From Piscinibacter sp. (lineage in GTDB: Bacteria > Pseudomonadota > Gammaproteobacteria > Burkholderiales > Burkholderiaceae_C): DNA of 64,000 nt. Position numbers and translations under genes: made by a program. Below the pieces are notes generated by a model. It had not been told where the DNA came from. It searched no databases and saw only the letters and a program-made list of their open reading frames with translations. This document shows, piece by piece, positions 1-64,000 of this stretch. The DNA lies in NCBI GenBank assembly GCA_017983795.1, contig JAGOAS010000001.1, positions 62,001 through 126,000 of the forward strand. The letters are read 5' to 3'. How positions within the stretch are numbered: position 1 is the stretch's first letter; each line of letters starts with the position of its first letter.

Positions 1-337
1 CCCAGCGCGACGAGGCCGCCAGGCCCGACATCTCGATCACCAGGCGCACGCGGCAACGCAGCTGCCAGCCCAGCGCCGGCGACCACATCACCAGCGTGCC
101 GTGCGGCTGGCGCAGCAGCTGGTGCACCTTGCCGGCGCGCTCGTCGGTGTAGATCAGCAGCGCGTGCTGGCGCTCGTCGATCTCGCGCAGCACCACGGTG
201 CGGGCGTCGGCGCGCTCGCCGTCGATCGTCGCCAGCACCGGCGTGCGCCAGGGGTGCGACTTGTCGACCACGCACAGCGCGAGCTGCTCCCAGATGGCTG
301 CCTCGACGGCGTCGAGCGTCTCGAGGCGGCCCGTCAC
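1..337 (-). CDS. PNPOx-like FMN-binding flavoprotein, 3' part cut by window edge
   Basis: This is the first 112 codons of a minus-strand gene that runs off the left edge. The reading begins at a GTG one base after the lysS stop codon (TGA-G-GTG), which implies co-transcription with lysS. The translation contains SHPWRTPVLATIDGE, then RTVVLREID and LLIYTDERAGKV, then LVMWSPALGWQLR. This matches the split-barrel of pyridoxamine 5'-phosphate oxidase-like proteins (Alr4036 type), which bind FMN. The C-terminal half is missing, so true PdxH activity cannot be judged. A general flavoprotein of the family is the safer call. Confidence 0.7.
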   Translation of the reverse strand, partial: MTGRLETLDAVEAAIWEQLALCVVDKSHPWRTPVLATIDGERADARTVVLREIDERQHALLIYTDERAGKVHQLLRQPHGTLVMWSPALGWQLRCRVRLVIEMSGLAASSRW

Positions 338-338
338 C

Positions 339-1850
339 TCAGGCTTCCTTGCGCAACGACGGGAACAGGATCACGTCGCGGATGCTCGGGCTGTCGGTCA
401 GCAGCATGATGAGCCGGTCGATGCCGATGCCGCAGCCGCCGGTGGGCGGCATGCCGTACTCGAGCGCGCGGATGAAGTCGGCGTCGTAGAACATCGCCTC
501 GTCGTCGCCCGCTTCCTTGTTGGCCACCTGGGCGTGGAAGCGTGCCGCCTGGTCCTCGGCGTCGTTCAACTCGGAGAAGCCGTTGGCGTATTCGCGGCCG
601 GTGATGAAGAGCTCGAAGCGCTCGGTGATCGCCGGGTTGCTGTCGGACGCACGCGCCAGCGGGCTCACCTCGACCGGATAGTCGATGATGAAGGTCGGAT
701 CCCAGAGCTTCTCTTCCACCACCGCCTCGAACAAGCCGAACTGCAGTTCGGCCAGCGTCCAGTGCGCCGGCGGCTCCTCGCCGAGCGACTTGAGCTTCTC
801 GTGCAGCGCCTTGGCATCGCCGGCGTCGTCCTGGCTCAGGCCGGCGTGCACCACCAGCGCGTCCTTCACCGTCAGGCGCGCGAAGGGCTCGTCGAGGTTC
901 ACCGGCCGGCCGGCGTAGCTGAGGTTCGCCGAGCCGGTGGCCTGGCGCGCCGCGTGGCGCAGCACCTGCTCGGTGAAGTCCATCAGGTCGTGATGGTTCC
1001 AGTAGGCCGCATAGAACTCCATCATCGTGAACTCCGGGTTGTGCCGGACGCTGATGCCTTCGTTGCGGAAGTTGCGGTTGATCTCGAACACGCGCTCGAA
1101 GCCGCCCACCACCAGGCGCTTGAGGTAGAGCTCGGGCGCGATGCGCAGGAACATCTCCTGGTCGAGTGCGTTGTGGTGGGTGACGAAGGGCTTGGCGTTG
1201 GCGCCGCCGGGAATGGGGTGCAGCATCGGCGTCTCGACCTCGAGAAAACCGTGCTCGACCATGAAGTTGCGGATCGACGAGACCGCCTTGCTGCGCGCGG
1301 CGAAGCGCAGGCGCGCGTCCTCGTCGGTCATCAGGTCGACGTAGCGCTGGCGGTATTTCTGCTCCTGGTCGGTCATGCCGTGGAACTTGTCCGGCAGCGG
1401 GCGCAGGCTCTTGGTGAGCAGGCGCAGCGAGCTCACCGTGATGGTCAGCTCGCCGGTGCGCGTGCGCATCAGCGTGCCCTCGGCGCCGAGGATGTCGCCC
1501 AGATCCCAGTGCTTGAAGTGCTCATAGGTGTCGGCGCCGACGCCGTCGACCGACACGCGCAGCTGGATGCGCCCGGAAGCGTCCTGCAGCGTGGCGAAGC
1601 TGGCCTTGCCCATGATGCGCTTGAGCATCATGCGCCCGGCCACGCTGACGGCGACGGCCTGCGGCTCGAGCTCTTCGTTCGCGATCTCGCCGTATTTGCG
1701 CTGCAGCTCCACTGCACGGTGCTTCGGCTTGAAGTCGTTCGGGAATACCGCCGTGCCCTTGGCCTTGGCCTGCGCGCGCAGGGCGGCGAGCTTCTCGCGG
1801 CGCTCGGCGATCAGCTGGTTGTCGTCGGGGGGCAGAAGGTCGTCACTCAT
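339..1850 (-). CDS. lysS: lysyl-tRNA synthetase, class II
   Basis: This 503-residue enzyme charges tRNA-Lys with lysine in the cytoplasm. The N-terminal OB-fold is visible around [18 protein letters not shown]. Class II motif 2 is [19 protein letters not shown] and motif 3 is [20 protein letters not shown] near the C-terminus. The start is the ATG of [12 protein letters not shown]. An upstream in-frame ATG would add 67 residues running into the divergent acyltransferase gene and was rejected. Length and motif order fit bacterial LysS. It is transcribed away from the polysaccharide cluster, and the PNPOx-like gene follows directly. Confidence 0.97.
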
Positions 1851-1949
1851 GGCGTCGGGCCACGAGGCGGCCCTTGAAAGGATGAAAATAGGAATTTTAT
1901 CCGCCGCGCCTTGCGCTCTTCGGCGCGGCGCCACAGGCCGGGCGCCACC

Positions 1950-4013
1950 GTGCCGTTGTCCGAACCTGCCAGACCGGAAGTACGCTTGACGCTCCGCCTC
2001 GACATCGAAGGCCTTAGGGCTCTGTCGATACTCTTCGTCGTTGCCTACCACTATCTGCCGGTCGCGCTACCCGGGGGCTACGTGGGCGTCGACGTGTTCT
2101 TCGTGATCTCGGGCTATCTGATCACCTTGAGCCTGGTCCACGCCCGTGACGGCTCAGCTGGCGCGTGGTCGGCCATGCTCGCCTTTTGGGCGCGGAGGGC
2201 GCGACGCCTGTTGCCCAACGCGCTGCTGGTGCTGCTGGCGGCGTCGATAGCCGGTCTGGCCGTGCTGTCGGACTACGGGCTCAAGCGACTCGGCAGCGAT
2301 GTGTTCTGGTCCGCTACCTACAGCGTCAACTGGTTATTCGTGCTACGGGCGCTGGACTACTTGCAGTGGGACGACGCCCGGACCAGCGTGCTCCTGAACT
2401 TCTGGTCGCTGGCCGTCGAGGAACAGTTCTACCTTGTCTGGCCCGCGCTGCTGCTGGCCGGTCTGCGGTGGAGGCGGGCAGCCGGGTTGGCCCTGATGCT
2501 GGCTCTCCTCTCGTTTGCCTACTGCCTCTTGCTGGCGCAGGGCAATCGCACGCTGGGCTTCCTTTCTTCGCCGGCGCGCGCGTGGGAACTTCTCGCGGGG
2601 GCTTGGCTCGCCCTGCACCTGCGGGGCCGGGACGATTCGCTCTCCGCCCAGTTTTCGCCCGTTGGTGCCGATGCGCTTTTCGCGGTGTCGCTGACGGTGC
2701 TCGCGCTGGCCGCTCTGTGGTTCGGCGAGGACACGGCCCATCCTGGGCTGCCGACGCTGATCCCCGTTGCGGGTGCGGTCGGCGCGATCGCCTTCGGTGC
2801 AACCAGCCCGCTGGCCCGACGTACGCTCGGCAGCGCAGCCGTGCGCTGGGTCGGGGCACGCTCGTACTCGATCTATCTCTGGCACTGGCCTGTACTGGTG
2901 CTTGGTCGGCCGCTGCTAGCCGGCGCGGCGGCGTGGACCATCTGGTTGCTGTTGCCCATCTCGCTCCTGCTCGCCGAACTGGCTTACCGCGCCGTGGAAA
3001 CACCGGCTCGCTTCCGCTGGGGCCGGACTTGGTCATCGCGCCGCGTGCTGGCGGTGGCCCTGGCGGCGGGAGGCTGCGTGGCGCTGCTTGGCTTCGGCTT
3101 GCGCGCCGCCGGGGCCGGGAACGCACGCGAACTTCTCGCCTTGCGGCCGGGCGCCGTGCCGGGGGCGGTATCCGCCCGCGAGATCCAACGCGCCTCGGAG
3201 GACTTGCCCGTCCTCTATCGCCTCGGCTGCCATCTCTCGCTGGAACAGGTCGACCCGGGTGCATGTGTGTTTGGCCAGCGCGACGGCACGACCGCCGTAG
3301 CCCTGTTCGGCGACTCCCATGCGGCTCAGTGGTTTCCGGCACTCGACGAGGTGGCGCGTGGAGAGGGCGATCGGTTGCTGGTGTGGACCAAGTCCAGTTG
3401 CCCCTCCGCGGATGTCTCCGTCTGGAACCAAGTGGCCCGCGCGCCGTATCAGCAATGTGACCTCTGGCCCGAGGAAGTGTTCCGGCGCGTCGAGGCGCTG
3501 CGCCCGCGGCTGGTGATCGTCTCCAACCTCATCGAGGACGCTACTGTGCTCGTGTCGCGCCGCGACGGCCGGCCGATCAAGGGGCGCGAGGCGCAGGCCG
3601 CCTATCTGTCCGGGCTGATGCAGACCATCGAGCGCCTGCAACGCGGCGGTGCCATCGTGGTCGTGCTGCGCGATGCGCCGCGTCCCCGGCCGGATCTGAT
3701 GGATTGCCTCGGCGCGAACGCAGACGTGCGCAAGTGTGAGCTGGGTGTCACCGAAGCCACCACGGCGGCGCTGGACGTCCAGGCCGCCGAACGCAGCGGC
3801 ACGCTGCTGTGGGACCTTACCCCGTTCATCTGCCCCGGCGGCCACTGCCCGGTGTTGTGGGGGAACTCGCGCGGGTTTGTCTACCGCGATTCCAACCACC
3901 TCGCAGCGAGCTTCGTGGCGTCGCTCGCACCGGAGCTTCGGCCGCTGTGGCGCCGTAGCCTGGCACCGCAGGCCGCCTCAGTTCCGCAGCGCCCCGCGCC
4001 GATCCGGCCATAA
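1950..4013 (+). CDS. membrane acyltransferase of the OafA/YrhL family with C-terminal SGNH domain
   Basis: This protein is predicted to O-acylate a surface glycan at the inner membrane. The N-terminal half is an Acyltransferase_3 domain, with [20 protein letters not shown] at the start (catalytic His), [32 protein letters not shown] and many hydrophobic helices. The C-terminal half is an SGNH esterase/transferase domain with GDSHAAQW (nucleophile block) and a late DSNHLA motif (Asp/His). The start is uncertain: GTG at 1950 and TTG at 1986 are both in frame, and the frame is open back to about 1911. The gene heads the polysaccharide cluster, so acetylation of its repeat unit is the likely job. 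Confidence 0.88.
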
Positions 4014-4074
4014 TTCAAGTTTTTGCCGGGCGTCGCACAGCCTTGCGTCCGCCCCTGACCGAGGATCGTCCGTC

Positions 4075-5136
4075 ATGCATGTTCGTCGCCCCCCCATTGT
4101 CGACCGCAAAGTGCGCCTCGCGCTTGTCGGCTGCGGCCGCATCGCCAGCAATCATTTCGAGGCCGTTAAGCGGCATGCCGAGCGCTGTGAATTGGTAGAC
4201 GTATGCGATATCGATCCGGCAGCGCTGCGCGCGGCCGTCGAGAAGACCGGCGCGCGCGGTCATGCCAGCCTGACTGACCTGCTGGCCAGTACCCAGGCCG
4301 ACTGCGTCGTGCTCACTACGCCCAGCGGGCTACACCCCCAGCAGGCGATCGACGTGGCGCGCAGCGGCCGCGACGTGATGACCGAGAAACCCATGGCCAC
4401 GCGCTGGCACGATGGCCTGGCGATGGTGCGCGCCTGCGATGAAGCCGGCGTGCGCCTGTTCGTTGTCAAGCAGAACCGCCGTAACCGCACGCTGCAGTTG
4501 CTCAAGCAGGCCGTGGACAGCGGACGCTTCGGCCGCATCTATATGGTCAACGTCAACGTATTCTGGACGCGTCCCCAGGAGTATTACGACAGCGCCGCCT
4601 GGCGCGGCACCTGGGAGTTCGACGGCGGCGCCTTCATGAACCAGGCCAGCCACTATGTCGACCTGCTCGACTGGATCTGCGGCCCGGTGGAGAGCGTGAT
4701 GGCCTACACCGGCACGCTGGCACGCAACATCGAGGTGGAAGACACCGGCGTCGCTGCGCTGAAGTGGCGCAACGGCGCGATGGGCTCGATCAACGTGACC
4801 ATGCTCACCTACCCGAAGAATATGGAAGGTTCGATCACTATCCTCGGCGAGAAGGGCTCGGTGCGCATCGGCGGAGTGGCCGTGAACGAGATCAAGCACT
4901 GGGAGTTCGACACGCCGCACGAGATGGATGCGCATACCGGCGATGCCAGCTACCAGACCACCTCCGTGTATGGCTTCGGCCACCCGCTGTACTACGACAA
5001 CGTCATCAACACGTTGCGCGGCGAAGCCGCACCCGAGACTGACGGCCGTGAGGGCCTGAAGTCGCTGGAGTTGCTGATCGCGATGTACATGTCGGCCCGC
5101 GATGGCAAGCGCGTCAATCTGCCGCTCGCCTACTGA
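4075..5136 (+). CDS. wbpB: Gfo/Idh/MocA oxidoreductase, WbpB-like UDP-sugar 3-dehydrogenase
   Basis: This is a 353-residue NAD-dependent oxidoreductase. The Rossmann motif is [25 protein letters not shown] is the family's EKP signature, and [17 protein letters not shown] carries the active-site His. In the known Pseudomonas pathway WbpB oxidises C3 of UDP-GlcNAcA so that WbpE can transaminate it. The next two genes are wbpD-like and wbpE-like, which supports this specific role over a generic Gfo/Idh call. An ATG at 4075 was chosen because the N-terminus then matches the family, and the longer frame runs back into the acyltransferase gene. wbpD starts 7 bp downstream. Confidence 0.85.
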
Positions 5137-5143
5137 TCGCCCT

Positions 5144-5725
5144 ATGGTGACCACGATCCACCCCAGCGCCATCGTCGACGAGGGCGCCGTACTCGGCGAC
5201 GGCTGCCGCGTCTGGCACTTCGTGCACATCAGCGGCCGTGCGCGCATCGGGCAGAGATGCTCGTTCGGCCAGAACGTCTTCGTCGGCAACGACGTGGCGA
5301 TCGGCGACAACGTCAAGATCCAGAACAACGTGTCGGTGTACGACGCCGTGACGCTCGAGGATGACGTGTTCTGCGGGCCGAGCATGGTCTTCACGAACGT
5401 CTACAACCCGCGCAGCGCCGTGTCGCGCAAGGACGAGTACCGCCGGACACTGGTGCGTCAGGGGGCGACGCTGGGGGCGAACTGCACCATCGTGTGCGGC
5501 ACGACGATCGGTCGTCACGCCTTCGTCGGCGCCGGCGCCGTGGTCAATCGCGATGTACCCGACTTTGCGCTGATGGTCGGCGTTCCTGCGCGCCTAGCCG
5601 GCTGGATGAGCCGGTTCGGCGAGCGCCTCGACCTGCCGCTGCAGGGCGAGGGCGAGGCAGTCTGCCCGCACACCGGCGATCGCTACCGCCTGGAAGGTAG
5701 CCGTGTGACGCTCGTTGCCGCCTGA
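5144..5725 (+). CDS. wbpD: UDP-sugar N-acetyltransferase, WbpD-like hexapeptide-repeat protein
   Basis: This 193-residue protein is built almost entirely of left-handed beta-helix hexapeptides, for example [40 protein letters not shown] and [20 protein letters not shown]. The length is close to that known for WbpD. The expected reaction is acetyl transfer from acetyl-CoA to the 3-amino group of UDP-2-acetamido-3-amino-2,3-dideoxyglucuronic acid. It sits between wbpB and wbpE, and this neighbourhood gives the specificity. A short C-terminal tail follows the helix (about residues 160-193). Confidence 0.88.
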
Positions 5726-5741
5726 GTTGACCGAGGATCTT

Positions 5742-6872
5742 ATGAACGCCCCCGAAAAGATCAAACCGATGGACTTCATCGACCTGAAGTCGCAGTACGC
5801 CGCGTTGCGCGACACCATCAATGCGCGCATCCAGCGCGTGCTCGACCATGGCCAGTACATCATGGGCCCTGAGGTCAAGGAGCTCGAGGATCGGCTCGCC
5901 GCCTACACCGGGGCGAAGCACTGCGTGACGGTGGCCAGCGGCACCGAGGCGCTGCTGATCGCGCTGATGGCACTTGACCTCAAGCCCGGCGACGAAGTGA
6001 TCACCACGCCGTTCACCTTCGCCGCGACGGTAGAGGTGATCGCGTTGCTCGGCGGCGTGCCGGTACTCGTCGACATCGAGCCCGACACCTGCAACATCGA
6101 CGCGCGGCACATCGAAGCAGCGATCACGCCGCGCACGCGCGCCATCATGCCGGTCAGTCTGTACGGCCAGTGCGCCGACATGGACGAGATCAACGCCATC
6201 GCGGCGCGACACGGCAAGCTGCCGGTGATCGAGGATGCCGCGCAGAGCTTCGGCGCCACCTACAAGGGACGCAAGAGTTGCAATCTGTCGACGGTCGGCT
6301 GCACCAGTTTCTTTCCGAGCAAGCCGTTGGGCTGCTACGGCGACGGCGGTGCGGTCTTTACCAACGACGACGCCCTGGCCCTGGCCTGCCGCGAGATCCG
6401 CGTGCACGGCCAGAGCAAGCGCTACACCCACACGCGCATCGGCGTGGGCGGGCGCATGGATACGCTGCAGTGCGCAGTGGTGCTGGGCAAGCTGGAGCGT
6501 TTCGAGTGGGAGATCGAGCGCCGGCGCGAGCTCGGCGAACGCTATCACGCCAAGCTCAAGGCCGCAGGCTGGCCGGTCCGGATGATCAGCGTGCGCCCAG
6601 ACCGCGACTGCGTCTGGGGCCAGTTCACCACTTTCGTCGAGCGGCGCGCGGAGGTGCAGCCGAGGCTGCAGGCACTGGGCGTGCCGACGGCCGTGCACTA
6701 TCCCAAGCCCATGCATCAGCAGCCGGCCTACGCTGACCTGTGCCGGACCCACGGCGGCGAGCTCAGCGTTGCCGCCGGCGAGCGCGTGATGAGCCTGCCC
6801 ATGAGCGCCGACCTGACCGATGCCCAGATGGACCACGTGGTCGCGGCGCTGGTCGAGGCGTGCCGGGGCTGA
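5742..6872 (+). CDS. wbpE: DegT/DnrJ/EryC1 aminotransferase, WbpE-like
   Basis: This 376-residue PLP enzyme has the substrate/PLP loop VASGTEALLIALMAL, the PLP-anchoring Asp in VIEDAAQSFGA and the Schiff-base Lys in FFPSKPLGCYGDGG. In the WbpB/E/D pathway it transaminates the C3 keto group made by WbpB, using glutamate. The start ATG at 5742 follows GAGGATCT, a fair ribosome site. The gene lies 16 bp after wbpD. A second, clearly different aminotransferase is encoded at 15028-16182, so this cluster probably makes at least two amino sugars. Confidence 0.9.
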   Translation: MNAPEKIKPMDFIDLKSQYAALRDTINARIQRVLDHGQYIMGPEVKELEDRLAAYTGAKHCVTVASGTEALLIALMALDLKPGDEVITTPFTFAATVEVIALLGGVPVLVDIEPDTCNIDARHIEAAITPRTRAIMPVSLYGQCADMDEINAIAARHGKLPVIEDAAQSFGATYKGRKSCNLSTVGCTSFFPSKPLGCYGDGGAVFTNDDALALACREIRVHGQSKRYTHTRIGVGGRMDTLQCAVVLGKLERFEWEIERRRELGERYHAKLKAAGWPVRMISVRPDRDCVWGQFTTFVERRAEVQPRLQALGVPTAVHYPKPMHQQPAYADLCRTHGGELSVAAGERVMSLPMSADLTDAQMDHVVAALVEACRG

Positions 6873-6901
6873 GGTCGCCCGGCCCCGGGGCCGGGAATGA
6901 C

Positions 6902-8140
6902 ATGAGCGCGGCTGCAGCGGGCTTCTGGCGCAGTGTGCTGGTCGTCCTGACCGGCTCCGCTGCGGCGCAGGCGATCCCTTTGTTGGGCTCGCTGGTCATT
7001 GCACGCCTCTTCTCTCCCGCGCAATATGGCCAGTTTGCAACCTGGCTGGGCGTGGTCGCGGTGGGTGCCGTCGTGATCACAGGCCGCTACGAGATGACGC
7101 TGGCCATCGAACGGGACGGCGAACCACGCCGTGTGGCGGCACGGGCGACGCTGCTGGTGGTGCTGTGCGGCGGCGCCCTGCTTACCGTGGCGTCGGTGCT
7201 GGCGGGGCTGCTCGGGATCGCCGGTGCCATCGAGCCACTGCTGCTGTGGGCGACGGGGCCGGCCGCTGCGGCGGTTGCCGCGTCGCAGACCTGGCAGTCG
7301 TGGGCGGCGGCCGATGGCAACTATCGCGACCTCAGCATCATCCGCATCGTGCAGGCGGGGGCCGTCACCGCCGCGCAGATCCTCGCCGGCCTGCTCGACG
7401 CACCGGCCTCCGGCCTCGCACTCGCCCACCTCGGCGGCGTGGCGGCCGGCACCCTGCTGGCCTCGCGGCGGCTGCCATTGGGGCGCGCGTCGGCGGCGCA
7501 TGATGCCGTGCCGGGCGCGCTGGACTTCTTGCGCCGGCAGCGGCGCTTTCCGATGCTGGCCCTGCCGGCCGACTCGGTGAACACCGCCGCGGCCCAACTG
7601 CCGCTGGTGATCGTGGCGCACCGCTTCGGCGCCGACGTCGCCGGATTGCTCGCGCTCACGCTTCGCATCGTCGGCGCACCGATCGGTCTGCTCGGCGCGT
7701 CCGTCCTCGACGTGTTCCGGCGGCGCAGCGCCGCGAGCTACGTCGAACGCGGAGAGTGTCGCACCGAGTACGTCGACACCTTTCGCATGCTGGCCCTCGG
7801 CAGCGGCGTCGTGGCCGTCACGCTGGCGCTCGTCGCCGAACCGGCCTTTGCGCTCGCCTTCGGCGACACGTGGCTCATGTCGGGCACCATGGCCGCGTGG
7901 CTGATGCCGATGTTCGCGCTGCGCTTTGTGGCCAGTCCGCTGAGCTACATGTTCTACGTGGCGGGCAAGCAGCACCTTGACCTGGCATGGCAACTGGCGC
8001 TGCTGGCCACAACGGTGGCCAGCCTGTGGCTGCCGCGCAGCCCGGAGACGGCCGTCCAGGTCTACGGGGCGGGCTACGCCGTGCTCTACTGCATCTATCT
8101 CGCCCTGACGTATCGCCTCAGCAAGGGGACGCACTCGTGA
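6902..8140 (+). CDS. wzx: polysaccharide flippase, Wzx/MATE-like
   Basis: This 412-residue polytopic membrane protein begins with the Wzx-type pattern VLTGSAAAQAIPLLGSLVIARLFSP followed by YGQFATWLGV. About 10-12 hydrophobic segments continue to the C-terminus. Proteins of this family move undecaprenyl-linked repeat units across the inner membrane. The start ATG at 6902 follows a short GC-rich gap after wbpE. The stop overlaps the GTG start of hisH by 4 bases (GTGA), suggesting translational coupling. Sequence alone cannot show which glycan it carries. Confidence 0.82.
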   Translation: MSAAAAGFWRSVLVVLTGSAAAQAIPLLGSLVIARLFSPAQYGQFATWLGVVAVGAVVITGRYEMTLAIERDGEPRRVAARATLLVVLCGGALLTVASVLAGLLGIAGAIEPLLLWATGPAAAAVAASQTWQSWAAADGNYRDLSIIRIVQAGAVTAAQILAGLLDAPASGLALAHLGGVAAGTLLASRRLPLGRASAAHDAVPGALDFLRRQRRFPMLALPADSVNTAAAQLPLVIVAHRFGADVAGLLALTLRIVGAPIGLLGASVLDVFRRRSAASYVERGECRTEYVDTFRMLALGSGVVAVTLALVAEPAFALAFGDTWLMSGTMAAWLMPMFALRFVASPLSYMFYVAGKQHLDLAWQLALLATTVASLWLPRSPETAVQVYGAGYAVLYCIYLALTYRLSKGTHS

Positions 8141-8751
8141 TCGCCATCGTCGACTATGAGATCGGCAACCTCGGCGCCGTGGCCAACATGCTGTTGCGCA
8201 TCGGAGCTGCGGCCGAGATCACTTCGGACCCGGCGCGCATCGAGCGTGCCGAGAGAATCATCCTGCCGGGCAACGGTGCCTTCGACGCTTGCATGCGCAA
8301 CCTGCGTGCCACCGGGCTCGTGCCGCTGCTGGAGGACAGGGTGCTGAGACAGCGGGTGCCCTTGCTGGGCATTTGCGTGGGCGCGCAGATGCTCGGCCAC
8401 GGCAGCGAAGAGGGGACGGAGCCGGGGCTTGGCTGGCTCGAGTTGCGCGTGCGTCGCTTCCCGCCGCTGCCTGGCTTGCGCGTGCCGCACATGGGCTGGA
8501 ACGAGGTGCGCTTGCCTGCCGAGCCGCATCCGCTGGTGCGCGACCTGGAGGCCGACGCGCGCTTCTACTTCGTGCACAGCTACTACATCGAGCCAGCGCA
8601 CGAGGAGGACGTGCTCTTGCGTGCCCACTACGGCATCGATTTCGCCGCTGGCGTGGCACGCGAGAATATCGCCGGCGTGCAGTTCCACCCGGAGAAGAGC
8701 CATCGCTTCGGCAAGCGGCTGCTCTCGAACTTTGCCCGTGGAGATCAGTGA
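8137..8751 (+). CDS. hisH: HisH-type glutaminase subunit for sugar amidation
   Basis: This is a 204-residue class I glutamine amidotransferase. The nucleophile elbow is LGICVGAQMLG and the His/Glu pair is in VQFHPEKS near the C-terminus, so ammonia release from glutamine should be intact. It begins with IVDYEIGNLG, typical of HisH. No other histidine-biosynthesis genes are present. Instead it pairs with a HisF-like gene and a WbpG-type amidotransferase, as in Pseudomonas O-antigen clusters where HisH2/HisF2 feed ammonia to WbpG. It starts at a GTG overlapping the wzx stop and shares one base with the hisF start. Confidence 0.9.
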   Translation: MIAIVDYEIGNLGAVANMLLRIGAAAEITSDPARIERAERIILPGNGAFDACMRNLRATGLVPLLEDRVLRQRVPLLGICVGAQMLGHGSEEGTEPGLGWLELRVRRFPPLPGLRVPHMGWNEVRLPAEPHPLVRDLEADARFYFVHSYYIEPAHEEDVLLRAHYGIDFAAGVARENIAGVQFHPEKSHRFGKRLLSNFARGDQ

Positions 8752-9506
8752 TGTTCAGGGCGCGCGTCATTCCCTGCCTGCTGCTGCGAGGTCACGGCCT
8801 CGTGAAGACCCGGCGCTTCAAGGATCCCGTGTACGTGGGTGATCCGGTCAACGCCGTGAGGATCTTCAGCGAGAAGGAGGTCGATGAACTCGTCGTGCTC
8901 GATATCGATGCATCCCGCGAGGGACGCGAGCCGAACTACGAACTGATCGCCGAGATCGCGGGTGAGTGCTTCATGCCCGTCGCCTACGGTGGCGGCATCC
9001 GCACGCTGGACCAGGTGCGCAAGCTCATCCGCTCGGGCGTCGAGAAAGTGGTCGTGAACTCGGCGGCGCTGGAGTCGACCGAGGTCATCACCGCGGCCGC
9101 CGAAGTCTTCGGTAGCCAGGCCATGGTGGCCGCCATCGACGTGCGCAAGCCGCTGCTTGGTGGCTACAAGGTCGTGGCGAAGTCGGCTACGGTGGAGGCG
9201 AAGTTGAGACTCGATGAGCATGTTCGCAAAGTGGTGGCAGCCGGTGCGGGGGAGCTGTTTCTAAACAACGTCGATCGCGACGGCACAATGTTAGGTTACG
9301 ACCTGGAATTGATTCGCGCGGTGACACGACTCGTGGATGTGCCCGTGGTGGCCTGTGGCGGCGCCGGTACGTTGGAACATCTGCGGCAGGCGGTACAGGA
9401 TGCAGGGGCCTCTGCCGTGGCTGCAGGCAGCATGTTCGTCTTCCACGGCAAGCATCGTGCCGTTCTCATCAACTACCCCAAACAGTCAGAGCTGCGATCG
9501 GTATGA
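8751..9506 (+). CDS. hisF: HisF-like subunit, probable ammonia channel partner of HisH and WbpG
   Basis: This is a 251-residue (beta/alpha)8 barrel. It keeps the HisF features VAYGGGIRTL, VAAIDVRK (second catalytic Asp, equivalent of Asp130) and NNVDRDGT. The first catalytic Asp, normally in IPCLDV, is Leu at residue 11 here (VIPCLLLRGHG). It is therefore unlikely to cyclise the histidine precursor. With HisH and WbpG it fits the HisF2 type, where the barrel is thought to serve ammonia delivery for acetamidino-sugar formation. It overlaps hisH by 1 base and the next gene by 4. Confidence 0.88.
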   Translation: MFRARVIPCLLLRGHGLVKTRRFKDPVYVGDPVNAVRIFSEKEVDELVVLDIDASREGREPNYELIAEIAGECFMPVAYGGGIRTLDQVRKLIRSGVEKVVVNSAALESTEVITAAAEVFGSQAMVAAIDVRKPLLGGYKVVAKSATVEAKLRLDEHVRKVVAAGAGELFLNNVDRDGTMLGYDLELIRAVTRLVDVPVVACGGAGTLEHLRQAVQDAGASAVAAGSMFVFHGKHRAVLINYPKQSELRSV

Positions 9507-10837
9507 GGCGATTCGAGTCCGCGCTGCTTTCGATCGGTCGGCGTTGGGCCTTGCTCGCCATGCTTACGGTATGCGCGCTCTATCTCTACGTGCACCAGTT
9601 CCAGGAGACAAACGCCTACGTCGGCATCGTTCCCATGGAAGCTTTGGGTCATCCGTTGTACTGGCTCGGCTGCGCGGCGTGGCTCTTTTCGATTGCACTG
9701 CTGCTTCCGGGACGAGCGCGCAGCCCGTCCGATGTGTTCCTCACGATCTACTTGATCGGAACTGCGCTCTGGTCTGCCAGCTATTGGCCCGCAACCCAGT
9801 TGCTTGCTACGGGCGGGGCCGTGGTGCTTTGGTCCGGTCTGTTGCTGCCCGCTGCGCTTGTGAAGACTGCAGCTTGGGTTGTCCGGCAGTCAACACTTCG
9901 GTGTGGGAGCTTCCCCGTCCGGATCTATCGAGAGGCCCTTCCACCATTCCTCATTGCCCTCCTGCTGGTTGCAGCGCTGTTGGGATATCGCGCCGCGGGA
10001 GCCTTCGCCGGCTTTGATTTCGAGGCTGTTTACGACAGGCGTCTGTCGGGCCGTGACAGCTTCGCCGGCAACGCCTTGGCCGCATATGCGCTACAGATCG
10101 CGACCAACGGACTTGCGCCATTCCTAGCGTATGTAGGCGCGACAAGGCGATCCTGGTTCGCTGTCGCAGCCGCTTTCGGATTTGCCATCTTCGGCTTCTG
10201 GTTGCTGGGACTCAAGTCGCCGTTTGTCGCGGTGGCGTTTCTGGCGAGTCTGGGGTTGGCGGTGTCGCGGGGCTGGGTCGCAATGTTCCCGCGGTTTGTC
10301 TGCATGGTCGTGTTGGCAATGATGGCAATCTCGATTGTCGAGTTGCTTGTCTTCGACGTCTCGCTCATTGCCGAGTTTGTCGTGCGCCGTGTCGTTCTGG
10401 TCACGTCCATGATTCAGGTCTACTTTGTTGACGCTTGGAGCGGTGGCTCCGGCCGGATGGCTTGGATGACGGGTATCGACTACGGTGGCTACACAACCGT
10501 GGAGTATTTCATTGGTGCTACTTACATTGGAAACGAGCTCACCAATGCAAATACGAATGCATTTACGAGGGAGCTCGCGGCCGGGGGGGTGCTGGGATTC
10601 CTGTTGGTGTCCGGAGCCAATGCCGCATTGGTTGCCTACTTGGATCACTTGTCCCATCGCTTGCACCGCTTCGACGCGTACGCGATCAGTGCAATCCTGG
10701 CGCTCCTTCTTGTCGAGCAGTCTTTCACCACCGCGTTGGTGAGTTCGGGGGTACTTCTCTGTCTCCTGCTGATGAACATCTTCAGTGCGACGCCCAGAAC
10801 TACCGATCGGCATACTTCGACGAGACGCGCAACATGA
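9503..10837 (+). CDS. polytopic membrane protein, candidate O-antigen polymerase (Wzy)
   Basis: This 444-residue protein has about ten hydrophobic segments, starting LLAMLTVCALYLYV and ending ALLLVEQSFTTALVSSGVLLCLLLM. A long hydrophilic stretch (about residues 310-360) contains GRMAWMTGIDYGGYTTVEYF. Wzy polymerases have this shape and little conserved sequence, so the call rests on topology and position inside the cluster. Codon use is visibly more A/T-rich than in the flanking genes, as is common for wzy. It overlaps hisF and the wbpG-like gene by 4 bases on each side. Confidence 0.6.
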   Translation: MRRFESALLSIGRRWALLAMLTVCALYLYVHQFQETNAYVGIVPMEALGHPLYWLGCAAWLFSIALLLPGRARSPSDVFLTIYLIGTALWSASYWPATQLLATGGAVVLWSGLLLPAALVKTAAWVVRQSTLRCGSFPVRIYREALPPFLIALLLVAALLGYRAAGAFAGFDFEAVYDRRLSGRDSFAGNALAAYALQIATNGLAPFLAYVGATRRSWFAVAAAFGFAIFGFWLLGLKSPFVAVAFLASLGLAVSRGWVAMFPRFVCMVVLAMMAISIVELLVFDVSLIAEFVVRRVVLVTSMIQVYFVDAWSGGSGRMAWMTGIDYGGYTTVEYFIGATYIGNELTNANTNAFTRELAAGGVLGFLLVSGANAALVAYLDHLSHRLHRFDAYAISAILALLLVEQSFTTALVSSGVLLCLLLMNIFSATPRTTDRHTSTRRAT

Positions 10838-11979
10838 TTGCCAGACAACTTAAGACCTGTACGCGATGCGTGATGGATACGACAGATCCGGCCATCGTGT
10901 TCGACGCTAATGGCGTCTGTAACCACTGCTTGGAGTTCGACACTGTCACGCGGACGCACTGGTTTCCCGGTGAGGAGGGGGCACAACGCTGGAGAACAAT
11001 CGCCGATCAGGTTCGTGAGGACGGACGAGGTAAGGAGTACGACTGCATCCTGGGGCTCAGTGGTGGCGTCGACAGTTCGTACCTCGCCTTGAAGGTACGA
11101 GAGTGGGGGCTGCGCCCGCTGGTGGTTCATGTTGACGCCGGGTGGAACAGTGAACTCGCCGTCGGAAACATCGAGAAGATCGTCAAGCACTGCGGATTCG
11201 ATCTCCACACGCATGTGGTCGATTGGGAGGAGATGCGTGACCTGCATCTCGCCTACCTCCGGGCGGGCGTCGCAAACCAAGACGTCCCGCAGGATCACGC
11301 CTTCTTTGCCAATCTCTATCACTTTGCGACCAGCAATGGCGTCCGCACCGTGCTTTCCGGCGGGAACATCGCCACGGAGGCCATCTTCCCCAAGGCGTGG
11401 CATGGTGCTGCAATGGACGCCATTAACTTGAAAGCGATTCACCATCGCTACGGCGAGCGTTCGTTGAGGCAATACCGCACTGTTAGCTTTTTTGAATACT
11501 ACATCTGGTACCCGCTTGTGAAGAAGATGAGAGCGGTGCGACCACTCAACTACATGCCTTTCAATAAGGAGATCGCGATCAGTGAATTGGAACAAGCGTG
11601 CGGTTGGCGATCGTACGGGCGTAAGCATGGTGAATCCCTGTTCACCAAGCTGTTCCAAAACTACTATCTGCCGATCAAGTTTGGATATGACAAGCGAAAA
11701 CCGCACCTTTCAAGCCTGATCGTCTCTGGCCAGATGACGCGTGATGATGCATTGTTGAAGTTGGCTGAACCTCTTTATGACGCGGAAGAGCTCGAAATCG
11801 ACATCGCGTACTTCTGCAAGAAGCTCCGTATTTCGAGGGTCCAGTTCGAAGAATTCATCGCCGCGCCAGGCCACCATCACACCGAGTTCCCGACGTGGGA
11901 TGGTCAATATCGAAGGCTCAAGCAGGCACAACGCTTCATTGAACGTTTCACCGGCCGCCGCGTCAACGTCTATTCATGA
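10834..11979 (+). CDS. wbpG: N-acetyl sugar amidotransferase, WbpG-like
   Basis: This is a 381-residue PP-loop ATPase. The signature GLSGGVDSSYLALK lies near residue 75 and is preceded by two Cys pairs, CTRCVMD and CNHC, expected to bind metal. Members of the family use ATP and ammonia to convert a sugar acetamido group to acetamidino, taking ammonia from a HisH/HisF pair, and both partners are encoded just upstream. The ATG at 10834 gives the canonical N-terminus. The gene is noticeably less GC-rich than the wbp genes before it. In Pseudomonas the target is the 3-acetamido group of the diacetamido-uronic acid. Confidence 0.9.
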   Translation: MIARQLKTCTRCVMDTTDPAIVFDANGVCNHCLEFDTVTRTHWFPGEEGAQRWRTIADQVREDGRGKEYDCILGLSGGVDSSYLALKVREWGLRPLVVHVDAGWNSELAVGNIEKIVKHCGFDLHTHVVDWEEMRDLHLAYLRAGVANQDVPQDHAFFANLYHFATSNGVRTVLSGGNIATEAIFPKAWHGAAMDAINLKAIHHRYGERSLRQYRTVSFFEYYIWYPLVKKMRAVRPLNYMPFNKEIAISELEQACGWRSYGRKHGESLFTKLFQNYYLPIKFGYDKRKPHLSSLIVSGQMTRDDALLKLAEPLYDAEELEIDIAYFCKKLRISRVQFEEFIAAPGHHHTEFPTWDGQYRRLKQAQRFIERFTGRRVNVYS

Positions 11980-11982
11980 GCG

Positions 11983-13101
11983 ATGAATTCGAAGCATGTT
12001 ATGCACGTGACGACCGTGCACGGACGTTTTGATATCCGCATCTTTCACAAGGAATGTATATCGCTCGCACGGGCGGGATATCAGGTCACGTTGTTGGTCG
12101 GCGACGGCCTGGGGGACGAAGCAAAGAGTGGCGTTCGCATCGTGGACATCGGTCGCAGCAGTGCAGGCCGAATCGCGCGCATGAGAGAACAGCCCAGGCG
12201 CGTTTTTGCTCGGATTGCGCAGGAGAACCCCGATCTTGTTCACGTGCACGACCCGGAACTCTTGCCGGTGGCTTGGCGCCTGGCAGCAACCGGTGCGCGC
12301 GTGGTGTATGACGCGCATGAAGATGTTCCTAGGCAAATCCTCACCAAGCATTGGTTGCCGCGGTCGGTTAGGCCTTTCGTCTCGCAGGCATTCGAGGTCT
12401 TCGAGAATGCAGCCGTCCGCCGACTGACCGGCGTGGTGGCGGCCACCCCGCACATCCGCAACAGATTCCTCTTGATCCAACCGCGAACCGTGGACGTCTG
12501 CAACTTTCCGTTCGTCGATGAACTCGCGCGTTCGCCAGTGGGCGAGCACTCCGGACGCCAGCGCGCTGCGTGCTATGTCGGCAGCATCACGAGGACACGT
12601 GGCGCGCTGGAACTGGTGGCGGCGATGGCGATGCTCCCGGATGTCCGCTTGATCCTGTGCGGGGGGTTCGAGGATGCGGCGCTCGAGGCCGAAATGAGGA
12701 AGCATCCTGGCTGGCGACAGGTCGAATATCGTGGTTTCTTGGACCGCGATGGAGTTGCCGCAGTCATGCGTGAAGCATCGGTCGGGCTGGTCACGCTCCA
12801 GCCCATGCCGAGCTATCTCGACTCCTTGCCGATCAAGATGTTTGAATACATGTCGGCAGGACTCCCGGTCGTTGCGTCCGACTTCCCGCTGTGGTTCGAC
12901 ATCGTTGTGCCGAATCGCTGCGGCGTATGCGTGAATCCTCTCGATCCGGCCGCCATTGCCGACGCTGTTCGCACCATTCTCGACGCGCCGCAAACCGGGG
13001 AGCAGATGGGGCGATCGGGGCGGTGTGCGGTACTGGAGCAGTACAACTGGCCGCGCGCGGAGCAGAACTTGTTGGAGTTTTACGCCGCGCTACTGCGATG
13101 A
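11983..13101 (+). CDS. GT4-family glycosyltransferase
   Basis: This 372-residue GT-B enzyme starts with MHVTTVHGRFDIRIFHKE (residues 7 on), has the mid-protein donor-domain entry ACYVGSITRTRGALELV, and ends the nucleotide-sugar site with IKMFEYMSAGLPVVASDFP, the E-x7-E-like motif of GT4. It probably adds one sugar of the repeat unit on the cytoplasmic face of the inner membrane. The position directly after wbpG parallels wbpH in Pseudomonas clusters, but the donor and acceptor cannot be told from sequence. It is 3 bp from wbpG and overlaps the next glycosyltransferase gene by 4 bases. Confidence 0.85.
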   Translation: MNSKHVMHVTTVHGRFDIRIFHKECISLARAGYQVTLLVGDGLGDEAKSGVRIVDIGRSSAGRIARMREQPRRVFARIAQENPDLVHVHDPELLPVAWRLAATGARVVYDAHEDVPRQILTKHWLPRSVRPFVSQAFEVFENAAVRRLTGVVAATPHIRNRFLLIQPRTVDVCNFPFVDELARSPVGEHSGRQRAACYVGSITRTRGALELVAAMAMLPDVRLILCGGFEDAALEAEMRKHPGWRQVEYRGFLDRDGVAAVMREASVGLVTLQPMPSYLDSLPIKMFEYMSAGLPVVASDFPLWFDIVVPNRCGVCVNPLDPAAIADAVRTILDAPQTGEQMGRSGRCAVLEQYNWPRAEQNLLEFYAALLR

Positions 13102-14336
13102 ATATTCTGTACGTTAACCACTACGCCGGTGCGCCAGCGTACGGTATGGAGTACCGGCCCTACTATTTGGCCAGGGAGTGGGTCCGTGCCGGCCATAAGG
13201 TACGGGTGCTCGCCGGTTCGTACTCGCACGTGCGTGCCCGGCAGCCGACACCCCCGGCTGGAGACGCTCCGGCGCAATGGCTCGAACGGATCGACGGCAT
13301 CGAGTACGTCTGGTATCGCACGCGGCCCTATTCGGGCAACGGCCTCGGGCGCGTGCGCAACATCGCCGAGTTTCTCGGCCGGATCGCCTGGGATGCCCGG
13401 CGGACGGTGAGGGCGTTCTCGCCGCAGGTGGTGATTGCCTCGAGCACGTATCCGATGGACATCTGGGTGGCGCGCTGCATCGCGCGTCGCGCGGACGCGC
13501 GACTGGTGTTCGAGGTGCACGACCTCTGGCCCGCCTCGCCCATCGAGTTGTCGGGCATGTCATCCCGGCATCCGTTCATCCTGATCTGTCAGAAGGCGGA
13601 GAATGACGCTTATCGCGATGCGGATGTGGTGGTCTCCATGTTGCCCATGGTGGCCGAACACATGGCGGCGCATGGTCTTGACCTGCGGAAACTGCATGTC
13701 GTGCCCAACGGGATCTCGCCCGAAGAGTGGGATGGGTGTCCTACGCCGCTTGCAGCGAACCTCTCGGCGCATATCGCCTCGGAGCGTGCCGCGGGGCGAT
13801 GCGTTGTCGTGTACGCGGGCTCCCATGGGGAGCCCAACGCACTGGATGTTCTGCTCGACGCCGCGCGGTTGACGGACGGCGCCCCGATTTCCTTCGTCCT
13901 CGTTGGCGACGGTCATGAGCGTCAACGCTTGGTTCGACGTGTGGCCGATGAGGGACTGCGCAACGTCGCGATGTTCTCGCCTGTGCCGAAGGCGCAGATT
14001 CCCAGCCTGCTCGCGCTGGCAGACATCGCCTACATCGGATGGAAGCGCCAGCCACTCTACCGTTTCGGCATCGCGCCGAACAAGCTGATGGACTACATGA
14101 TGGCCGGCGTTCCGATCCTTCACTCGGTGGAGGCTGGTAATGACCCTGTCGCCGAGGCCGGTTGCGGTCTGACCGTGGCACCCGAATCGCCGGGCGCGGT
14201 GGCCGAAGGGCTGCGCAGACTGGCAGCCATGGCACCTGCCCAACGTCGCGAGATGGGCGCACGAGGACGCCCTTACGTGCTCAAGTACCACGCTTATCCC
14301 CGGCTGGCGAGACGATTCCTGGAGGCTAGCGCATGA
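13098..14336 (+). CDS. GT4-family glycosyltransferase, WbuB-like
   Basis: This 412-residue protein begins MNILYVNHYAGAPAYGMEYR, a WbuB-type N-terminus. It has the donor-domain phrase VVVYAGSHGEPNALDVLL and the late motif NKLMDYMMAGVPILHSVEAG. WbuB-type enzymes transfer 6-deoxy-acetamido hexoses such as FucNAc, and a WbpM-type dehydratase in this cluster could feed such a donor. That link is inference. The ATG at 13098 overlaps the previous stop (ATGA), and the same overlap joins it to the methyltransferase gene. Confidence 0.85.
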   Translation: MNILYVNHYAGAPAYGMEYRPYYLAREWVRAGHKVRVLAGSYSHVRARQPTPPAGDAPAQWLERIDGIEYVWYRTRPYSGNGLGRVRNIAEFLGRIAWDARRTVRAFSPQVVIASSTYPMDIWVARCIARRADARLVFEVHDLWPASPIELSGMSSRHPFILICQKAENDAYRDADVVVSMLPMVAEHMAAHGLDLRKLHVVPNGISPEEWDGCPTPLAANLSAHIASERAAGRCVVVYAGSHGEPNALDVLLDAARLTDGAPISFVLVGDGHERQRLVRRVADEGLRNVAMFSPVPKAQIPSLLALADIAYIGWKRQPLYRFGIAPNKLMDYMMAGVPILHSVEAGNDPVAEAGCGLTVAPESPGAVAEGLRRLAAMAPAQRREMGARGRPYVLKYHAYPRLARRFLEASA

Positions 14337-15031
14337 CCAGGGACGCCGACGAAACTGCCGCGGTGGCGGAGCGCTACGCGCGCCGCACCGCCAACGATGA
14401 CCGCTACAGCTTCCTGCGGGCGGAGGTCTGGCAAATGGTGCACGAGCGTCAGCGTGTGATGCTAGATCTGTTCGCGCGACACAGCCTGGATTCGCTGGAC
14501 GAAGTCAAGCTGTTGGAGGTGGGCTGCGGCGTAGGCGGTAATCTGCTCGAGTTGCTGCGACTGGGCTTTCGCGCGGATCGCCTGACCGGCGTGGAACTGC
14601 TGGCTGAGCGCGTGGCCCGAGCCCGCTTGGCTTTGCCCGCCGCCCTGGAACTCCATGAGGGCGATGCAACGATTCTCGATGTTCCACCCGCTTCGCAGGA
14701 TGTCGTGCTGATCTCCACGGTGTTCTCGTCGCTGCTCGACGATGCGTTCCAGCAGCGCATGGCCGGCGTCGTCTGGGGCTGGCTCAAGCCGGGCGGCGCG
14801 GTACTGTGGTACGACTTCACGTTCGATAATCCTCGCAATCCGGACGTCCGCGGGGTGCCGCTCGCGCGTATCCGCGAGTTGTTCCCCGAGGGGCGCGTCG
14901 ATGCGCGCCGCGTCACCCTCGCTCCGCCGATTGCACGCCGCGTCTGCCGCATCCATCCGTCGCTGTACACCGTGTTCAACGTGTTTCCGTTCCTGAGAAC
15001 GCACCTGCTTTGCTGGATCGAGAAGCCATGA
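14333..15031 (+). CDS. class I SAM-dependent methyltransferase
   Basis: This 232-residue protein has motif [17 protein letters not shown], an acidic residue after beta-2 (GVELLAERV), motif [22 protein letters not shown] and a post-motif [14 protein letters not shown]. It should bind SAM and methylate a small molecule or glycan end. In a polysaccharide cluster the likeliest role is methylation of a sugar or chain terminus, but the substrate is unknown. It is joined by ATGA overlaps to both neighbours and is thus part of one tightly coupled operon. Confidence 0.8.
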
Positions 15032-16182
15032 CCACGCCCTTCCTGCCCTTCGCGCTACCCGACATCGGCGACGAGGAGATCGCAGCCGTCACCGAGGCGC
15101 TACGCTCGGGCTGGGTGACCACTGGGCCGAAGACCAAGCAGTTCGAGCAGGCCTTCAGCGAGTACCTGGGCGGCGGCGTCGAGAGCATCACCGTGAACTC
15201 GGCCACTGCCGGCCTGCACCTGGCGCTGGAGGCGCTCGGCGTCGGCCCCGGCGACGAGGTGATCGCGCCCTCGCTGACCTTCACCGCCACCGTCGAGGTC
15301 GCGCGCTACCTGGGCGCCGATGCGGTGATGGTCGACGTCGATCCGGTGACGCTCAACGTCGACCCGGCGAAGATCCGCGCCGCGATCACGCCGCGCACCA
15401 AGGTGCTGATGCCGGTGCACTACGGCGGCCTGGCCTGCCGCATGGACGAGATCCTGGCGATCGCGAAGGAACACGACCTGAAGGTGGTCGAGGACGCCGC
15501 GCATGCGCTGCCGACCACCTGGAAGGGCACGCCGGTCGGCCAGCTCGCCTCCGACATCACGGTCTTCAGCTTCTACGCCAACAAGACGATGACCACCGGC
15601 GAAGGTGGCATGGCCGTCACGCGCGATCCGGAACTCGCCAGGCGCATGCGCGTGATGCGCCTGCACGGCATGAGCCGCGATGCCTTCGACCGCTTCGTCT
15701 CGAAGACGCCCGCCTGGTACTACGAGATCGTCGCGCCGGGGTTCAAGTACAACCTCACCGACATCGCCTCCGCAATGGGCATCGAGCAGCTGCGCAAGCT
15801 GCCGCGCTTCCTGGAGCGTCGCCAGAAGCTGGCGGCGCGCTACTACGAGGGCCTGGCGGGGCTGCCGCTGGTGCTTCCCGCGGACGCTCCGGCGGGCGAC
15901 GTACACGCCTGGCACCTGTATGTGATCCGCCTTGCCGAAGGTGCGCGGCCGGGCCGCGACGCGGTGATCGAGGCGCTGTCGCAGCGCGGCATCGGCACCA
16001 GCGTGCACTACGTGCCGCTGCACCGCCAGCCCTACTGGCGCGACCGCTACGCCCTGACGCCGGAGATGTTCCCGGTGGCCGATGCGGCCTACCGCTCGAT
16101 GATCAGCATTCCGCTGTTCACGAAGATGAGCGACGCCGACCAGGAGCGCGTGATCGACGCACTGCGCGAGGTGCTCGGCTGA
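15028..16182 (+). CDS. DegT/DnrJ/EryC1 aminotransferase, ArnB/PglE-type
   Basis: This is a 384-residue PLP enzyme. It opens with [17 protein letters not shown] and [17 protein letters not shown], the N-terminus typical of UDP-4-keto-sugar aminotransferases (ArnB, PglE). The PLP Asp is in [11 protein letters not shown], and the Schiff-base Lys is in [13 protein letters not shown]. With the WbpM-type 4,6-dehydratase encoded two genes on, it would make a UDP-4-amino-4,6-dideoxy-N-acetyl sugar. The ATG at 15028 overlaps the methyltransferase stop. It differs from the WbpE-like enzyme upstream, so the two probably serve different sugars. Confidence 0.87.
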
Positions 16183-16781
16183 TGCTCAAGCGCGCCTTCG
16201 ACGTGCTGTTCGCAGCTGCGGTGCTGCTGCTGCTGAGCCCGCTGCTGCTGGGCGTGGCGGCATGGATCCGGCTCGATTCGCGCGGGCCGGTGCTGTTCCG
16301 CCAGCTGCGCGTCGGGCGCGATGGGCGGGAGTTCCGCATCCTCAAGTTCCGCACCATGCACGTCGATGCGCCGGCGCGCGGGCCGCAGATCACCGTCGGC
16401 CGCGATCCTCGCATCACGCGCGCCGGCCACTTCCTGCGCAAGTACAAGATCGACGAGTTTCCGCAGTTCATCAACGTGCTGGTGGGCGACATGAGCGTGG
16501 TGGGCCCGCGTCCGGAAGTGCCGCGCTACGTGGCGATGTATCCGCCGGCCACGCGCGATCTCGTGCTCAGCGTGCGCCCCGGCATCACCGACCTGGCCTC
16601 CATCGAATACCGCGACGAGAACGAGCTGCTCGGGCGCAGCGCGGATCCCGAACGCACCTATGTCGAGCAGGTCATGCCGGCCAAGCTCGCCTATTGCGAA
16701 CGCTACGTGCAGGAGCGCAGCTTCGCGGGCGACATCGGCATCATCGGCCGCACCATCGCGGCCTCGTTCGTGAACCGCTGA
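16182..16781 (+). CDS. undecaprenyl-phosphate sugar phosphotransferase, PglC-type
   Basis: This 199-residue monotopic phosphoglycosyl transferase should start repeat-unit assembly by putting a phospho-sugar on undecaprenyl phosphate. A single hydrophobic helix (FDVLFAAAVLLLLSPLLLGV) is followed by the family core: FRQLRVGRDGREFRILKFRTM, the catalytic Asp-Glu in KIDEFPQFINV and DMSVVGPRPEVPRY. It is the short PglC form, not the long WcaJ form. The neighbours (aminotransferase before, WbpM-type dehydratase after) suggest a diamino- or amino-trideoxy-hexose as the first sugar, by analogy with PglF/E/C. Confidence 0.9.
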   Translation: MLKRAFDVLFAAAVLLLLSPLLLGVAAWIRLDSRGPVLFRQLRVGRDGREFRILKFRTMHVDAPARGPQITVGRDPRITRAGHFLRKYKIDEFPQFINVLVGDMSVVGPRPEVPRYVAMYPPATRDLVLSVRPGITDLASIEYRDENELLGRSADPERTYVEQVMPAKLAYCERYVQERSFAGDIGIIGRTIAASFVNR

Positions 16782-16786
16782 ACCCG

Positions 16787-18631
16787 ATGCTTTCCGCGCT
16801 CACCCGACTCCCGCAAGCTGCGAAGAGTCTGCTCATCGTCGCAGCCGACATCGTCGTGCTGCCGTTCGCGCTGTGGTGCTCCATCGCGCTGCGCCTGGGG
16901 GAGCTGCCGCCCGCGGGGCTGCCGACGTGGTGGGTCTACGCACTCACGCTGGTCGTCACGCTGCCGATCTTCCTGCACCTCGGGCTGTACCGCGCGGTGG
17001 TGCGCTACCTCGAGACGCGTGCCTTCCTGCTCGTAGTCGGCGCGTCGTTCGCGGCGGCTGCGGTGTTCGCCGTGCTCGCGCTGGCGTTGGGCTTCGAGGG
17101 CCTGCCGCGCACCTCGCTGGTGATCTACGCCGTCTTCTCGGCCGCCTATGCGGCGCTGGCCCGGCTGCTGGCGCGGCAGCTGCTGCGCGGCGCGGCCGGT
17201 CGCGCCGATCGTGCCGAGCGCATCGAGCGCGCGCCGGTGGCGATCTACGGTGCAGGCTCGGCGGGCCGGCAGCTCATGCAGGCGCTGCGCGCCAGCAGCG
17301 AGTTCAAGCCGATGCTGTTCGTCGACGATTCGACGGCGCTGCAAGGCCGCACGGTGATGGGCCTGCGCGTGTGCTCGCTGGTGGATCTGCCGCCGCTGGC
17401 CGAGCGCCATGGCATCCGCACCGTCGTGGTGGCGATTCCCAGCCTGACGCCGGGGCGGCGCGCCGAGCTGTTGCGGCGGCTCGAGCCGCTGCACCTCGAA
17501 GTGCGCCTCGTGCCGGGCATGGTCGATCTGATCCGCAACGAGGCGGGGCTCGCCGACATCCGGCAGGTGCGGCCGGAGGATCTGCTCGGGCGTGACGCGG
17601 TACAGCTGGACACGCAGGCGCTGCACCGCTTCCTGGCCGATCGCGTCGTGATGGTGACGGGTGCGGGTGGCTCGATCGGCTCCGAACTGTGCCGCCAGAT
17701 CCTGCACTACCGCCCGAGCCGCCTGGTGCTGTTCGAGATCAGCGAACCCAGCCTCTACACGCTGCGCGAGGAGCTCGTCGCGCTGGCGCCATCCATCGTG
17801 CTGGTCAGCGCGATCGGCGACGTGAAGAACGCCGCCCGCGTCGATGCGGTGCTGCGCGAGCACCGGCCGGCGGTGGTGTTCCACGCCGCCGCCTACAAGC
17901 ACGTGCCGCTGATGGAGGAGGTCAACGCCTGGGAGGCGGTGCGCAACAACACCCTCGGCACCCACGTGATCGGGCAGGCGGCGATCCGCAACGGCGTCGA
18001 GCGCTTCGTGCTCGTCTCGACCGACAAGGCCGTCAACCCGACCAACGTGATGGGCGCCTCCAAGCGCCTCGCGGAGATGGTCTGCCAGGCGCTGAACGCC
18101 AAGGGCGGCACGCACTTCGAGATGGTGCGCTTCGGCAACGTACTCGGCAGCAGCGGCAGCGTCATCCCGAAGTTCCGCGACCAGATCGCGGCCGGCGGGC
18201 CGGTAACGGTGACGCACCCGGACATCGTGCGCTACTTCATGTCGATCCCGGAGGCTGCGCAACTGGTGCTGCAAGCCGCCTGCATGGGCCAGGGCGGCGA
18301 GGTGTTCGTGCTGGAGATGGGCGAGCCGGTCAGGATCGTCGACCTCGCGCGCAACATGATCCGACTCTCCGGCTTCAGCGAAGAGCAGATCGGCATCGAG
18401 TTCACCGGCCTGCGCCCGGGCGAGAAGCTCTACGAGGAACTGCTCGCCGACAGCGAGTTCACGCGGCCCACGCACCACCCGAAGATCCGCATCGCCCGGG
18501 TGGCCTACGTCGACGCGCCGCGCTGGGCCACCCTGCAGGAGTGGATCGGTTCGGAGGGCTGCTTCGACGACGACGCAGTGCGCCGCCAGATGGCGGACCT
18601 GCTGCCCGAGTACAAGCCCTGGAAGGTCTGA
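16787..18631 (+). CDS. wbpM: membrane-bound UDP-GlcNAc 4,6-dehydratase, WbpM/PglF/CapD family
   Basis: This is a 614-residue protein. Four hydrophobic segments fill about residues 15-130, then a first nucleotide-binding domain (YGAGSAGRQL) and an SDR domain with VTGAGGSIGSELCRQIL. The active site is DKAVNPTNVMGASKR, where Met takes the place of the usual SDR Tyr, as is characteristic of WbpM. The reaction is formation of UDP-4-keto-6-deoxy-N-acetyl sugar. It is the last plus-strand gene of the cluster. It ends 10 bp from the convergent kdsD stop, with a shared hairpin over both stops. Confidence 0.93.
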   Translation: MLSALTRLPQAAKSLLIVAADIVVLPFALWCSIALRLGELPPAGLPTWWVYALTLVVTLPIFLHLGLYRAVVRYLETRAFLLVVGASFAAAAVFAVLALALGFEGLPRTSLVIYAVFSAAYAALARLLARQLLRGAAGRADRAERIERAPVAIYGAGSAGRQLMQALRASSEFKPMLFVDDSTALQGRTVMGLRVCSLVDLPPLAERHGIRTVVVAIPSLTPGRRAELLRRLEPLHLEVRLVPGMVDLIRNEAGLADIRQVRPEDLLGRDAVQLDTQALHRFLADRVVMVTGAGGSIGSELCRQILHYRPSRLVLFEISEPSLYTLREELVALAPSIVLVSAIGDVKNAARVDAVLREHRPAVVFHAAAYKHVPLMEEVNAWEAVRNNTLGTHVIGQAAIRNGVERFVLVSTDKAVNPTNVMGASKRLAEMVCQALNAKGGTHFEMVRFGNVLGSSGSVIPKFRDQIAAGGPVTVTHPDIVRYFMSIPEAAQLVLQAACMGQGGEVFVLEMGEPVRIVDLARNMIRLSGFSEEQIGIEFTGLRPGEKLYEELLADSEFTRPTHHPKIRIARVAYVDAPRWATLQEWIGSEGCFDDDAVRRQMADLLPEYKPWKV

Positions 18632-18648
18632 GGCCGGAATCTCAGACC
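18625..18648. terminator. hairpin over the two convergent stop codons (wbpM/kdsD)
   Basis: GGTCTGAG and CTCAGACC form a perfect 8-bp stem with an 8-base loop. The left arm contains the wbpM TGA and the right arm contains the kdsD stop in reverse. There is no T-run, so intrinsic termination is uncertain. A role in 3'-end protection or bidirectional termination is inferred. Confidence 0.5.
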
Positions 18649-19613
18649 ACGCCGGCGTCGAGCAGCATGCGCATGTTCACGGCGCCGACGAGCGCGCCGG
18701 AGGCGTCGACCACTGGCACCGCCGAGACGTGCTTGTGCTCCATCAGCTCGACGGCCTCCACGGCAAGCTGCTCGGGCCGCACGGAGGTGAAGCGGCGCGT
18801 CATCACGGCCTCGAGCGGCGTGGCGCGGATGTCGAGGTCGCGATCGAGCGTGCGCCGCAGGTCGCCGTCGGTGTAGACGCCGACGAGCTGCCCCGACGCA
18901 TCGAGCACGGTGACGAAACCCATGGCGCCGCGCGACATCGCCACGAGCGCCTCGCGGACGGTGGTGCCGGTGTTGCTGCGCGGAATGTCCTCGCCCGTGG
19001 CCATGATGTCGCCGATCGTCACCAGCAGCTTGCGCCCGAGCGTGCCGTGCGGATGCGTGGCCGCGAACATGTCGGCCGTGAACCCGCGCGCTTCGAGCAG
19101 GCACAGCGCGACTGCGTCGCCGAGTGCCAGCGTCAGCGTGGTGCTGGCGGTCGGGGCGAGGCCCAGCGGGCAGGCTTCTCGCTCCACCGCGGTGTCGATC
19201 AGCGCGTCGGCATGCTGCGCCAGCGGCGAGTCGGCAACGCCGGTCATCGCGATCACGCGGATGCCGTTGCGCTTCATGTAGGGCATCACGCGCAGCAGTT
19301 CGTCGCTCTTGCCCGATTGGGAGATCGCGATCACCACGTCGTCGGCAGTGATCATGCCGAGATCGCCGTGGCCCGCTTCGCCAGGGTGGACGAAGTGCGC
19401 CGGCGTGCCGGTGCTGGCCAGCGTCGCGGCGATCTTGCGGCCGATGTGGCCGGACTTGCCCATGCCCATCATCACCACGCGCCCCGACCGGCTCATGCCG
19501 AGCAGGATGTCGAGCACCTCGGTGAAGCGTCGGTCGAGCCGCCGGCGTGCGGCGACGATGGCCTCCGCCTCGGTGTCGAGGACGCGGCCGGCGAGAGCTA
19601 GGAGTCGTTCCAT
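18642..19613 (-). CDS. kdsD: D-arabinose-5-phosphate isomerase, KdsD/KpsF family
   Basis: This 323-residue enzyme interconverts ribulose-5-phosphate and arabinose-5-phosphate, the first step to Kdo for LPS or capsule. The N-terminal SIS domain shows MMGMGKSGHIGRKIAATLAS and HPGEAGHGDLGMI. ISQSGKSDELLR is the sugar-phosphate loop. Two CBS domains fill the C-terminal third (GFVTVLDASGQLVGVYTDGD and VSAVPVVDASGALVGAVN). The length fits KdsD. It ends the minus-strand rfb/export block, 41 bp after rfbC, consistent with a lipopolysaccharide-related unit. Confidence 0.92.
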   Translation of the reverse strand: MERLLALAGRVLDTEAEAIVAARRRLDRRFTEVLDILLGMSRSGRVVMMGMGKSGHIGRKIAATLASTGTPAHFVHPGEAGHGDLGMITADDVVIAISQSGKSDELLRVMPYMKRNGIRVIAMTGVADSPLAQHADALIDTAVEREACPLGLAPTASTTLTLALGDAVALCLLEARGFTADMFAATHPHGTLGRKLLVTIGDIMATGEDIPRSNTGTTVREALVAMSRGAMGFVTVLDASGQLVGVYTDGDLRRTLDRDLDIRATPLEAVMTRRFTSVRPEQLAVEAVELMEHKHVSAVPVVDASGALVGAVNMRMLLDAGVV

Positions 19614-19654
19614 CGCGGCTATTGTGCTTCGCGCGAGGCAGCGCCGCAGCTTCG

Positions 19655-20203
19655 TCAGTCGAAGACCTGCGCTGCGGTGAGGAGCAGACCCTGCATGTCC
19701 TTGGCCGACAGTGTGGGCGCCGCCGCGGCGGGCCAGGCGATGCCCAGCGCCGGGTCATCCCAGCGGATGCAGCGCTCGGCTGCTGGCGTGTAGTAGTTGG
19801 TCGTCTTGTAGAGGAAGTCGGCCGAGTCGCTGAGCACGATGAAGCCGTGTGCGATGCCCTCTGGCAGCCACAGCTGCCGATGGTTCTCCGCACTGAGCTC
19901 GACGCCGACCCACTTCCCGAAGCTCGGGCTGCCGCGGCGCACGTCCACTGCCACGTCGAACACCCGCCCGCTGGTCACGCGCACCAGCTTGCCCTGCGCG
20001 TGCGGTGGCAACTGGTAGTGCAGGCCGCGCAGCACGCCTTTGGCCGAACGCGAGTGGTTGTCCTGCACGAACTCGACATGGCGGCCGACCGCTTCGTCGA
20101 AGGCCTTCTGGTTGAAGCTCTCCATGAAGAAGCCGCGCTCGTCGCCGAACACCTTGGGCTCGAGGATCAGCACGCCGGCAATGGCGGTGGGCGTCACCTT
20201 CAT
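19655..20203 (-). CDS. rfbC: dTDP-4-dehydrorhamnose 3,5-epimerase
   Basis: This 182-residue cupin-fold epimerase carries out the third step of dTDP-L-rhamnose synthesis. It shows LEPKVFGDERGFFMESFNQ, the active-site His in GVLRGLHYQLPP, and GIAHGFIVLSDSADFLYKTT. The ATG at 20203 shares one base with the rfbA stop (TGATG), so translation is coupled. rfbD and rfbB of the same pathway lie beyond the two export genes on the same strand. Confidence 0.95.
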   Translation of the reverse strand: MKVTPTAIAGVLILEPKVFGDERGFFMESFNQKAFDEAVGRHVEFVQDNHSRSAKGVLRGLHYQLPPHAQGKLVRVTSGRVFDVAVDVRRGSPSFGKWVGVELSAENHRQLWLPEGIAHGFIVLSDSADFLYKTTNYYTPAAERCIRWDDPALGIAWPAAAAPTLSAKDMQGLLLTAAQVFD

Positions 20204-21087
20204 CAGTACACCCGTTCCTTCAGCAGCCGCGCGAGGTACTGCCCGTAGCCGTTCTTGAGCATCGGCTGCGCGAGCTTCTGCAACTGCTGCGCATCGATCC
20301 AGCCCGCACGCCAGGCGATCTCCTCGGGGCAGGCCACCTTCAGGCCCTGGCGTTTCTCCAGCGTGGCGATGAACTGGCCGGCTTCCATCAGGCTGTCGTG
20401 CGTGCCCGTGTCCAGCCAGGCGTAGCCGCGGCCCATGATCTCGACGTCGAGCTGGCCCTGCGCGAGGTAGCGCGCATTGACGTCGGTGATCTCGAGCTCG
20501 CCGCGCGCCGAGGGTTTGATGCTGGCGGCGATGTCGCAGACCTGGTCGTCGTAGAAGTACAGGCCGGTGACGGCGTAGTTGCTCTTGGGCGCCTTGGGCT
20601 TCTCCTCGATGCTCAGCGCGCGCTTGTCCGGCCCGAACTCGACCACGCCGTAGCGCTCGGGGTCGGTCACGTGGTAGGCGAACACGGTCGCGCCGGCGCT
20701 GCGCTGGGCTGCGTTGGTGAGCAGGCGCTGGAAGTCGTGGCCGTAGAAGATGTTGTCGCCCAGAACCAGTGCGCTCGGGTGCCCGTCGACGAACTCGCGG
20801 CCGAGGATGAAGGCTTGCGCCAGTCCGTCGGGGCTGGGCTGCACGCAGTAGCGGATCGCCAGGCCCCATTGCGAGCCGTCGCCGAGCAGGGCCTCGAAGC
20901 GCGGCGTGTCCTGCGGCGTGCTGATCAGCAGGATCTCGCGGATGCCCGCGAGCATCAGCGTTGCCAGCGGGTAGTACACCATCGGCTTGTCGTACACCGG
21001 CAGCAGTTGCTTGCTCATCGCCAGCGTGGCGGGGTGCAGCCGAGTGCCGGAGCCTCCAGCGAGGATGATGCCCTTGCGCTTGCTCAT
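20203..21087 (-). CDS. rfbA: glucose-1-phosphate thymidylyltransferase
   Basis: This 294-residue nucleotidyltransferase makes dTDP-glucose from dTTP and glucose-1-phosphate, the entry step to dTDP-rhamnose. The signature is [16 protein letters not shown] followed by [28 protein letters not shown] and [16 protein letters not shown] are also typical. Length and motifs are those of RmlA/RfbA. It lies 13 bp downstream of the Wzz-like gene and overlaps rfbC. Confidence 0.96.
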
Positions 21088-21100
21088 GATCGCGTTCTCG

Positions 21101-22234
21101 TCAAGCGACGGCGCGCGGTTCGAGGCTCAGGCGACGAAGACCAGCGATGACGACGACCACGCAGGATGCGAGCAGGGCCAGCAAGGCTGCCGCCACGGTG
21201 ATCAGGCCGCGCTTCGGCCCCGCCTTGAGCTCGGGCGGCTGCGCCGCATCGACCACCTGGATCAGTGCGCCCTCGCGGCTCTCGTCGACCTTCGCCAGTT
21301 CGTACTGCTTGACGAAGATGTCGAACAGGGCTTCCTGGTACTTGAACTCGCGGTACCTGTCGATGTAGTCGGAGCCGCCGCGGCCGTCGTCCTGCCGCTC
21401 GGCGCGCGCCACCTGCTCGCGCAAGGCGGCGAGCGCCGCCTGCTGCTGCATCACCTCGGGCGTGTGCTCCGCCAGCATGCGGCGCAGCGTCTGCAGCTTC
21501 ACCTCGGCCGCCGTGGCCTGGGCGCGCAGCCGCGCGTAGCTCTCGGCGGCCGTCTTGGGCTCGACCTTCAGCGCGCCCTGGCTGATGCCGCTCTCTTCGA
21601 GCGCGTTCTGCGCCTTGGCCAGACGCTCCTTGGTCTGCGCGAGTTGCTGCTCGAAGAACATGCGGCGCTGCTGGGCCTCCGAGACGGCCAGCGAGTTCGT
21701 CATCTGGCGCAACTGGTCGACGTAGGCGTTGGCCATGGCCGCCGCGCGTTGCGACTCGCGGTCGTCCACATCCACCGTGATCAGGCCGTCCTTCTTGCCG
21801 ACGTTGATGCGCACGTTGTCGCGCAGCTTCTTGCGCGTGTCCTGCCGGTACTCCTTCTCGTAGACCAATTGCAGCTTGAACTGGTCGATGATGCGGTCAC
21901 TCACCGTCGTGCTCTGCATCAGCGCCACGTACTGGTCGGCCGGGCTCTTCACGTTGGCGAGGCCGCCCGCGAGCCCGGCCAGTGCGCCGAGTTGCGAGAT
22001 GGCTGCCGCGGCGGAGCTCTGCTGTTGCTGCGGCGGCAGGATCACCGCGCTGGCCGTGTACCACTTGGGCAGCAGGCTGGCCACGCCGAAAGCCAGCACG
22101 CCGGCGGCCACGGTGGCAGCGGCGATCAGCTTCTTGCGCGCCGCCAGCATCGAGATGAGCTCGACGAGAGAGATGCCTTCATCCTCGCCGTCGCTCCAGT
22201 CGTCCTGCACGGACGCACGCACCTTGTCGGTCAT
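21101..22234 (-). CDS. wzz: Wzz-type chain-length determinant / polysaccharide co-polymerase
   Basis: This 377-residue inner-membrane protein has two transmembrane helices, at about 35-55 ([20 protein letters not shown]) and about 350-370 ([20 protein letters not shown]). A long periplasmic segment lies between them, rich in coiled coil ([20 protein letters not shown] and onward). Wzz-family proteins set glycan chain length, and the adjacent SLBB exporter gene suggests a co-polymerase/export pair. There is no C-terminal tyrosine-kinase domain. It starts 7 bp after the SLBB gene. Confidence 0.85.
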
Positions 22235-22241
22235 GGATTGG

Positions 22242-24167
22242 TCACTTCAGCGTCTTGATGGCCGCCGCGCCCAGGCCGAACTGCGCGAGGATCTGCGTCC
22301 ATTCCTTGGCATTCTGAACCCAGGTCGTTTTGCCGACTTCCTCGGGCACGAAGATCGTGTCGCCCGGCTGCGCCGCGACGCCACCGAGGGAACCGCCCCC
22401 GAACCAGCCGCTGTCCTGGCGGGCGCTGACCACGCTGCCGTTGGCGCGCAGCACGAACACGCTCTCGGCGTCGGCGCCGCGCGTCGGGCCGCCGGCGAGC
22501 TTGAGGAAGTCGTCGATACTCTTGCCCTGTGCGTAGAGGTAGCTGCCGCCGTTGAAGACGCTGCCGAATACGCCCACGGTGTTGGGGCGCGCCGGCACGT
22601 AGAGGCTGTCGCCGTCTTCGAGAGCCAGCGCGGGCAGTTCGGGGGCAGCAGGGTTGAGCTGCAGCACCACGCGGCCGGTGGGCTTCACCTCGCGCAGCCG
22701 CTGGATGAGCACCGACGAGCCGCTGCCGACGGCGGCTTGCGCGGCGGCTTCGTCGGCAGTCAAGGCCTTGCGGGTGTAGGCCGCCTTGGCGAACTCGACT
22801 TCGAGGTCGCGCAGCGCGCGCTCGTAGTTTTCCTGCTGGGTGTTGCGCACGCTCTCGCGGGCGAACTCCGTACCGAAGAGGTAGGCCAGCGGCGTCAGGC
22901 CGCCGGCGGCGCGCAAGGCATCGGCCAGCGTGCTCTCGGGCGGCAGCACGTACTCGCCGGGCCGCACGACTTCGCCTTCCACGCGGATGCGCTTGTTTTG
23001 CAGCTGAGTCGACAGGCGCGCGTCGACCTGGCTGAAGGCGCGCAAGACGTCGCCGCTCTCGAGGCTGCGCTTGCCTTCGTCGGGCCAGCGCAGTTGGGCG
23101 ATGCGCTGGCCGTCGCGATCGGCGAGGCTCTCGATCGTCAGGCGCGAGCGATCCGCCACGGCGGTGAAGCCGCCGGCCATGGCCAGCACGTCCTGCGCGG
23201 TGTCGCCCGCCTTGAGCTCGAACACGGCCGGCTTGTTGACGCTGCCGATCAGGCCGACCTGCGGGCCCACCGCTCCGATGTAGATCACGTCCTCGGCCTG
23301 CACGATGCGGTCGGCCGACTTGTCGCCCTTGAGCAGCAGGTCGTAGAGGTCGAAGCTGGCGACCGTCTGGCCGCCGCGGCGCAGCTCGATCTTGCGGTAG
23401 CTGCCGGCCGAGGATGGCCCACCCGAGCGCATCAGCACGTTGACGATGGTCGACAGGCTCGTCACGTGGTGCGCGCCGGGCCGCTTGGCGAAGCCGGTCA
23501 CGTAGACACGCACGCTGCGCAGCTGGCCGAGGCCGACGCTGAGCTGGAAGTTCTTGAACACCTGGCCGACGCGGCGGCCGACGACGTCGGGCAGATCGGC
23601 ATAGCGCGTGCCGGCCACCATGAAGCTGCCGACGCGCGGCAGGCTGATGCGGCCGGAGCGGTCGACGGCGGTGCGCACGTCGGCATCGACGCTACCCCAC
23701 AGCGTGATCTGCAGTTCGTCGCCGGGGGCGATGATGTAGTCGGCCGGAACGAGCGCGGCGTTGTCGGGAGTCGCCATCGACTGGCCGCCGAGGATCACGT
23801 CGGCGCCGAAGCGGCGGATGTCCGGCTGGGTGCTGTCGGCAGCAGGCGGCCGGGTACCATCGCGCAGGGCGGTCTGGCTCGCGACGGTGCGCGACTCCTC
23901 GATGCCGGCGAGCTTGCGCACGTAGCGTTCGAAATCGTCCGGCACGTAGGGGGCCGGCTCGGGCGGAACGCGATACAGCTGTTGCGAGCCCGGCTGGGCC
24001 ACGACGCCGGTATCGCGTTCGATCTGGGCTGAAGCAGGCATCCCCTGTCGCAGGCGGATCGGCGAGCCGGTCGTGGTGCCAGCAGCTTCGTTGCCGACCT
24101 GCAGCGGGTCGACCTGCGCCTGCGCAGCGCTTGCCGCGAGCAGCAGCATCCAGATGATGTGACGCAT
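22242..24167 (-). CDS. polysaccharide export protein with SLBB repeats, Wza-like
   Basis: This 641-residue protein begins with a Sec signal peptide (MRHIIWMLLLAASAAQAQ) and cleavage after AQA. The polysaccharide-export (Poly_export) domain is visible as YIIAPGDELQITLWGSVD and VDRSGRISLPRVGSFMVAG. Several SLBB-like segments follow, such as RVEGEVVRPGEYVLPPES and VGVFGSVFNGGSYLYAQGKS. It should form an outer-membrane/periplasmic export channel. No lipobox Cys is seen after the signal, unlike classical Wza. The C-terminus ends in an amphipathic helix. It pairs with the Wzz-like gene downstream. Confidence 0.88.
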   Translation of the reverse strand: MRHIIWMLLLAASAAQAQVDPLQVGNEAAGTTTGSPIRLRQGMPASAQIERDTGVVAQPGSQQLYRVPPEPAPYVPDDFERYVRKLAGIEESRTVASQTALRDGTRPPAADSTQPDIRRFGADVILGGQSMATPDNAALVPADYIIAPGDELQITLWGSVDADVRTAVDRSGRISLPRVGSFMVAGTRYADLPDVVGRRVGQVFKNFQLSVGLGQLRSVRVYVTGFAKRPGAHHVTSLSTIVNVLMRSGGPSSAGSYRKIELRRGGQTVASFDLYDLLLKGDKSADRIVQAEDVIYIGAVGPQVGLIGSVNKPAVFELKAGDTAQDVLAMAGGFTAVADRSRLTIESLADRDGQRIAQLRWPDEGKRSLESGDVLRAFSQVDARLSTQLQNKRIRVEGEVVRPGEYVLPPESTLADALRAAGGLTPLAYLFGTEFARESVRNTQQENYERALRDLEVEFAKAAYTRKALTADEAAAQAAVGSGSSVLIQRLREVKPTGRVVLQLNPAAPELPALALEDGDSLYVPARPNTVGVFGSVFNGGSYLYAQGKSIDDFLKLAGGPTRGADAESVFVLRANGSVVSARQDSGWFGGGSLGGVAAQPGDTIFVPEEVGKTTWVQNAKEWTQILAQFGLGAAAIKTLK

Positions 24168-24259
24168 GGTGTGCGAGTGCCTTCAGGTCTGAGCGAGACG
24201 ATGCCGCGAGCCGGGTCGGCGGCAGTCACCGAGCAAAGCGCGGATTCTAGTCGGGGGCC

Positions 24260-25168
24260 TCAACGCCCCAGCACCTCTGTGAGCATGCGCTCCACACCGG
24301 CGCGCCAATCGGGCAACACCAGGCCGAAGTGCTCGCGCAGCTTGGCGCTGCTCAGCCGCGAGTTGAGCGGCCGGCGCGCCGGCGTGGGGAAGGCGCTGGT
24401 CGGCACCGCCTCGATCGCACCTTCGGCTACTTTCAAGGGCACACCCGCGGTGCGCGCGAATGCGATCACGTGGCTGGCATAGCCGTGCCAGCTCGTCTCG
24501 CCGGCGGCGACCGCGTGATAGCTGCCGGCCAGCGACGCATCGGTGCGCGCGGCGCGGATCATGTGTGCGCTCAGGTCGGCGAGCAGGTCGGCGCCGGTGG
24601 GCGCGCCGATCTGGTCGGCTATCACCTTCAGCGCCTCGCGCTCCTGCGCCAGCTTGAGCATGGTGCGCGCGAAGTTGCCGCCGCGCGCGCCGTAGACCCA
24701 GCTGGTGCGCAGGATCAGGTGGCGGCAGCCGCTCGCGCGGATGGCCTCTTCGCCTTCGAGCTTGGTCTGGCCGTAGACGTTGAGCGGGCCGGTGGGCGCG
24801 TCTTCGTCGCGCGGCGTGCTGCCGCTGCCGTCGAACACGTAGTCGGTGCTGTAGTGCAGCAGCCAGGCGCCGCGCGCCGCGGCCTCGCGTGCCAGCACGG
24901 CCGGGCTGGTGGCGTTGAGGGCGCGCGCCAGCTCGGGCTCGCTCTCGGCCTTGTCGACGGCGGTGTGCGCGGCGGCATTGACGATCACGTCGGGCGCCAC
25001 GGCACGCACGGTGGCGGCGAGCGATTCGGGCTTCGAGAAATCGGCGGTCAGCGGCCCGGGGCTGTCGAAGTCGAGCGCGACCACTTCGCCCAGCGGCGCC
25101 AGCGAGCGCTGCAACTCCCAGCCGACCTGGCCGTTCTTGCCCAGCAGCAGGATCTTCATGCGGCTCAT
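24260..25168 (-). CDS. rfbD: dTDP-4-dehydrorhamnose reductase
   Basis: This 302-residue SDR enzyme performs the last step of dTDP-L-rhamnose synthesis. The NAD(P) motif is ILLLGKNGQVGWELQ. NAAAHTAVDKAESEP, LLHYSTDYVFDG and YGQTKLEGEEA (YxxxK catalytic pair) follow. A second ATG three codons in (25159) is an equally good start and gives the common MKILLLG N-terminus. It follows rfbB by 7 bp. About 90 bp without a gene separate it from the SLBB gene. Confidence 0.95.
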   Translation of the reverse strand: MSRMKILLLGKNGQVGWELQRSLAPLGEVVALDFDSPGPLTADFSKPESLAATVRAVAPDVIVNAAAHTAVDKAESEPELARALNATSPAVLAREAAARGAWLLHYSTDYVFDGSGSTPRDEDAPTGPLNVYGQTKLEGEEAIRASGCRHLILRTSWVYGARGGNFARTMLKLAQEREALKVIADQIGAPTGADLLADLSAHMIRAARTDASLAGSYHAVAAGETSWHGYASHVIAFARTAGVPLKVAEGAIEAVPTSAFPTPARRPLNSRLSSAKLREHFGLVLPDWRAGVERMLTEVLGR

Positions 25169-25175
25169 GCGACGC

Positions 25176-26234
25176 TCAGCGCGCGGCGTAGTTGGTCGCC
25201 ACCCAGTCGCGGTAGCTGCCGCTCTGCACGTGAGCCACCCAGTCGGCGTTGTCCAGGTACCAGCGTACCGTCTTGCGGATGCCGCTCTCGAAGGTCTCGG
25301 CCGGGCGCCAGCCGAGTTCGCGTTCGATCTTGCGTGCGTCGATGGCGTAGCGGCGGTCGTGGCCGGGGCGGTCGCTGACGTGGGTGATCAGGCGCGTGTA
25401 GGAGCCGGCCGCATCGGGGCGCATCTCGTCGAGCAGCGCGCAGATGCTGCGCACGATCTCGATGTTGGGGCGCTCGTTCCAGCCGCCGACGTTGTAGGTC
25501 TCGCCGACGCGGCCCTTGGCCAGCACGGCGCGGATCGCCGCGGCGTGGTCCTTCACGTAGAGCCAGTCGCGCACCTGCATGCCGTCGCCGTAGACCGGCA
25601 GCGGCTTGCCCGCCAGCGCGTTGACGATCATCAGCGGGATCAGCTTCTCGGGGAAGTGATAGGGCCCGTAGTTGTTCGAGCAGTTGGTGGTCAGCACCGG
25701 CAGGCCGTAGGTGTGGTGCCAGGCGCGCACGAGGTGGTCGCTGGCCGCCTTGCTGGCCGAGTAGGGGCTGTTGGGCTCGTAGGGGTTGGTCTCGGTGAAG
25801 GCGGGGTCGCCGGCTTTGAGCGAACCGTAGACCTCGTCGGTGGAGACGTGGTGGAAGCGGAACGCTTCCTTCTCCCCGGCCGGCAGCGCCGACCAGTGCG
25901 CCCGCACCGCTTCGAGCAGCGTGTAGCTGCCTTCGATGTTCGTCTTGATGAAGGCGCCGGGGCCGTGGATGCTGCGGTCGACGTGGCTCTCGGCGGCGAA
26001 GTGGATCACCGCGCGCGGGCGGTGCTCGGCGAGCAGGCGGTCGAGCAGGGCGCGGTCGCAGATGTCGCCCTTGACGAAGACGTGGCGCGCGTCGCCCTGC
26101 AGCGACTTCAGGCTCTCGAGGTTGCCGGCGTAGGTGAGGGCGTCGAGGTTGAGCACCGGTTCGCCGGTGGCGGCGATCCAGTCGAGCACGAAGTTGGCAC
26201 CGATGAAGCCGGCGCCGCCGGTGACGAGGATCAT
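25176..26234 (-). CDS. rfbB: dTDP-glucose 4,6-dehydratase
   Basis: This 352-residue SDR dehydratase converts dTDP-glucose to the 4-keto-6-deoxy sugar. The N-terminal [14 protein letters not shown] binds [12 protein letters not shown] carries the catalytic Thr-Asp-Glu and [15 protein letters not shown] the Tyr/Lys pair. It is the first gene of the minus-strand block and reads away from rhlE. The 95-bp gap between them must hold the promoter of this block. Confidence 0.96.
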
Positions 26235-26317
26235 GAAACGGGTCCGCGTGGGTGGCAGGGAACCGATGATTCTAGGTGGCGCTTCGGGTGTTCCCGGGGG
26301 TTGTCAGGCCCAGGGGC

Positions 26318-26323
26318 GATAAT
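26318..26323 (+). promoter_or_regulatory. -10-like element close to the rhlE start
   Basis: GATAAT lies 6 bases before the rhlE ATG. Transcription would then begin at or next to the A of the ATG. No well-spaced -35 is visible (TTGTCA at 26301 is too near), so this is only a candidate. Confidence 0.3.
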
Positions 26324-26329
26324 TCGCAA

Positions 26330-27802
26330 ATGAGTGACCCCACCCCCGGCGACGCCGCCCCCGACGTCGCGACCCCCGCGCCGGCCCGTTTCGACACCCT
26401 GCCGCTGGACGAGAAGCTGCTGCGCGCGGTGGCCGATTCCGGCTACCAGACCATGACGCCCATCCAGGCCAAGGCGATTCCGATCGTGCTGGCCGGGCGC
26501 GACGTGATGGGCGCGGCGCAGACCGGCACCGGCAAGACCGCCGCGTTCTCGATCCCGCTGCTGCAGAAGATGCTCAGGCACGAGAACCCCAGCATGTCGC
26601 CGGCGCGCCACCCGGTGCGCGCGCTGGTGCTGGCGCCCACGCGCGAGCTGGCCGACCAGGTGGCCAACAACGTCAAGCAGTATTCCAAGTTCACCAAGCT
26701 GCGCGCCGCCGTGGTGTTCGGCGGCATCGACATGAAGCCGCAGACGCTCGAGCTGAAGGCCGGCGTCGAGGTGCTGATCGCCACGCCGGGCCGGTTGCTC
26801 GACCACATCGAGGCGAAGAACGCGGTGCTGAACCAGGTCGAGTATGTGGTGCTCGACGAAGCCGACCGCATGCTCGACATCGGCTTCCTGCCCGACCTGC
26901 AGCGCATCCTCAGCTACCTGCCCAAGCAGCGCCAGACGCTGCTGTTCTCGGCCACCTTCTCCAACGAGATCAAGCGCCTGGCCGAGAGCTACCTGCAGGA
27001 TCCGGTGCTGGTCGAGGTGGCGCGGCCCAACGCCACCGCCTCGACGGTGGAGCAGCGCTTCTTCAGCGTCGCCTCCGACGACAAACGCCGCGCCGTGCTC
27101 AAGCTGCTCAAGGATCGTTCGATCTCGCAGGCGATCGTGTTCGTCAACTCCAAGCTCGGCTGCGCGCGCCTGGCGCGTTCCTTCGAGCGTGATGGCCTGC
27201 GCACCAACGCGCTGCACGGCGACAAGAGCCAGGACGAGCGGCTCAAGGCGCTCGACGCCTTCAAGCGCGGCGAGGTCGACGTGCTGGTGGCCACCGACGT
27301 GGCGGCGCGCGGGCTGGACATCGCCGACCTGCCGGCGGTCTTCAACTTCGACGTGCCCTTCAACGCCGAGGACTATGTGCACCGCATCGGCCGCACCGGC
27401 CGTGCCGGCGCCTCGGGCCTGGCGTTCACGCTGGTGGCGCGCGAGGACATGCGCAACGTCGGCGACATCGAGAAGCTGATCAAGAAGAAGATCGAGATCG
27501 AGCCCTTCGAGCTCGACGAGGCGCCGCCGCGGCGCGAGCGCTACCGCGAACGCGAACGGGACCGCGACGACGAGCGCCCGGCGCGGGCCGCGCCTGCGCG
27601 GACCAGCGCGCCGGCCCGGCCGGCCGACCCGCTGTTCGACCAGCCCTACGTGCCCAGCGCCCCCGAGGTGAAGCCGGCCTGGGACCAGAAGGCCGCCACG
27701 CCCGCGCCGCGCGGCCATTCGCCCTACATCAAGGCGAAGAAGAAGGTGGCGGCGCTGTTCGGCGCCAAGAAGACGCCCGACGAGGAAGTGTCCTCGTCCT
27801 GA
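26330..27802 (+). CDS. rhlE: DEAD-box RNA helicase, RhlE type
   Basis: This 490-residue ATP-dependent RNA helicase shows all motifs in order: the Q-motif region (YQTMTPIQAKAIP), AQTGTGKTAAFSIP, PTRELADQV, TPGRLLDHIE, VLDEADRMLDIGF, FSATFSNEIK, then domain 2 with VFVNSKLGCARLAR, ATDVAARGLDI and HRIGRTGRAG. The C-terminal tail is basic and Arg/Glu/Pro-rich, as in RhlE proteins that act in ribosome assembly and RNA turnover. No Shine-Dalgarno is seen before the ATG, and a -10-like GATAAT ends only 6 bases upstream. Confidence 0.95.
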   Translation: MSDPTPGDAAPDVATPAPARFDTLPLDEKLLRAVADSGYQTMTPIQAKAIPIVLAGRDVMGAAQTGTGKTAAFSIPLLQKMLRHENPSMSPARHPVRALVLAPTRELADQVANNVKQYSKFTKLRAAVVFGGIDMKPQTLELKAGVEVLIATPGRLLDHIEAKNAVLNQVEYVVLDEADRMLDIGFLPDLQRILSYLPKQRQTLLFSATFSNEIKRLAESYLQDPVLVEVARPNATASTVEQRFFSVASDDKRRAVLKLLKDRSISQAIVFVNSKLGCARLARSFERDGLRTNALHGDKSQDERLKALDAFKRGEVDVLVATDVAARGLDIADLPAVFNFDVPFNAEDYVHRIGRTGRAGASGLAFTLVAREDMRNVGDIEKLIKKKIEIEPFELDEAPPRRERYRERERDRDDERPARAAPARTSAPARPADPLFDQPYVPSAPEVKPAWDQKAATPAPRGHSPYIKAKKKVAALFGAKKTPDEEVSSS

Positions 27803-27825
27803 TCGGCGCGGCGCTCAGGCGTCGA

Positions 27826-28602
27826 TCAATCGGCCAGCAGGGCGAATACCGTCGGGCGGTCGGCCGGCAGGGCTGAAGGCTGTGCGCGCCAGCGCGCCAC
27901 CGTGTCGCTGCGCGTGAAGGCACCGGGCGCCGTCAGGCCGCAGCTCACCGCGATGCGCGTGCCGGGCTGCAGGTGCGCGAGCATGGCGTCCAGCATCGCG
28001 CCGTTGCGGTAGGGCGTCTCGATCAGCAACTGCGTCTGCTGCGCCTTGCGCGACAGCGCTTCCAGTTCGCGCAGGCGCGCGGCGCGCGCGGGCGCGTCCA
28101 CCGGCAGGTAGCCGACGAAGGCGAAGCTCTGGCCGTTCAGCCCGCTGGCGGCCAGCGCGAGCAGCAGCGAACTCGGGCCGGGCAGGGCGACCACCTCGAT
28201 GCCGGCGGCGTGCGCCGCCTGCACCAGCGCGGCGCCGGGGTCGGCCACGGCGGGCAGGCCGGCTTCCGAGATCAACCCGAGGTCGTGGCCGGCGAGCAGT
28301 GGCGCGAGCAGCGGTGCCAGATCGGGCGCGGCAACGCTCTTGTGGCCGCCCTTGGGCGGACGCGGCAGTTCGACGATTCCGATCTGCTGCAGTGCATGCG
28401 CCAGCGGAACGACGCGTTCGACGCGCTTGAGGAAGGCGCGCGTGCTGCGTGCGTTCTCCGCCACCCAGTGCTCGAGCCGCGCCGCGATGCGCAGCACGCC
28501 CAGCGGCAGCACCTCGTCGAGCGACACGGCCTCGTCGGCACCGGCGATGCCGAAGTCGAGCGCGTTCGGCACGAGATAGAGCGTGCCGCGCTTGCCGCTC
28601 AT
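27826..28602 (-). CDS. SAM-dependent methyltransferase, tetrapyrrole methylase (RsmI-like) family
   Basis: This 258-residue protein belongs to the tetrapyrrole-methylase fold that includes RsmI. It shows GTLYLVPNALDFG at the N-terminus, LGLISEAGLPAVADPGAALV as the RsmI-like core, VVALPGPSSLLLALAASGLNG, and FVGYLP followed by LLIETPYRNG. It is not the main RsmI, because the N-terminus and insert RPPKGGHKS differ; it resembles the RsmI paralogue common in Burkholderiales. Its substrate is not known from sequence. The ATG overlaps the maf stop by ATGA. Confidence 0.82.
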   Translation of the reverse strand: MSGKRGTLYLVPNALDFGIAGADEAVSLDEVLPLGVLRIAARLEHWVAENARSTRAFLKRVERVVPLAHALQQIGIVELPRPPKGGHKSVAAPDLAPLLAPLLAGHDLGLISEAGLPAVADPGAALVQAAHAAGIEVVALPGPSSLLLALAASGLNGQSFAFVGYLPVDAPARAARLRELEALSRKAQQTQLLIETPYRNGAMLDAMLAHLQPGTRIAVSCGLTAPGAFTRSDTVARWRAQPSALPADRPTVFALLAD

Positions 28603-29192
28603 GGAATCAGCGGGTCGAGGCCCGCCGCGCGCAGCAGCGCACTGGTGCGGATCAGCGGCAGGCCGACCAGCGCGGTCGGGTCGTCCGACTCGATCGCCTC
28701 GAGCAGCGCAATGCCCAGCGTCTCGCACTTGGCGCTGCCGGCACAGTCGTAGGGCTGCTCGGTGCGCAGGTAATGCTCGATCTCGTCGTCGCGCAGATCG
28801 CGAAAGCGCACCGTCACCGGCGCGAGCGCCGCGCCGGCATAGCCGCTGGCGGCGCGCTGCACCGCCACGGCGGTGTGAAAGACCACGCTGCGCCCGCGCA
28901 TCGCACGCAGCTGCGCCACCGCGCGCTCGTGCGTGCCGGGCTTGCCGATCGCCACGCCGTCGAGTTCGGCGACCTGGTCGGAGCCGATCACCACCGCCTC
29001 GGGGCGCAGCGCCGCCACCGCCGCCGCCTTGGCCGCGGCCAGGCGCGTGGCGAGTGCCGCCGGCGTCTCGCCGGGCTGGGGCGTCTCGTCGACCCGCGGC
29101 GAAACCACCTCGAACGGCAGGCGCAGCCGCTCCAGCAGTTCGCGCCGGTAGCGCGAGGTGGAGGCGAGGATCAGCGGTGGGCGCGGGGTCAT
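28599..29192 (-). CDS. maf: Maf-family nucleoside triphosphate pyrophosphatase
   Basis: This 197-residue protein opens with LILASTSRYRRELLERL, the Maf signature. VIGSDQVAELDG carries the metal/catalytic Asp, and KPGTHERAVAQLRAMRG and CAGSAKCETLGIALLE also match. Maf enzymes hydrolyse non-canonical or modified NTPs to monophosphates. The SDQ and SAK sequences suggest the YceF-like subgroup rather than YhdE, which is inference. It is divergent from yceD, with a 48-bp gap, and coupled to the methyltransferase gene downstream. Confidence 0.93.
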   Translation of the reverse strand: MTPRPPLILASTSRYRRELLERLRLPFEVVSPRVDETPQPGETPAALATRLAAAKAAAVAALRPEAVVIGSDQVAELDGVAIGKPGTHERAVAQLRAMRGRSVVFHTAVAVQRAASGYAGAALAPVTVRFRDLRDDEIEHYLRTEQPYDCAGSAKCETLGIALLEAIESDDPTALVGLPLIRTSALLRAAGLDPLIP

Positions 29193-29240
29193 GCGGCGGA
29201 TTGTCCCATCGCGCCGCGTGCGCCTCTTACACTCGCCGCG

Positions 29241-29792
29241 ATGAAACCCCGCGTGCACGATCCGCTGCGCCTCGATGTCGCGGCCTTCGCCAAGGAGGGC
29301 GGCCGGCTCGAAGGCCGCTGGCCGCTCGCCGGCTTCGAGCGCCTGGCCGAGTCGGCCCATGCGGAGGCGCGCCCGGGCGCCGCGGATGAGGTCGCCTGGG
29401 CGGTCGCAGGCGAGGCGCGCCCGGTGCGCGGCGGTGCACCCGAGCTCTGGTTGCACGTCAGCGCCGACGCGTCGGTGAACCTCGAATGCCAGCGCTGCCT
29501 GCAGCCGGTACCCACGCCGCTGGCCGTGCAGCGCAGCTTCCGCTTCGCGCCGGACGAGGCCACCGCCGCCGAGATCGACGCCGACAGCGAGGACGACGTG
29601 TTGGTGCTCACTCGCGCACTGGATCTCCACGAGCTTGTGGAGGACGAACTGATCCTGGCGCTGCCGCTGGTGCCGCGCCACGAGGCCTGCCCGCAGCCGC
29701 TGGCCGCGCCGGCCGCTGCCGAGGAGCCCCTGGCCGAGCGGCCCAACCCCTTCGCGGCGCTGGCTGCGCTCAAGCGCGGCGAGCCACACTGA
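29241..29792 (+). CDS. yceD: YceD/DUF177 family protein (23S rRNA accumulation protein)
   Basis: This 183-residue protein contains the family pair of cysteines in [14 protein letters not shown], then [21 protein letters not shown] and a third Cys in EACPQP. YceD is nearly always encoded immediately before rpmF and is linked to 23S rRNA accumulation. The same order is seen here, 79 bp apart. The ATG at 29241 is the only start that keeps the family N-terminus. Confidence 0.9.
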
Positions 29793-29822
29793 CCGGCTTG
29801 CCCAGGCCGAGATCGGGTGCCG

Positions 29823-29831
29823 TGCTAGAAT
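29823..29831 (+). promoter_or_regulatory. extended -10 element upstream of rpmF
   Basis: TGCTAGAAT is a TGn-type extended -10, 40 bases before the rpmF ATG. No good -35 is visible at 16-18 bp, which an extended -10 can tolerate. It would add an internal promoter for rpmF-plsX-fab on top of read-through from yceD. Confidence 0.45.
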
Positions 29832-29871
29832 CGCCGGCTTTTCACCGGATGCCCTCCTGCAGGAGATTCCC

Positions 29872-30054
29872 ATGGCTGTTCAACAGAACAAGAAGTCGCC
29901 GTCCAAGCGCGGCATGCACCGTTCGCACAACGCAGTGGCTGCCCCTGGCACCGCGATCGAGCCGACCACTGGCGAGGTGCACCTGCGCCACCACATCAGC
30001 CCGACCGGCTTCTACCGCGGCCGCAAGGTCCTGAAGACCAAGGCCGACGCCTGA
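29872..30054 (+). CDS. rpmF: 50S ribosomal protein L32
   Basis: This 60-residue protein begins [20 protein letters not shown], the invariant L32 N-terminus. It is rich in Lys/Arg/His and belongs to the large ribosomal subunit. A strong ribosome site (AGGAGA) lies 8 bases before the ATG. The Cys residues found in zinc-binding L32 variants are absent. The position before plsX is the classical rpmF-plsX-fab arrangement. Confidence 0.98.
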
Positions 30055-30100
30055 GGTCTCGTGATGGGCACGCGCCGCGTCGCCCGCGAAACGTGCTGAC

Positions 30101-31210
30101 ATGACTCCATCCGCCCTCACGCGGGTGACGCTCGCCGTCGACTGCATGGGCGGCGACCACGGGCCGTCGGTCACCCTGCCGGCCTGCCGCGCCTTCCTCG
30201 AGGCGCACCCCGAAGCCCACCTGATCCTCGTCGGCAAGCCCGACGCGCTGGCCTCCGCCGCCGGCTGGCCGCGCTGCAGCGTCGTGGCGGCGAGCGAGGT
30301 CGTCGAGATGGACGATCCGGTCGAGGTGGCGCTGCGCCGCAAGAAGGATTCGTCGCTGCGCGTCGCCGTCTCGCAGGTCAAGGCCGGCGAGGATGGCATC
30401 GCCGCCGCGCAGGCTTGCGTCTCCGCCGGCAACACCGGCGCGCTGATGGCCGTCTCGCGCTACGTGCTCAAGACGCTCGAAGGCATCGACCGCCCGGCCA
30501 TCGCCAGCGTGATGCCCAACGAGCGCGACGGCTACACCACCGTGCTCGACCTCGGCGCCAACGTCGACTGCACGGCCGAGCACCTGCTGCAGTTCGCCGT
30601 GATGGGCAGCGCCCTGGTGGCGGCCGTCGAAGGCAAGGACGAGCCCAGCGTCGGCCTGCTCAACATCGGCGAAGAGGCGATCAAGGGTAGCGAGACCATC
30701 AAGCGCGCCGGCGAACTGCTGCGCGCCGCGGCGGCCAGCGGCCACCTGAACTTCCAGGGCAACGTGGAAGGCAACGACATCTTCAAGGGCACGACCGACC
30801 TCGTCGTCTGCGACGGCTTCGTCGGCAACGTCGCGCTCAAGACCGCCGAGGGCCTGGCCTCGATGCTGTCGAACTTCATCAAGCAGGAGTTCACGCGCAA
30901 CGTCTTCACCAAGCTCGCTGCCGTGGTGGCGCTGCCGGTGCTGAAGCATTTCAAGGCGCGCGTCGACCACCGCCGCTACAACGGCGCCGCGCTGCTGGGC
31001 TTGCGCGGCCTGGTGTTCAAGAGCCATGGTTCGGCCGATGCCTTCGCGTTCCAGACGGCGCTGAACCGGGCGTATGATGCCGCGCGCAATCGACTGCTCG
31101 ATCGCGTGCACGACCGCATCCTCGAGACGCTGGCGGCGATGCCGGCGCCGGGCGCGGAGCCCAAGACCGACACCGCCACCGACACGCCGGCGCTGGCCGC
31201 TTCCCGATGA
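30101..31210 (+). CDS. plsX: phosphate acyltransferase PlsX
   Basis: This 369-residue enzyme makes acyl-phosphate from acyl-ACP for phospholipid synthesis. It shows [55 protein letters not shown] and [18 protein letters not shown]. The length is slightly above average because of a Pro/Ala/Thr-rich tail after residue about 345. The stop overlaps the fabH ATG (ATGA), so the two are coupled. Confidence 0.97.
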
Positions 31211-32196
31211 GCACCCCTTCAGCCCGCTTCTCCCGCATCACCGGCACCGGCAGCTTCCTGCCGCCCCAGCGCGTGACGAACGCGGAGCTCGCCGAGCAGC
31301 TGGCGCGCGACGGCATCGAAACCTCCGACGACTGGATCGTCGAGCGCACCGGCATCCGCGCGCGCCACTTCGCTGCGCCCGAGATGGCGAGCAGCGATCT
31401 GGCGGTGCAGGCGGCGCGCCACGCGCTCGAGGCCGCCGGCCGCAAGCCGGAGGAGATCGACCTCATCATCGTCGCGACCTCGACGCCCGACATGGTCTTC
31501 CCGTCGACCGCCTGCATCGTGCAGCGCAAGCTCGGCGCCTTCGGCGGCGCCGCCTTCGACGTGCAGGCGGTGTGCTCGGGCTTCGTCTACGGCTTGGCCG
31601 TGGCCGACTCGATGATCCGCACCGGCCTGGCCAGCAAGGCGCTGGTGATCGGCTCGGAAGTCTTCTCGCGCATCCTCGACTTCAAGGACCGCACCACCTG
31701 CGTGCTGTTCGGCGACGGCGCCGGCGCCGTGGTGCTGGAGGCGAGCGACCAGCCCGGCGTCCTGGCGAGCGAGCTGCACGCCGATGGCCGCCATGTCGAG
31801 ATCCTCTGCACGCCGGGCACCGTCTCGGGCGGCAAGGTGCTGGGCGACCCGCTGCTGAAGATGGACGGGCAGGCCGTGTTCAAACTCGCGGTCGGCGTGC
31901 TCGAAAGCGCGGCGCGCGCGGTGCTCGCCAAGGCCGGCCGCAGCGATGCCGACATCGACTGGCTGATCCCGCACCAGGCCAACATCCGCATCATGCAGGG
32001 CACGGCCCGCAAGCTGAAGATGCCCGCCGACAAGCTCGTCGTCACCGTCGACGAGCATGGCAACACCTCGGCCGCCTCGATTCCGCTCGCGCTCGACGTG
32101 GCGGTGCGCAAGGGGCAGGTCAAGCGTGGCGACACCGTCATGCTCGAGGGTGTCGGCGGCGGCTTCACCTGGGGCGCGGTGCTGCTCGACTTCTGA
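31207..32196 (+). CDS. fabH: beta-ketoacyl-ACP synthase III
   Basis: This 329-residue condensing enzyme starts fatty-acid chains from acetyl-CoA and malonyl-ACP. The catalytic Cys is in [18 protein letters not shown], His in [17 protein letters not shown] and Asn in [14 protein letters not shown]. It is the first of the fabHDG-acpP-fabF set and is translationally coupled to plsX. Confidence 0.97.
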
Positions 32197-32254
32197 GGCC
32201 GCGGCCGGCGCTGCGGCCGACCCGAACAACACAAGACTTGAGAGACAAGCCGCG

Positions 32255-33193
32255 ATGAGCACCTTCGCATTCGTCTTCCCGGGCCAGGGCTCGCAGAGCG
32301 TGGGCATGCTCGACGCCTGGGGCGAGCATCCGGCCGTGCGCGACACGCTGGCCGAAGCCTCGCAGGCGCTCGGCGAGGACATCGGCCGCCTGATCCACGA
32401 AGGCCCCAAGGAACAGCTCGATCTCACCACCAACACCCAGCCGGTGATGCTGGCTGCGGCCGTGGCCTGCTACCGCGCCTGGATGGCCGAGACCGGCCGC
32501 GCGCCAGCGGTCGTGGCCGGCCACTCGCTGGGCGAATACAGCGCGCTGGTCGCCGCCGGTTCGCTGACGCTGGCCGATGCGCTGCCGCTGGTGCGCTTGC
32601 GCGCCCAGGCGATGCAGGAGGCCGTGCCGGTGGGCGCGGGTGCGATGGCGGCCATCCTCGGCCTCGATGCCGACGTGGTGCGCAGCACCTGCGCGGAAGT
32701 GGCCGCAGCGGTCGGCGAGCCGGTGTCGGCGGCCAACTACAACGATCCCAAGCAGACCGTCATCGCCGGCAGCAAGGCCGCGGTCGACCAGGCCTGCGAG
32801 GCGCTCAAGGGCCGCGGCGCCAAGCGCGCGCTGCCGCTGGCGGTGTCGGCACCCTTCCATTGCGCGCTGATGAAGCCGGCCGCCGAGCGGCTCAAGGAGC
32901 GGCTCGCCACGGCGACCCTGCGCGCGCCGCAGATCCCGCTGATCAACAACATCGACGTGGCGGTGCAGACCGAGCCCGACGCGATCCGCGAGGCGCTCTA
33001 TCGCCAGGCCTTCGGCCCGGTGCGCTGGGTCGAGACCGTGCAGGCCATGCACGCGCGCGGCGTCACGCACCTGGTCGAATGCGGCCCCGGCAAGGTGCTC
33101 GGCGCGCTGGCGCGGCGCATCGTCGCCGAACTGAACGTCGGGCATGTGAACGATCCGGCCACGCTGGCCGAGACGAAGGGGATGCTGGCATGA
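32255..33193 (+). CDS. fabD: malonyl-CoA:ACP transacylase
   Basis: This 312-residue enzyme loads malonate onto [16 protein letters not shown] is at the N-terminus, the Ser nucleophile is in [16 protein letters not shown], a second active-site His lies in SAPFHCALM, and a QTVIAGS loop is present. It is 58 bp after fabH and overlaps the fabG start by 4 bases (ATGA). Confidence 0.97.
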
Positions 33194-33939
33194 GCGAGGT
33201 CGTCACCACGCAGGGTCAGATCGCGCTGGTCACCGGTGCGTCGCGCGGCATCGGTCGTGCGATCGCGGCGGCGCTGGCCGCGCAGGGCATGAAGGTGATC
33301 GGCACGGCCACCACCGAGGCCGGCGCCGCGGCGATCGGCGAGGCGCTGGCGGCGCGCGGCGGCAGCGGCCTGAAGCTCGACGTCACCGACGCCGCCGCGC
33401 TGGACGCGGCGATCGACGCCATCGTCAAGCAGCATGGCGGCCTGCACGTGCTGGTGAACAACGCCGGCATCACGCGCGACACCCTGGCCATGCGCATGAA
33501 GGACGAGGATTGGGACGCGGTGCTCGACACCAACCTCAAGGCCGTCTTCCGCGCCAGCCGCGCCGCGATCCGGCCGATGATGAAGCAGCGCTACGGCCGC
33601 ATCGTCAACATCACCTCGGTGGTGGGCGCGAGCGGCAACCCGGGCCAGGCCAACTACGCCGCCGCCAAGGCCGGCGTGGCCGGCATGACGCGCGCGCTGG
33701 CGCGCGAGCTCGGCAGCCGCGGCATCACCGTCAACTGCGTCGCGCCGGGCTTCATCGCCACCGACATGACGCATTCGCTGCCCGAGGCCCAGAAGGCCGC
33801 GTTGCTGGCGAGCATTCCGCTGGGCCGGCTCGGCTCGGCCGAGGAGATCGCGCATGCGGTGGCCTACCTCGCCTCACCCGGCGCCGGCTACGTCACCGGC
33901 ACCGAACTTCACGTCAACGGCGGCATGTACATGGCTTGA
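33190..33939 (+). CDS. fabG: 3-oxoacyl-ACP reductase
   Basis: This 249-residue SDR reductase of fatty-acid elongation uses NADPH. The cofactor loop is [13 protein letters not shown], followed by [21 protein letters not shown], the catalytic Ser in [14 protein letters not shown] and the Tyr/Lys pair in [12 protein letters not shown]. The C-terminus [15 protein letters not shown] is typical. It is coupled to fabD by an ATGA overlap. Confidence 0.97.
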
Positions 33940-33950
33940 GCAAGCCTGCG

Positions 33951-33969
33951 CGGGCCCGTTCGGGGCCCG
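33951..33969 (+). terminator. GC-rich stem-loop between fabG and acpP
   Basis: CGGGCCC and GGGCCCG form a perfect 7-bp stem with loop GTTCG. It starts 12 bases after the fabG stop, and there is no T-run. It could lower read-through or set an mRNA processing site that allows acpP to be expressed at its own, higher level. This is inference. Confidence 0.4.
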
Positions 33970-33982
33970 GCCGGCCAAGCCT

Positions 33983-33988
33983 TAGAAT
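33983..33988 (+). promoter_or_regulatory. candidate -10 for an acpP promoter
   Basis: TAGAAT lies 38 bases before the acpP ATG, just after the fabG-acpP stem-loop. The best -35 at 18 bp (TTCGGG) is poor. A dedicated acpP promoter is common in other bacteria, but the evidence here is moderate. Confidence 0.4.
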
Positions 33989-34025
33989 CCGCCCCTGTTT
34001 TCAGCAAACAACTCCCGGAGGAGTC

Positions 34026-34268
34026 ATGAGCGACATCGAAGCACGCGTCAAGAAGATCATCGCCGAACAGTTGGGTGTGCCCGAGGCCGATGTGAGCAAC
34101 GAGAAGGCCTTCGTCGCCGACCTGGGCGCCGATTCGCTCGACACGGTCGAGCTGGTGATGGCCCTCGAGGACGAGTTCGGCATCGAGATCCCCGACGAGG
34201 AAGCCGAGAAGATCACGACCGTGCAGCTCGCGATCGACTACGCCGTCAAGCACCAGAAGGCGGCCTGA
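34026..34268 (+). CDS. acpP: acyl carrier protein
   Basis: This 80-residue acidic protein carries the growing acyl chain on 4'-phosphopantetheine attached to the Ser of [32 protein letters not shown] follows, as in standard AcpP. A strong GGAGGA ribosome site precedes the ATG, as expected for a very abundant protein. The holo-ACP synthase gene (acpS) is at 47021. Confidence 0.98.
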
Positions 34269-34288
34269 GGCGCGTCGCGTAGGCAGTC

Positions 34289-35533
34289 ATGACTCGTCGC
34301 CGCGTCGTCGTCACCGGCCTGGGCCTGATCAGCCCCGTGGGCAACACGGTGGCCGAAGGCTGGGCCAATCTCGTCGCCGGGCGCTCCGGCATCGCGAACA
34401 TCACGCGCTTCGACGCGTCGGCGTTCGCCTGCAAGATCGCCGGCGAGGTGAAGGGCTTCAATGTCGAGGACTACATCCCCGGCAAGGAAGCGCGCCACAT
34501 GGACACCTTCATCCACTACGGGATGGCGGCGTCCATCCAGGCGGTGCGTGACGCGGGCCTGCCCACCAACGACGCGCTGACCGAAGAGGCGGCCGAGCGC
34601 ATCGGCTGCATGGTCGGCTCGGGCATCGGCGGGCTGCCGATGATCGAGCAGACCGATGGCGAATACCGCGAGCGCGGCCCGCGCCGCATCTCGCCGTTCT
34701 TCGTGCCGGCCTCGATCATCAACATGATCTCCGGGCACGTGTCGATCCACTTCGGCTTCCAGGGGCCGAACCTCGCCATCGTGACGGCCTGCACCACCGG
34801 CCTGCACTGCATCGGCGAGGCGGGCCGCATGATCGAATACGGCGACGCCGACGTGATGGTCGCCGGCGGCGCCGAAGCCACCGTCTCGCCGCTGGGCATC
34901 GGCGGCTTCGCATCGGCGCGCGCGCTGTCGACGCGCAACGACTCGCCCGAAACCGCCTCGCGGCCCTGGGACAAGGGCCGTGACGGCTTCGTGCTCGGCG
35001 AGGGCGCCGGCGTGCTGGTGCTCGAGGAGTACGAGCACGCGAAGAAGCGCGGCGCCAAGATCTACGCCGAGCTCACCGGCTTCGGCATGGGGGCCGACGC
35101 GTACCACATGACCGCGCCGAACGTCGACGGCCCGAAGCGCAGCATGCGCGCGGCGCTGCGCAATGCCGGCATCGATGCCGCGCAGGTGCAGTACCTCAAC
35201 GCGCACGGCACTTCCACGCCGCTGGGCGACGTCAACGAGACCAACGCCATCAAGCTCGCCTTCGGCGACCACGCCAAGAAGCTGGTGGTGAACTCGACCA
35301 AGTCCATGACCGGCCACCTGCTCGGCGGCGCCGGTGGCATCGAGTCGGTGTTCACCGTGCTGGCGCTGCACAACCAGGTCTCGCCGCCGACCATCAACAT
35401 CTTCGACCAGGATCCCGAGTGCGACCTGGACTACTGCGCCAACGAGGCGCGGCCCATGAAGATCGACGTCGCCGTCAAGAACAACTTCGGTTTCGGCGGC
35501 ACCAACGGCACGCTGGTGTTCCGCCGCGCCTGA
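34289..35533 (+). CDS. fabF: beta-ketoacyl-ACP synthase II
   Basis: This 414-residue elongating condensing enzyme starts [16 protein letters not shown]. The catalytic Cys is in [14 protein letters not shown], and the two His residues are in [14 protein letters not shown] and [16 protein letters not shown]. It ends [14 protein letters not shown]. It lies 20 bp after acpP and is the last fab gene of the operon. Confidence 0.97.
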
Positions 35534-35572
35534 GCGGCGCGGCACAGGCCCCGGCGCCTTGCGCCCGAGGCG

Positions 35573-36040
35573 ATGGGCCTCTCCCGATTCGAGTTCCGCA
35601 TGGCCCGCGCCTGGCGCCGGGCCGTGTTCGCGCTCGCGGCGCTGGCGCTGGTGGTCGGCGCGCTGTGGGCTTTCACCCTGCTCGATCGCGGCGAGACGCG
35701 CCTGGCGTGGCTGGCGCTGGCCACGCTCCCGCTGGCGGCGTGGGCACTCCGTGCCGGCCGCAGCCAGGCTGGCGTGCTGCGTGACGAGGGCGGCAGCTGG
35801 TGGCTCGAGACGCCGGCCGGCGCTGCCCGGCCGCTCGCCGGAACGCTGCGCATCGCCTTCGACTTCGGCGCCTGGATGCTGCTGAGGTTCGAGCCCGAGG
35901 GCGGGCGGCCGCGCCATTGGCTGGCGCCGTCGCAAGCCGACATGCCCGAGGCCTGGCCGGCATTTCGCCGTGCGGTATATTCGCCGCGCATTGCCCCGGC
36001 CGGCCTCTCGGCGCAGGCTCCCGCCGACCCTCCCGCATGA
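35573..36040 (+). CDS. small membrane protein of unknown function between fabF and rpoE, YgfX-like
   Basis: This 155-residue protein has two adjacent hydrophobic helices at about 15-35 (AVFALAALALVVGALWAF) and 44-58 (LAWLALATLPLAAWAL). A soluble C-terminal domain follows with WWLETPAGAARPL and WMLLRFEPEGGRPRHWLAPS. This resembles the YgfX/CptA layout in topology and the W-L-L-L pattern, but I do not recognise it firmly. The stop overlaps the rpoE ATG (ATGA), so it is translationally coupled to the sigma factor and may be part of the envelope-stress operon. A -10-like TATATT lies inside its 3' end. Confidence 0.65.
   Translation: MGLSRFEFRMARAWRRAVFALAALALVVGALWAFTLLDRGETRLAWLALATLPLAAWALRAGRSQAGVLRDEGGSWWLETPAGAARPLAGTLRIAFDFGAWMLLRFEPEGGRPRHWLAPSQADMPEAWPAFRRAVYSPRIAPAGLSAQAPADPPA
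35976..35981 (+). promoter_or_regulatory. candidate -10 inside the upstream gene, possible rpoE promoter
   Basis: TATATT stands out in very GC-rich sequence 55 bases before the rpoE ATG. CTGGCC lies 17 bp upstream as a weak -35. No sigma-E style GAACTT box was found here, so autoregulation is not supported by this stretch. Confidence 0.35.
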
Positions 36041-36645
36041 ACGCCAACGACGCCGATGCCCCGCTGATCGAACGCATCAAGCAGGGCGACGTGCGGGCCT
36101 TCGAGATGCTGGTGGTCAAGTACCAGCGCCGCATCGAACGCCTGATCGGCCGCATGGTGCGCGACGTCGACCTCGTGCCCGACATCGCCCAGGAAACCTT
36201 CGTGCGCGCCTACCGCGCGATCGGCCAGTTCCGCGGCGACAGCGCCTTCTACACCTGGCTGTACCGCATCGCCGTCAACACCGCCAAGAAGGCGCTGGTC
36301 GACCTCAAGCGCGATCCGATCGTGACGGAATCCGCGCTCGCCGGCCGCGACGACGACGACGAAACTTCGCGGGTGGAAAACGAACTAAGCGACGGCGAGA
36401 CCCCCGACGCCGTGCTGGCCAGCAAGGAGATCGCGGCGGCGGTGAACTCGGCGATCGAAGGCCTGTCGGACGATCTGCGCCAGGCCATCACGCTGCGCGA
36501 GATCGAGGGGCTGAGTTACGAAGAGATCGCCGAGTTGATGAACTGCCCGATCGGCACGGTGCGTTCGCGCATCTTCCGGGCGCGCGAGGCGATCGCGGCG
36601 CGGTTGAGACCGCTGCTCGACACCCGCGAGGGCGAGCGGTGGTGA
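36037..36645 (+). CDS. rpoE: RNA polymerase sigma-E factor (AlgU/RpoE)
   Basis: This 202-residue ECF sigma factor has region 2 with FEMLVVKYQRRIERLIGRM and DIAQETFVRAYRAIGQFRG, then YTWLYRIAVNTAKKAL. Region 4 has LREIEGLSYEEIAELMNCP and GTVRSRIFRAREAI. It directs the envelope-stress response and is held by RseA, encoded next, with RseB as stress sensor and MucD as protease. The start overlaps the upstream membrane-protein gene. Confidence 0.97.
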   Translation: MNANDADAPLIERIKQGDVRAFEMLVVKYQRRIERLIGRMVRDVDLVPDIAQETFVRAYRAIGQFRGDSAFYTWLYRIAVNTAKKALVDLKRDPIVTESALAGRDDDDETSRVENELSDGETPDAVLASKEIAAAVNSAIEGLSDDLRQAITLREIEGLSYEEIAELMNCPIGTVRSRIFRAREAIAARLRPLLDTREGERW

Positions 36646-36672
36646 GGGGTCGGGAGAGGTCTGGAGTCCAAG

Positions 36673-37323
36673 ATGTCCATTGAGAAGTCGGGTGTTGCAG
36701 GCGGTGCCGAGCGGTTGTCGGCGCTGGTCGACGGCGAGGCCGCCGACGATGACGTGAAGCAGGCGTGCGCCGAGTGGCGCGGCGATGCGAAGGCGCGCCA
36801 GAGCTGGCATGCCTACCAGCTGATCGGCGATGTGCTGCGCTCCGACGACCTCGCCTGTGCACCGGGGCGCGACGAAGCCTTCCTGCGCAAGCTGCGAGCG
36901 CGCCTGGCCGACGAGCCGGTGGTGCTCGCTCCTCAGCCGGCGAAGATCTTGCCGATGGCAACCGGCCGTTCGCTGCGCCGCTGGCGCACCGGCGCGGCGG
37001 TGGCCGCCGGCTTCGTCACGGTGGCCGGCGTGCTGGTCGCCCTGCAGATGCCCTCGCGCGAAGCGGCGCCGGGTCTGGCGCAGGCGCCGGCGCTTGCGGC
37101 GCCGGTCGTGCCCGTTGCCGCCGTGACGCCCGCGGCCGCAACGGCCGAGGCGAGCGCCGATCAGACCGTGCTGGTCACCGACGGCAAGGTGATCCGCGAT
37201 GCGCGCCTGGATCGTTATCTCGCCGCGCACCAGCGCTTTGCCGGCACCTCGGCGCTCGGCGTGCCCTCGGCCTTCCTGCGCAGCGCGACGGCCACCGAGC
37301 CGGCAGCAGCCGCCGGCCGCTGA
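36673..37323 (+). CDS. rseA: anti-sigma-E factor RseA
   Basis: This 216-residue protein has an N-terminal sigma-binding domain (ERLSALVDGEAADDDVKQAC, SWHAYQLIGDVLRSDDL), one transmembrane helix at about 105-122 (TGAAVAAGFVTVAGVLVALQ) and an Ala/Val-rich periplasmic segment. It tethers RpoE at the inner membrane until cleaved by site-1 and site-2 proteases. The C-terminal domain (FAGTSALGVPSAFLRSA) fits RseA of Burkholderiales. It starts 27 bp after rpoE. Confidence 0.93.
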   Translation: MSIEKSGVAGGAERLSALVDGEAADDDVKQACAEWRGDAKARQSWHAYQLIGDVLRSDDLACAPGRDEAFLRKLRARLADEPVVLAPQPAKILPMATGRSLRRWRTGAAVAAGFVTVAGVLVALQMPSREAAPGLAQAPALAAPVVPVAAVTPAAATAEASADQTVLVTDGKVIRDARLDRYLAAHQRFAGTSALGVPSAFLRSATATEPAAAAGR

Positions 37324-37357
37324 GCATCCTCACGGCCACGACCGGACACCCCATCTC

Positions 37358-38368
37358 ATGCTGCTGCGCCCCGTCCTCGCGCTGACCCTGTTCGGCGCTC
37401 TCGGCCATGCCGTGCCCGCCGCTGCCGCCCCGGCGACGGCGCCCGACGGCCGCGAGATCAGGACGCTGCTCACGCGCATCCACGACGCCGCCAGCAAGCA
37501 GAACTTCCAGGGCACCTTCGTCGTCAGCGGCGGCGGCGCGGTGTCCAGCGCGCGCATCGCCCACTACGGCGAGGGCAGCAACCAGTACGAGCGCATCGAG
37601 TCGCTCGACGGCCAGGCCCGCTACGTCTACCGCCACAACGAGGTCGTGCACACGCTCTGGCCGGGCAGCCGCGTGGCGGTGGTCGAGCAGGCCCAGGCGA
37701 TGACCAGCTTCCCCGCGCTGCTGCAAGGCGGCATCGAGCGGCTGGCCGAGTTCTACGAGGTCAATCCGCAAGGCGCCGAGCGTGTCGCCGGGCGCGATGC
37801 CCAGGTGTTGCTGGTGCAGCCGCGCGACGCGCACCGTTTCGGCTACCGGCTCTGGTCCGACAAGGCCTCGGGCCTGCTGCTGCGTGCCGACGTGCTCGGC
37901 GAGCGCGGCGAGGTGATCGAGACCTCCGCGTTCTCGGAGGTGACCATCGGCGTGAAGCCGCAGTTCGAGAGCGTCACCGGCCCGATGCGCAAGCTCGACG
38001 GCTACCGCGTGCTGCGGCCGGCGCTGAGCGCCACCAAGCTGGAGGCCGAAGGCTGGGCCATGCGCCAGGTCGTGCCGGGCTTTCGCGAGGCCAATTGCGT
38101 GAGGCGGCCGATGGAGTCGCCGACCGCGAGCGTGCAGGAAGCGCCCGCCGACCCCGTGCTGCAGACCATCTTCTCCGATGGGCTGACCTACGTGTCGGTA
38201 TTCATCGAGCCCTTCGACCCGCAGCGCCACCAGCGCGCCATGCGCACCGCCGTCGGCGCGACGCAGACGCTGATGCGGCGCCAGGGCGACTGGTGGATCA
38301 CGGTGGTGGGCGATGTGCCGCCGGCCACGCTGCTGGCGTTCGCCAACGCTCTTGAACGGCGCAAGTGA
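37358..38368 (+). CDS. rseB: sigma-E regulatory protein RseB/MucB
   Basis: This 336-residue periplasmic protein starts with a signal peptide (LLRPVLALTLFGALGHAVPAA). It shows the lipoprotein-like fold of RseB: NFQGTFVVSGGG, RIESLDGQARYVYRHNEVVHT, then the C-terminal domain GYRVLRPALSATKLEAEGW and QTIFSDGLTYVSVFIEPF. RseB binds RseA and shields it from DegS until misfolded outer-membrane proteins or LPS are sensed. Confidence 0.95.
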   Translation: MLLRPVLALTLFGALGHAVPAAAAPATAPDGREIRTLLTRIHDAASKQNFQGTFVVSGGGAVSSARIAHYGEGSNQYERIESLDGQARYVYRHNEVVHTLWPGSRVAVVEQAQAMTSFPALLQGGIERLAEFYEVNPQGAERVAGRDAQVLLVQPRDAHRFGYRLWSDKASGLLLRADVLGERGEVIETSAFSEVTIGVKPQFESVTGPMRKLDGYRVLRPALSATKLEAEGWAMRQVVPGFREANCVRRPMESPTASVQEAPADPVLQTIFSDGLTYVSVFIEPFDPQRHQRAMRTAVGATQTLMRRQGDWWITVVGDVPPATLLAFANALERRK

Positions 38369-38414
38369 GGCGCCCATCTTCACGGCTTCTGGACAGAAGA
38401 AGGTCAAGCGGACC

Positions 38415-39878
38415 ATGAACCACCTGCACACCACCGTCATCGCGGCGACGCGCCGCGGGTTCGCCGCGGCGCTGGCCGGGCTCGTCGTCGTCGGCGCTGC
38501 CGTGCTCGTGCCGCCCGCGGCGCGCGCGCAGGGCGGCCTGCCCGAGTTTGCCGACCTGGCCGAGCGCGTCGGGCCGGCGGTCGTCAACATCCGCACCACC
38601 GAGCGCCGCTCGGCGCGCGGCAATGGCGGCAGCTTCGAGATCGACGAAGACATGCTGGAGTTCTTCCGCCGCTTCGGCCTGCCGATCCCGAACCAGCCCG
38701 CGCCGCGCGGCCAGCGCCCGCAGCCCGACGGCGAGCCGCAGCAGCGCGGCGTCGGCTCGGGCTTCATCTTCAGCGCCGACGGCTACGTGATGACGAACGC
38801 CCACGTCATCGAAGGCGCCGACGAGGTGTTCGTCACGCTCACCGACAAGCGCGAACTGAAGGCGCGCGTGATCGGCTCCGACCGCCGCTCCGACGTGGCG
38901 CTGGTCAAGATCGAGGCGAGCGGCCTGCCCGCGGTGCGCATCGGCGACGTGAACAAGCTGCGCGTCGGCGAGTGGGTGATCGCCATCGGCTCGCCCTTCG
39001 GCCTGGAAAATACCGTGACGGCGGGCATCGTCAGCGCCAAGGCGCGTGACACCGGCGAGTTCCTGCCGCTGATCCAGACCGACGTGGCGATCAACCCCGG
39101 CAACTCCGGCGGGCCGCTGATCAACATGCGCGGCGAGGTGGTCGGCATCAACTCGCAGATCTACAGCCGCTCGGGCGGCTACATGGGCATCTCGTTCGCG
39201 ATCCCGATCGACGAGGCGGCGCGCGTGGCCGAGCAGCTCAAGACCACCGGCCGCGTCAGCCGCGGCCGCATCGGCGTGAGCATCGACCAGGTCACCAAGG
39301 AAGTCGCCGAGTCGATCGGCCTGGGCAAGGCCGGCGGCGCGCTGGTGCGCAGCGTCGAGGCGGGCGGCCCGGCGGAGAAGGCCGGCGTCGAGCCGGGCGA
39401 CATCATCACGAAGTTCGATGGCAAGGCGGTCGAGAAGTCGGGCGATCTGCCGCGCATCGTCGGCGCGGTGAAGCCGGGCAGCAAGGTGTCGCTGCAGGTG
39501 TTCCGCCGCGGCGGCACCAAGGACCTGAGCGTCACCGTCGCGGAAGTCGAACCCGACAAGGCACGCCGCACGGCCGAGGCCGAGACGAAGCCGCAGGCGA
39601 CGGCGACGACGCTGGGCATCGGCGTGTCCGACCTGAGCGATGCGCAGAAGCGCGAACTCAAGCTCAAGAACGGCGTGCGCGTCGAGGTGGCCGATGGTGC
39701 GGCGGCGCGTGCCGGCTTGCGCGAGGGCGACGTGATCCTGTCGATCGACAACACCGAGATCAGCAGCGCCAAGCAGTTCGAGTCGGTGGTCGGCAAGCTC
39801 GACAAGAGCCGCGCCGTCACGGCCCTGGTGCGCCGCGGCGACAGCGTCAATTTCCTGATCATCCGGCCGGCCCGCTGA
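38415..39878 (+). CDS. mucD: periplasmic serine endoprotease DegP/MucD (HtrA family)
   Basis: This 487-residue secreted protease has a signal sequence ending PPAARAQ. The catalytic triad is His in MTNAHVIEGADEV, Asp in RRSDVALVKIEA and Ser in AINPGNSGGPLINMRG. Two PDZ domains follow (GRIGVSIDQVTKEV onward and LGIGVSDLSDAQKREL onward). It degrades misfolded envelope proteins and closes the rpoE-rseA-rseB-mucD operon. A 34-codon upstream extension was rejected because it overlaps rseB and hides the signal peptide. Confidence 0.96.
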   Translation: MNHLHTTVIAATRRGFAAALAGLVVVGAAVLVPPAARAQGGLPEFADLAERVGPAVVNIRTTERRSARGNGGSFEIDEDMLEFFRRFGLPIPNQPAPRGQRPQPDGEPQQRGVGSGFIFSADGYVMTNAHVIEGADEVFVTLTDKRELKARVIGSDRRSDVALVKIEASGLPAVRIGDVNKLRVGEWVIAIGSPFGLENTVTAGIVSAKARDTGEFLPLIQTDVAINPGNSGGPLINMRGEVVGINSQIYSRSGGYMGISFAIPIDEAARVAEQLKTTGRVSRGRIGVSIDQVTKEVAESIGLGKAGGALVRSVEAGGPAEKAGVEPGDIITKFDGKAVEKSGDLPRIVGAVKPGSKVSLQVFRRGGTKDLSVTVAEVEPDKARRTAEAETKPQATATTLGIGVSDLSDAQKRELKLKNGVRVEVADGAAARAGLREGDVILSIDNTEISSAKQFESVVGKLDKSRAVTALVRRGDSVNFLIIRPAR

Positions 39879-39906
39879 GCGCGACGCCCGACTGTCCCAA
39901 CGGGTC

Positions 39907-39987
39907 TTTCCGGGATACGGGAAGTGATCGCTGGTGAGCTTAGCTGCACGGCCGGCCTGCCGACGCACGTTCCCGCATTCCGGAAGT
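39907..39987. repeat. two related near-palindromic 19-bp sites downstream of mucD
   Basis: Site 1 (39907-39925) reads TTTCCGGGATACGGGAAGT and site 2 (39969-39987) reads GTTCCCGCATTCCGGAAGT. They match at 14 of 19 positions, and each is an imperfect TTCC...GGAA palindrome. Their starts are 62 bp apart. They could be binding sites for one dimeric regulator or remnants of an intergenic repeat. Confidence 0.5.
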
Positions 39988-40037
39988 CAGTGACCGCCAA
40001 CGTTACCCGGCCGGCGTGGATTGCTCCCACCTGAGGC

Positions 40038-40043
40038 TAGAAT
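40038..40043 (+). promoter_or_regulatory. candidate -10 in the mucD-lepA gap
   Basis: TAGAAT sits in the middle of the gene-free interval (39879-40399), with no convincing -35. It could start a transcript that reads through the DnaA-box-like repeat toward the small-RNA candidate and lepA. Confidence 0.3.
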
Positions 40044-40113
40044 CTGACCGTTAGCGCAGCCCGTTTCGACGTTCCGGGCAACAAAAATGGGGCTCTTGAA
40101 CTATCCCCAGGTG

Positions 40114-40133
40114 ATCCACAAGGCTTTGTGGAT
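40114..40133. repeat. perfect 8-bp inverted repeat formed by two DnaA-box-like sequences
   Basis: ATCCACAA and TTGTGGAT flank a 4-base centre GGCT. Each arm, read outward, is within one base of the 9-mer DnaA box TTATCCACA (TGATCCACA on the plus strand; ATATCCACA when the right arm is read on the minus strand). They might bind DnaA or simply form a stem-loop. Confidence 0.45.
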
Positions 40134-40217
40134 ATCCTGTGCATGGAATTCGATGTTGGAGCTCAGCAACGCGCAGAAATCGAGGATTGGCGCGGCTTCC
40201 CGAAGGGTGCTTTTGGC

Positions 40218-40223
40218 TACAAT
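40218..40223 (+). promoter_or_regulatory. -10 element of the small-RNA candidate
   Basis: TACAAT is followed 6 bases later by the first arm of a stem-loop that leads into a strong terminator. The -35 region is weak: CTTCCC at 40196 with 16-bp spacing is the best available. Confidence 0.4.
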
Positions 40224-40229
40224 GAAGGC

Positions 40230-40293
40230 CCAACAAGCAGTTGCCATACGTTTTGTTGGAAGGCGCGTCAGGTTTTCGACGTGCCTTTTTTTT
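40230..40293 (+). ncRNA. candidate small RNA with two hairpins, upstream of lepA
   Basis: A compact unit of about 64 bases lies entirely in non-coding sequence. Hairpin 1 has perfect 7-bp arms CCAACAA and TTGTTGG with a 16-base loop. Hairpin 2 is a GC-rich Rho-independent terminator with eight T. A -10 (TACAAT) sits just before it. Size and architecture are those of a short trans-acting sRNA. Alternatively it is a leader/attenuator controlling lepA transcription. Not matched to a known family. Confidence 0.5.
40262..40293 (+). terminator. strong Rho-independent terminator between mucD and lepA
   Basis: GGCGCGTC and GACGTGCC pair over 8 bp (one G-T pair), with loop AGGTTTTC, followed directly by TTTTTTTT. 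This is the clearest intrinsic terminator in the window. It lies 350 bp past mucD, so it more likely ends a short transcript begun inside the gap. Confidence 0.8.
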
Positions 40294-40304
40294 GTTTACG
40301 GCAC

Positions 40305-40366
40305 GGCGCTGCGCGCCTTCACATCGCTTCGCGATATGAGCCTCCAACGCAACGGCTTCGCCGTTG
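40305..40366 (+). promoter_or_regulatory. three short hairpins in the lepA leader
   Basis: Three perfect small stem-loops follow one another: GGCGC/GCGCC (40305-40317), ATCGC/GCGAT (40323-40335) and CAACGGC/GCCGTTG (40350-40366), each with a 3-base loop (TGC, TTC, TTC). They lie between the terminator and the lepA ATG and may structure the lepA 5' untranslated region. Confidence 0.4.
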
Positions 40367-40399
40367 TGTCTTCCGCGTGAGCTTCGGGTCACGGTGTTC

Positions 40400-42207
<1,808 letters not shown>

Positions 42208-42208
<1 letters not shown>

Positions 42209-43185
42209 TGGGAATCCTGACCGGTGCGCTGTATGGACTGCTCCTCGTCTATCTGGGTGGCTGGTACGTCGGCAAGTGGAGCGGCAACTTCTCGCTGCTG
42301 CTGTTCATCCTGAGCGTCGTGACGCTGGCCTACTGGCTGGCCGAGCGCTTCCATTTCGCGCCGCAGCGCGCGGCCGCGGCCAAGGTGCTGGAGCAGCAGG
42401 AAGCGGCGCGCCGCGCCCAACTGGCCGCGCAGGGCATCACCAAGGTCGACACCGACATCGCGCCGGCGCGCGAGAAGCTGCTGATGCAGCCCTGGTGGCT
42501 GGACTGGACCGCCGGCCTGTTCCCGGTGATCCTGGCCGTATTCCTGCTGCGCTCGTTCCTCTTCGAGCCGTTCAAGATCCCGTCCGGCTCGATGATCCCG
42601 ACGCTGCTGGTCGGCGACCTGATCCTGGTGAACAAGTACCACTACGGCGTGCGCCTGCCGGTGATCAACAAGAAGATCATCGCCAACCACGAGCCGCAGC
42701 GCGGCGACGTGATGGTGTTCCGCTTCCCGCGCGACACCAGCGTCGACTACATCAAGCGCGTGGTCGGCCTGCCCGGCGACGAGGTGAGCTTCCGCAGCCA
42801 GAAGCTGTACATCAACGGCCAGCCGGTGCCGACCGAACCCTCGCCGCCGCCGGGCTTCTACGACGAGACCACGCTGCGCTACTACCCGGAGTTCAAGGAG
42901 AAGCTGGGCGAGGTGGAGCATCGCATCCTGCTCGACCCGAATGCCCAGCGCCTGTTCGGTGCCGACGGCGCCTACGCCTTCCCGCACCGCGAGAACTGCC
43001 GCTACAGTGCCGAGGGCGTGACCTGCAAGGTGCCCGAAGGCCATTACTTCATGATGGGCGACAACCGCGACAATTCCGAGGACTCTCGCTTCTGGGGCTT
43101 CGTCCCGGACGAGAACATCGTCGGCAAGGCCTTTTTCGTGTGGATGAACTTCGGCAATCCGAAGCGCATCGGCTCGTTCCAGTGA
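42208..43185 (+). CDS. lepB: signal peptidase I
   Basis: This 325-residue membrane protease removes Sec signal peptides on the periplasmic side. It has an N-terminal hydrophobic segment, a cytoplasmic loop rich in Ala/Gln/Arg (about 45-85) and a second helix (LFPVILAVFLLRSFLF). The Ser nucleophile is in IPSGSMIPTLLVGDLI, the Lys base in YIKRVVGLPGDEV, and box E is MGDNRDNSEDSRFWGFV. It starts on the last base of the lepA stop (TGATG). Confidence 0.97.
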
Positions 43186-43225
43186 CGCGCCGGGGCACGC
43201 CAGTTCACGTGGGGAGCATGAACGC

Positions 43226-43597
43226 ATGACTGCAAAGCTGACATCGAGCCGCCGCCAGCGCGGCGTCACCCTGTTCGGGCTGATGTTCTGGGCCATCCTG
43301 ATCGGCATCACGGCGCTGGTGGTGATGCGCGTGCTGCCGACGGTCAACGAGTACTACACCATCCAGCGCGCGGTCGACAAGATCGCCAAGGAAGGCGGCA
43401 CGACGGTGCCCGAGATCCGCGCCGCGTTCGAGAAGCAGAAGCAGATCGAATATTCGATCAGCTCGATCAGCGGCAAGGACCTGCAGGTCACCAAGGAGAA
43501 CGAGCAGGTCGTCGTCAGCTTCGCCTACGACAAGGAGATCGAGCTGATGGCGCCGGTCTACCTGCTCATCAAGTACGAGGGGCGCTCGAAGAAGTAG
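43226..43597 (+). CDS. DUF4845 single-pass membrane protein
   Basis: This is a 123-residue protein. After a basic N-terminus (SSRRQRG) comes a pilin-like hydrophobic helix [21 protein letters not shown], then a periplasmic domain with [21 protein letters not shown] and [20 protein letters not shown]. This matches the DUF4845 family encoded between lepB and rnc in many beta- and gammaproteobacteria. The function is not established. The RGVTLFGL start recalls type IV pilin leaders, but there is no Glu at +5, so I do not call it a pilin. Confidence 0.85.
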
Positions 43598-43650
43598 CGC
43601 AACGGGGCCGCCCGGGCAGGGTGACAAGCCGCCCGAGGACAATCCACCCG

Positions 43651-44355
43651 ATGGACCAACGACTCGACGAACTCCAGGCCCGCATCGGCCACCGCTTCCG
43701 CGAGACGGAGTTGCTCGCCCGGGCGCTGACGCACCGCAGCTTCGGCGCCGACCACAACGAGCGCCTCGAATTCCTCGGCGACGCGGTGCTGAGCCTGGCC
43801 GTTTCCAGCCTGCTGTTCGAGCGCTTCGCCGGCTCCGACGAAGGCGACCTGACGCGCGTGCGCGCGCACCTGGTGCGCGAGGACAGCCTGCACCGCATGG
43901 CGCTGCAACTCGGCCTGCCCGAGGTGGTGCGGCTGTCCGAAGGCGAGGCGCGTGGCGGCGGCGCGCAGCGCGCGTCGATCCTCGCCGATGCGCTGGAGGC
44001 GCTGATCGGCGCGGTCTTCCTCGATGCCGGCTTCGACGCCGCGAAGGCGCTGGTGCAGCGCCTGTTCGGCGAGGTCATCGCCGGCTCGGAGATCGGCGGC
44101 TGGGCCAAGGATGCCAAGACCGAACTGCAGGAATGGCTGCAGGCGCGCCGCCTGCCCGTGCCGGGCTACCGCATCCTGGCCACGCGCGGCCAGGCCCATG
44201 CGCAGACCTTCGACGTCGAGTGCGCGGTGCCGGCGCTGGGGCTGACGCAAAGCGGCGAGGGCCGCTCGCGCCGCCAGGCCGAGCAGGAAGCCGCGCGCCG
44301 CATGCTCGACGTGCTGAAGGCGAGCGACCGCCCGGGTGGCCCGCTGCGATCATGA
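43651..44355 (+). CDS. rnc: ribonuclease III
   Basis: This 234-residue double-strand RNase matures rRNA and degrades structured RNA. The signature [20 protein letters not shown] carries the metal ligands, and [18 protein letters not shown] the second acidic set. The C-terminal dsRBD runs from [15 protein letters not shown] to [14 protein letters not shown]. The ATG at 43651 gives the usual N-terminus; a GTG 10 codons earlier is possible. The stop overlaps the era start (ATGA). Confidence 0.96.
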
Positions 44356-45281
44356 ACGAGCAGGACGCCGCCCCCGAAGAACCGCCCGCGGCGCAGCGCT
44401 GCGGGCTGATCGCCATCGTCGGCCGGCCCAACGTCGGCAAGTCGACGCTGCTCAACGCGCTGGTCGGCCAGAAGATCAGCATCACCTCGGACAAGGCGCA
44501 GACCACGCGGCACCGCATCACCGGCATCCGCACCGTCGACGACACGCAGTTCGTATTCGTCGACACCCCGGGCTTCCAGACGCGCCACGCCGCGGCGCTG
44601 AACCGCACGCTCAACCGCACGGTGCAAGGCGTACTGGCCGACGTCGACGTGGTGCTGTTCGTCGTCGAGGCCGGCCGCTTCGGGCTGGACGACGCCAAGG
44701 TGCTGTCGCTCATCCAGGGCGAGGGCCTGGCCGGCAAGCCGGTGTTCCTGATCGCCAACAAGCTCGACGCGGTGCAGCGCCGCACCGAGATGCTGCCCTG
44801 GCTGAAGAGCATGCAGGAGCGCCACGCCTTCGCCGAGTACGTGCCGCTGTCGGCCAAGAAGTCGGCCGACATGGAGCGGCTGCTGCAGATCATCCGCCCT
44901 TACCTGCCCGAGCAGGGCTGGTTCTACGAGGAAGACGCGCTGACCGACCGCAGCGAACGCTTTCTCGCCAGCGAGATCATCCGCGAGAAGCTGTTCCGCC
45001 TCACCGGCGACGAGCTGCCCTACACCTCCACCGTCGTCATCGACAAGTTCGACGAGGAAGGCAACCTGCGCCGCATCGCCGCTTCCATCGTCGTCGAGCG
45101 CGACGCCCACAAGGGCATGATCATCGGCAGCGGCGGCGAGCGCCTGAAGCGCATCGGCTCCGAGGCGCGCCAGGAACTCGAGAAGCTGATGGACGCCAAG
45201 GTGTTCCTCGAACTCTTCGTCAAGGTGCGCTCGGGCTGGGCCGCCGACGAGGCGCACCTGCGCAGCTACGGCTACGAATGA
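44352..45281 (+). CDS. era: GTPase Era
   Basis: This 309-residue ribosome-assembly GTPase has G1 [15 protein letters not shown], switch I/G2 [10 protein letters not shown]3 DTPGFQTRH and G4 IANKLDAV. The C-terminal KH domain includes [34 protein letters not shown] (two segments), which binds the 3' end of 16S rRNA. It is coupled to both rnc and recO by ATGA overlaps, the widespread rnc-era-recO order. Confidence 0.97.
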
Positions 45282-46042
45282 GCGCCACGCGCGCCGCCGC
45301 GCCGCTGGCGGCCTTCGTGCTGCACCGTTACGACTGGAGTGAATCCAGCGTCATCGTCGATCTCTTCACGCGCGCGCAGGGCCGCACCGCGGTGGTGGCC
45401 AAGGGCGCGAAGAAGCCGCATTCCAACCTGCGCGCGGTGCTGCTGCCCTTCCAGCGCATCAACGTCACGCTCGGCAAGCTGCCAGAAGGCGAGGGCGCGA
45501 GCGACATCCAGACCCTGCGCCAGGCCGAGTGGGCGGGCGGCCTGTCCATGCTCACCGGCGAGGCGCTGTTCAGCGGCTTCTATCTCAACGAGCTGCTGAT
45601 GAAGCTGCTGGCGCGGCACGACCCGCACCCGGCGCTGTTCGACGCCTATGCGCAGACGCTGCCCTCGCTGGCCGACGTCGACGAGCTGCGCGTGCAGTCG
45701 GCCTTGCGCGCCTTCGAGCTGACGCTGCTGCGCGAGATCGGCCTGCTGCCCGACCTGGCGCTGGCGACGCTGACGCTGCAGCCGCTGAAGCCGGAAGGCC
45801 TGTATGCGCTGCGCCCCGAGGCCGGCGTGATCGAAGCGGCGAGCGACGAGGCCGGCGTGCCCGGCGCGGTGCTGGCTGCGCTGCAGGTGGCGCTGGCGCG
45901 CAGCCAGCTCGATGCGCTGCAGCAGACCTGCGCGCTCGCGCTGCCGGCGCTCAAGGCGCAGTTGCGTGCGCTGCTTCACTATCATCTCGGCTCCACCCCG
46001 CTGCGCACGCGGCAGGTGATGCACGACCTCCGCACCCTCTGA
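45278..46042 (+). CDS. recO: DNA repair protein RecO
   Basis: This is a 254-residue recombination mediator that helps load RecA. The N-terminal OB-fold shows [20 protein letters not shown] and [20 protein letters not shown]. The helical C-terminal part has [20 protein letters not shown] and [15 protein letters not shown]. The zinc Cys cluster seen in some RecO proteins is not present. The position after era and before pdxJ is standard. Confidence 0.94.
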
Positions 46043-46053
46043 CGCCGCCTTCG

Positions 46054-46851
46054 ATGAACCCGCTCGTCACCACCGGCCTGGATGCCCACCGCGGCACGAC
46101 CGCGCTGTCGGTCAACCTCAACAAGGTCGCGCTGCTGCGCAACACGCGCGCGCTCGGCATCCCGAGCGTGATCCGCGCCGCGACGCTGGCGCTCGAGGCC
46201 GGTTGCCAGGGCATCACCGTGCACCCGCGGCCCGACGAACGCCACATCCGGCCGCACGACGTGGCCGAGCTCGCCGAGCTGCTGAAGGCCTGGCCGCAGG
46301 CCGAATACAACATCGAAGGCAACCCCTTCCACAACCTGATGGACTGCGTGCGCGATCTCGTCGTGCGCGGCCTGCCGGTGCACCAGGTGACCTTCGTGCC
46401 CGACAGCGTCGACCAGCCCACCTCCGACCACGGCTGGCGCTTCCCCGACGATCACGCGCGTCTCGCGCCGCTGGTGGCCGAGTGCAAGGCGATGGGCCTG
46501 CGCGTCAGCCTGTTCATGGATCCGGAGCCGGCGCAGATGCGCGGAGCGCGCGAGGCCGGCGCCGACCGCGTCGAGCTCTACACCGAGACCTACGCGCGCG
46601 CCCACGGCACGCCGCAGCAGGCGCAGGTGCTGGCCGGTTTCACGGCCGCGGCGCAGGCGGCGCTCGCCGAAGGCCTGGGCCTGAACGCCGGCCACGACCT
46701 CAACCGCGACAACCTCACCGACTTCCTGCGTGCCGTGCCCGGCGTGCAGGAGGTGTCGATCGGCCACGCACTGATCGCCGATGCGCTCGAGCTCGGCATG
46801 AGCGAGACGGTGCGCGACTACCTGCGCTGCATCCACCGAGCGTTCGCATGA
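46054..46851 (+). CDS. pdxJ: pyridoxine 5'-phosphate synthase
   Basis: This 265-residue TIM barrel condenses 3-amino-2-oxopropyl phosphate and deoxyxylulose-5-phosphate to pyridoxine phosphate. It shows [82 protein letters not shown] and [13 protein letters not shown], which are the family's conserved phosphate and active-site loops. It starts 11 bp after recO. Confidence 0.96.
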
Positions 46852-46934
46852 GTGCTGCGTCGAGGCGGGCCGAGCGCCGGGCCGCTCCCAAGCCGGCCCA
46901 CGCCAGCCCCGAGACGGGGCTGGCACTCCGGCCG

Positions 46935-46960
46935 TCCATGCCCGCGCAGGCGGGCATGGA
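46935..46960. repeat. 11-bp-arm palindrome with GCAG centre between pdxJ and acpS
   Basis: TCCATGCCCGC and GCGGGCATGGA are perfect complements around GCAG. It lies in the 169-bp gap between pdxJ and acpS. A palindrome at 55062-55085 has a different stem but the same GCAG centre, so this looks like a member of an intergenic palindrome family. Confidence 0.65.
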
Positions 46961-46971
46961 GCCGCGGCCGT

Positions 46972-47016
46972 CGTTCCCCTTGGGGGATCGGCCGGCGTAC
47001 TCGACGGCCGAGGGGT
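46972..47016. repeat. intergenic element with CCCCTTGGGGG core, copy 1
   Basis: The element contains TTCCCCTTGGGGGATC, then a GGCCGGCGTACTCGACGGCC stem region and GAGGGGTCGTC, ending at the acpS ATG. The layout (C-run, G-run, GC hairpin, G-run, GTC) matches the element at 48514-48562. Similar elements recur between genes in Burkholderiales genomes; that statement is from memory. Confidence 0.45.
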
Positions 47017-47020
47017 CGTC

Positions 47021-47422
47021 ATGATCTTCGGAGTCGGCACCGACATCTGCGACATCCGCCGCCTGCGCGACACCTTCGCGCGGCGCGGCGAACGCTTCGC
47101 GCAGAAGGTGCTGGGGCCGCACGAGCTCGAGGTGTTCCGCTACCGCCTCGCCAAGGTGGAGTCGCGCGGCATCAGCTACCTCGCCACGCGCTTCTCGGCC
47201 AAGGAGGCCTTCTCGAAGGCGATCGGCCTGGGCATGCGCATGCCGATGACCTGGCGCGACTGCGAGGTCGTGAAGGCCGCGAGCGGCAAGCCCGAGATCC
47301 GCCTGCACGGCGCGCTGGCCGAGTGGTTCGCGCAGCGCGGCTTGCGTGCGCACGTCAGCGTCAGCGACGAAACCGACTACGCGGCGAGCTTCGTCGTGGT
47401 CGAAACCCTGGACATGCGATGA
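47021..47422 (+). CDS. acpS: holo-ACP synthase
   Basis: This 133-residue enzyme transfers 4'-phosphopantetheine from CoA to the Ser of AcpP. It has the N-terminal metal-binding Asp in [15 protein letters not shown] and the second motif [31 protein letters not shown] is the usual C-terminal strand. Its substrate is encoded at 34026. The stop overlaps the nagZ ATG. Confidence 0.96.
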
Positions 47423-48474
47423 GCCACTCTCCCGTCATCCTCGACGTCGCCGGCACCACCCTGAATGCCGACGACCGCCGCCGTCTCGCGCACCCGCTGG
47501 TGGGCGGCATGATCCTGTTCGCGCGCAACTGGGCCGATCGGCGTGCGCTGGTCGAGCTGACGGCCGAGATCAAGGCGATCCGCCCGGATCTGCTGATCTG
47601 CGTCGATCACGAGGGCGGCCGGGTGCAGCGCTTCCGCACCGACGGCTTCACGCACCTGCCGGCGATGCGCGTGCTCGGCGAGCTGTGGATGAAAGATGCG
47701 CTCAGCGCCACCGATGCCGCCACGGCGGCCGGCCATGTGCTCGGCGCCGAGCTGCGCGCCTGCGGCGTCGATCTCAGCTTCACGCCGGTGCTCGACCTCG
47801 ACCATGGCGGCAGCGGCGTGATCGGCGACCGCGCCTTCCACCGCGACGCGCGCGTCGCCACGCTGCTGGCCAAGAGCCTGATGCACGGCCTGCTGCTGGC
47901 GGGCATGGCCAACTGCGGCAAGCATTTCCCCGGCCACGGTTTCGTGAAGGCCGACAGCCACACCGAGGTGCCGGTCGACAAGCGCAGCCTCAAGGCCATC
48001 CTCGCCGACGACGCCAGGCCCTACGAGTGGCTCTCGACCAGCCTGGCCAGCGTGATGCCGGCGCACGTGATCTATCCGAAGGTCGATGCGCACCCGGCCG
48101 GCTTCTCGCCGCGCTGGCTGCGCGAGATCCTGCGCCAGCAGCTCGGCTTCACCGGCGCGATCTTCAGCGACGACCTCAGCATGGAAGGCGCGCGGCGCGT
48201 CGGCGGCGTCGAGGTGAGCTACGCGGACGCCGCCGCCATCGCGCTGAGTGCGGGCTGCGACCTGGTGCTGCTGTGCAACCAGTCGATCGACGGCGGTGCC
48301 GCGGTGGATGAACTGCTGGAGGGCATGGAACGCGGCCTCGACGAAGGCCGCTGGCAGCTCGACCCCGACAGCGAAGCGCGGCGCATCAAGCTGCTGCCGC
48401 AGAGCCATCCGCTCTCGTGGGACGAACTGATGCACGACGCCGGCTACCAGCGCTCGCTCGAACGCCTACCCTGA
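47419..48474 (+). CDS. nagZ: beta-N-acetylhexosaminidase NagZ
   Basis: This 351-residue cytoplasmic GH3 enzyme removes GlcNAc from muropeptides in cell-wall recycling. It shows [45 protein letters not shown], then the family's His/Asp loop [18 protein letters not shown] and the nucleophile Asp in [11 protein letters not shown]. It overlaps acpS by 4 bases and faces rne. Confidence 0.96.
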
Positions 48475-48513
48475 ACCATCAAGCGGCCGCCGCGGAACCG
48501 GCTTCGCCGGGCC

Positions 48514-48562
48514 GCTGGCGGCGCCCCCTGGGGGGAGCGCCGCAGGCGCTACGGGGGGGTCA
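48514..48562. repeat. intergenic element with CCCCCTGGGGGG core, copy 2, at the rne 3' end
   Basis: GCGGCGCCCCCTGGGGGG is followed by the perfect hairpin AGCGCC-GCA-GGCGCT (48536-48550) and then ACGGGGGGGTCA, whose last three bases are the rne stop in reverse. It fills the gap between convergent nagZ and rne and may terminate both. It shares the layout of the element at 46972. Confidence 0.55.
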
Positions 48563-51415
48563 TCCCTTGTCGAAGGGCAGCGTGATCTGCGAGAGATCCT
48601 TGCGCGTCTCGACCAGCACCAGCGGGCCTTCGTCGACGATCACCATCGGCTTGCGCTCGCGCGGCACATGCACCGGCTTGGGCTCGCGCGCCATCGCTTC
48701 CTGCACGGCGCGGATCTTCTCGGCATCCGAGTTCACCCACTGCAGGCCGGCGGATTCGGCCACCGCGATGAGCTGATCGGACGGCAGCACGAAGGGCTCG
48801 ACGCGTGCCACCACCGGTGCGCTCACCGGCTCGGCGGCCATCACGACGGCGGGCGCCGGCGCTGCGGCTTCCGCTGCTGCGAAGACCGGCGCGGGCATCG
48901 GCTCGGCCTCGATCGGCGCGACGGCCGGCGCGGCTTCGGCGACGCCTTCTTCGCGACGCTCGCGGCGCGGGCGATCGCCGCGGCTGCGACGGCGGCGGCC
49001 GCCTTCGCGCTCCTCGCCCTCGGCGCCCTCGCGGGCGGTCTCGCCTTCGGCGCTGACAGCGGGCTCCGCCATCGCTTCGCTCGTGCCGGCTTCGGCGCTC
49101 ACGCCGCCTTCGGCTTCCGCAGCTTCGGTGAGGTTCAGTTCGTTCGTGCCCTCGGCAGTACGCGCCTCGTCACGATCACGGCCACCGCGGCCGCGACGAC
49201 GGCGGCGGCCACCGCGTTCGCCCTGGGCCTCGCCGCCCTCGGCCGGCGCGTCGCCGGTCGGGATGGTGTCGACGAAGGCTTGCGTCGGCACGGCCGTGTC
49301 CACGGCGGCCGCTTCGGGCGCCGGGCGGCGCTCGTTGCGCTCGCCACGTTCACCGCGTTCGTTGCGGCCACCGCGGCGGCCTTCGCCGCGCGGCGCCTCG
49401 GCGCTCGCTTCGGCTTCGGTGCGCTCGGTGCGCGGCTGCTCGGCGCGTGCCTCGTTGCGGCGGCCACGGCCGTCACGGCCTTCGCGGGCCTCGCGGCCTT
49501 CGCGGTTGCCGCGGCCTTCACCGCGCTGCTCGCCACGGCCTTCACCACGTTCGCTGCGCTCACCACGGCGGCCATCACGGCCCCCGCGTCCGCCGCGCTC
49601 GCCACGGCCTTCCTTGCGCGCTTCGCCGGCCGCCGGCTTGGCCGGTGCCGCGGGCGCGGCCGTCGGCGCGGGCGTCTCGCCGCCGCCGAACAGGCGCTTG
49701 ACCCAGCCGAAGAAGCCGCCACCCGCTGCCGCAGGCGCCGCCGCCACCGGCGCGGGCGCTGCCGCCACGGGCGCAGCCGCCGCCGGCTCGGGCTTGGCCT
49801 CGGGCTGCGGCGCCGGCGCGTCGGGCAGGATGCCCTTGATCACCGGCTCCTGCTTGGCCTTGGCCTTCTCGCGCCGCGTGATGCCGACTTCCTCTTCCAC
49901 GTCGTCGATCATCGTGTAGCTCGCCTGCAGGTTCTCCAGGCGCGGATCGTCGTGGCGCAGGCGCTCGAGGCGGTAGTTCGGCGTCTCGAGGTTCTTGTTC
50001 GGCACCAGCAGCACGGTGACGCGCTGCTTCAGCTCGATCTTGGTGATCTCGGTGCGCTTCTCGTTGAGCAGGAAGGAGGTCACTTCCACCGGCACCTGCA
50101 CGTGCACGGCGGCGGTGTTCTCCTTCATCGACTCCTCCTGCACCATGCGCAGGATCTGCAGCGCCGAGCTCTCGGTGTCGCGGATGTGGCCGGTGCCGTT
50201 GCAGCGCGGGCAGGTGATGTGGCTGCCTTCGGAAAGCGCCGGGCGCAGGCGCTGGCGGCTGAGTTCGAGCAGGCCGAACTTGGAGATCGAGCTGAACTGC
50301 ACGCGCGCGCGGTCCTGGCGCAGCGCATCGCGCAGGCGCGTCTCGACCTCGCGGCGGTTCTTGCTCTCCTCCATGTCGATGAAGTCGACGACGATCAGGC
50401 CGCCCAGGTCACGCAGGCGCATCTGGCGCGCGATCTCGTCGGCTGCCTCGAGGTTGGTGCGGGTGGCGGTCTCCTCGATGTCGCCGCCGCGCGTGGCGCG
50501 CGCCGAGTTGACGTCCACCGAGACCAGCGCCTCGGTGTGGTCGATCACGATCGCGCCGCCCGAGGGCAGGTTGACCGTGCGGCTGAAGGCCGTCTCGATC
50601 TGGTGCTCGATCTGGAAGCGGCTGAACAGCGGCGCATCGTCGCGGTAGCGCTTGACCTTGTGAGCCGTCTCCGGCATCACGTGGTTCATGAACTGCTGCG
50701 CCTGATCGAAGATGTCGTCGGTGTCGATCAGGATCTCGCCGATGTCCGCGGTGAAGTAGTCGCGGATCGCGCGGATCACCAGGCTCGATTCCTGGTAGAT
50801 CAGGAACGCGCCCTTGCCGCCCTTGGAGGCGCCGTCGATGGCGTCCCACAGCTTGAGCATGTAGTTCAGGTCCCACTGCAACTCGGCGGCGGAGCGGCCG
50901 ATGCCGGCGGTGCGGGCGATCAGGCTCATGCCCTTGGGGTAGTCGAGCGACTCGAGGTTCTCCTTCAGCTCCTCGCGGTCCTCGCCCTCGATGCGCCGGC
51001 TCACGCCGCCGCCGCGCGGGTTGTTGGGCATCAGCACCAGGTAGCGGCCGGCCAGCGAGACGAAGGTGGTCAGCGCCGCGCCCTTGTTGCCGCGCTCTTC
51101 CTTCTCGACCTGCACCAGCAGTTCCTGGCCGTTCGCGATCACGTCCTGGATCTTCGCGTCGCGGACGCTGGCGCCCTGCTTGAAATACTCCTTGGCGATT
51201 TCCTTGAAGGGCAGGAAGCCGTGGCGGTCTTCGCCGTAGTCGACGAAGCAGGCTTCCAGCGAAGGCTCGACGCGCGTCACGACGGCCTTGTAGATGTTGC
51301 CCTTGCGCTGCTCGCGCCCTTCGATCTCGGTCTCGAAGTCGAGCAGCTTCTGGCCGTCGACGATCGCGAGGCGACGCTCTTCCTGCTGCGTCGCATTGAT
51401 CAGCATGCGTTTCAT
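48560..51415 (-). CDS. rne: ribonuclease E
   Basis: This 951-residue endoribonuclease organises mRNA decay and rRNA/tRNA processing. The N-terminal half is canonical: [20 protein letters not shown], an S1 domain ([20 protein letters not shown]), catalytic DNase I-like Asp residues in [17 protein letters not shown] and [11 protein letters not shown], and the Zn-link [11 protein letters not shown]. The C-terminal half (from about residue 520) is low-complexity, with an Ala/Pro linker, then long Arg/Glu/Gly-rich stretches suited to RNA and partner binding. The ATG at 51415 was chosen; 17 codons upstream are open but non-homologous. Confidence 0.96.
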
Positions 51416-51986
51416 GTGCACTCCTTGCGCGCCGCTCTTGTTCGGCGGCGTGACACCAACAGTCACCGCCCGCGGATGCGGGAGGCGACGCTTCGATGCA
51501 CGAGAAAACGCGTGGGAACCGGAAGGAATCGCCCTGGACTGCGGTGCGTGCCGATCAGCAGATCGGCGGCAGGTGCAGCGTTGGCGCGTGCGTGTCAGTG
51601 GGGGAGGCGGTGCAACGGGTGCGCGTGGGCCTCATGGGCCGGCGCAGTGCCGCATGCGCGTGACCGGGCATTCGCCTCAGGGCGCTTTGCTCGCGCGACT
51701 TGGGGAACACCGGAATCAACATCCGCCTGGGATCACTGGACGCGGTACAGAAGCTCGAGCCGCTGCGGCGTTGCCGAGGGGCTTGTCTCCTGTGCCGAAA
51801 ACCTTGGATTGGGTTCGTTCTTCGTTTGCTCTGCCGCGCCGCCCCTGCCGCCGCGCCGTCGCTTCGGGACGGCACCTGCGGTGGCCTGCGGTGCGTTGCA
51901 TCACCGGATGAGCCGCTCTCCTGAGCGGCCCGTCACACTGGCTTGCCGAGGCTAAACTCCGAAGAATCAAGCACTTAGAGCCCAGC
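51416..51986. promoter_or_regulatory. 571-bp divergent region between rne and rluC, long rne leader
   Basis: No gene is supported here. The length fits a long rne 5' untranslated region of the kind through which RNase E controls its own mRNA in E. coli. A 7-bp stem (GCCGCTC/GAGCGGC, 51912-51929) with loop TCCT lies in the rluC-proximal part. Two A/T-richer islands (about 51795-51840 and 51945-51980) are the likeliest promoter positions, but no consensus pair is convincing. Confidence 0.5.
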
Positions 51987-52988
51987 GTGAACCGGCCGAT
52001 TATAGGTGGGAAAAGTTCGCCGGCCGCGCCGGGCCGCAACGCGCCATCCGTGCTGCGGATCACGGTCGACGAAGGCGGCCAGGGCCAGCGGCTCGACAAC
52101 TTCCTCATCCGCCTGCTCAAGGGCGTGCCCAAGACGCACGTCTACCGGGTGATCCGCTCCGGCGAGGTGCGCGTCAACAAGGGCCGCGCCGCCGCCGACA
52201 CCCGGCTCGAGATCGGCGATGTGGTGCGCGTGCCGCCGGTGCGCGTGGCCGAGCGCTCGCAAGATGCCCCGGCGCCGGCGCGCGAGTTCCCGGTGGTCTT
52301 CGAGGACGATCACCTGATCGCCGTGAACAAGCCGGCCGGCGTGGCCGTGCACGGCGGCAGCGGCGTGAGCTTCGGCGTGATCGAGCAGCTGCGCCGCTCG
52401 CGCCCGCAGGCGAAGTTTCTCGAACTCGTGCACCGCCTCGACAAGGAGACCTCGGGCCTGCTGCTGATCGCCAAGAAGCGCTCGGCGCTGACCGCGCTGC
52501 AGGATCAGCTGCGCGCGCACCAAGGTGACAAGGTCATCGGCAAGAGCTACGCCGCGCTGGTGATAGGCGCCTGGCCGGCGAGCAAGAAGGTCATCGACGT
52601 GCCGCTGCACAAGTTCCTCACCGGCGAGGGCGAGCGCCGCGTGCGCGCCGTCGAGGCCGGCCACGAGGAGGCCAAGCGCTCGATCACCCTCGTCAAGATC
52701 GCGCGGCGCTGGCGCGACTTCACGCTGCTGGACGTGACCATCAAGACCGGCCGCACCCACCAGATCCGCGTGCACCTGACGCACGAGGGCCACCCCATCG
52801 TCGGCGACGCCAAGTACGGCGACTTCGCGCTCAACAAGTCGCTGTCTCGCGGCGAGGCGCATTTCGAGCGCATGTTCCTGCACGCGCAGCGCCTGCGCTT
52901 CCAGCACCCCGTCAGCGGCGAGGTGATCGAACTCGAGGCACCGTTGCCGCCAGAATGCGAGGCCTTCCTCGCCACATTGCCTTCATGA
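51987..52988 (+). CDS. rluC: 23S rRNA pseudouridine synthase RluC
   Basis: This 333-residue enzyme isomerises uridines of 23S rRNA. An S4 RNA-binding domain (QRLDNFLIRLLKGVPKTHVYRVI) precedes the catalytic domain with LELVHRLDKETSGLLLIAKK (catalytic Asp) and KTGRTHQIRVHLTHEGHPIVGD. The start is a GTG at 51987, giving MNRPIIGGKSS. The divergent position next to rne is conserved in many proteobacteria. The stop overlaps the HAD gene start. Confidence 0.95.
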   Translation: MNRPIIGGKSSPAAPGRNAPSVLRITVDEGGQGQRLDNFLIRLLKGVPKTHVYRVIRSGEVRVNKGRAAADTRLEIGDVVRVPPVRVAERSQDAPAPAREFPVVFEDDHLIAVNKPAGVAVHGGSGVSFGVIEQLRRSRPQAKFLELVHRLDKETSGLLLIAKKRSALTALQDQLRAHQGDKVIGKSYAALVIGAWPASKKVIDVPLHKFLTGEGERRVRAVEAGHEEAKRSITLVKIARRWRDFTLLDVTIKTGRTHQIRVHLTHEGHPIVGDAKYGDFALNKSLSRGEAHFERMFLHAQRLRFQHPVSGEVIELEAPLPPECEAFLATLPS

Positions 52989-53647
52989 CTCGACCGAGAC
53001 AGTTCGACCTGATCGTCTTCGACTGGGACGGCACGCTGTTCGATTCCACCGCGCTGATCACGCGCTGCATCCAGGCCGCCTGCGGCGACGTGGGCGTGGC
53101 CGTGCCGAGCGACCGCGATGCCAGCTACGTGATCGGCATGGGCCTGGTGGAGGCGCTCACCCATGCCGCGCCCGATCTGCCGCGCGAGCGCTACAAGGAG
53201 CTCGCCGAGCGCTACCGCCACCACTACTTCGCCAAGCAGCACGAGATCGTGATGTTCGAGGGCACGCTGGCCATGCTGAACGACCTGAAGGCGCGCCACC
53301 ACTGGCTGGGCGTGGCCACCGGCAAGTCGCGCCGCGGCCTGGACGAGGCGCTGCGCACGGTCGAGCTGCAGGGCCTGTTCGACGCCACGCGCACCGCCGA
53401 CGAGACGGCCTCCAAGCCCGATCCGCGCATGCTGCTCGAGCTGATGCGCGAGTTCGGCGTCGACGGCGCACGCACGCTGATGATCGGCGACACCACGCAC
53501 GACCTGCAGCTCGCCGCCAACGCCGGCACGGCGTCCATCGGCGTGAGCTACGGCGCGCACGAGCACGAAGCCTTCGAGGAGTTCGAGACGCGCTTCGTGG
53601 CGCACTCCACCGCCGAGCTGCACCGCTGGCTGCTGGCGCATGCCTGA
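52985..53647 (+). CDS. HAD-superfamily hydrolase, phosphoglycolate-phosphatase-like
   Basis: This 220-residue phosphatase has motif I FDWDGTLFDSTALI, motif II VATGKSRRG, motif III Lys in TASKPDPRML and motif IV MIGDTTHDLQLAANAG, with a helical cap between I and II. These are the Gph/PGP group features, but the substrate is not certain. It sits in a coupled run rluC-HAD-Rieske-sppA that is common in Burkholderiales. Confidence 0.9.
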   Translation: MTRPRQFDLIVFDWDGTLFDSTALITRCIQAACGDVGVAVPSDRDASYVIGMGLVEALTHAAPDLPRERYKELAERYRHHYFAKQHEIVMFEGTLAMLNDLKARHHWLGVATGKSRRGLDEALRTVELQGLFDATRTADETASKPDPRMLLELMREFGVDGARTLMIGDTTHDLQLAANAGTASIGVSYGAHEHEAFEEFETRFVAHSTAELHRWLLAHA

Positions 53648-54020
53648 TTCGCGCGGCGCGCCGCAGCGCCTGTGCGCCTCGGCCGAACTGGCCGAGCGCG
53701 GCGATGCGATCCTGTTCGACGTGCTGCAATGGGGCCAGCCGGCGCGCGCCTTCGCGCTGCGCATCGAGGGCCGTGTGGTCGCCTACCTGAACCGCTGCGC
53801 CCACGTGCCGACCGAGATGGACTGGCAGCCCGGCCAGTTTCTCGACAGCGAGCGCCAGTTCATCGTCTGCTCCGTCCACGGCGCGACCTACGAGCCCGAG
53901 ACCGGCCGCTGCGTCGGCGGTCCCTGCGGGGGCGGCCGCCTCGTCGTCATCGCGGTCGAGGAGCGCGACGGCGAGGTGTATTGGTATCCTTCCCGCGACA
54001 CCCAACCCGTCTTCCCATGA
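53640..54020 (+). CDS. Rieske [2Fe-2S] domain protein
   Basis: This 126-residue ferredoxin-like protein carries both ligand motifs, CAHVPTEMDW (Cys-X-His) and CSVHGATYEPETGRC (Cys-X2-His). It has no transmembrane helix or signal peptide. It resembles stand-alone Rieske proteins that donate electrons or serve as small redox subunits. The partner is unknown. It overlaps the HAD gene by 8 bases and the sppA gene by 4. Confidence 0.88.
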   Translation: MPDSRGAPQRLCASAELAERGDAILFDVLQWGQPARAFALRIEGRVVAYLNRCAHVPTEMDWQPGQFLDSERQFIVCSVHGATYEPETGRCVGGPCGGGRLVVIAVEERDGEVYWYPSRDTQPVFP

Positions 54021-55012
54021 GCACACCCGACGAACCCGGCTCCGGCGCACGCGTCGAGCCCGCCTTCGGCCAGCCGGCCGCTGCAGCGCCGGCCTGGACC
54101 AGCAAGCTCGAGCAGCTCGCGCAGGACATGATGCGCGAGCGCCGCAGCGAACGGCGCTGGCGCATCTTCTTCCGCCTCTGCTGGCTGCTGCTGGCGCTGG
54201 CGGTGATCACGCTCACCGTGTCTTCGCCGGTCGGCGGCAGCTCCAAGAGCGCGCCGCACACCGCGCTGATCGAGGTGCGCGGCGAGATCGCCGCCGACAC
54301 CGAAGCGAGCGCCGAGAGCCTGGTGGCGGCGCTCAAGTCGGCCTTCGAGGACCATGGCGCGCAGGCGGTGGTGCTGCGCATCAACTCGCCGGGCGGCAGC
54401 CCGGTGCAGGCGGGCATCGTCAACGACGAGATTCATCGCCTCAAGGCCCTGCACAACAAGCCGGTGTACGCGGTGGTCGAGGAGATGTGCGCCTCGGGCG
54501 CCTACTACATCGCGGTGGCGGCCGACGAGATCTACGTCGACAAGGCCAGCCTGGTCGGCAGCATCGGCGTGCTGATGGACGGCTTCGGCTTCACCGGCAC
54601 GATGGAGAAGCTGGGCGTCGAGCGCCGCCTGCTGACCGCCGGCGAGAACAAGGGCATGCTCGATCCGTTCTCGCCGCAGAACGAGAAGCACAAGGCCTAT
54701 GCCAAGGCGATGATCGACCAGATCCACCAGCAGTTCATCGCGGTGGTGAAGCAGGGCCGCGGCCAGCGCCTCAAGGAGACGCCCGAGACCTTCTCCGGCC
54801 TGTTCTGGAACGGCGAGGAGGCGATCAAGCTGGGCCTGGCCGACAAGACCGGCAACCTCGACTTCGTCGCGCGCGAGGTGGTCAAGGCCGAGGACATCAT
54901 CGACTACACGCCGCACGAGAACGTGGCCGAACGCCTGGCCAAGCGCTTCGGCGCCGGCGTGGGCACGGGCGCGGTGCGCGCGTTGCGCGAGTTCGCGCCG
55001 CAGCTGCGCTGA
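54017..55012 (+). CDS. sppA: S49-family signal peptide peptidase (SppA-like)
   Basis: This 331-residue inner-membrane protease has one N-terminal helix at about 53-69 (LCWLLLALAVITLTVSS). The S49 domain follows with LIEVRGEIAADTEASAESL, VVLRINSPGGSPVQAG, the Ser nucleophile in EEMCASGAYYIAVAADEIY and VGSIGVLMDGFGFTG. It is the short form with one protease domain. It is thought to degrade cleaved signal peptides. Convergent with the cupin gene, with a palindrome between. Confidence 0.92.
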   Translation: MSTPDEPGSGARVEPAFGQPAAAAPAWTSKLEQLAQDMMRERRSERRWRIFFRLCWLLLALAVITLTVSSPVGGSSKSAPHTALIEVRGEIAADTEASAESLVAALKSAFEDHGAQAVVLRINSPGGSPVQAGIVNDEIHRLKALHNKPVYAVVEEMCASGAYYIAVAADEIYVDKASLVGSIGVLMDGFGFTGTMEKLGVERRLLTAGENKGMLDPFSPQNEKHKAYAKAMIDQIHQQFIAVVKQGRGQRLKETPETFSGLFWNGEEAIKLGLADKTGNLDFVAREVVKAEDIIDYTPHENVAERLAKRFGAGVGTGAVRALREFAPQLR

Positions 55013-55061
55013 GCGGCTCGCGGACGCTGCGGGCTTGCAGGCCCCCAGCGCGTCGAGCCTA

Positions 55062-55085
55062 CCGACCGTGCGCAGGCACGGTCGG
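55062..55085. terminator. 10-bp-arm palindrome with GCAG centre between convergent genes
   Basis: CCGACCGTGC and GCACGGTCGG pair perfectly around GCAG. It lies between the sppA stop (55012) and the cupin stop (55088) and could terminate both transcripts. There is no T-run on either side. The GCAG centre is shared with the palindrome at 46935. Confidence 0.6.
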
Positions 55086-55087
55086 CT

Positions 55088-55572
55088 TCACGGCTCTCCG
55101 TCCCAGTAGTCCAGCGCCTCGCCCGGGCGCTGGATGATGCGCAGGCCGCGGATATACCCGGCCACCTTGCCCGAATCCGGGTACTCGCAGAGTTCCGGCC
55201 GCTCCTGCGTGCTGATGCTGAGGTAGCGCATCGGCGCATCCGACGTGTTGATGAACTGGTGCGGGTACTCCGGCCCGGGTGGGATGAACACCACGTCGCC
55301 GGCGCGCACGGGCACGAACTCACCGGCCACGCGCAGCGTGCCTTCACCTTCGAGGATCACGAACATCTCCTCCTGCGCGTGATGCAGGTGGTAGGGGCAG
55401 CTGCGCTTGCCCGGCGCGAGCACGTCGTAGCCGGCACCGAGCTTGCGCGCCGCCGTGCCGTCGGACACGCCGCCGCAGCGCGTGTCGTAGAGCGGCTCGC
55501 GCTGCTGGCGTTCGAGCTTCACCTCGTCGAGGTTGCGCACCAGCAGCCGGCGCAGTTCGGCGGCGCGTTCGT

Positions 55573-55576
<4 letters not shown>
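55088..55576 (-). CDS. cupin-domain protein
   Basis: This is a 162-residue small cupin. Motif 1 is [21 protein letters not shown] (metal-binding His, His, Glu) and motif 2 is [30 protein letters not shown] precedes motif 2. Such proteins bind a metal and a small ligand; I cannot assign a reaction. It is translationally coupled to ureG (ATGA), so it is co-expressed with urease maturation genes, though it is not a known urease factor. Confidence 0.85.
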
Positions 55577-56229
<653 letters not shown>

Positions 56230-56255
56230 GGGGCGAGGCGGGGAGGTCGTCGAGG

Positions 56256-56972
56256 TCAGGAACGGAACAGGCGCGAGTACTGCGTCTCGTGCTGCGCGGA
56301 GAGGATGGCCAGCATCGGTGCGAAGGCCTGGCGGGATTCGTCGTCCATCGTGAGAGCGTGCTCCACCGTGGGCGGAATCGCCTCGACCAGCGCGGCGAGG
56401 ATGCGCTGGCCGGCGCTCTGGCCGAGCGGCACGGCCTTCAGCGCCGCCTGCACCATGTTCTCGGCCCAGCCGAAGGCGAAGGCGAGCAAGGCTTCGCGCG
56501 GCGGTGCATCGCTCTGCGCCGCGGCGAGCGCGAAGGCCAGCGGCCAGCTCGGCGCCGGCGCCAGTGCGGCGAGGGTGGCGAGGCGCGCGTCGTCGCGCGT
56601 GCCGCGGTTCTTCAGCCACTCGAGCATGGAGCGGCCCATCTGCTCGGCCTGCGCACGCAGCTCGCGCGATTCACGCGTGGCCAGCACCCAGTCGTTGAGC
56701 GCGCGCACGCGCGCCGCGTCGCCGTTGCGCCAGGCCGCGATCGCCTGCGCCAGCAGCGGCAGCTCGCTGCGGCCGAGCGCGAGCTGCAGCTGCTCGCCCA
56801 GCCAGCGCGCGGCCTCGGCTTCGTTGCCGACGCGGCCGCTGTCCACCGCCGCTTCCAGTGCTTCGGAGTAGCTGAAGCCGCCCACCGGCAGCGCCGGCGA
56901 GGCCAGCCACATCAGCTGCAGCAGCGCGGCGGGCGAGGCCTCAGTGCCCGTGGTGATCGTGACCGTGGCCAT
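56256..56972 (-). CDS. ureF: urease accessory protein UreF
   Basis: This 238-residue helical protein works with UreG and UreD in urease activation. It shows [26 protein letters not shown], the UreF hallmark, then [27 protein letters not shown] and [25 protein letters not shown] (two segments). The only sensible start is the ATG at 56972, which overlaps the His-rich 3' end of ureE by 32 bases in another frame, giving a Thr/Val/Ile-rich start ([14 protein letters not shown]). Confidence 0.92.
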
Positions 56973-57540
56973 GCGAGTGCGTGTGGCCGTGACCATGCGC
57001 GTGGTCATGGTCGTGATCGTGATCGTGACGGCAGCCCGGCCCGTGCACATGGCCCTTCGTCGCCGTCGCTGCTGCCGCCGCCGGCACCGTCGCGTAGGCA
57101 CCCGACTCCGGCTCGAAGGGCGCATCGACCGCGTTCACGATCAGGTGCATCTGGTCGAGCATCCCGGCCAGCACGTGGTCGGGTTCGAGCTGCAGGTGAT
57201 CGGGCCGCAGCTCCAGCGGCACATGGCGGTTGCCGAGGTGATAGGCGGCGCGCAGCAGATCGAAGGGCGTGCCGTGCTGCGGGCAGTGCGTGACGCGCAG
57301 CACCGGCTGCGGCGCGGCCAGCACGCGCACCAGCGAGCCGTCCTCGGCCACCAGCACGTCGCCGCCGCGCAGCACCGTGCCGCGCGGCAGGAACACGCCG
57401 AGCGCGCGGCCCTGCGAGTCGGTGGCGTCGAAGCGGCTCTTCTGCCGCACGTCCCAGTCGAGTTCGACCGTGGGCGCGCGCTTGAGCAGCACGCCGGCGA
57501 GGCCGCGGCCAGCGGGGATGAGCTTGTTGAGGGTCAGCAT
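56941..57540 (-). CDS. ureE: urease accessory nickel chaperone UreE
   Basis: This is a 199-residue protein. The N-terminal domain ([37 protein letters not shown]) and the metal-binding domain ([20 protein letters not shown] with HxH, then [13 protein letters not shown]) are canonical. The C-terminus is a strong His/Asp/Gly tail (from about residue 164, about 17 His in the last 36 residues) for nickel storage. It reads divergently from the porin gene, so it cannot be co-transcribed with urease structural genes placed upstream at this locus. Confidence 0.95.
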
Positions 57541-57744
57541 GACGGCATTGTGACGCCGGCCGCGCTGTGGCGGGCGCGGAACGCCCCGGTGCACCTTCCG
57601 GGGGAGGCATGCGAAGCCCGCCCCCGCGAATCGCGCCGCCGGCCTCGCCCGCGCCGCGCGCTCTTCCTAGGCTCGCACCTGTCCTCGCTCTCATGCATGG
57701 GACGCGTTCCTCTCCCCAGTCCAACCATCCTCCGAAGGAAGAGC

Positions 57745-58779
57745 ATGAAGAAGATCGTCATCCTGGCAGCGCTGGCTGCCGCCGCGGGCGCGGCCTCCGC
57801 CCAATCTTCCGTCACGCTGTTCGGCGTGGTCGATGCCGCCGTGCGCCAGGTGAAGAACGGCGACACCTCGCTGAGCTCGCTGGCCAGCGGCGGCATCAAC
57901 AGCAGCCGACTCGGCGTGCGCGGCGTCGAGGATCTCGGCGACGGCCTGGCCGCCGGCTTCTGGCTGGAGCACGGCTTGAACGTCGACACCGGCTCGCAGA
58001 CCGATGCCGCGCGCTTCTGGAACCGCCGCGCCACCGTGAGCCTGACGAGCAGCAGCCTGGGCGAAGTGCGCCTCGGCCGCGACTTCACGCCCACCTACAC
58101 CGGCTATGCCGACTACGACCCGTTCGGCGACAACGGCGTCGGCGCGTCGAGCAAGTTCGATTCCTCGCTGGGCACCGCGCGCGACACCGGCACGCGTGCC
58201 GACAACCAGGTCACCTACCTGACCCCGGGCAACCTGGGCGGCCTGTACGCACGCCTGTCGGTGGCCGCCGGCGAAGGCACGGTGGGCAAGAAGTACATCG
58301 GCGGCCGCCTCGGCTACGCCGCGGGCCCGCTGGACGTGTCGGCCGCCTACGCGCAGACCGACGTCGCGGCCGTGGCCGGCGAGGACAAGTTCAAGACCAC
58401 CGACCTCGGCGCCGCCTACGACTTCGGCATCGCCAAGGCGCTCTTCTACTATCGCCAGTCGAAGATCGCCAACAACAAGCTGGGTGTCTACGGCCTCGGC
58501 GCGCTGGTGCCGGTCGGCGCGGCGGGCCAGCTGCGCCTCGGCTACACGCACGCCAACGCCTCGGGCACGAACGCGGCCGGCGCGAGCGTCGACGCGAACG
58601 ATGCCAACCAGTTCGCGCTCGGCTACGTGCACAACCTGTCCAAGCGCACCGCGCTGTACGGCACGGCGGCCTACGTGAAGAACAAGGGCGCCGCGACCTT
58701 CGCGGTCGCGACCACGCCGGCCTTGGTGGCCGGACAGAAGTCCACCGGCTACGAACTGGGCCTGCGCCACAGCTTCTGA
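57745..58779 (+). CDS. outer-membrane porin, neisserial/burkholderial type
   Basis: This 344-residue trimeric general porin (Porin_4 type) has signal peptide MKKIVILAALAAAAGAASAQ, then SSVTLFGVVDAAVRQVKNG, the characteristic first strands, GGINSSRLGVRGVEDLGDGL, and the pore loop region VRLGRDFTPTYTGYADYDPFG. It ends in the aromatic C-terminus YELGLRHSF needed for Bam-dependent assembly. A start 17 codons upstream is rejected because it disrupts the signal peptide. A purine-rich AAGGAAGAG site precedes the ATG. Confidence 0.95.
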   Translation: MKKIVILAALAAAAGAASAQSSVTLFGVVDAAVRQVKNGDTSLSSLASGGINSSRLGVRGVEDLGDGLAAGFWLEHGLNVDTGSQTDAARFWNRRATVSLTSSSLGEVRLGRDFTPTYTGYADYDPFGDNGVGASSKFDSSLGTARDTGTRADNQVTYLTPGNLGGLYARLSVAAGEGTVGKKYIGGRLGYAAGPLDVSAAYAQTDVAAVAGEDKFKTTDLGAAYDFGIAKALFYYRQSKIANNKLGVYGLGALVPVGAAGQLRLGYTHANASGTNAAGASVDANDANQFALGYVHNLSKRTALYGTAAYVKNKGAATFAVATTPALVAGQKSTGYELGLRHSF

Positions 58780-58793
58780 TCGCCGAAGCGATG

Positions 58794-58821
58794 GGCCGGA
58801 TTACAGATTCGTAATCCGGCC
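58794..58821. promoter_or_regulatory. 11-bp-arm palindrome, probable operator of the Sel1/two-component operon
   Basis: GGCCGGATTAC and GTAATCCGGCC are perfect complements around a 6-base centre AGATTC. The inner ATTAC-N6-GTAAT resembles boxes bound by CusR/CopR-type response regulators, and such a regulator is encoded two genes downstream. It lies 15 bases past the porin stop and 40 bases before the Sel1 gene ATG. A porin terminator is the alternative, but no T-run follows. Confidence 0.6.
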
Positions 58822-58861
58822 GCAATCCGCTTGTCGCGGCCGGGCGCCTATCGTGCCCGGC

Positions 58862-60412
58862 ATGCGACGACAAGACATCCAGTTGCTGGCGCTGGCGCGC
58901 CAGGGCGACTCGGCGGCTCGCTGTGAAGCGGGCCGCCGCTACCTGCTCGGCGTGGACGGTTTCCCCCAGCACACCGCCAGCGGGCTCGATCACCTGAACC
59001 GCGTCGACGCGGCCCTGCGGGCGCAGGCGGCGCGCATCATCGCCGAGAGCCTCGCGCTCGAAGAGCTGGTGGCGCTGCAGCAGGAAGACGCGCTGGCGCG
59101 CGCGGCGGCCGACGGCAGCGCCGCGGCGCAGGTCAAGCTCGGCGCGTGGCTCGTTCTGCGCCGCGGCCGCGTCGAAGAAGGCGTGCGCTGGGTCGACCGC
59201 GCCGCCGCGGCCGGGCACGAGGCCGCGCGGCAGGCCGTGGCGGCGCTGCGCCGGCCCGACGCCGAGGAGCCGATGGCCGCCTTCCTGCAGGTGCTGGCCG
59301 AAGCCGGCGTGCTCGATGCGACGCCGCTCGCGCTGCTGGCCGCGCGCCAGGCGCGCGCCGAGGGCGACCTGCGGCAGCTCGCCGCGAGCCTGCGCATCGT
59401 GCTCGCGCTGCGTGCGCCGGTGGAGGCGGAGATCGCCGAACTGCTGGCCGCCGCGGTGCAGATGGCCGAGGCCCGGGGCCGGCCGCTGCTGGGCCTGCCG
59501 GTCGAGGCCATCGAACTCGCGCTCGAGCTGCGCAGCCATCGCGGCGACCGCGATGCCGCGCATGCGCTCGGGCGTGCGCTGTGCGGCATCGCCTGCGGCG
59601 TGCTCGCGCCCGAGGCGCTGGCGGGCGGGCAGAACATGCGCAAGGGCGTGGCGCTGCTGCTGCGCGCCGCCGATGCCGGCTGCGACGCCGCCTGGATGCA
59701 GCTGTACCGCGTGCACGGCGACCATCGCCTCTCGGTGGCCAACCCGCAGATGGCGCGCTTCTGCCTGGAGAAATCGGCGCTGGCCGGCGACACCGAGGCC
59801 CAGCGCAAGCTCGGCGCGCTGATGCTGCGCGCCGCCACCACGCTGGCCGACACCGAAGCGGCCATCACCTGGCTGCACCAGGCCGCCGCCAAGGATGACG
59901 CGCACGCGCTGGCGCTGCTGCACTCGCTGGTGCTGCCGCTCCCGGGCGACGACGCCGCGGCAGAAGCCGCCATCGAGCGCGTGCGCGAGGACGACCCCTG
60001 GGTGGCGCTGCGCATGGCGCTGGCGCGCCACTACGGGCTCACCAAGCTCGAAGCGCTGTGCGTCGATCCGGCCGACGGCCTGCGGCCCTGGGGCCTGGTG
60101 GTCGGCCGCAATCCGTTCATCTCGCAGATCCGGCTCTCGGCCGCGCGCGCCATCCCTGCGCTCGACGAGGCCGCGCTCGACGCGCTGCGGCGTGCCGCCG
60201 CCTTCTACGCCCACGCGCAGCGCGAGGCGCCGCTCTTCGAAGGCGACCTGCGCCGCCGCACGCGGCGCCTGCGGCGTGCCTTCGAGCGCCACGGCGTGGC
60301 CGAGGCGATGTTCTTCGCGCAGGCCAGCGCGACCACGCTGGAAGCGCTGCGCCTGGGCTCGAAGTGGGCCTTCCGCGCACGCGAGCCGCTGCAGTCGGCG
60401 CTGGCCGATTGA
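58862..60412 (+). CDS. Sel1-like repeat (tetratricopeptide-type) protein
   Basis: This 516-residue, Ala-rich all-helical protein has no signal peptide or membrane segment. Sel1-type repeats are visible at about 77-115 ([35 protein letters not shown]) and 255-350 ([62 protein letters not shown]). Such repeats mediate protein contacts. It leads a three-gene operon with a response regulator (13 bp) and a kinase (7 bp). ATG at 58862 was preferred over an in-frame GTG 3 codons earlier. Function unknown; a role in signalling is inferred from context. Confidence 0.75.
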
Positions 60413-60425
60413 GCGGCTGCCGCGC

Positions 60426-61100
60426 ATGCGCATCCTCATCGTCGAAGATGAACCCAAGACCGCGGCCTACGTGCGCCGCGGCCTGACCGAGCAGTCCTAC
60501 GCCGTCGACGTGGCGCACGACGGCATCGAGGGCCTGCACCTGGCCACCAGCGGCGACTACGACCTGGTGCTGCTCGACGTCATGCTGCCCGGCGCCGACG
60601 GCTGGAGCGTGCTGCGCGCGCTGCGCCGCGAGCGCCAGACGCCGGTGCTGTTCCTGAGCGCGCGCGACGCGGTGAGCGACCGCGTCAAGGGCCTGGAGCT
60701 CGGCGCCGACGACTACCTCGTCAAGCCCTTCGCCTTCTCCGAGCTGCTGGCGCGCATCCGCACGCTGCTGCGGCGCGGCAGCGCGCAGGTGCCGCAGCGC
60801 GTGGTGGTGGCCGATCTCGAGGTCGACCTGCTGCGCCGGCGCGTCACGCGCGGCGGCGAGCGCATCGACCTGACGGCGCGCGAGTACGCGCTGCTCGACT
60901 ACTTCGTCCACCACCTCGGCGAGGTGGTGTCGCGCACGCTGATCGCCGAGCACGTGTGGGACATGAATTTCGACAGCGACACCAACGTCGTCGAGGTGGC
61001 GGTGCGCCGGCTGCGCGCCAAGATCGACGACGCGCATGCCGTCAAGCTGATCCACACCCTGCGCGGCGTCGGCTACGTGTTCGAGGCGCGCGTCGAGTGA
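60426..61100 (+). CDS. OmpR/CusR-type DNA-binding response regulator
   Basis: This 224-residue regulator has receiver acidic residues in [17 protein letters not shown], the phospho-acceptor Asp in [15 protein letters not shown] (residue about 51), Thr/Ser in PVLFLSARD and Lys in [17 protein letters not shown]. The winged-helix C-terminus shows [41 protein letters not shown] and [14 protein letters not shown]. The last motifs are typical of the heavy-metal (CusR/IrlR) subgroup. The palindrome at 58794 is its likely binding site. The kinase gene follows at 7 bp. Confidence 0.93.
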
Positions 61101-61107
61101 CGACGAC

Positions 61108-62622
61108 GTGAAGCGCGACTGGATGCGCGCCCTGCGGCGCTCGCTGACGGCGCAGATCAGCCTGGCCATCGCCGGCGTGGCCATCGTGCTCGTGGCCGGC
61201 AGCGGCGTGGCGGTGAGCCTGCTGGCGGCGCGCGAGCTGCGCGAGGGCGCCGAGATGGTGATGATCGCCAACCTCGCGCTGCTGCGCGACGACCTGGAGC
61301 AGGCGCACTTCGACCTCGGCCGCGAGCCGCTGCGCCTGGTGCGGCGCGTCGGCCTGCAGCTCGGCATCCTGCACCTGGCCTTGCTCGACGAGGAGCGCCG
61401 CGTCATCGCCGCCTCCGAGCACTTCGAGCTGCCCCTGGCCGCGCTGCCGGCGCGGCCCGTCGAGGTCGACGCGCTGCCGGCGGGCATCAACGACGAGGAC
61501 GTGCAGCAGCTCACGAGCGCGCTCGGGCCGCTGACCCGCGCGTGGACGGCGCCCGACGGCCGCCACCTGCGCCTGCTGTTCGCGCGCATCCCGGTGCCGG
61601 CCGGTTCGCTCGCCGGCCCCGGCACGCGCGCCGTGCTCGCGGTGTTCGCGCTCGACCAGACCAAGACGCGCCAGATCGTGCACAACGAGCTGAAGGTGTT
61701 CGCCATCACGCTGCTGGTCGGCGCGATCGCCTCGGCGCTGCTGGGCGTGCTGATCGCGCGGCGCATCGTCGCCGCGCCGCGGGCCCTGGCCGCGGCGGCC
61801 GGGCAGATCAGCGCGCGGCCGCCCAAGGAGAGGCTGTCGATCGCGGCCACGCCCACCGAGCTGATCGAATCGACGCAGGCCTTCAACCGCATGCTCGACC
61901 GGCTCGAGGCCGCCTTCGAGCGCCTGTCGGCCTTCTCCTCCGACCTGGCGCACGACCTGCGCACGCCGATCAACAACCTGCTCGGCGAGGCGCAGGTGGC
62001 GCTGTCGCGGCCGCGCAGCGCCGACGAGTACCGCGCCGTGCTCGAATCGGCCGTCGAGGAGTACGAACGCCTGTCGCGGCTGATCGAGGCGATGCTGTTC
62101 CTGGCGCGCGCCGACGATCCGCAGGCGGCGATCGAGCGGCGCTGGGTCGAGCTGTCGCGCCTGCTCGAATGCAGTTGCGGCTACTTCGAGATGCTCGCCG
62201 AGGAGAAGGGCGTCGCGCTGCAGGTCTCGCAGCAGGGGCCGGAGCCGGCGCGCCAGCAGGTGTGGGCCGACGGCGCGCTGTTCGTGCGCGCGCTCGGCAA
62301 CCTGATCAGCAATGCGCTGCGCTACGCACCGCGCGGCAGCACGGTGATGGTGTCGACGCAGCGCCTCGAAGCCGACGGCAGCGTGCTGCTCGAAGTGTCC
62401 AACGAAGGCCCGGCGATCGCGCCCGAGCACCACGAGCAGCTCTTCGAGCGCAGCTTCCGCGTCGACGGCTCACGCGCCGGTTCGGCCCTCAACTCCGGGC
62501 TGGGGCTGGCGATCGTCAAGTCCATCATGGACTTGCACGGTGGGCGCGTGGGTGTGCGCAGCGCGCCGGGGGAGCGCACCGTATTCAGCCTGTACTACCC
62601 GGGCGCTCAGAACAGGAAGTAG
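61108..62622 (+). CDS. sensor histidine kinase, CusS-like
   Basis: This 504-residue membrane kinase has two transmembrane helices (about 15-38, [20 protein letters not shown]; about 195-215, [20 protein letters not shown]) around a periplasmic sensor domain of about 155 residues, then HAMP. The H box is [20 protein letters not shown], the N box [16 protein letters not shown], and the G boxes run through [21 protein letters not shown]. It starts at a GTG. The metal-sensing His/Met pattern of true CusS is not obvious in the sensor. Its last codons overlap the ureC relic on the other strand. Confidence 0.93.
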
Positions 62623-62684
62623 CGCTGCGCCATCGGCAGCACGCTCGCCGGCTCGCAGCTGAGCAATCGGCCGTCGGCGCGCAC
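62607..62684 (-). pseudogene. ureC: relic of the 3' end of ureC (urease alpha subunit)
   Basis: Twenty-five codons plus a stop on the minus strand read [13 protein letters not shown] followed by [12 protein letters not shown], which is the near-invariant C-terminus of bacterial UreC. Upstream of the Val codon (beyond 62684) the frame becomes Arg/Ala-rich and unrelated to urease. The point of loss coincides with the place where the plus-strand LuxR-type gene begins abruptly. It is therefore a fragment left by a deletion or rearrangement, on the same strand as ureE, ureF and ureG. Confidence 0.8.
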
Positions 62685-62725
62685 CCCTCGCCGAGCCGCT
62701 GCTCGACTGGCTGCAGGCCCAGGCC

Positions 62726-63115
62726 GTGGGGCATGCCACCGGCGGCGCGGTGCAGCCGCTCACGCTGGCGCGCCATGGCCGGCGCCTCGTCGTCAAGCTG
62801 CACGAGGCCAGCGCGGCCAGCGGCGGCGAAAGCGGCGGCGAGGACGAATGGCTGCTGGTGATGAGCGAGTCGTCCGACGAATCGATCATCGAAGCGCTCG
62901 GTCTGGCCTTCAAGCTCACCGCGCGCGAAGCCGAAGTGCTCTATTGGGTGGTGCAGGGCAAGACCAACCGCGACATCGGCGAGATCCTCGGCACCAGCCC
63001 GCGCACGGTGCACAAGCACCTGGAGCATGTCTTCGGCAAGCTCGGCGTGGAGACGCGCACCGCGGCCGCCGGCCTGGCCGTGAGGCGCGTCAAGCAGCTC
63101 GTCGCCGGGCGCTGA
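62726..63115 (+). CDS. LuxR-type HTH regulator fragment, 5' end missing
   Basis: The 129-residue frame from GTG 62726 carries a complete GerE/LuxR helix-turn-helix ([40 protein letters not shown]). Homology-like sequence extends upstream without a start ([13 protein letters not shown], from about 62684) to the ureC junction. A normal response regulator of this type would have a receiver domain first, which is absent. It may be a pseudogene, or a stand-alone HTH protein if the GTG is used. No ribosome site is evident. Confidence 0.65.
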
Positions 63116-63121
63116 ATCGGC

Positions 63122-63148
63122 TCAAGTTCCGGCCGCTGCGGCCGATCA
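63122..63148 (+). promoter_or_regulatory. sigma-28 (FliA) promoter of the aerotaxis receptor gene
   Basis: TCAAGTTC, 11 bases, GCCGATCA. Compared with the consensus TAAAGTTT-N11-GCCGATAA it matches 6 of 8 and 7 of 8 positions with exact spacing. It lies 56 bases before the aer-like ATG, so the receptor is probably co-regulated with flagella and chemotaxis genes. Confidence 0.8.
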
Positions 63149-63204
63149 CACGGCGTCACCAACTCTCATCCGCGGTGGAAGTGCTGTGCCGCGTCCATGT
63201 CCCC

Positions 63205-64000
63205 ATGCGAAACAATCAGCCAGTGACCCAGCGCGAGCGTGAATTTCCTGACGGATTGACGCTTGTCTCCACCACCGATCCTCAAGGCCGCATCACCCAT
63301 TGCAATGCCGCCTTCGTGCAGGTGAGCGGCTATTCGTACGAGGAGTTGCTCGGCCAGCCGCACAACCTGGTGCGCCACCCGGACATGCCGCCGGAGGCGT
63401 TCAAGGACTTGTGGTCCACCATCGGCCACGGCCGACCCTGGTCGGGCGTGGTGAAGAACCGCTGCAAGAACGGTGACCACTACTGGGTGTTTGCCGACGT
63501 CACGCCGGTGATGGAGAACGGCAAGCCGGTCGGCTACATGTCGGTGCGCCTGAAGCCGACGCGCGAGCAGATTCAGGATGCCGAAGCGCTCTATGCCCGC
63601 GTGCGCGCCGAGCGCGACAGCGCGCGCAAGACCATCCGCCTGCACGCCGGCGGCGTGCGCCGGGTGGGCTGGATCGACTGGCCCTTCATGGTGTACCGCC
63701 TCACGCTCAGCCAGCGTTTCGCCATCGCGCTGGCGATGCTGTTCGCCATCGTCACCCTGCCGGGTTGGGCGGGCTGGCTCGGCCGGCCGCTCGGCTGGCT
63801 GGAGGCCGGGCTGCTGGCCGGCGGGCTGACCTGGTTCTCCACCTGGTTCCACTTCTCGGTGGCGCGGCGGCTCGACGAGTGCACCGAGATCGCCGGGCAG
63901 ATCGCCGGCTGCAACCTGAGCGGGCGCATGGATTACGAACCGCGCCACCCGCTGGGCAAACTGGTGCGCAACATCTGGCTGGCCAGCCTGAACATGCAGG
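63205..64000 (+). CDS. aer: Aer-type aerotaxis/redox receptor, 3' end beyond window
   Basis: The first 265 codons are present. The PAS domain starts at once: TLVSTTDPQGRITHCNAAFVQ, GYSYEELLGQPHNLVRHPDMP, FKDLWSTIGHGRPWSGVVKN and YWVFADVTPVMENGKPVGYMS (FAD-type, as in Aer). A hydrophobic hairpin follows at about 175-215 (FAIALAMLFAIVTLPGWAGW, LEAGLLAGGLTWFSTWF), then the beginning of a HAMP-like segment. The methyl-accepting signalling domain should lie outside the window. Transcription is expected from the FliA promoter just upstream. Confidence 0.9.
   Translation, partial: MRNNQPVTQREREFPDGLTLVSTTDPQGRITHCNAAFVQVSGYSYEELLGQPHNLVRHPDMPPEAFKDLWSTIGHGRPWSGVVKNRCKNGDHYWVFADVTPVMENGKPVGYMSVRLKPTREQIQDAEALYARVRAERDSARKTIRLHAGGVRRVGWIDWPFMVYRLTLSQRFAIALAMLFAIVTLPGWAGWLGRPLGWLEAGLLAGGLTWFSTWFHFSVARRLDECTEIAGQIAGCNLSGRMDYEPRHPLGKLVRNIWLASLNMQ

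Follow-up and report, generated by a model that had tools for sequence, protein, structure and literature searches.

Among the closest described systems to the locus reported here are partial urease gene sets in other bacteria. A survey of cyanobacteria reports incomplete urease sets in 13 of these organisms, and ten strains are listed as retaining urtABCDE together with an incomplete ure set (PMC6737895). In these cyanobacteria, the accessory genes are absent more often than ureABC, and the available passages of the survey do not describe a scar (PMC6737895). The same source mentions another species in which urease is inactive through disruption of ureD (PMC6737895). Partial ureC genes are also reported from Nitrospirales, where, according to the available part of the account, the partial gene is an additional copy in a genome that also has a complete one (PMC12342949).

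The DNA analyzed here (the window, 64,000 nucleotides) covers bases 62,001-126,000 of contig C45 in a Piscinibacter-group assembly of 4.24 Mb in 45 contigs (99.73% complete), and was compared with seven congeners (G001-G007). Unlike the cyanobacterial cases, the structural genes are gone while ureEFG stay. As in the Nitrospirales, ureC is partial, but here it is the sole copy found. In Piscinibacter aquaticus KACC 15278 (G005, VOPW01000001.1) and other congeners, a ureC tail is likewise followed by a response regulator, the urt genes, and ureD, in the same order and on the same strand. Compared with G005, the genome of the window lacks most of ureC, ureB, ureA, a hybrid kinase, a receiver, and most of ureD, and the ureEFG genes of G005 lie a few kb further from ureC than those of the window. 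From the assembly of this one strain, the only one in which the scar is known, the region can be read with high confidence as the product of a single deletion of about 6.6-7 kb and a separate second deletion of most of ureD, in a urease-negative lineage with accessory and transport leftovers. This double gene-loss scar is a fresh case of a kind already known, ordinary yet unusually legible. A literature search, in which papers were judged mostly by title, start of abstract, and passages, found no account of urease loss in Piscinibacter.

The ureC stump and the deletion junction

The 3' stump of ureC, the gene for the urease alpha subunit, occupies positions 62,607-62,684 of the minus strand and consists of the last 25 codons and the stop (26 codons). 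The first-pass annotation had recognized a UreC C-terminus here from the sequence, and this is borne out by blastn, in which 76-84 bases align at 84-90% identity to the 3' ends of ureC in six congeners, with E from 1.6e-17 to 3e-25, and by the translation, which agrees with the UreC C-terminus of relatives. It had also placed the end of urease similarity at 62,684, and the match does stop at 62,684/62,685.

Beyond this point, the plus strand was described as encoding a helix-turn-helix regulator without its N-terminal half from about 62,684. The description holds, with a start at about 62,687, and the gene can be specified as a two-component response regulator of the REC-GerE type without its receiver (62,687-63,115, plus strand). 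From about 62,687 to 63,116, the DNA is 84.7-87.2% identical to the 3' part of a longer LuxR-type gene in five congeners. The full-length counterpart in G001 encodes a response regulator of 319 amino acids, with the receiver at residues 11-122 and GerE at 254-308. The fragment retains about 142 homologous codons, and its earliest in-frame start, the GTG at 62,726, opens a reading frame of 129 amino acids. With respect to the two domains of NarL/FixJ-type regulators, this frame contains the GerE helix-turn-helix (PF00196, E 3e-17) and has no Pfam match to a receiver.

The junction itself was placed at 62,685-62,690 from flank listings and alignments against the congeners. On the ureC side, the flank in G003-G007 (that of G006 left out) is GCACCTCG, with G003 and G007 shown as GCGCACCTCG; the regulator-side flank in G001 is CACCACCTCGGCGAGG, and the junction in the window is GCGCACCCCTCGCCGAG. 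The flanks have a short sequence in common in the relatives, which is CTCG across those aligned and reaches 7 nt (CACCTCG) in a single pairing. The two ends were probably joined by illegitimate recombination at a short common sequence, a mechanism with which these 4-7 nt are compatible but which they are too short to prove. Among the matches listed outside the genome of the window in the sample of family genomes, none extends over the ureC tail as well as the regulator; the one that comes closest among those listed, in G001, begins 16 bases short of where the ureC tail ends.

The lost block and a second scar at ureD

Two truncated genes meeting at one point had been attributed to a single deletion, and a comparison with close relatives was proposed to see if a urease block separates them there. 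In five of the seven congeners (G001, G003, G004, G005, and G006), the two pieces do belong to separate longer genes, found on a single contig at a distance of 6.6-7.0 kb and with order and strand as in the window. Between the pieces, these five genomes carry the remainder of ureC, ureB, and ureA on the ureC strand, a hybrid histidine kinase gene on the opposite strand, and the 5' part of the regulator gene. In G007, ureC, ureB, ureA, and the kinase run to the end of a contig and the regulator is near the start of another; in G002 (84% complete), the regulator is at a contig end and UreA and UreB were not found. In a sample of 120 family genomes, which takes in the genome of the window and G001, at least 34 carry the two pieces on the same strand of a single contig. 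At least 32 of these, G001 among them, have a spacing of 6.5-9.2 kb, and the other listed spacings are one of 3.9 kb and one of 14.5 kb. In certain other family genomes, the pieces are on separate contigs or far apart.

The first-pass annotation supposed that the lost block had held ureDAB, most of ureC, and the 5' part of the regulator gene. The alignments agree for ureA, ureB, most of ureC, and the regulator, and the comparison with G001 adds a whole hybrid histidine kinase gene; ureD did not belong to the block. Nor did the urea transport genes, which had been suggested as possible further contents, as urtABCDE persists downstream, 5.7-13.5 kb past the junction. The deletion, of about 6.6-7 kb, would have comprised the whole of ureA and ureB and the bulk of ureC, together with the divergent gene for the hybrid histidine kinase and the receiver-encoding half of the neighboring response regulator gene, thereby fusing the ureC tail to the DNA-binding half of the regulator.

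In the five congeners whose ureA and ureD share a contig, the two genes are 14.6-34.0 kb apart, and this distance of 15-34 kb rules out a place for ureD within the first lost block. On contig C45, only the 5' part of ureD matches, outside the window at 139,146 to about 139,308, as a frameshifted stump of about 54 codons some 14.5 kb from the first scar. Given the distance from ureA in relatives and the presence of its own frameshifted stump here, ureD was lost in a separate deletion, a second event that would have removed most of the gene. Adjoining the ureD stump is a segment of 0.97 kb (C45:138,176-139,146; L005:18,176-19,146) whose encoded protein resembles cytochrome oxidase subunit III. 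This segment has no blastn match at 1e-6 in 99 other loci, and the ureD stump, used as a control, matches three loci. A short palindrome is found near the border of the segment and the stump.

On the other side of the ureC stump, 5 kb separate it from ureE. This interval is occupied on the plus strand by genes for a porin, a label that rests on the sequence of the gene and not on a family search; a Sel1-repeat protein assigned by family match (58,853-60,412), which is found between ureE and ureC in G007 and G206 too; an OmpR-type response regulator (60,426-61,100; Response_reg and Trans_reg_C); and an adjoining histidine kinase (61,108-62,622; HisKA and HATPase_c), whose last codons and stop lie on the antisense strand of the ureC stump (62,600-62,622). 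The 5 kb are not part of the scar. G206, a member of another genus, has a full-length ureC match; between this and ureE come matches to porin, Sel1, regulator, and kinase, ordered as in the window, and an additional 4.7 kb sets the kinase apart from ureC. The porin match is weak in this comparison, as the query was partly in the wrong frame. This shared arrangement indicates that the block is most likely older than the deletion, and on this ground the regulator-kinase pair was rejected as a fresh insertion at the scar. An insertion of these two-component genes that caused the loss of urease would agree with G007, in which ureC is intact, porin and Sel1 are kept (DNA match), and Sel1 is directly beside ureC with the pair not there. 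However, given the block of G206, loss of the pair in G007 is the simpler explanation, and in the window the ureC stump stands between the block and the deletion junction, so that this account has only the barest chance of being correct. In G001, the space from ureE to ureC holds a reading frame of 363 amino acids (L001:9218-10309, minus strand) that matches no Pfam or NCBIfam family, and G003 has a relative, 90% identical, in the same place.

Absence of urease from the assembly and its rarity in the family

Searches of the whole assembly of the window at E 0.001 gave no match to PF00449 (UreC), PF00699, or PF00547. UreD (PF01774) is likewise unmatched in the whole assembly and is matched in all seven congeners. 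Among the eight genus genomes searched, UreB and UreA were found in six and UreD in seven. The genome-wide search for intact ureA, ureB, ureC, and ureD that the first-pass annotation had proposed therefore recovered none, in keeping with its suggestion of a urease-negative strain, and both ureABC and UreD, as components of a functional urease cluster, are absent from the assembly. Eight amidohydrolase matches (PF01979) are present in the genome of the window, the best at 1.9e-56, and four of the five relatives searched have one at 3e-79 to 2e-81. With the structural genes absent from its assembly, the strain should not make urease, and a urease-negative phenotype is most likely, as predicted from gene content. 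The best match to allophanate hydrolase (TIGR02713) in the genome has 197 bits, below the NCBIfam cut-off of 511, which is exceeded in five of the eight genus genomes. In G003, a second group of urease matches (G003:C2:27439-34464), with UreF, an amidohydrolase match, and partial UreB and UreA in pieces, is present besides the main cluster.

The scar is known from a single genome, and an assembler that skipped a urease block truly present in the chromosome would leave the same trace. However, ureABC match none of the contigs, and ureD, located elsewhere in relatives, is likewise lost with its own frameshifted stump; two skips, both in urease genes, are improbable. As UreA, UreB, UreC, and UreD are unmatched in the whole assembly, misassembly has very little chance of being the explanation. 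The junction lies in the interior of a contig of 460 kb.

Of the 299 family genomes sampled, UreF is matched in 241 and PF00449 in 237. UreF occurs without UreC in ten of the 299, which comprise five with a very weak UreF match (E above 1e-5), four that are 58-81% complete, and the genome of the window. With the sample restricted to a completeness of 90% or more and a contamination of 5% or less, UreF is matched in 220 of 267, or in 215 after subtraction of the five weak cases. UreC is matched in 214 of these 215, and the sole exception is the genome of the window. An orphan UreF is thus rare among the family genomes sampled.

The surviving accessory, transport, and regulatory genes

The survival of ureG, ureF, and ureE on the minus strand, noted in the first reading of the sequence, was confirmed by Pfam at 55.6-57.6 kb, and all three genes are open. 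These orphan accessory genes are ureG (55,573-56,229, taken from an internal ATG, MSTLHH...; cobW/UreG domain; 92-95% identical in four congeners), ureF (56,256-56,900, the conserved part, with the true start upstream; UreF E 2e-41), and ureE (56,941-57,594; UreE_N and UreE_C), whose dN/dS resembles that of the urease-bearing sister G007. UrtA, UrtB, UrtC, UrtD, and UrtE each score above the NCBIfam cut-off at 130.4-138.2 kb of C45, and all of their genes are open. Outside the window, a gene matching UvrD/PcrA-like helicases lies between urtB and urtC on the minus strand (C45:133,502-135,514; L005:13,502-15,514). This gene is shared with G007 in a continuous DNA match, and in G001 and G005 urtB and urtC are nearly adjacent.

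Pairwise dN/dS of the three accessory genes in the lineage of the window broadly resembles that of G007. Relative to G005, and given for the lineage of the window and then for G007, it is 0.045 vs. 0.090 for ureG and 0.195 vs. 0.212 for ureE, but 0.354 vs. 0.209 for ureF. Amino acid changes specific to each lineage number 1, 3, and 2 in ureG, ureF, and ureE of the window, and 6, 2, and 6 in G007. The three genes together show no excess of such changes (6 vs. 14 in G007; Fisher p 0.29 vs. control genes), and relaxed selection on ureEFG is not seen in dN/dS or in the change counts. For urtC and urtD, omega is 0.21-0.27 in both the lineage of the window and its sister. Excluded from the selection test were SppA and the porin (wrong frame, seven stops each), urtA in G007 (false match), and, for want of an outgroup, sel1 in the lineage counts; for urtB, the G007 sequence covered 185 codons only. 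Also left out was urtE, as the range taken for it was set about 100 residues too far upstream, at which setting its values were 0.54 vs. 0.30 relative to G005 and 0.26 vs. 0.27 relative to G001.

The unrelaxed state of ureEFG fits recent loss and, judged from substitution patterns, would also fit ongoing use. Ongoing use would mean that the deletion is real and the orphans functional, with urtABCDE importing a different small amide, or urea destined for a different route, UreEFG serving another nickel enzyme, and the headless regulator acting as a constitutive DNA-binding protein. Consistent with such use, all of the genes are open, urtC and urtD evolve much as in the sister, ureEFG are not relaxed overall, the helix-turn-helix region of the regulator is mostly unaltered, and the cyanobacterial survey suggests, in the passages available, other nutrients as substrates of UrtABCDE (PMC6737895). 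However, a recent loss yields the same pattern, and ureF has the higher dN/dS in the lineage of the window. The regulator fragment argues in the same direction, as the starts near its beginning are GTG only, no consensus promoter was found in 57,500-63,300 (a weak test in GC-rich DNA), and it has glycine at a site that is glutamate in each of the seven congeners. Its lineage-specific changes (6 vs. 2 in G007 over 121 sites; p 0.13) are not significant, and relaxed selection on the fragment is suggestive only. Functional orphans are therefore unlikely. Very unlikely is the further proposal that the deletion redirected the pathway to another substrate, with UrtABCDE and UreEFG under selection in a cell without urease or allophanate hydrolase and driven by the regulator that the deletion freed. 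The well-preserved ureEFG genes suggest a recent loss, and under this preferred reading they and urtABCDE most likely persist as remnants yet to decay, and the headless regulator would most likely be a dying fragment.

The locus offers a clean natural instance of piecewise urease loss, in which two deletions have left stumps of known length and the accessory and transport genes remain. If annotated alone, ureE, ureF, ureG, or the urt genes would wrongly imply that the strain degrades urea.
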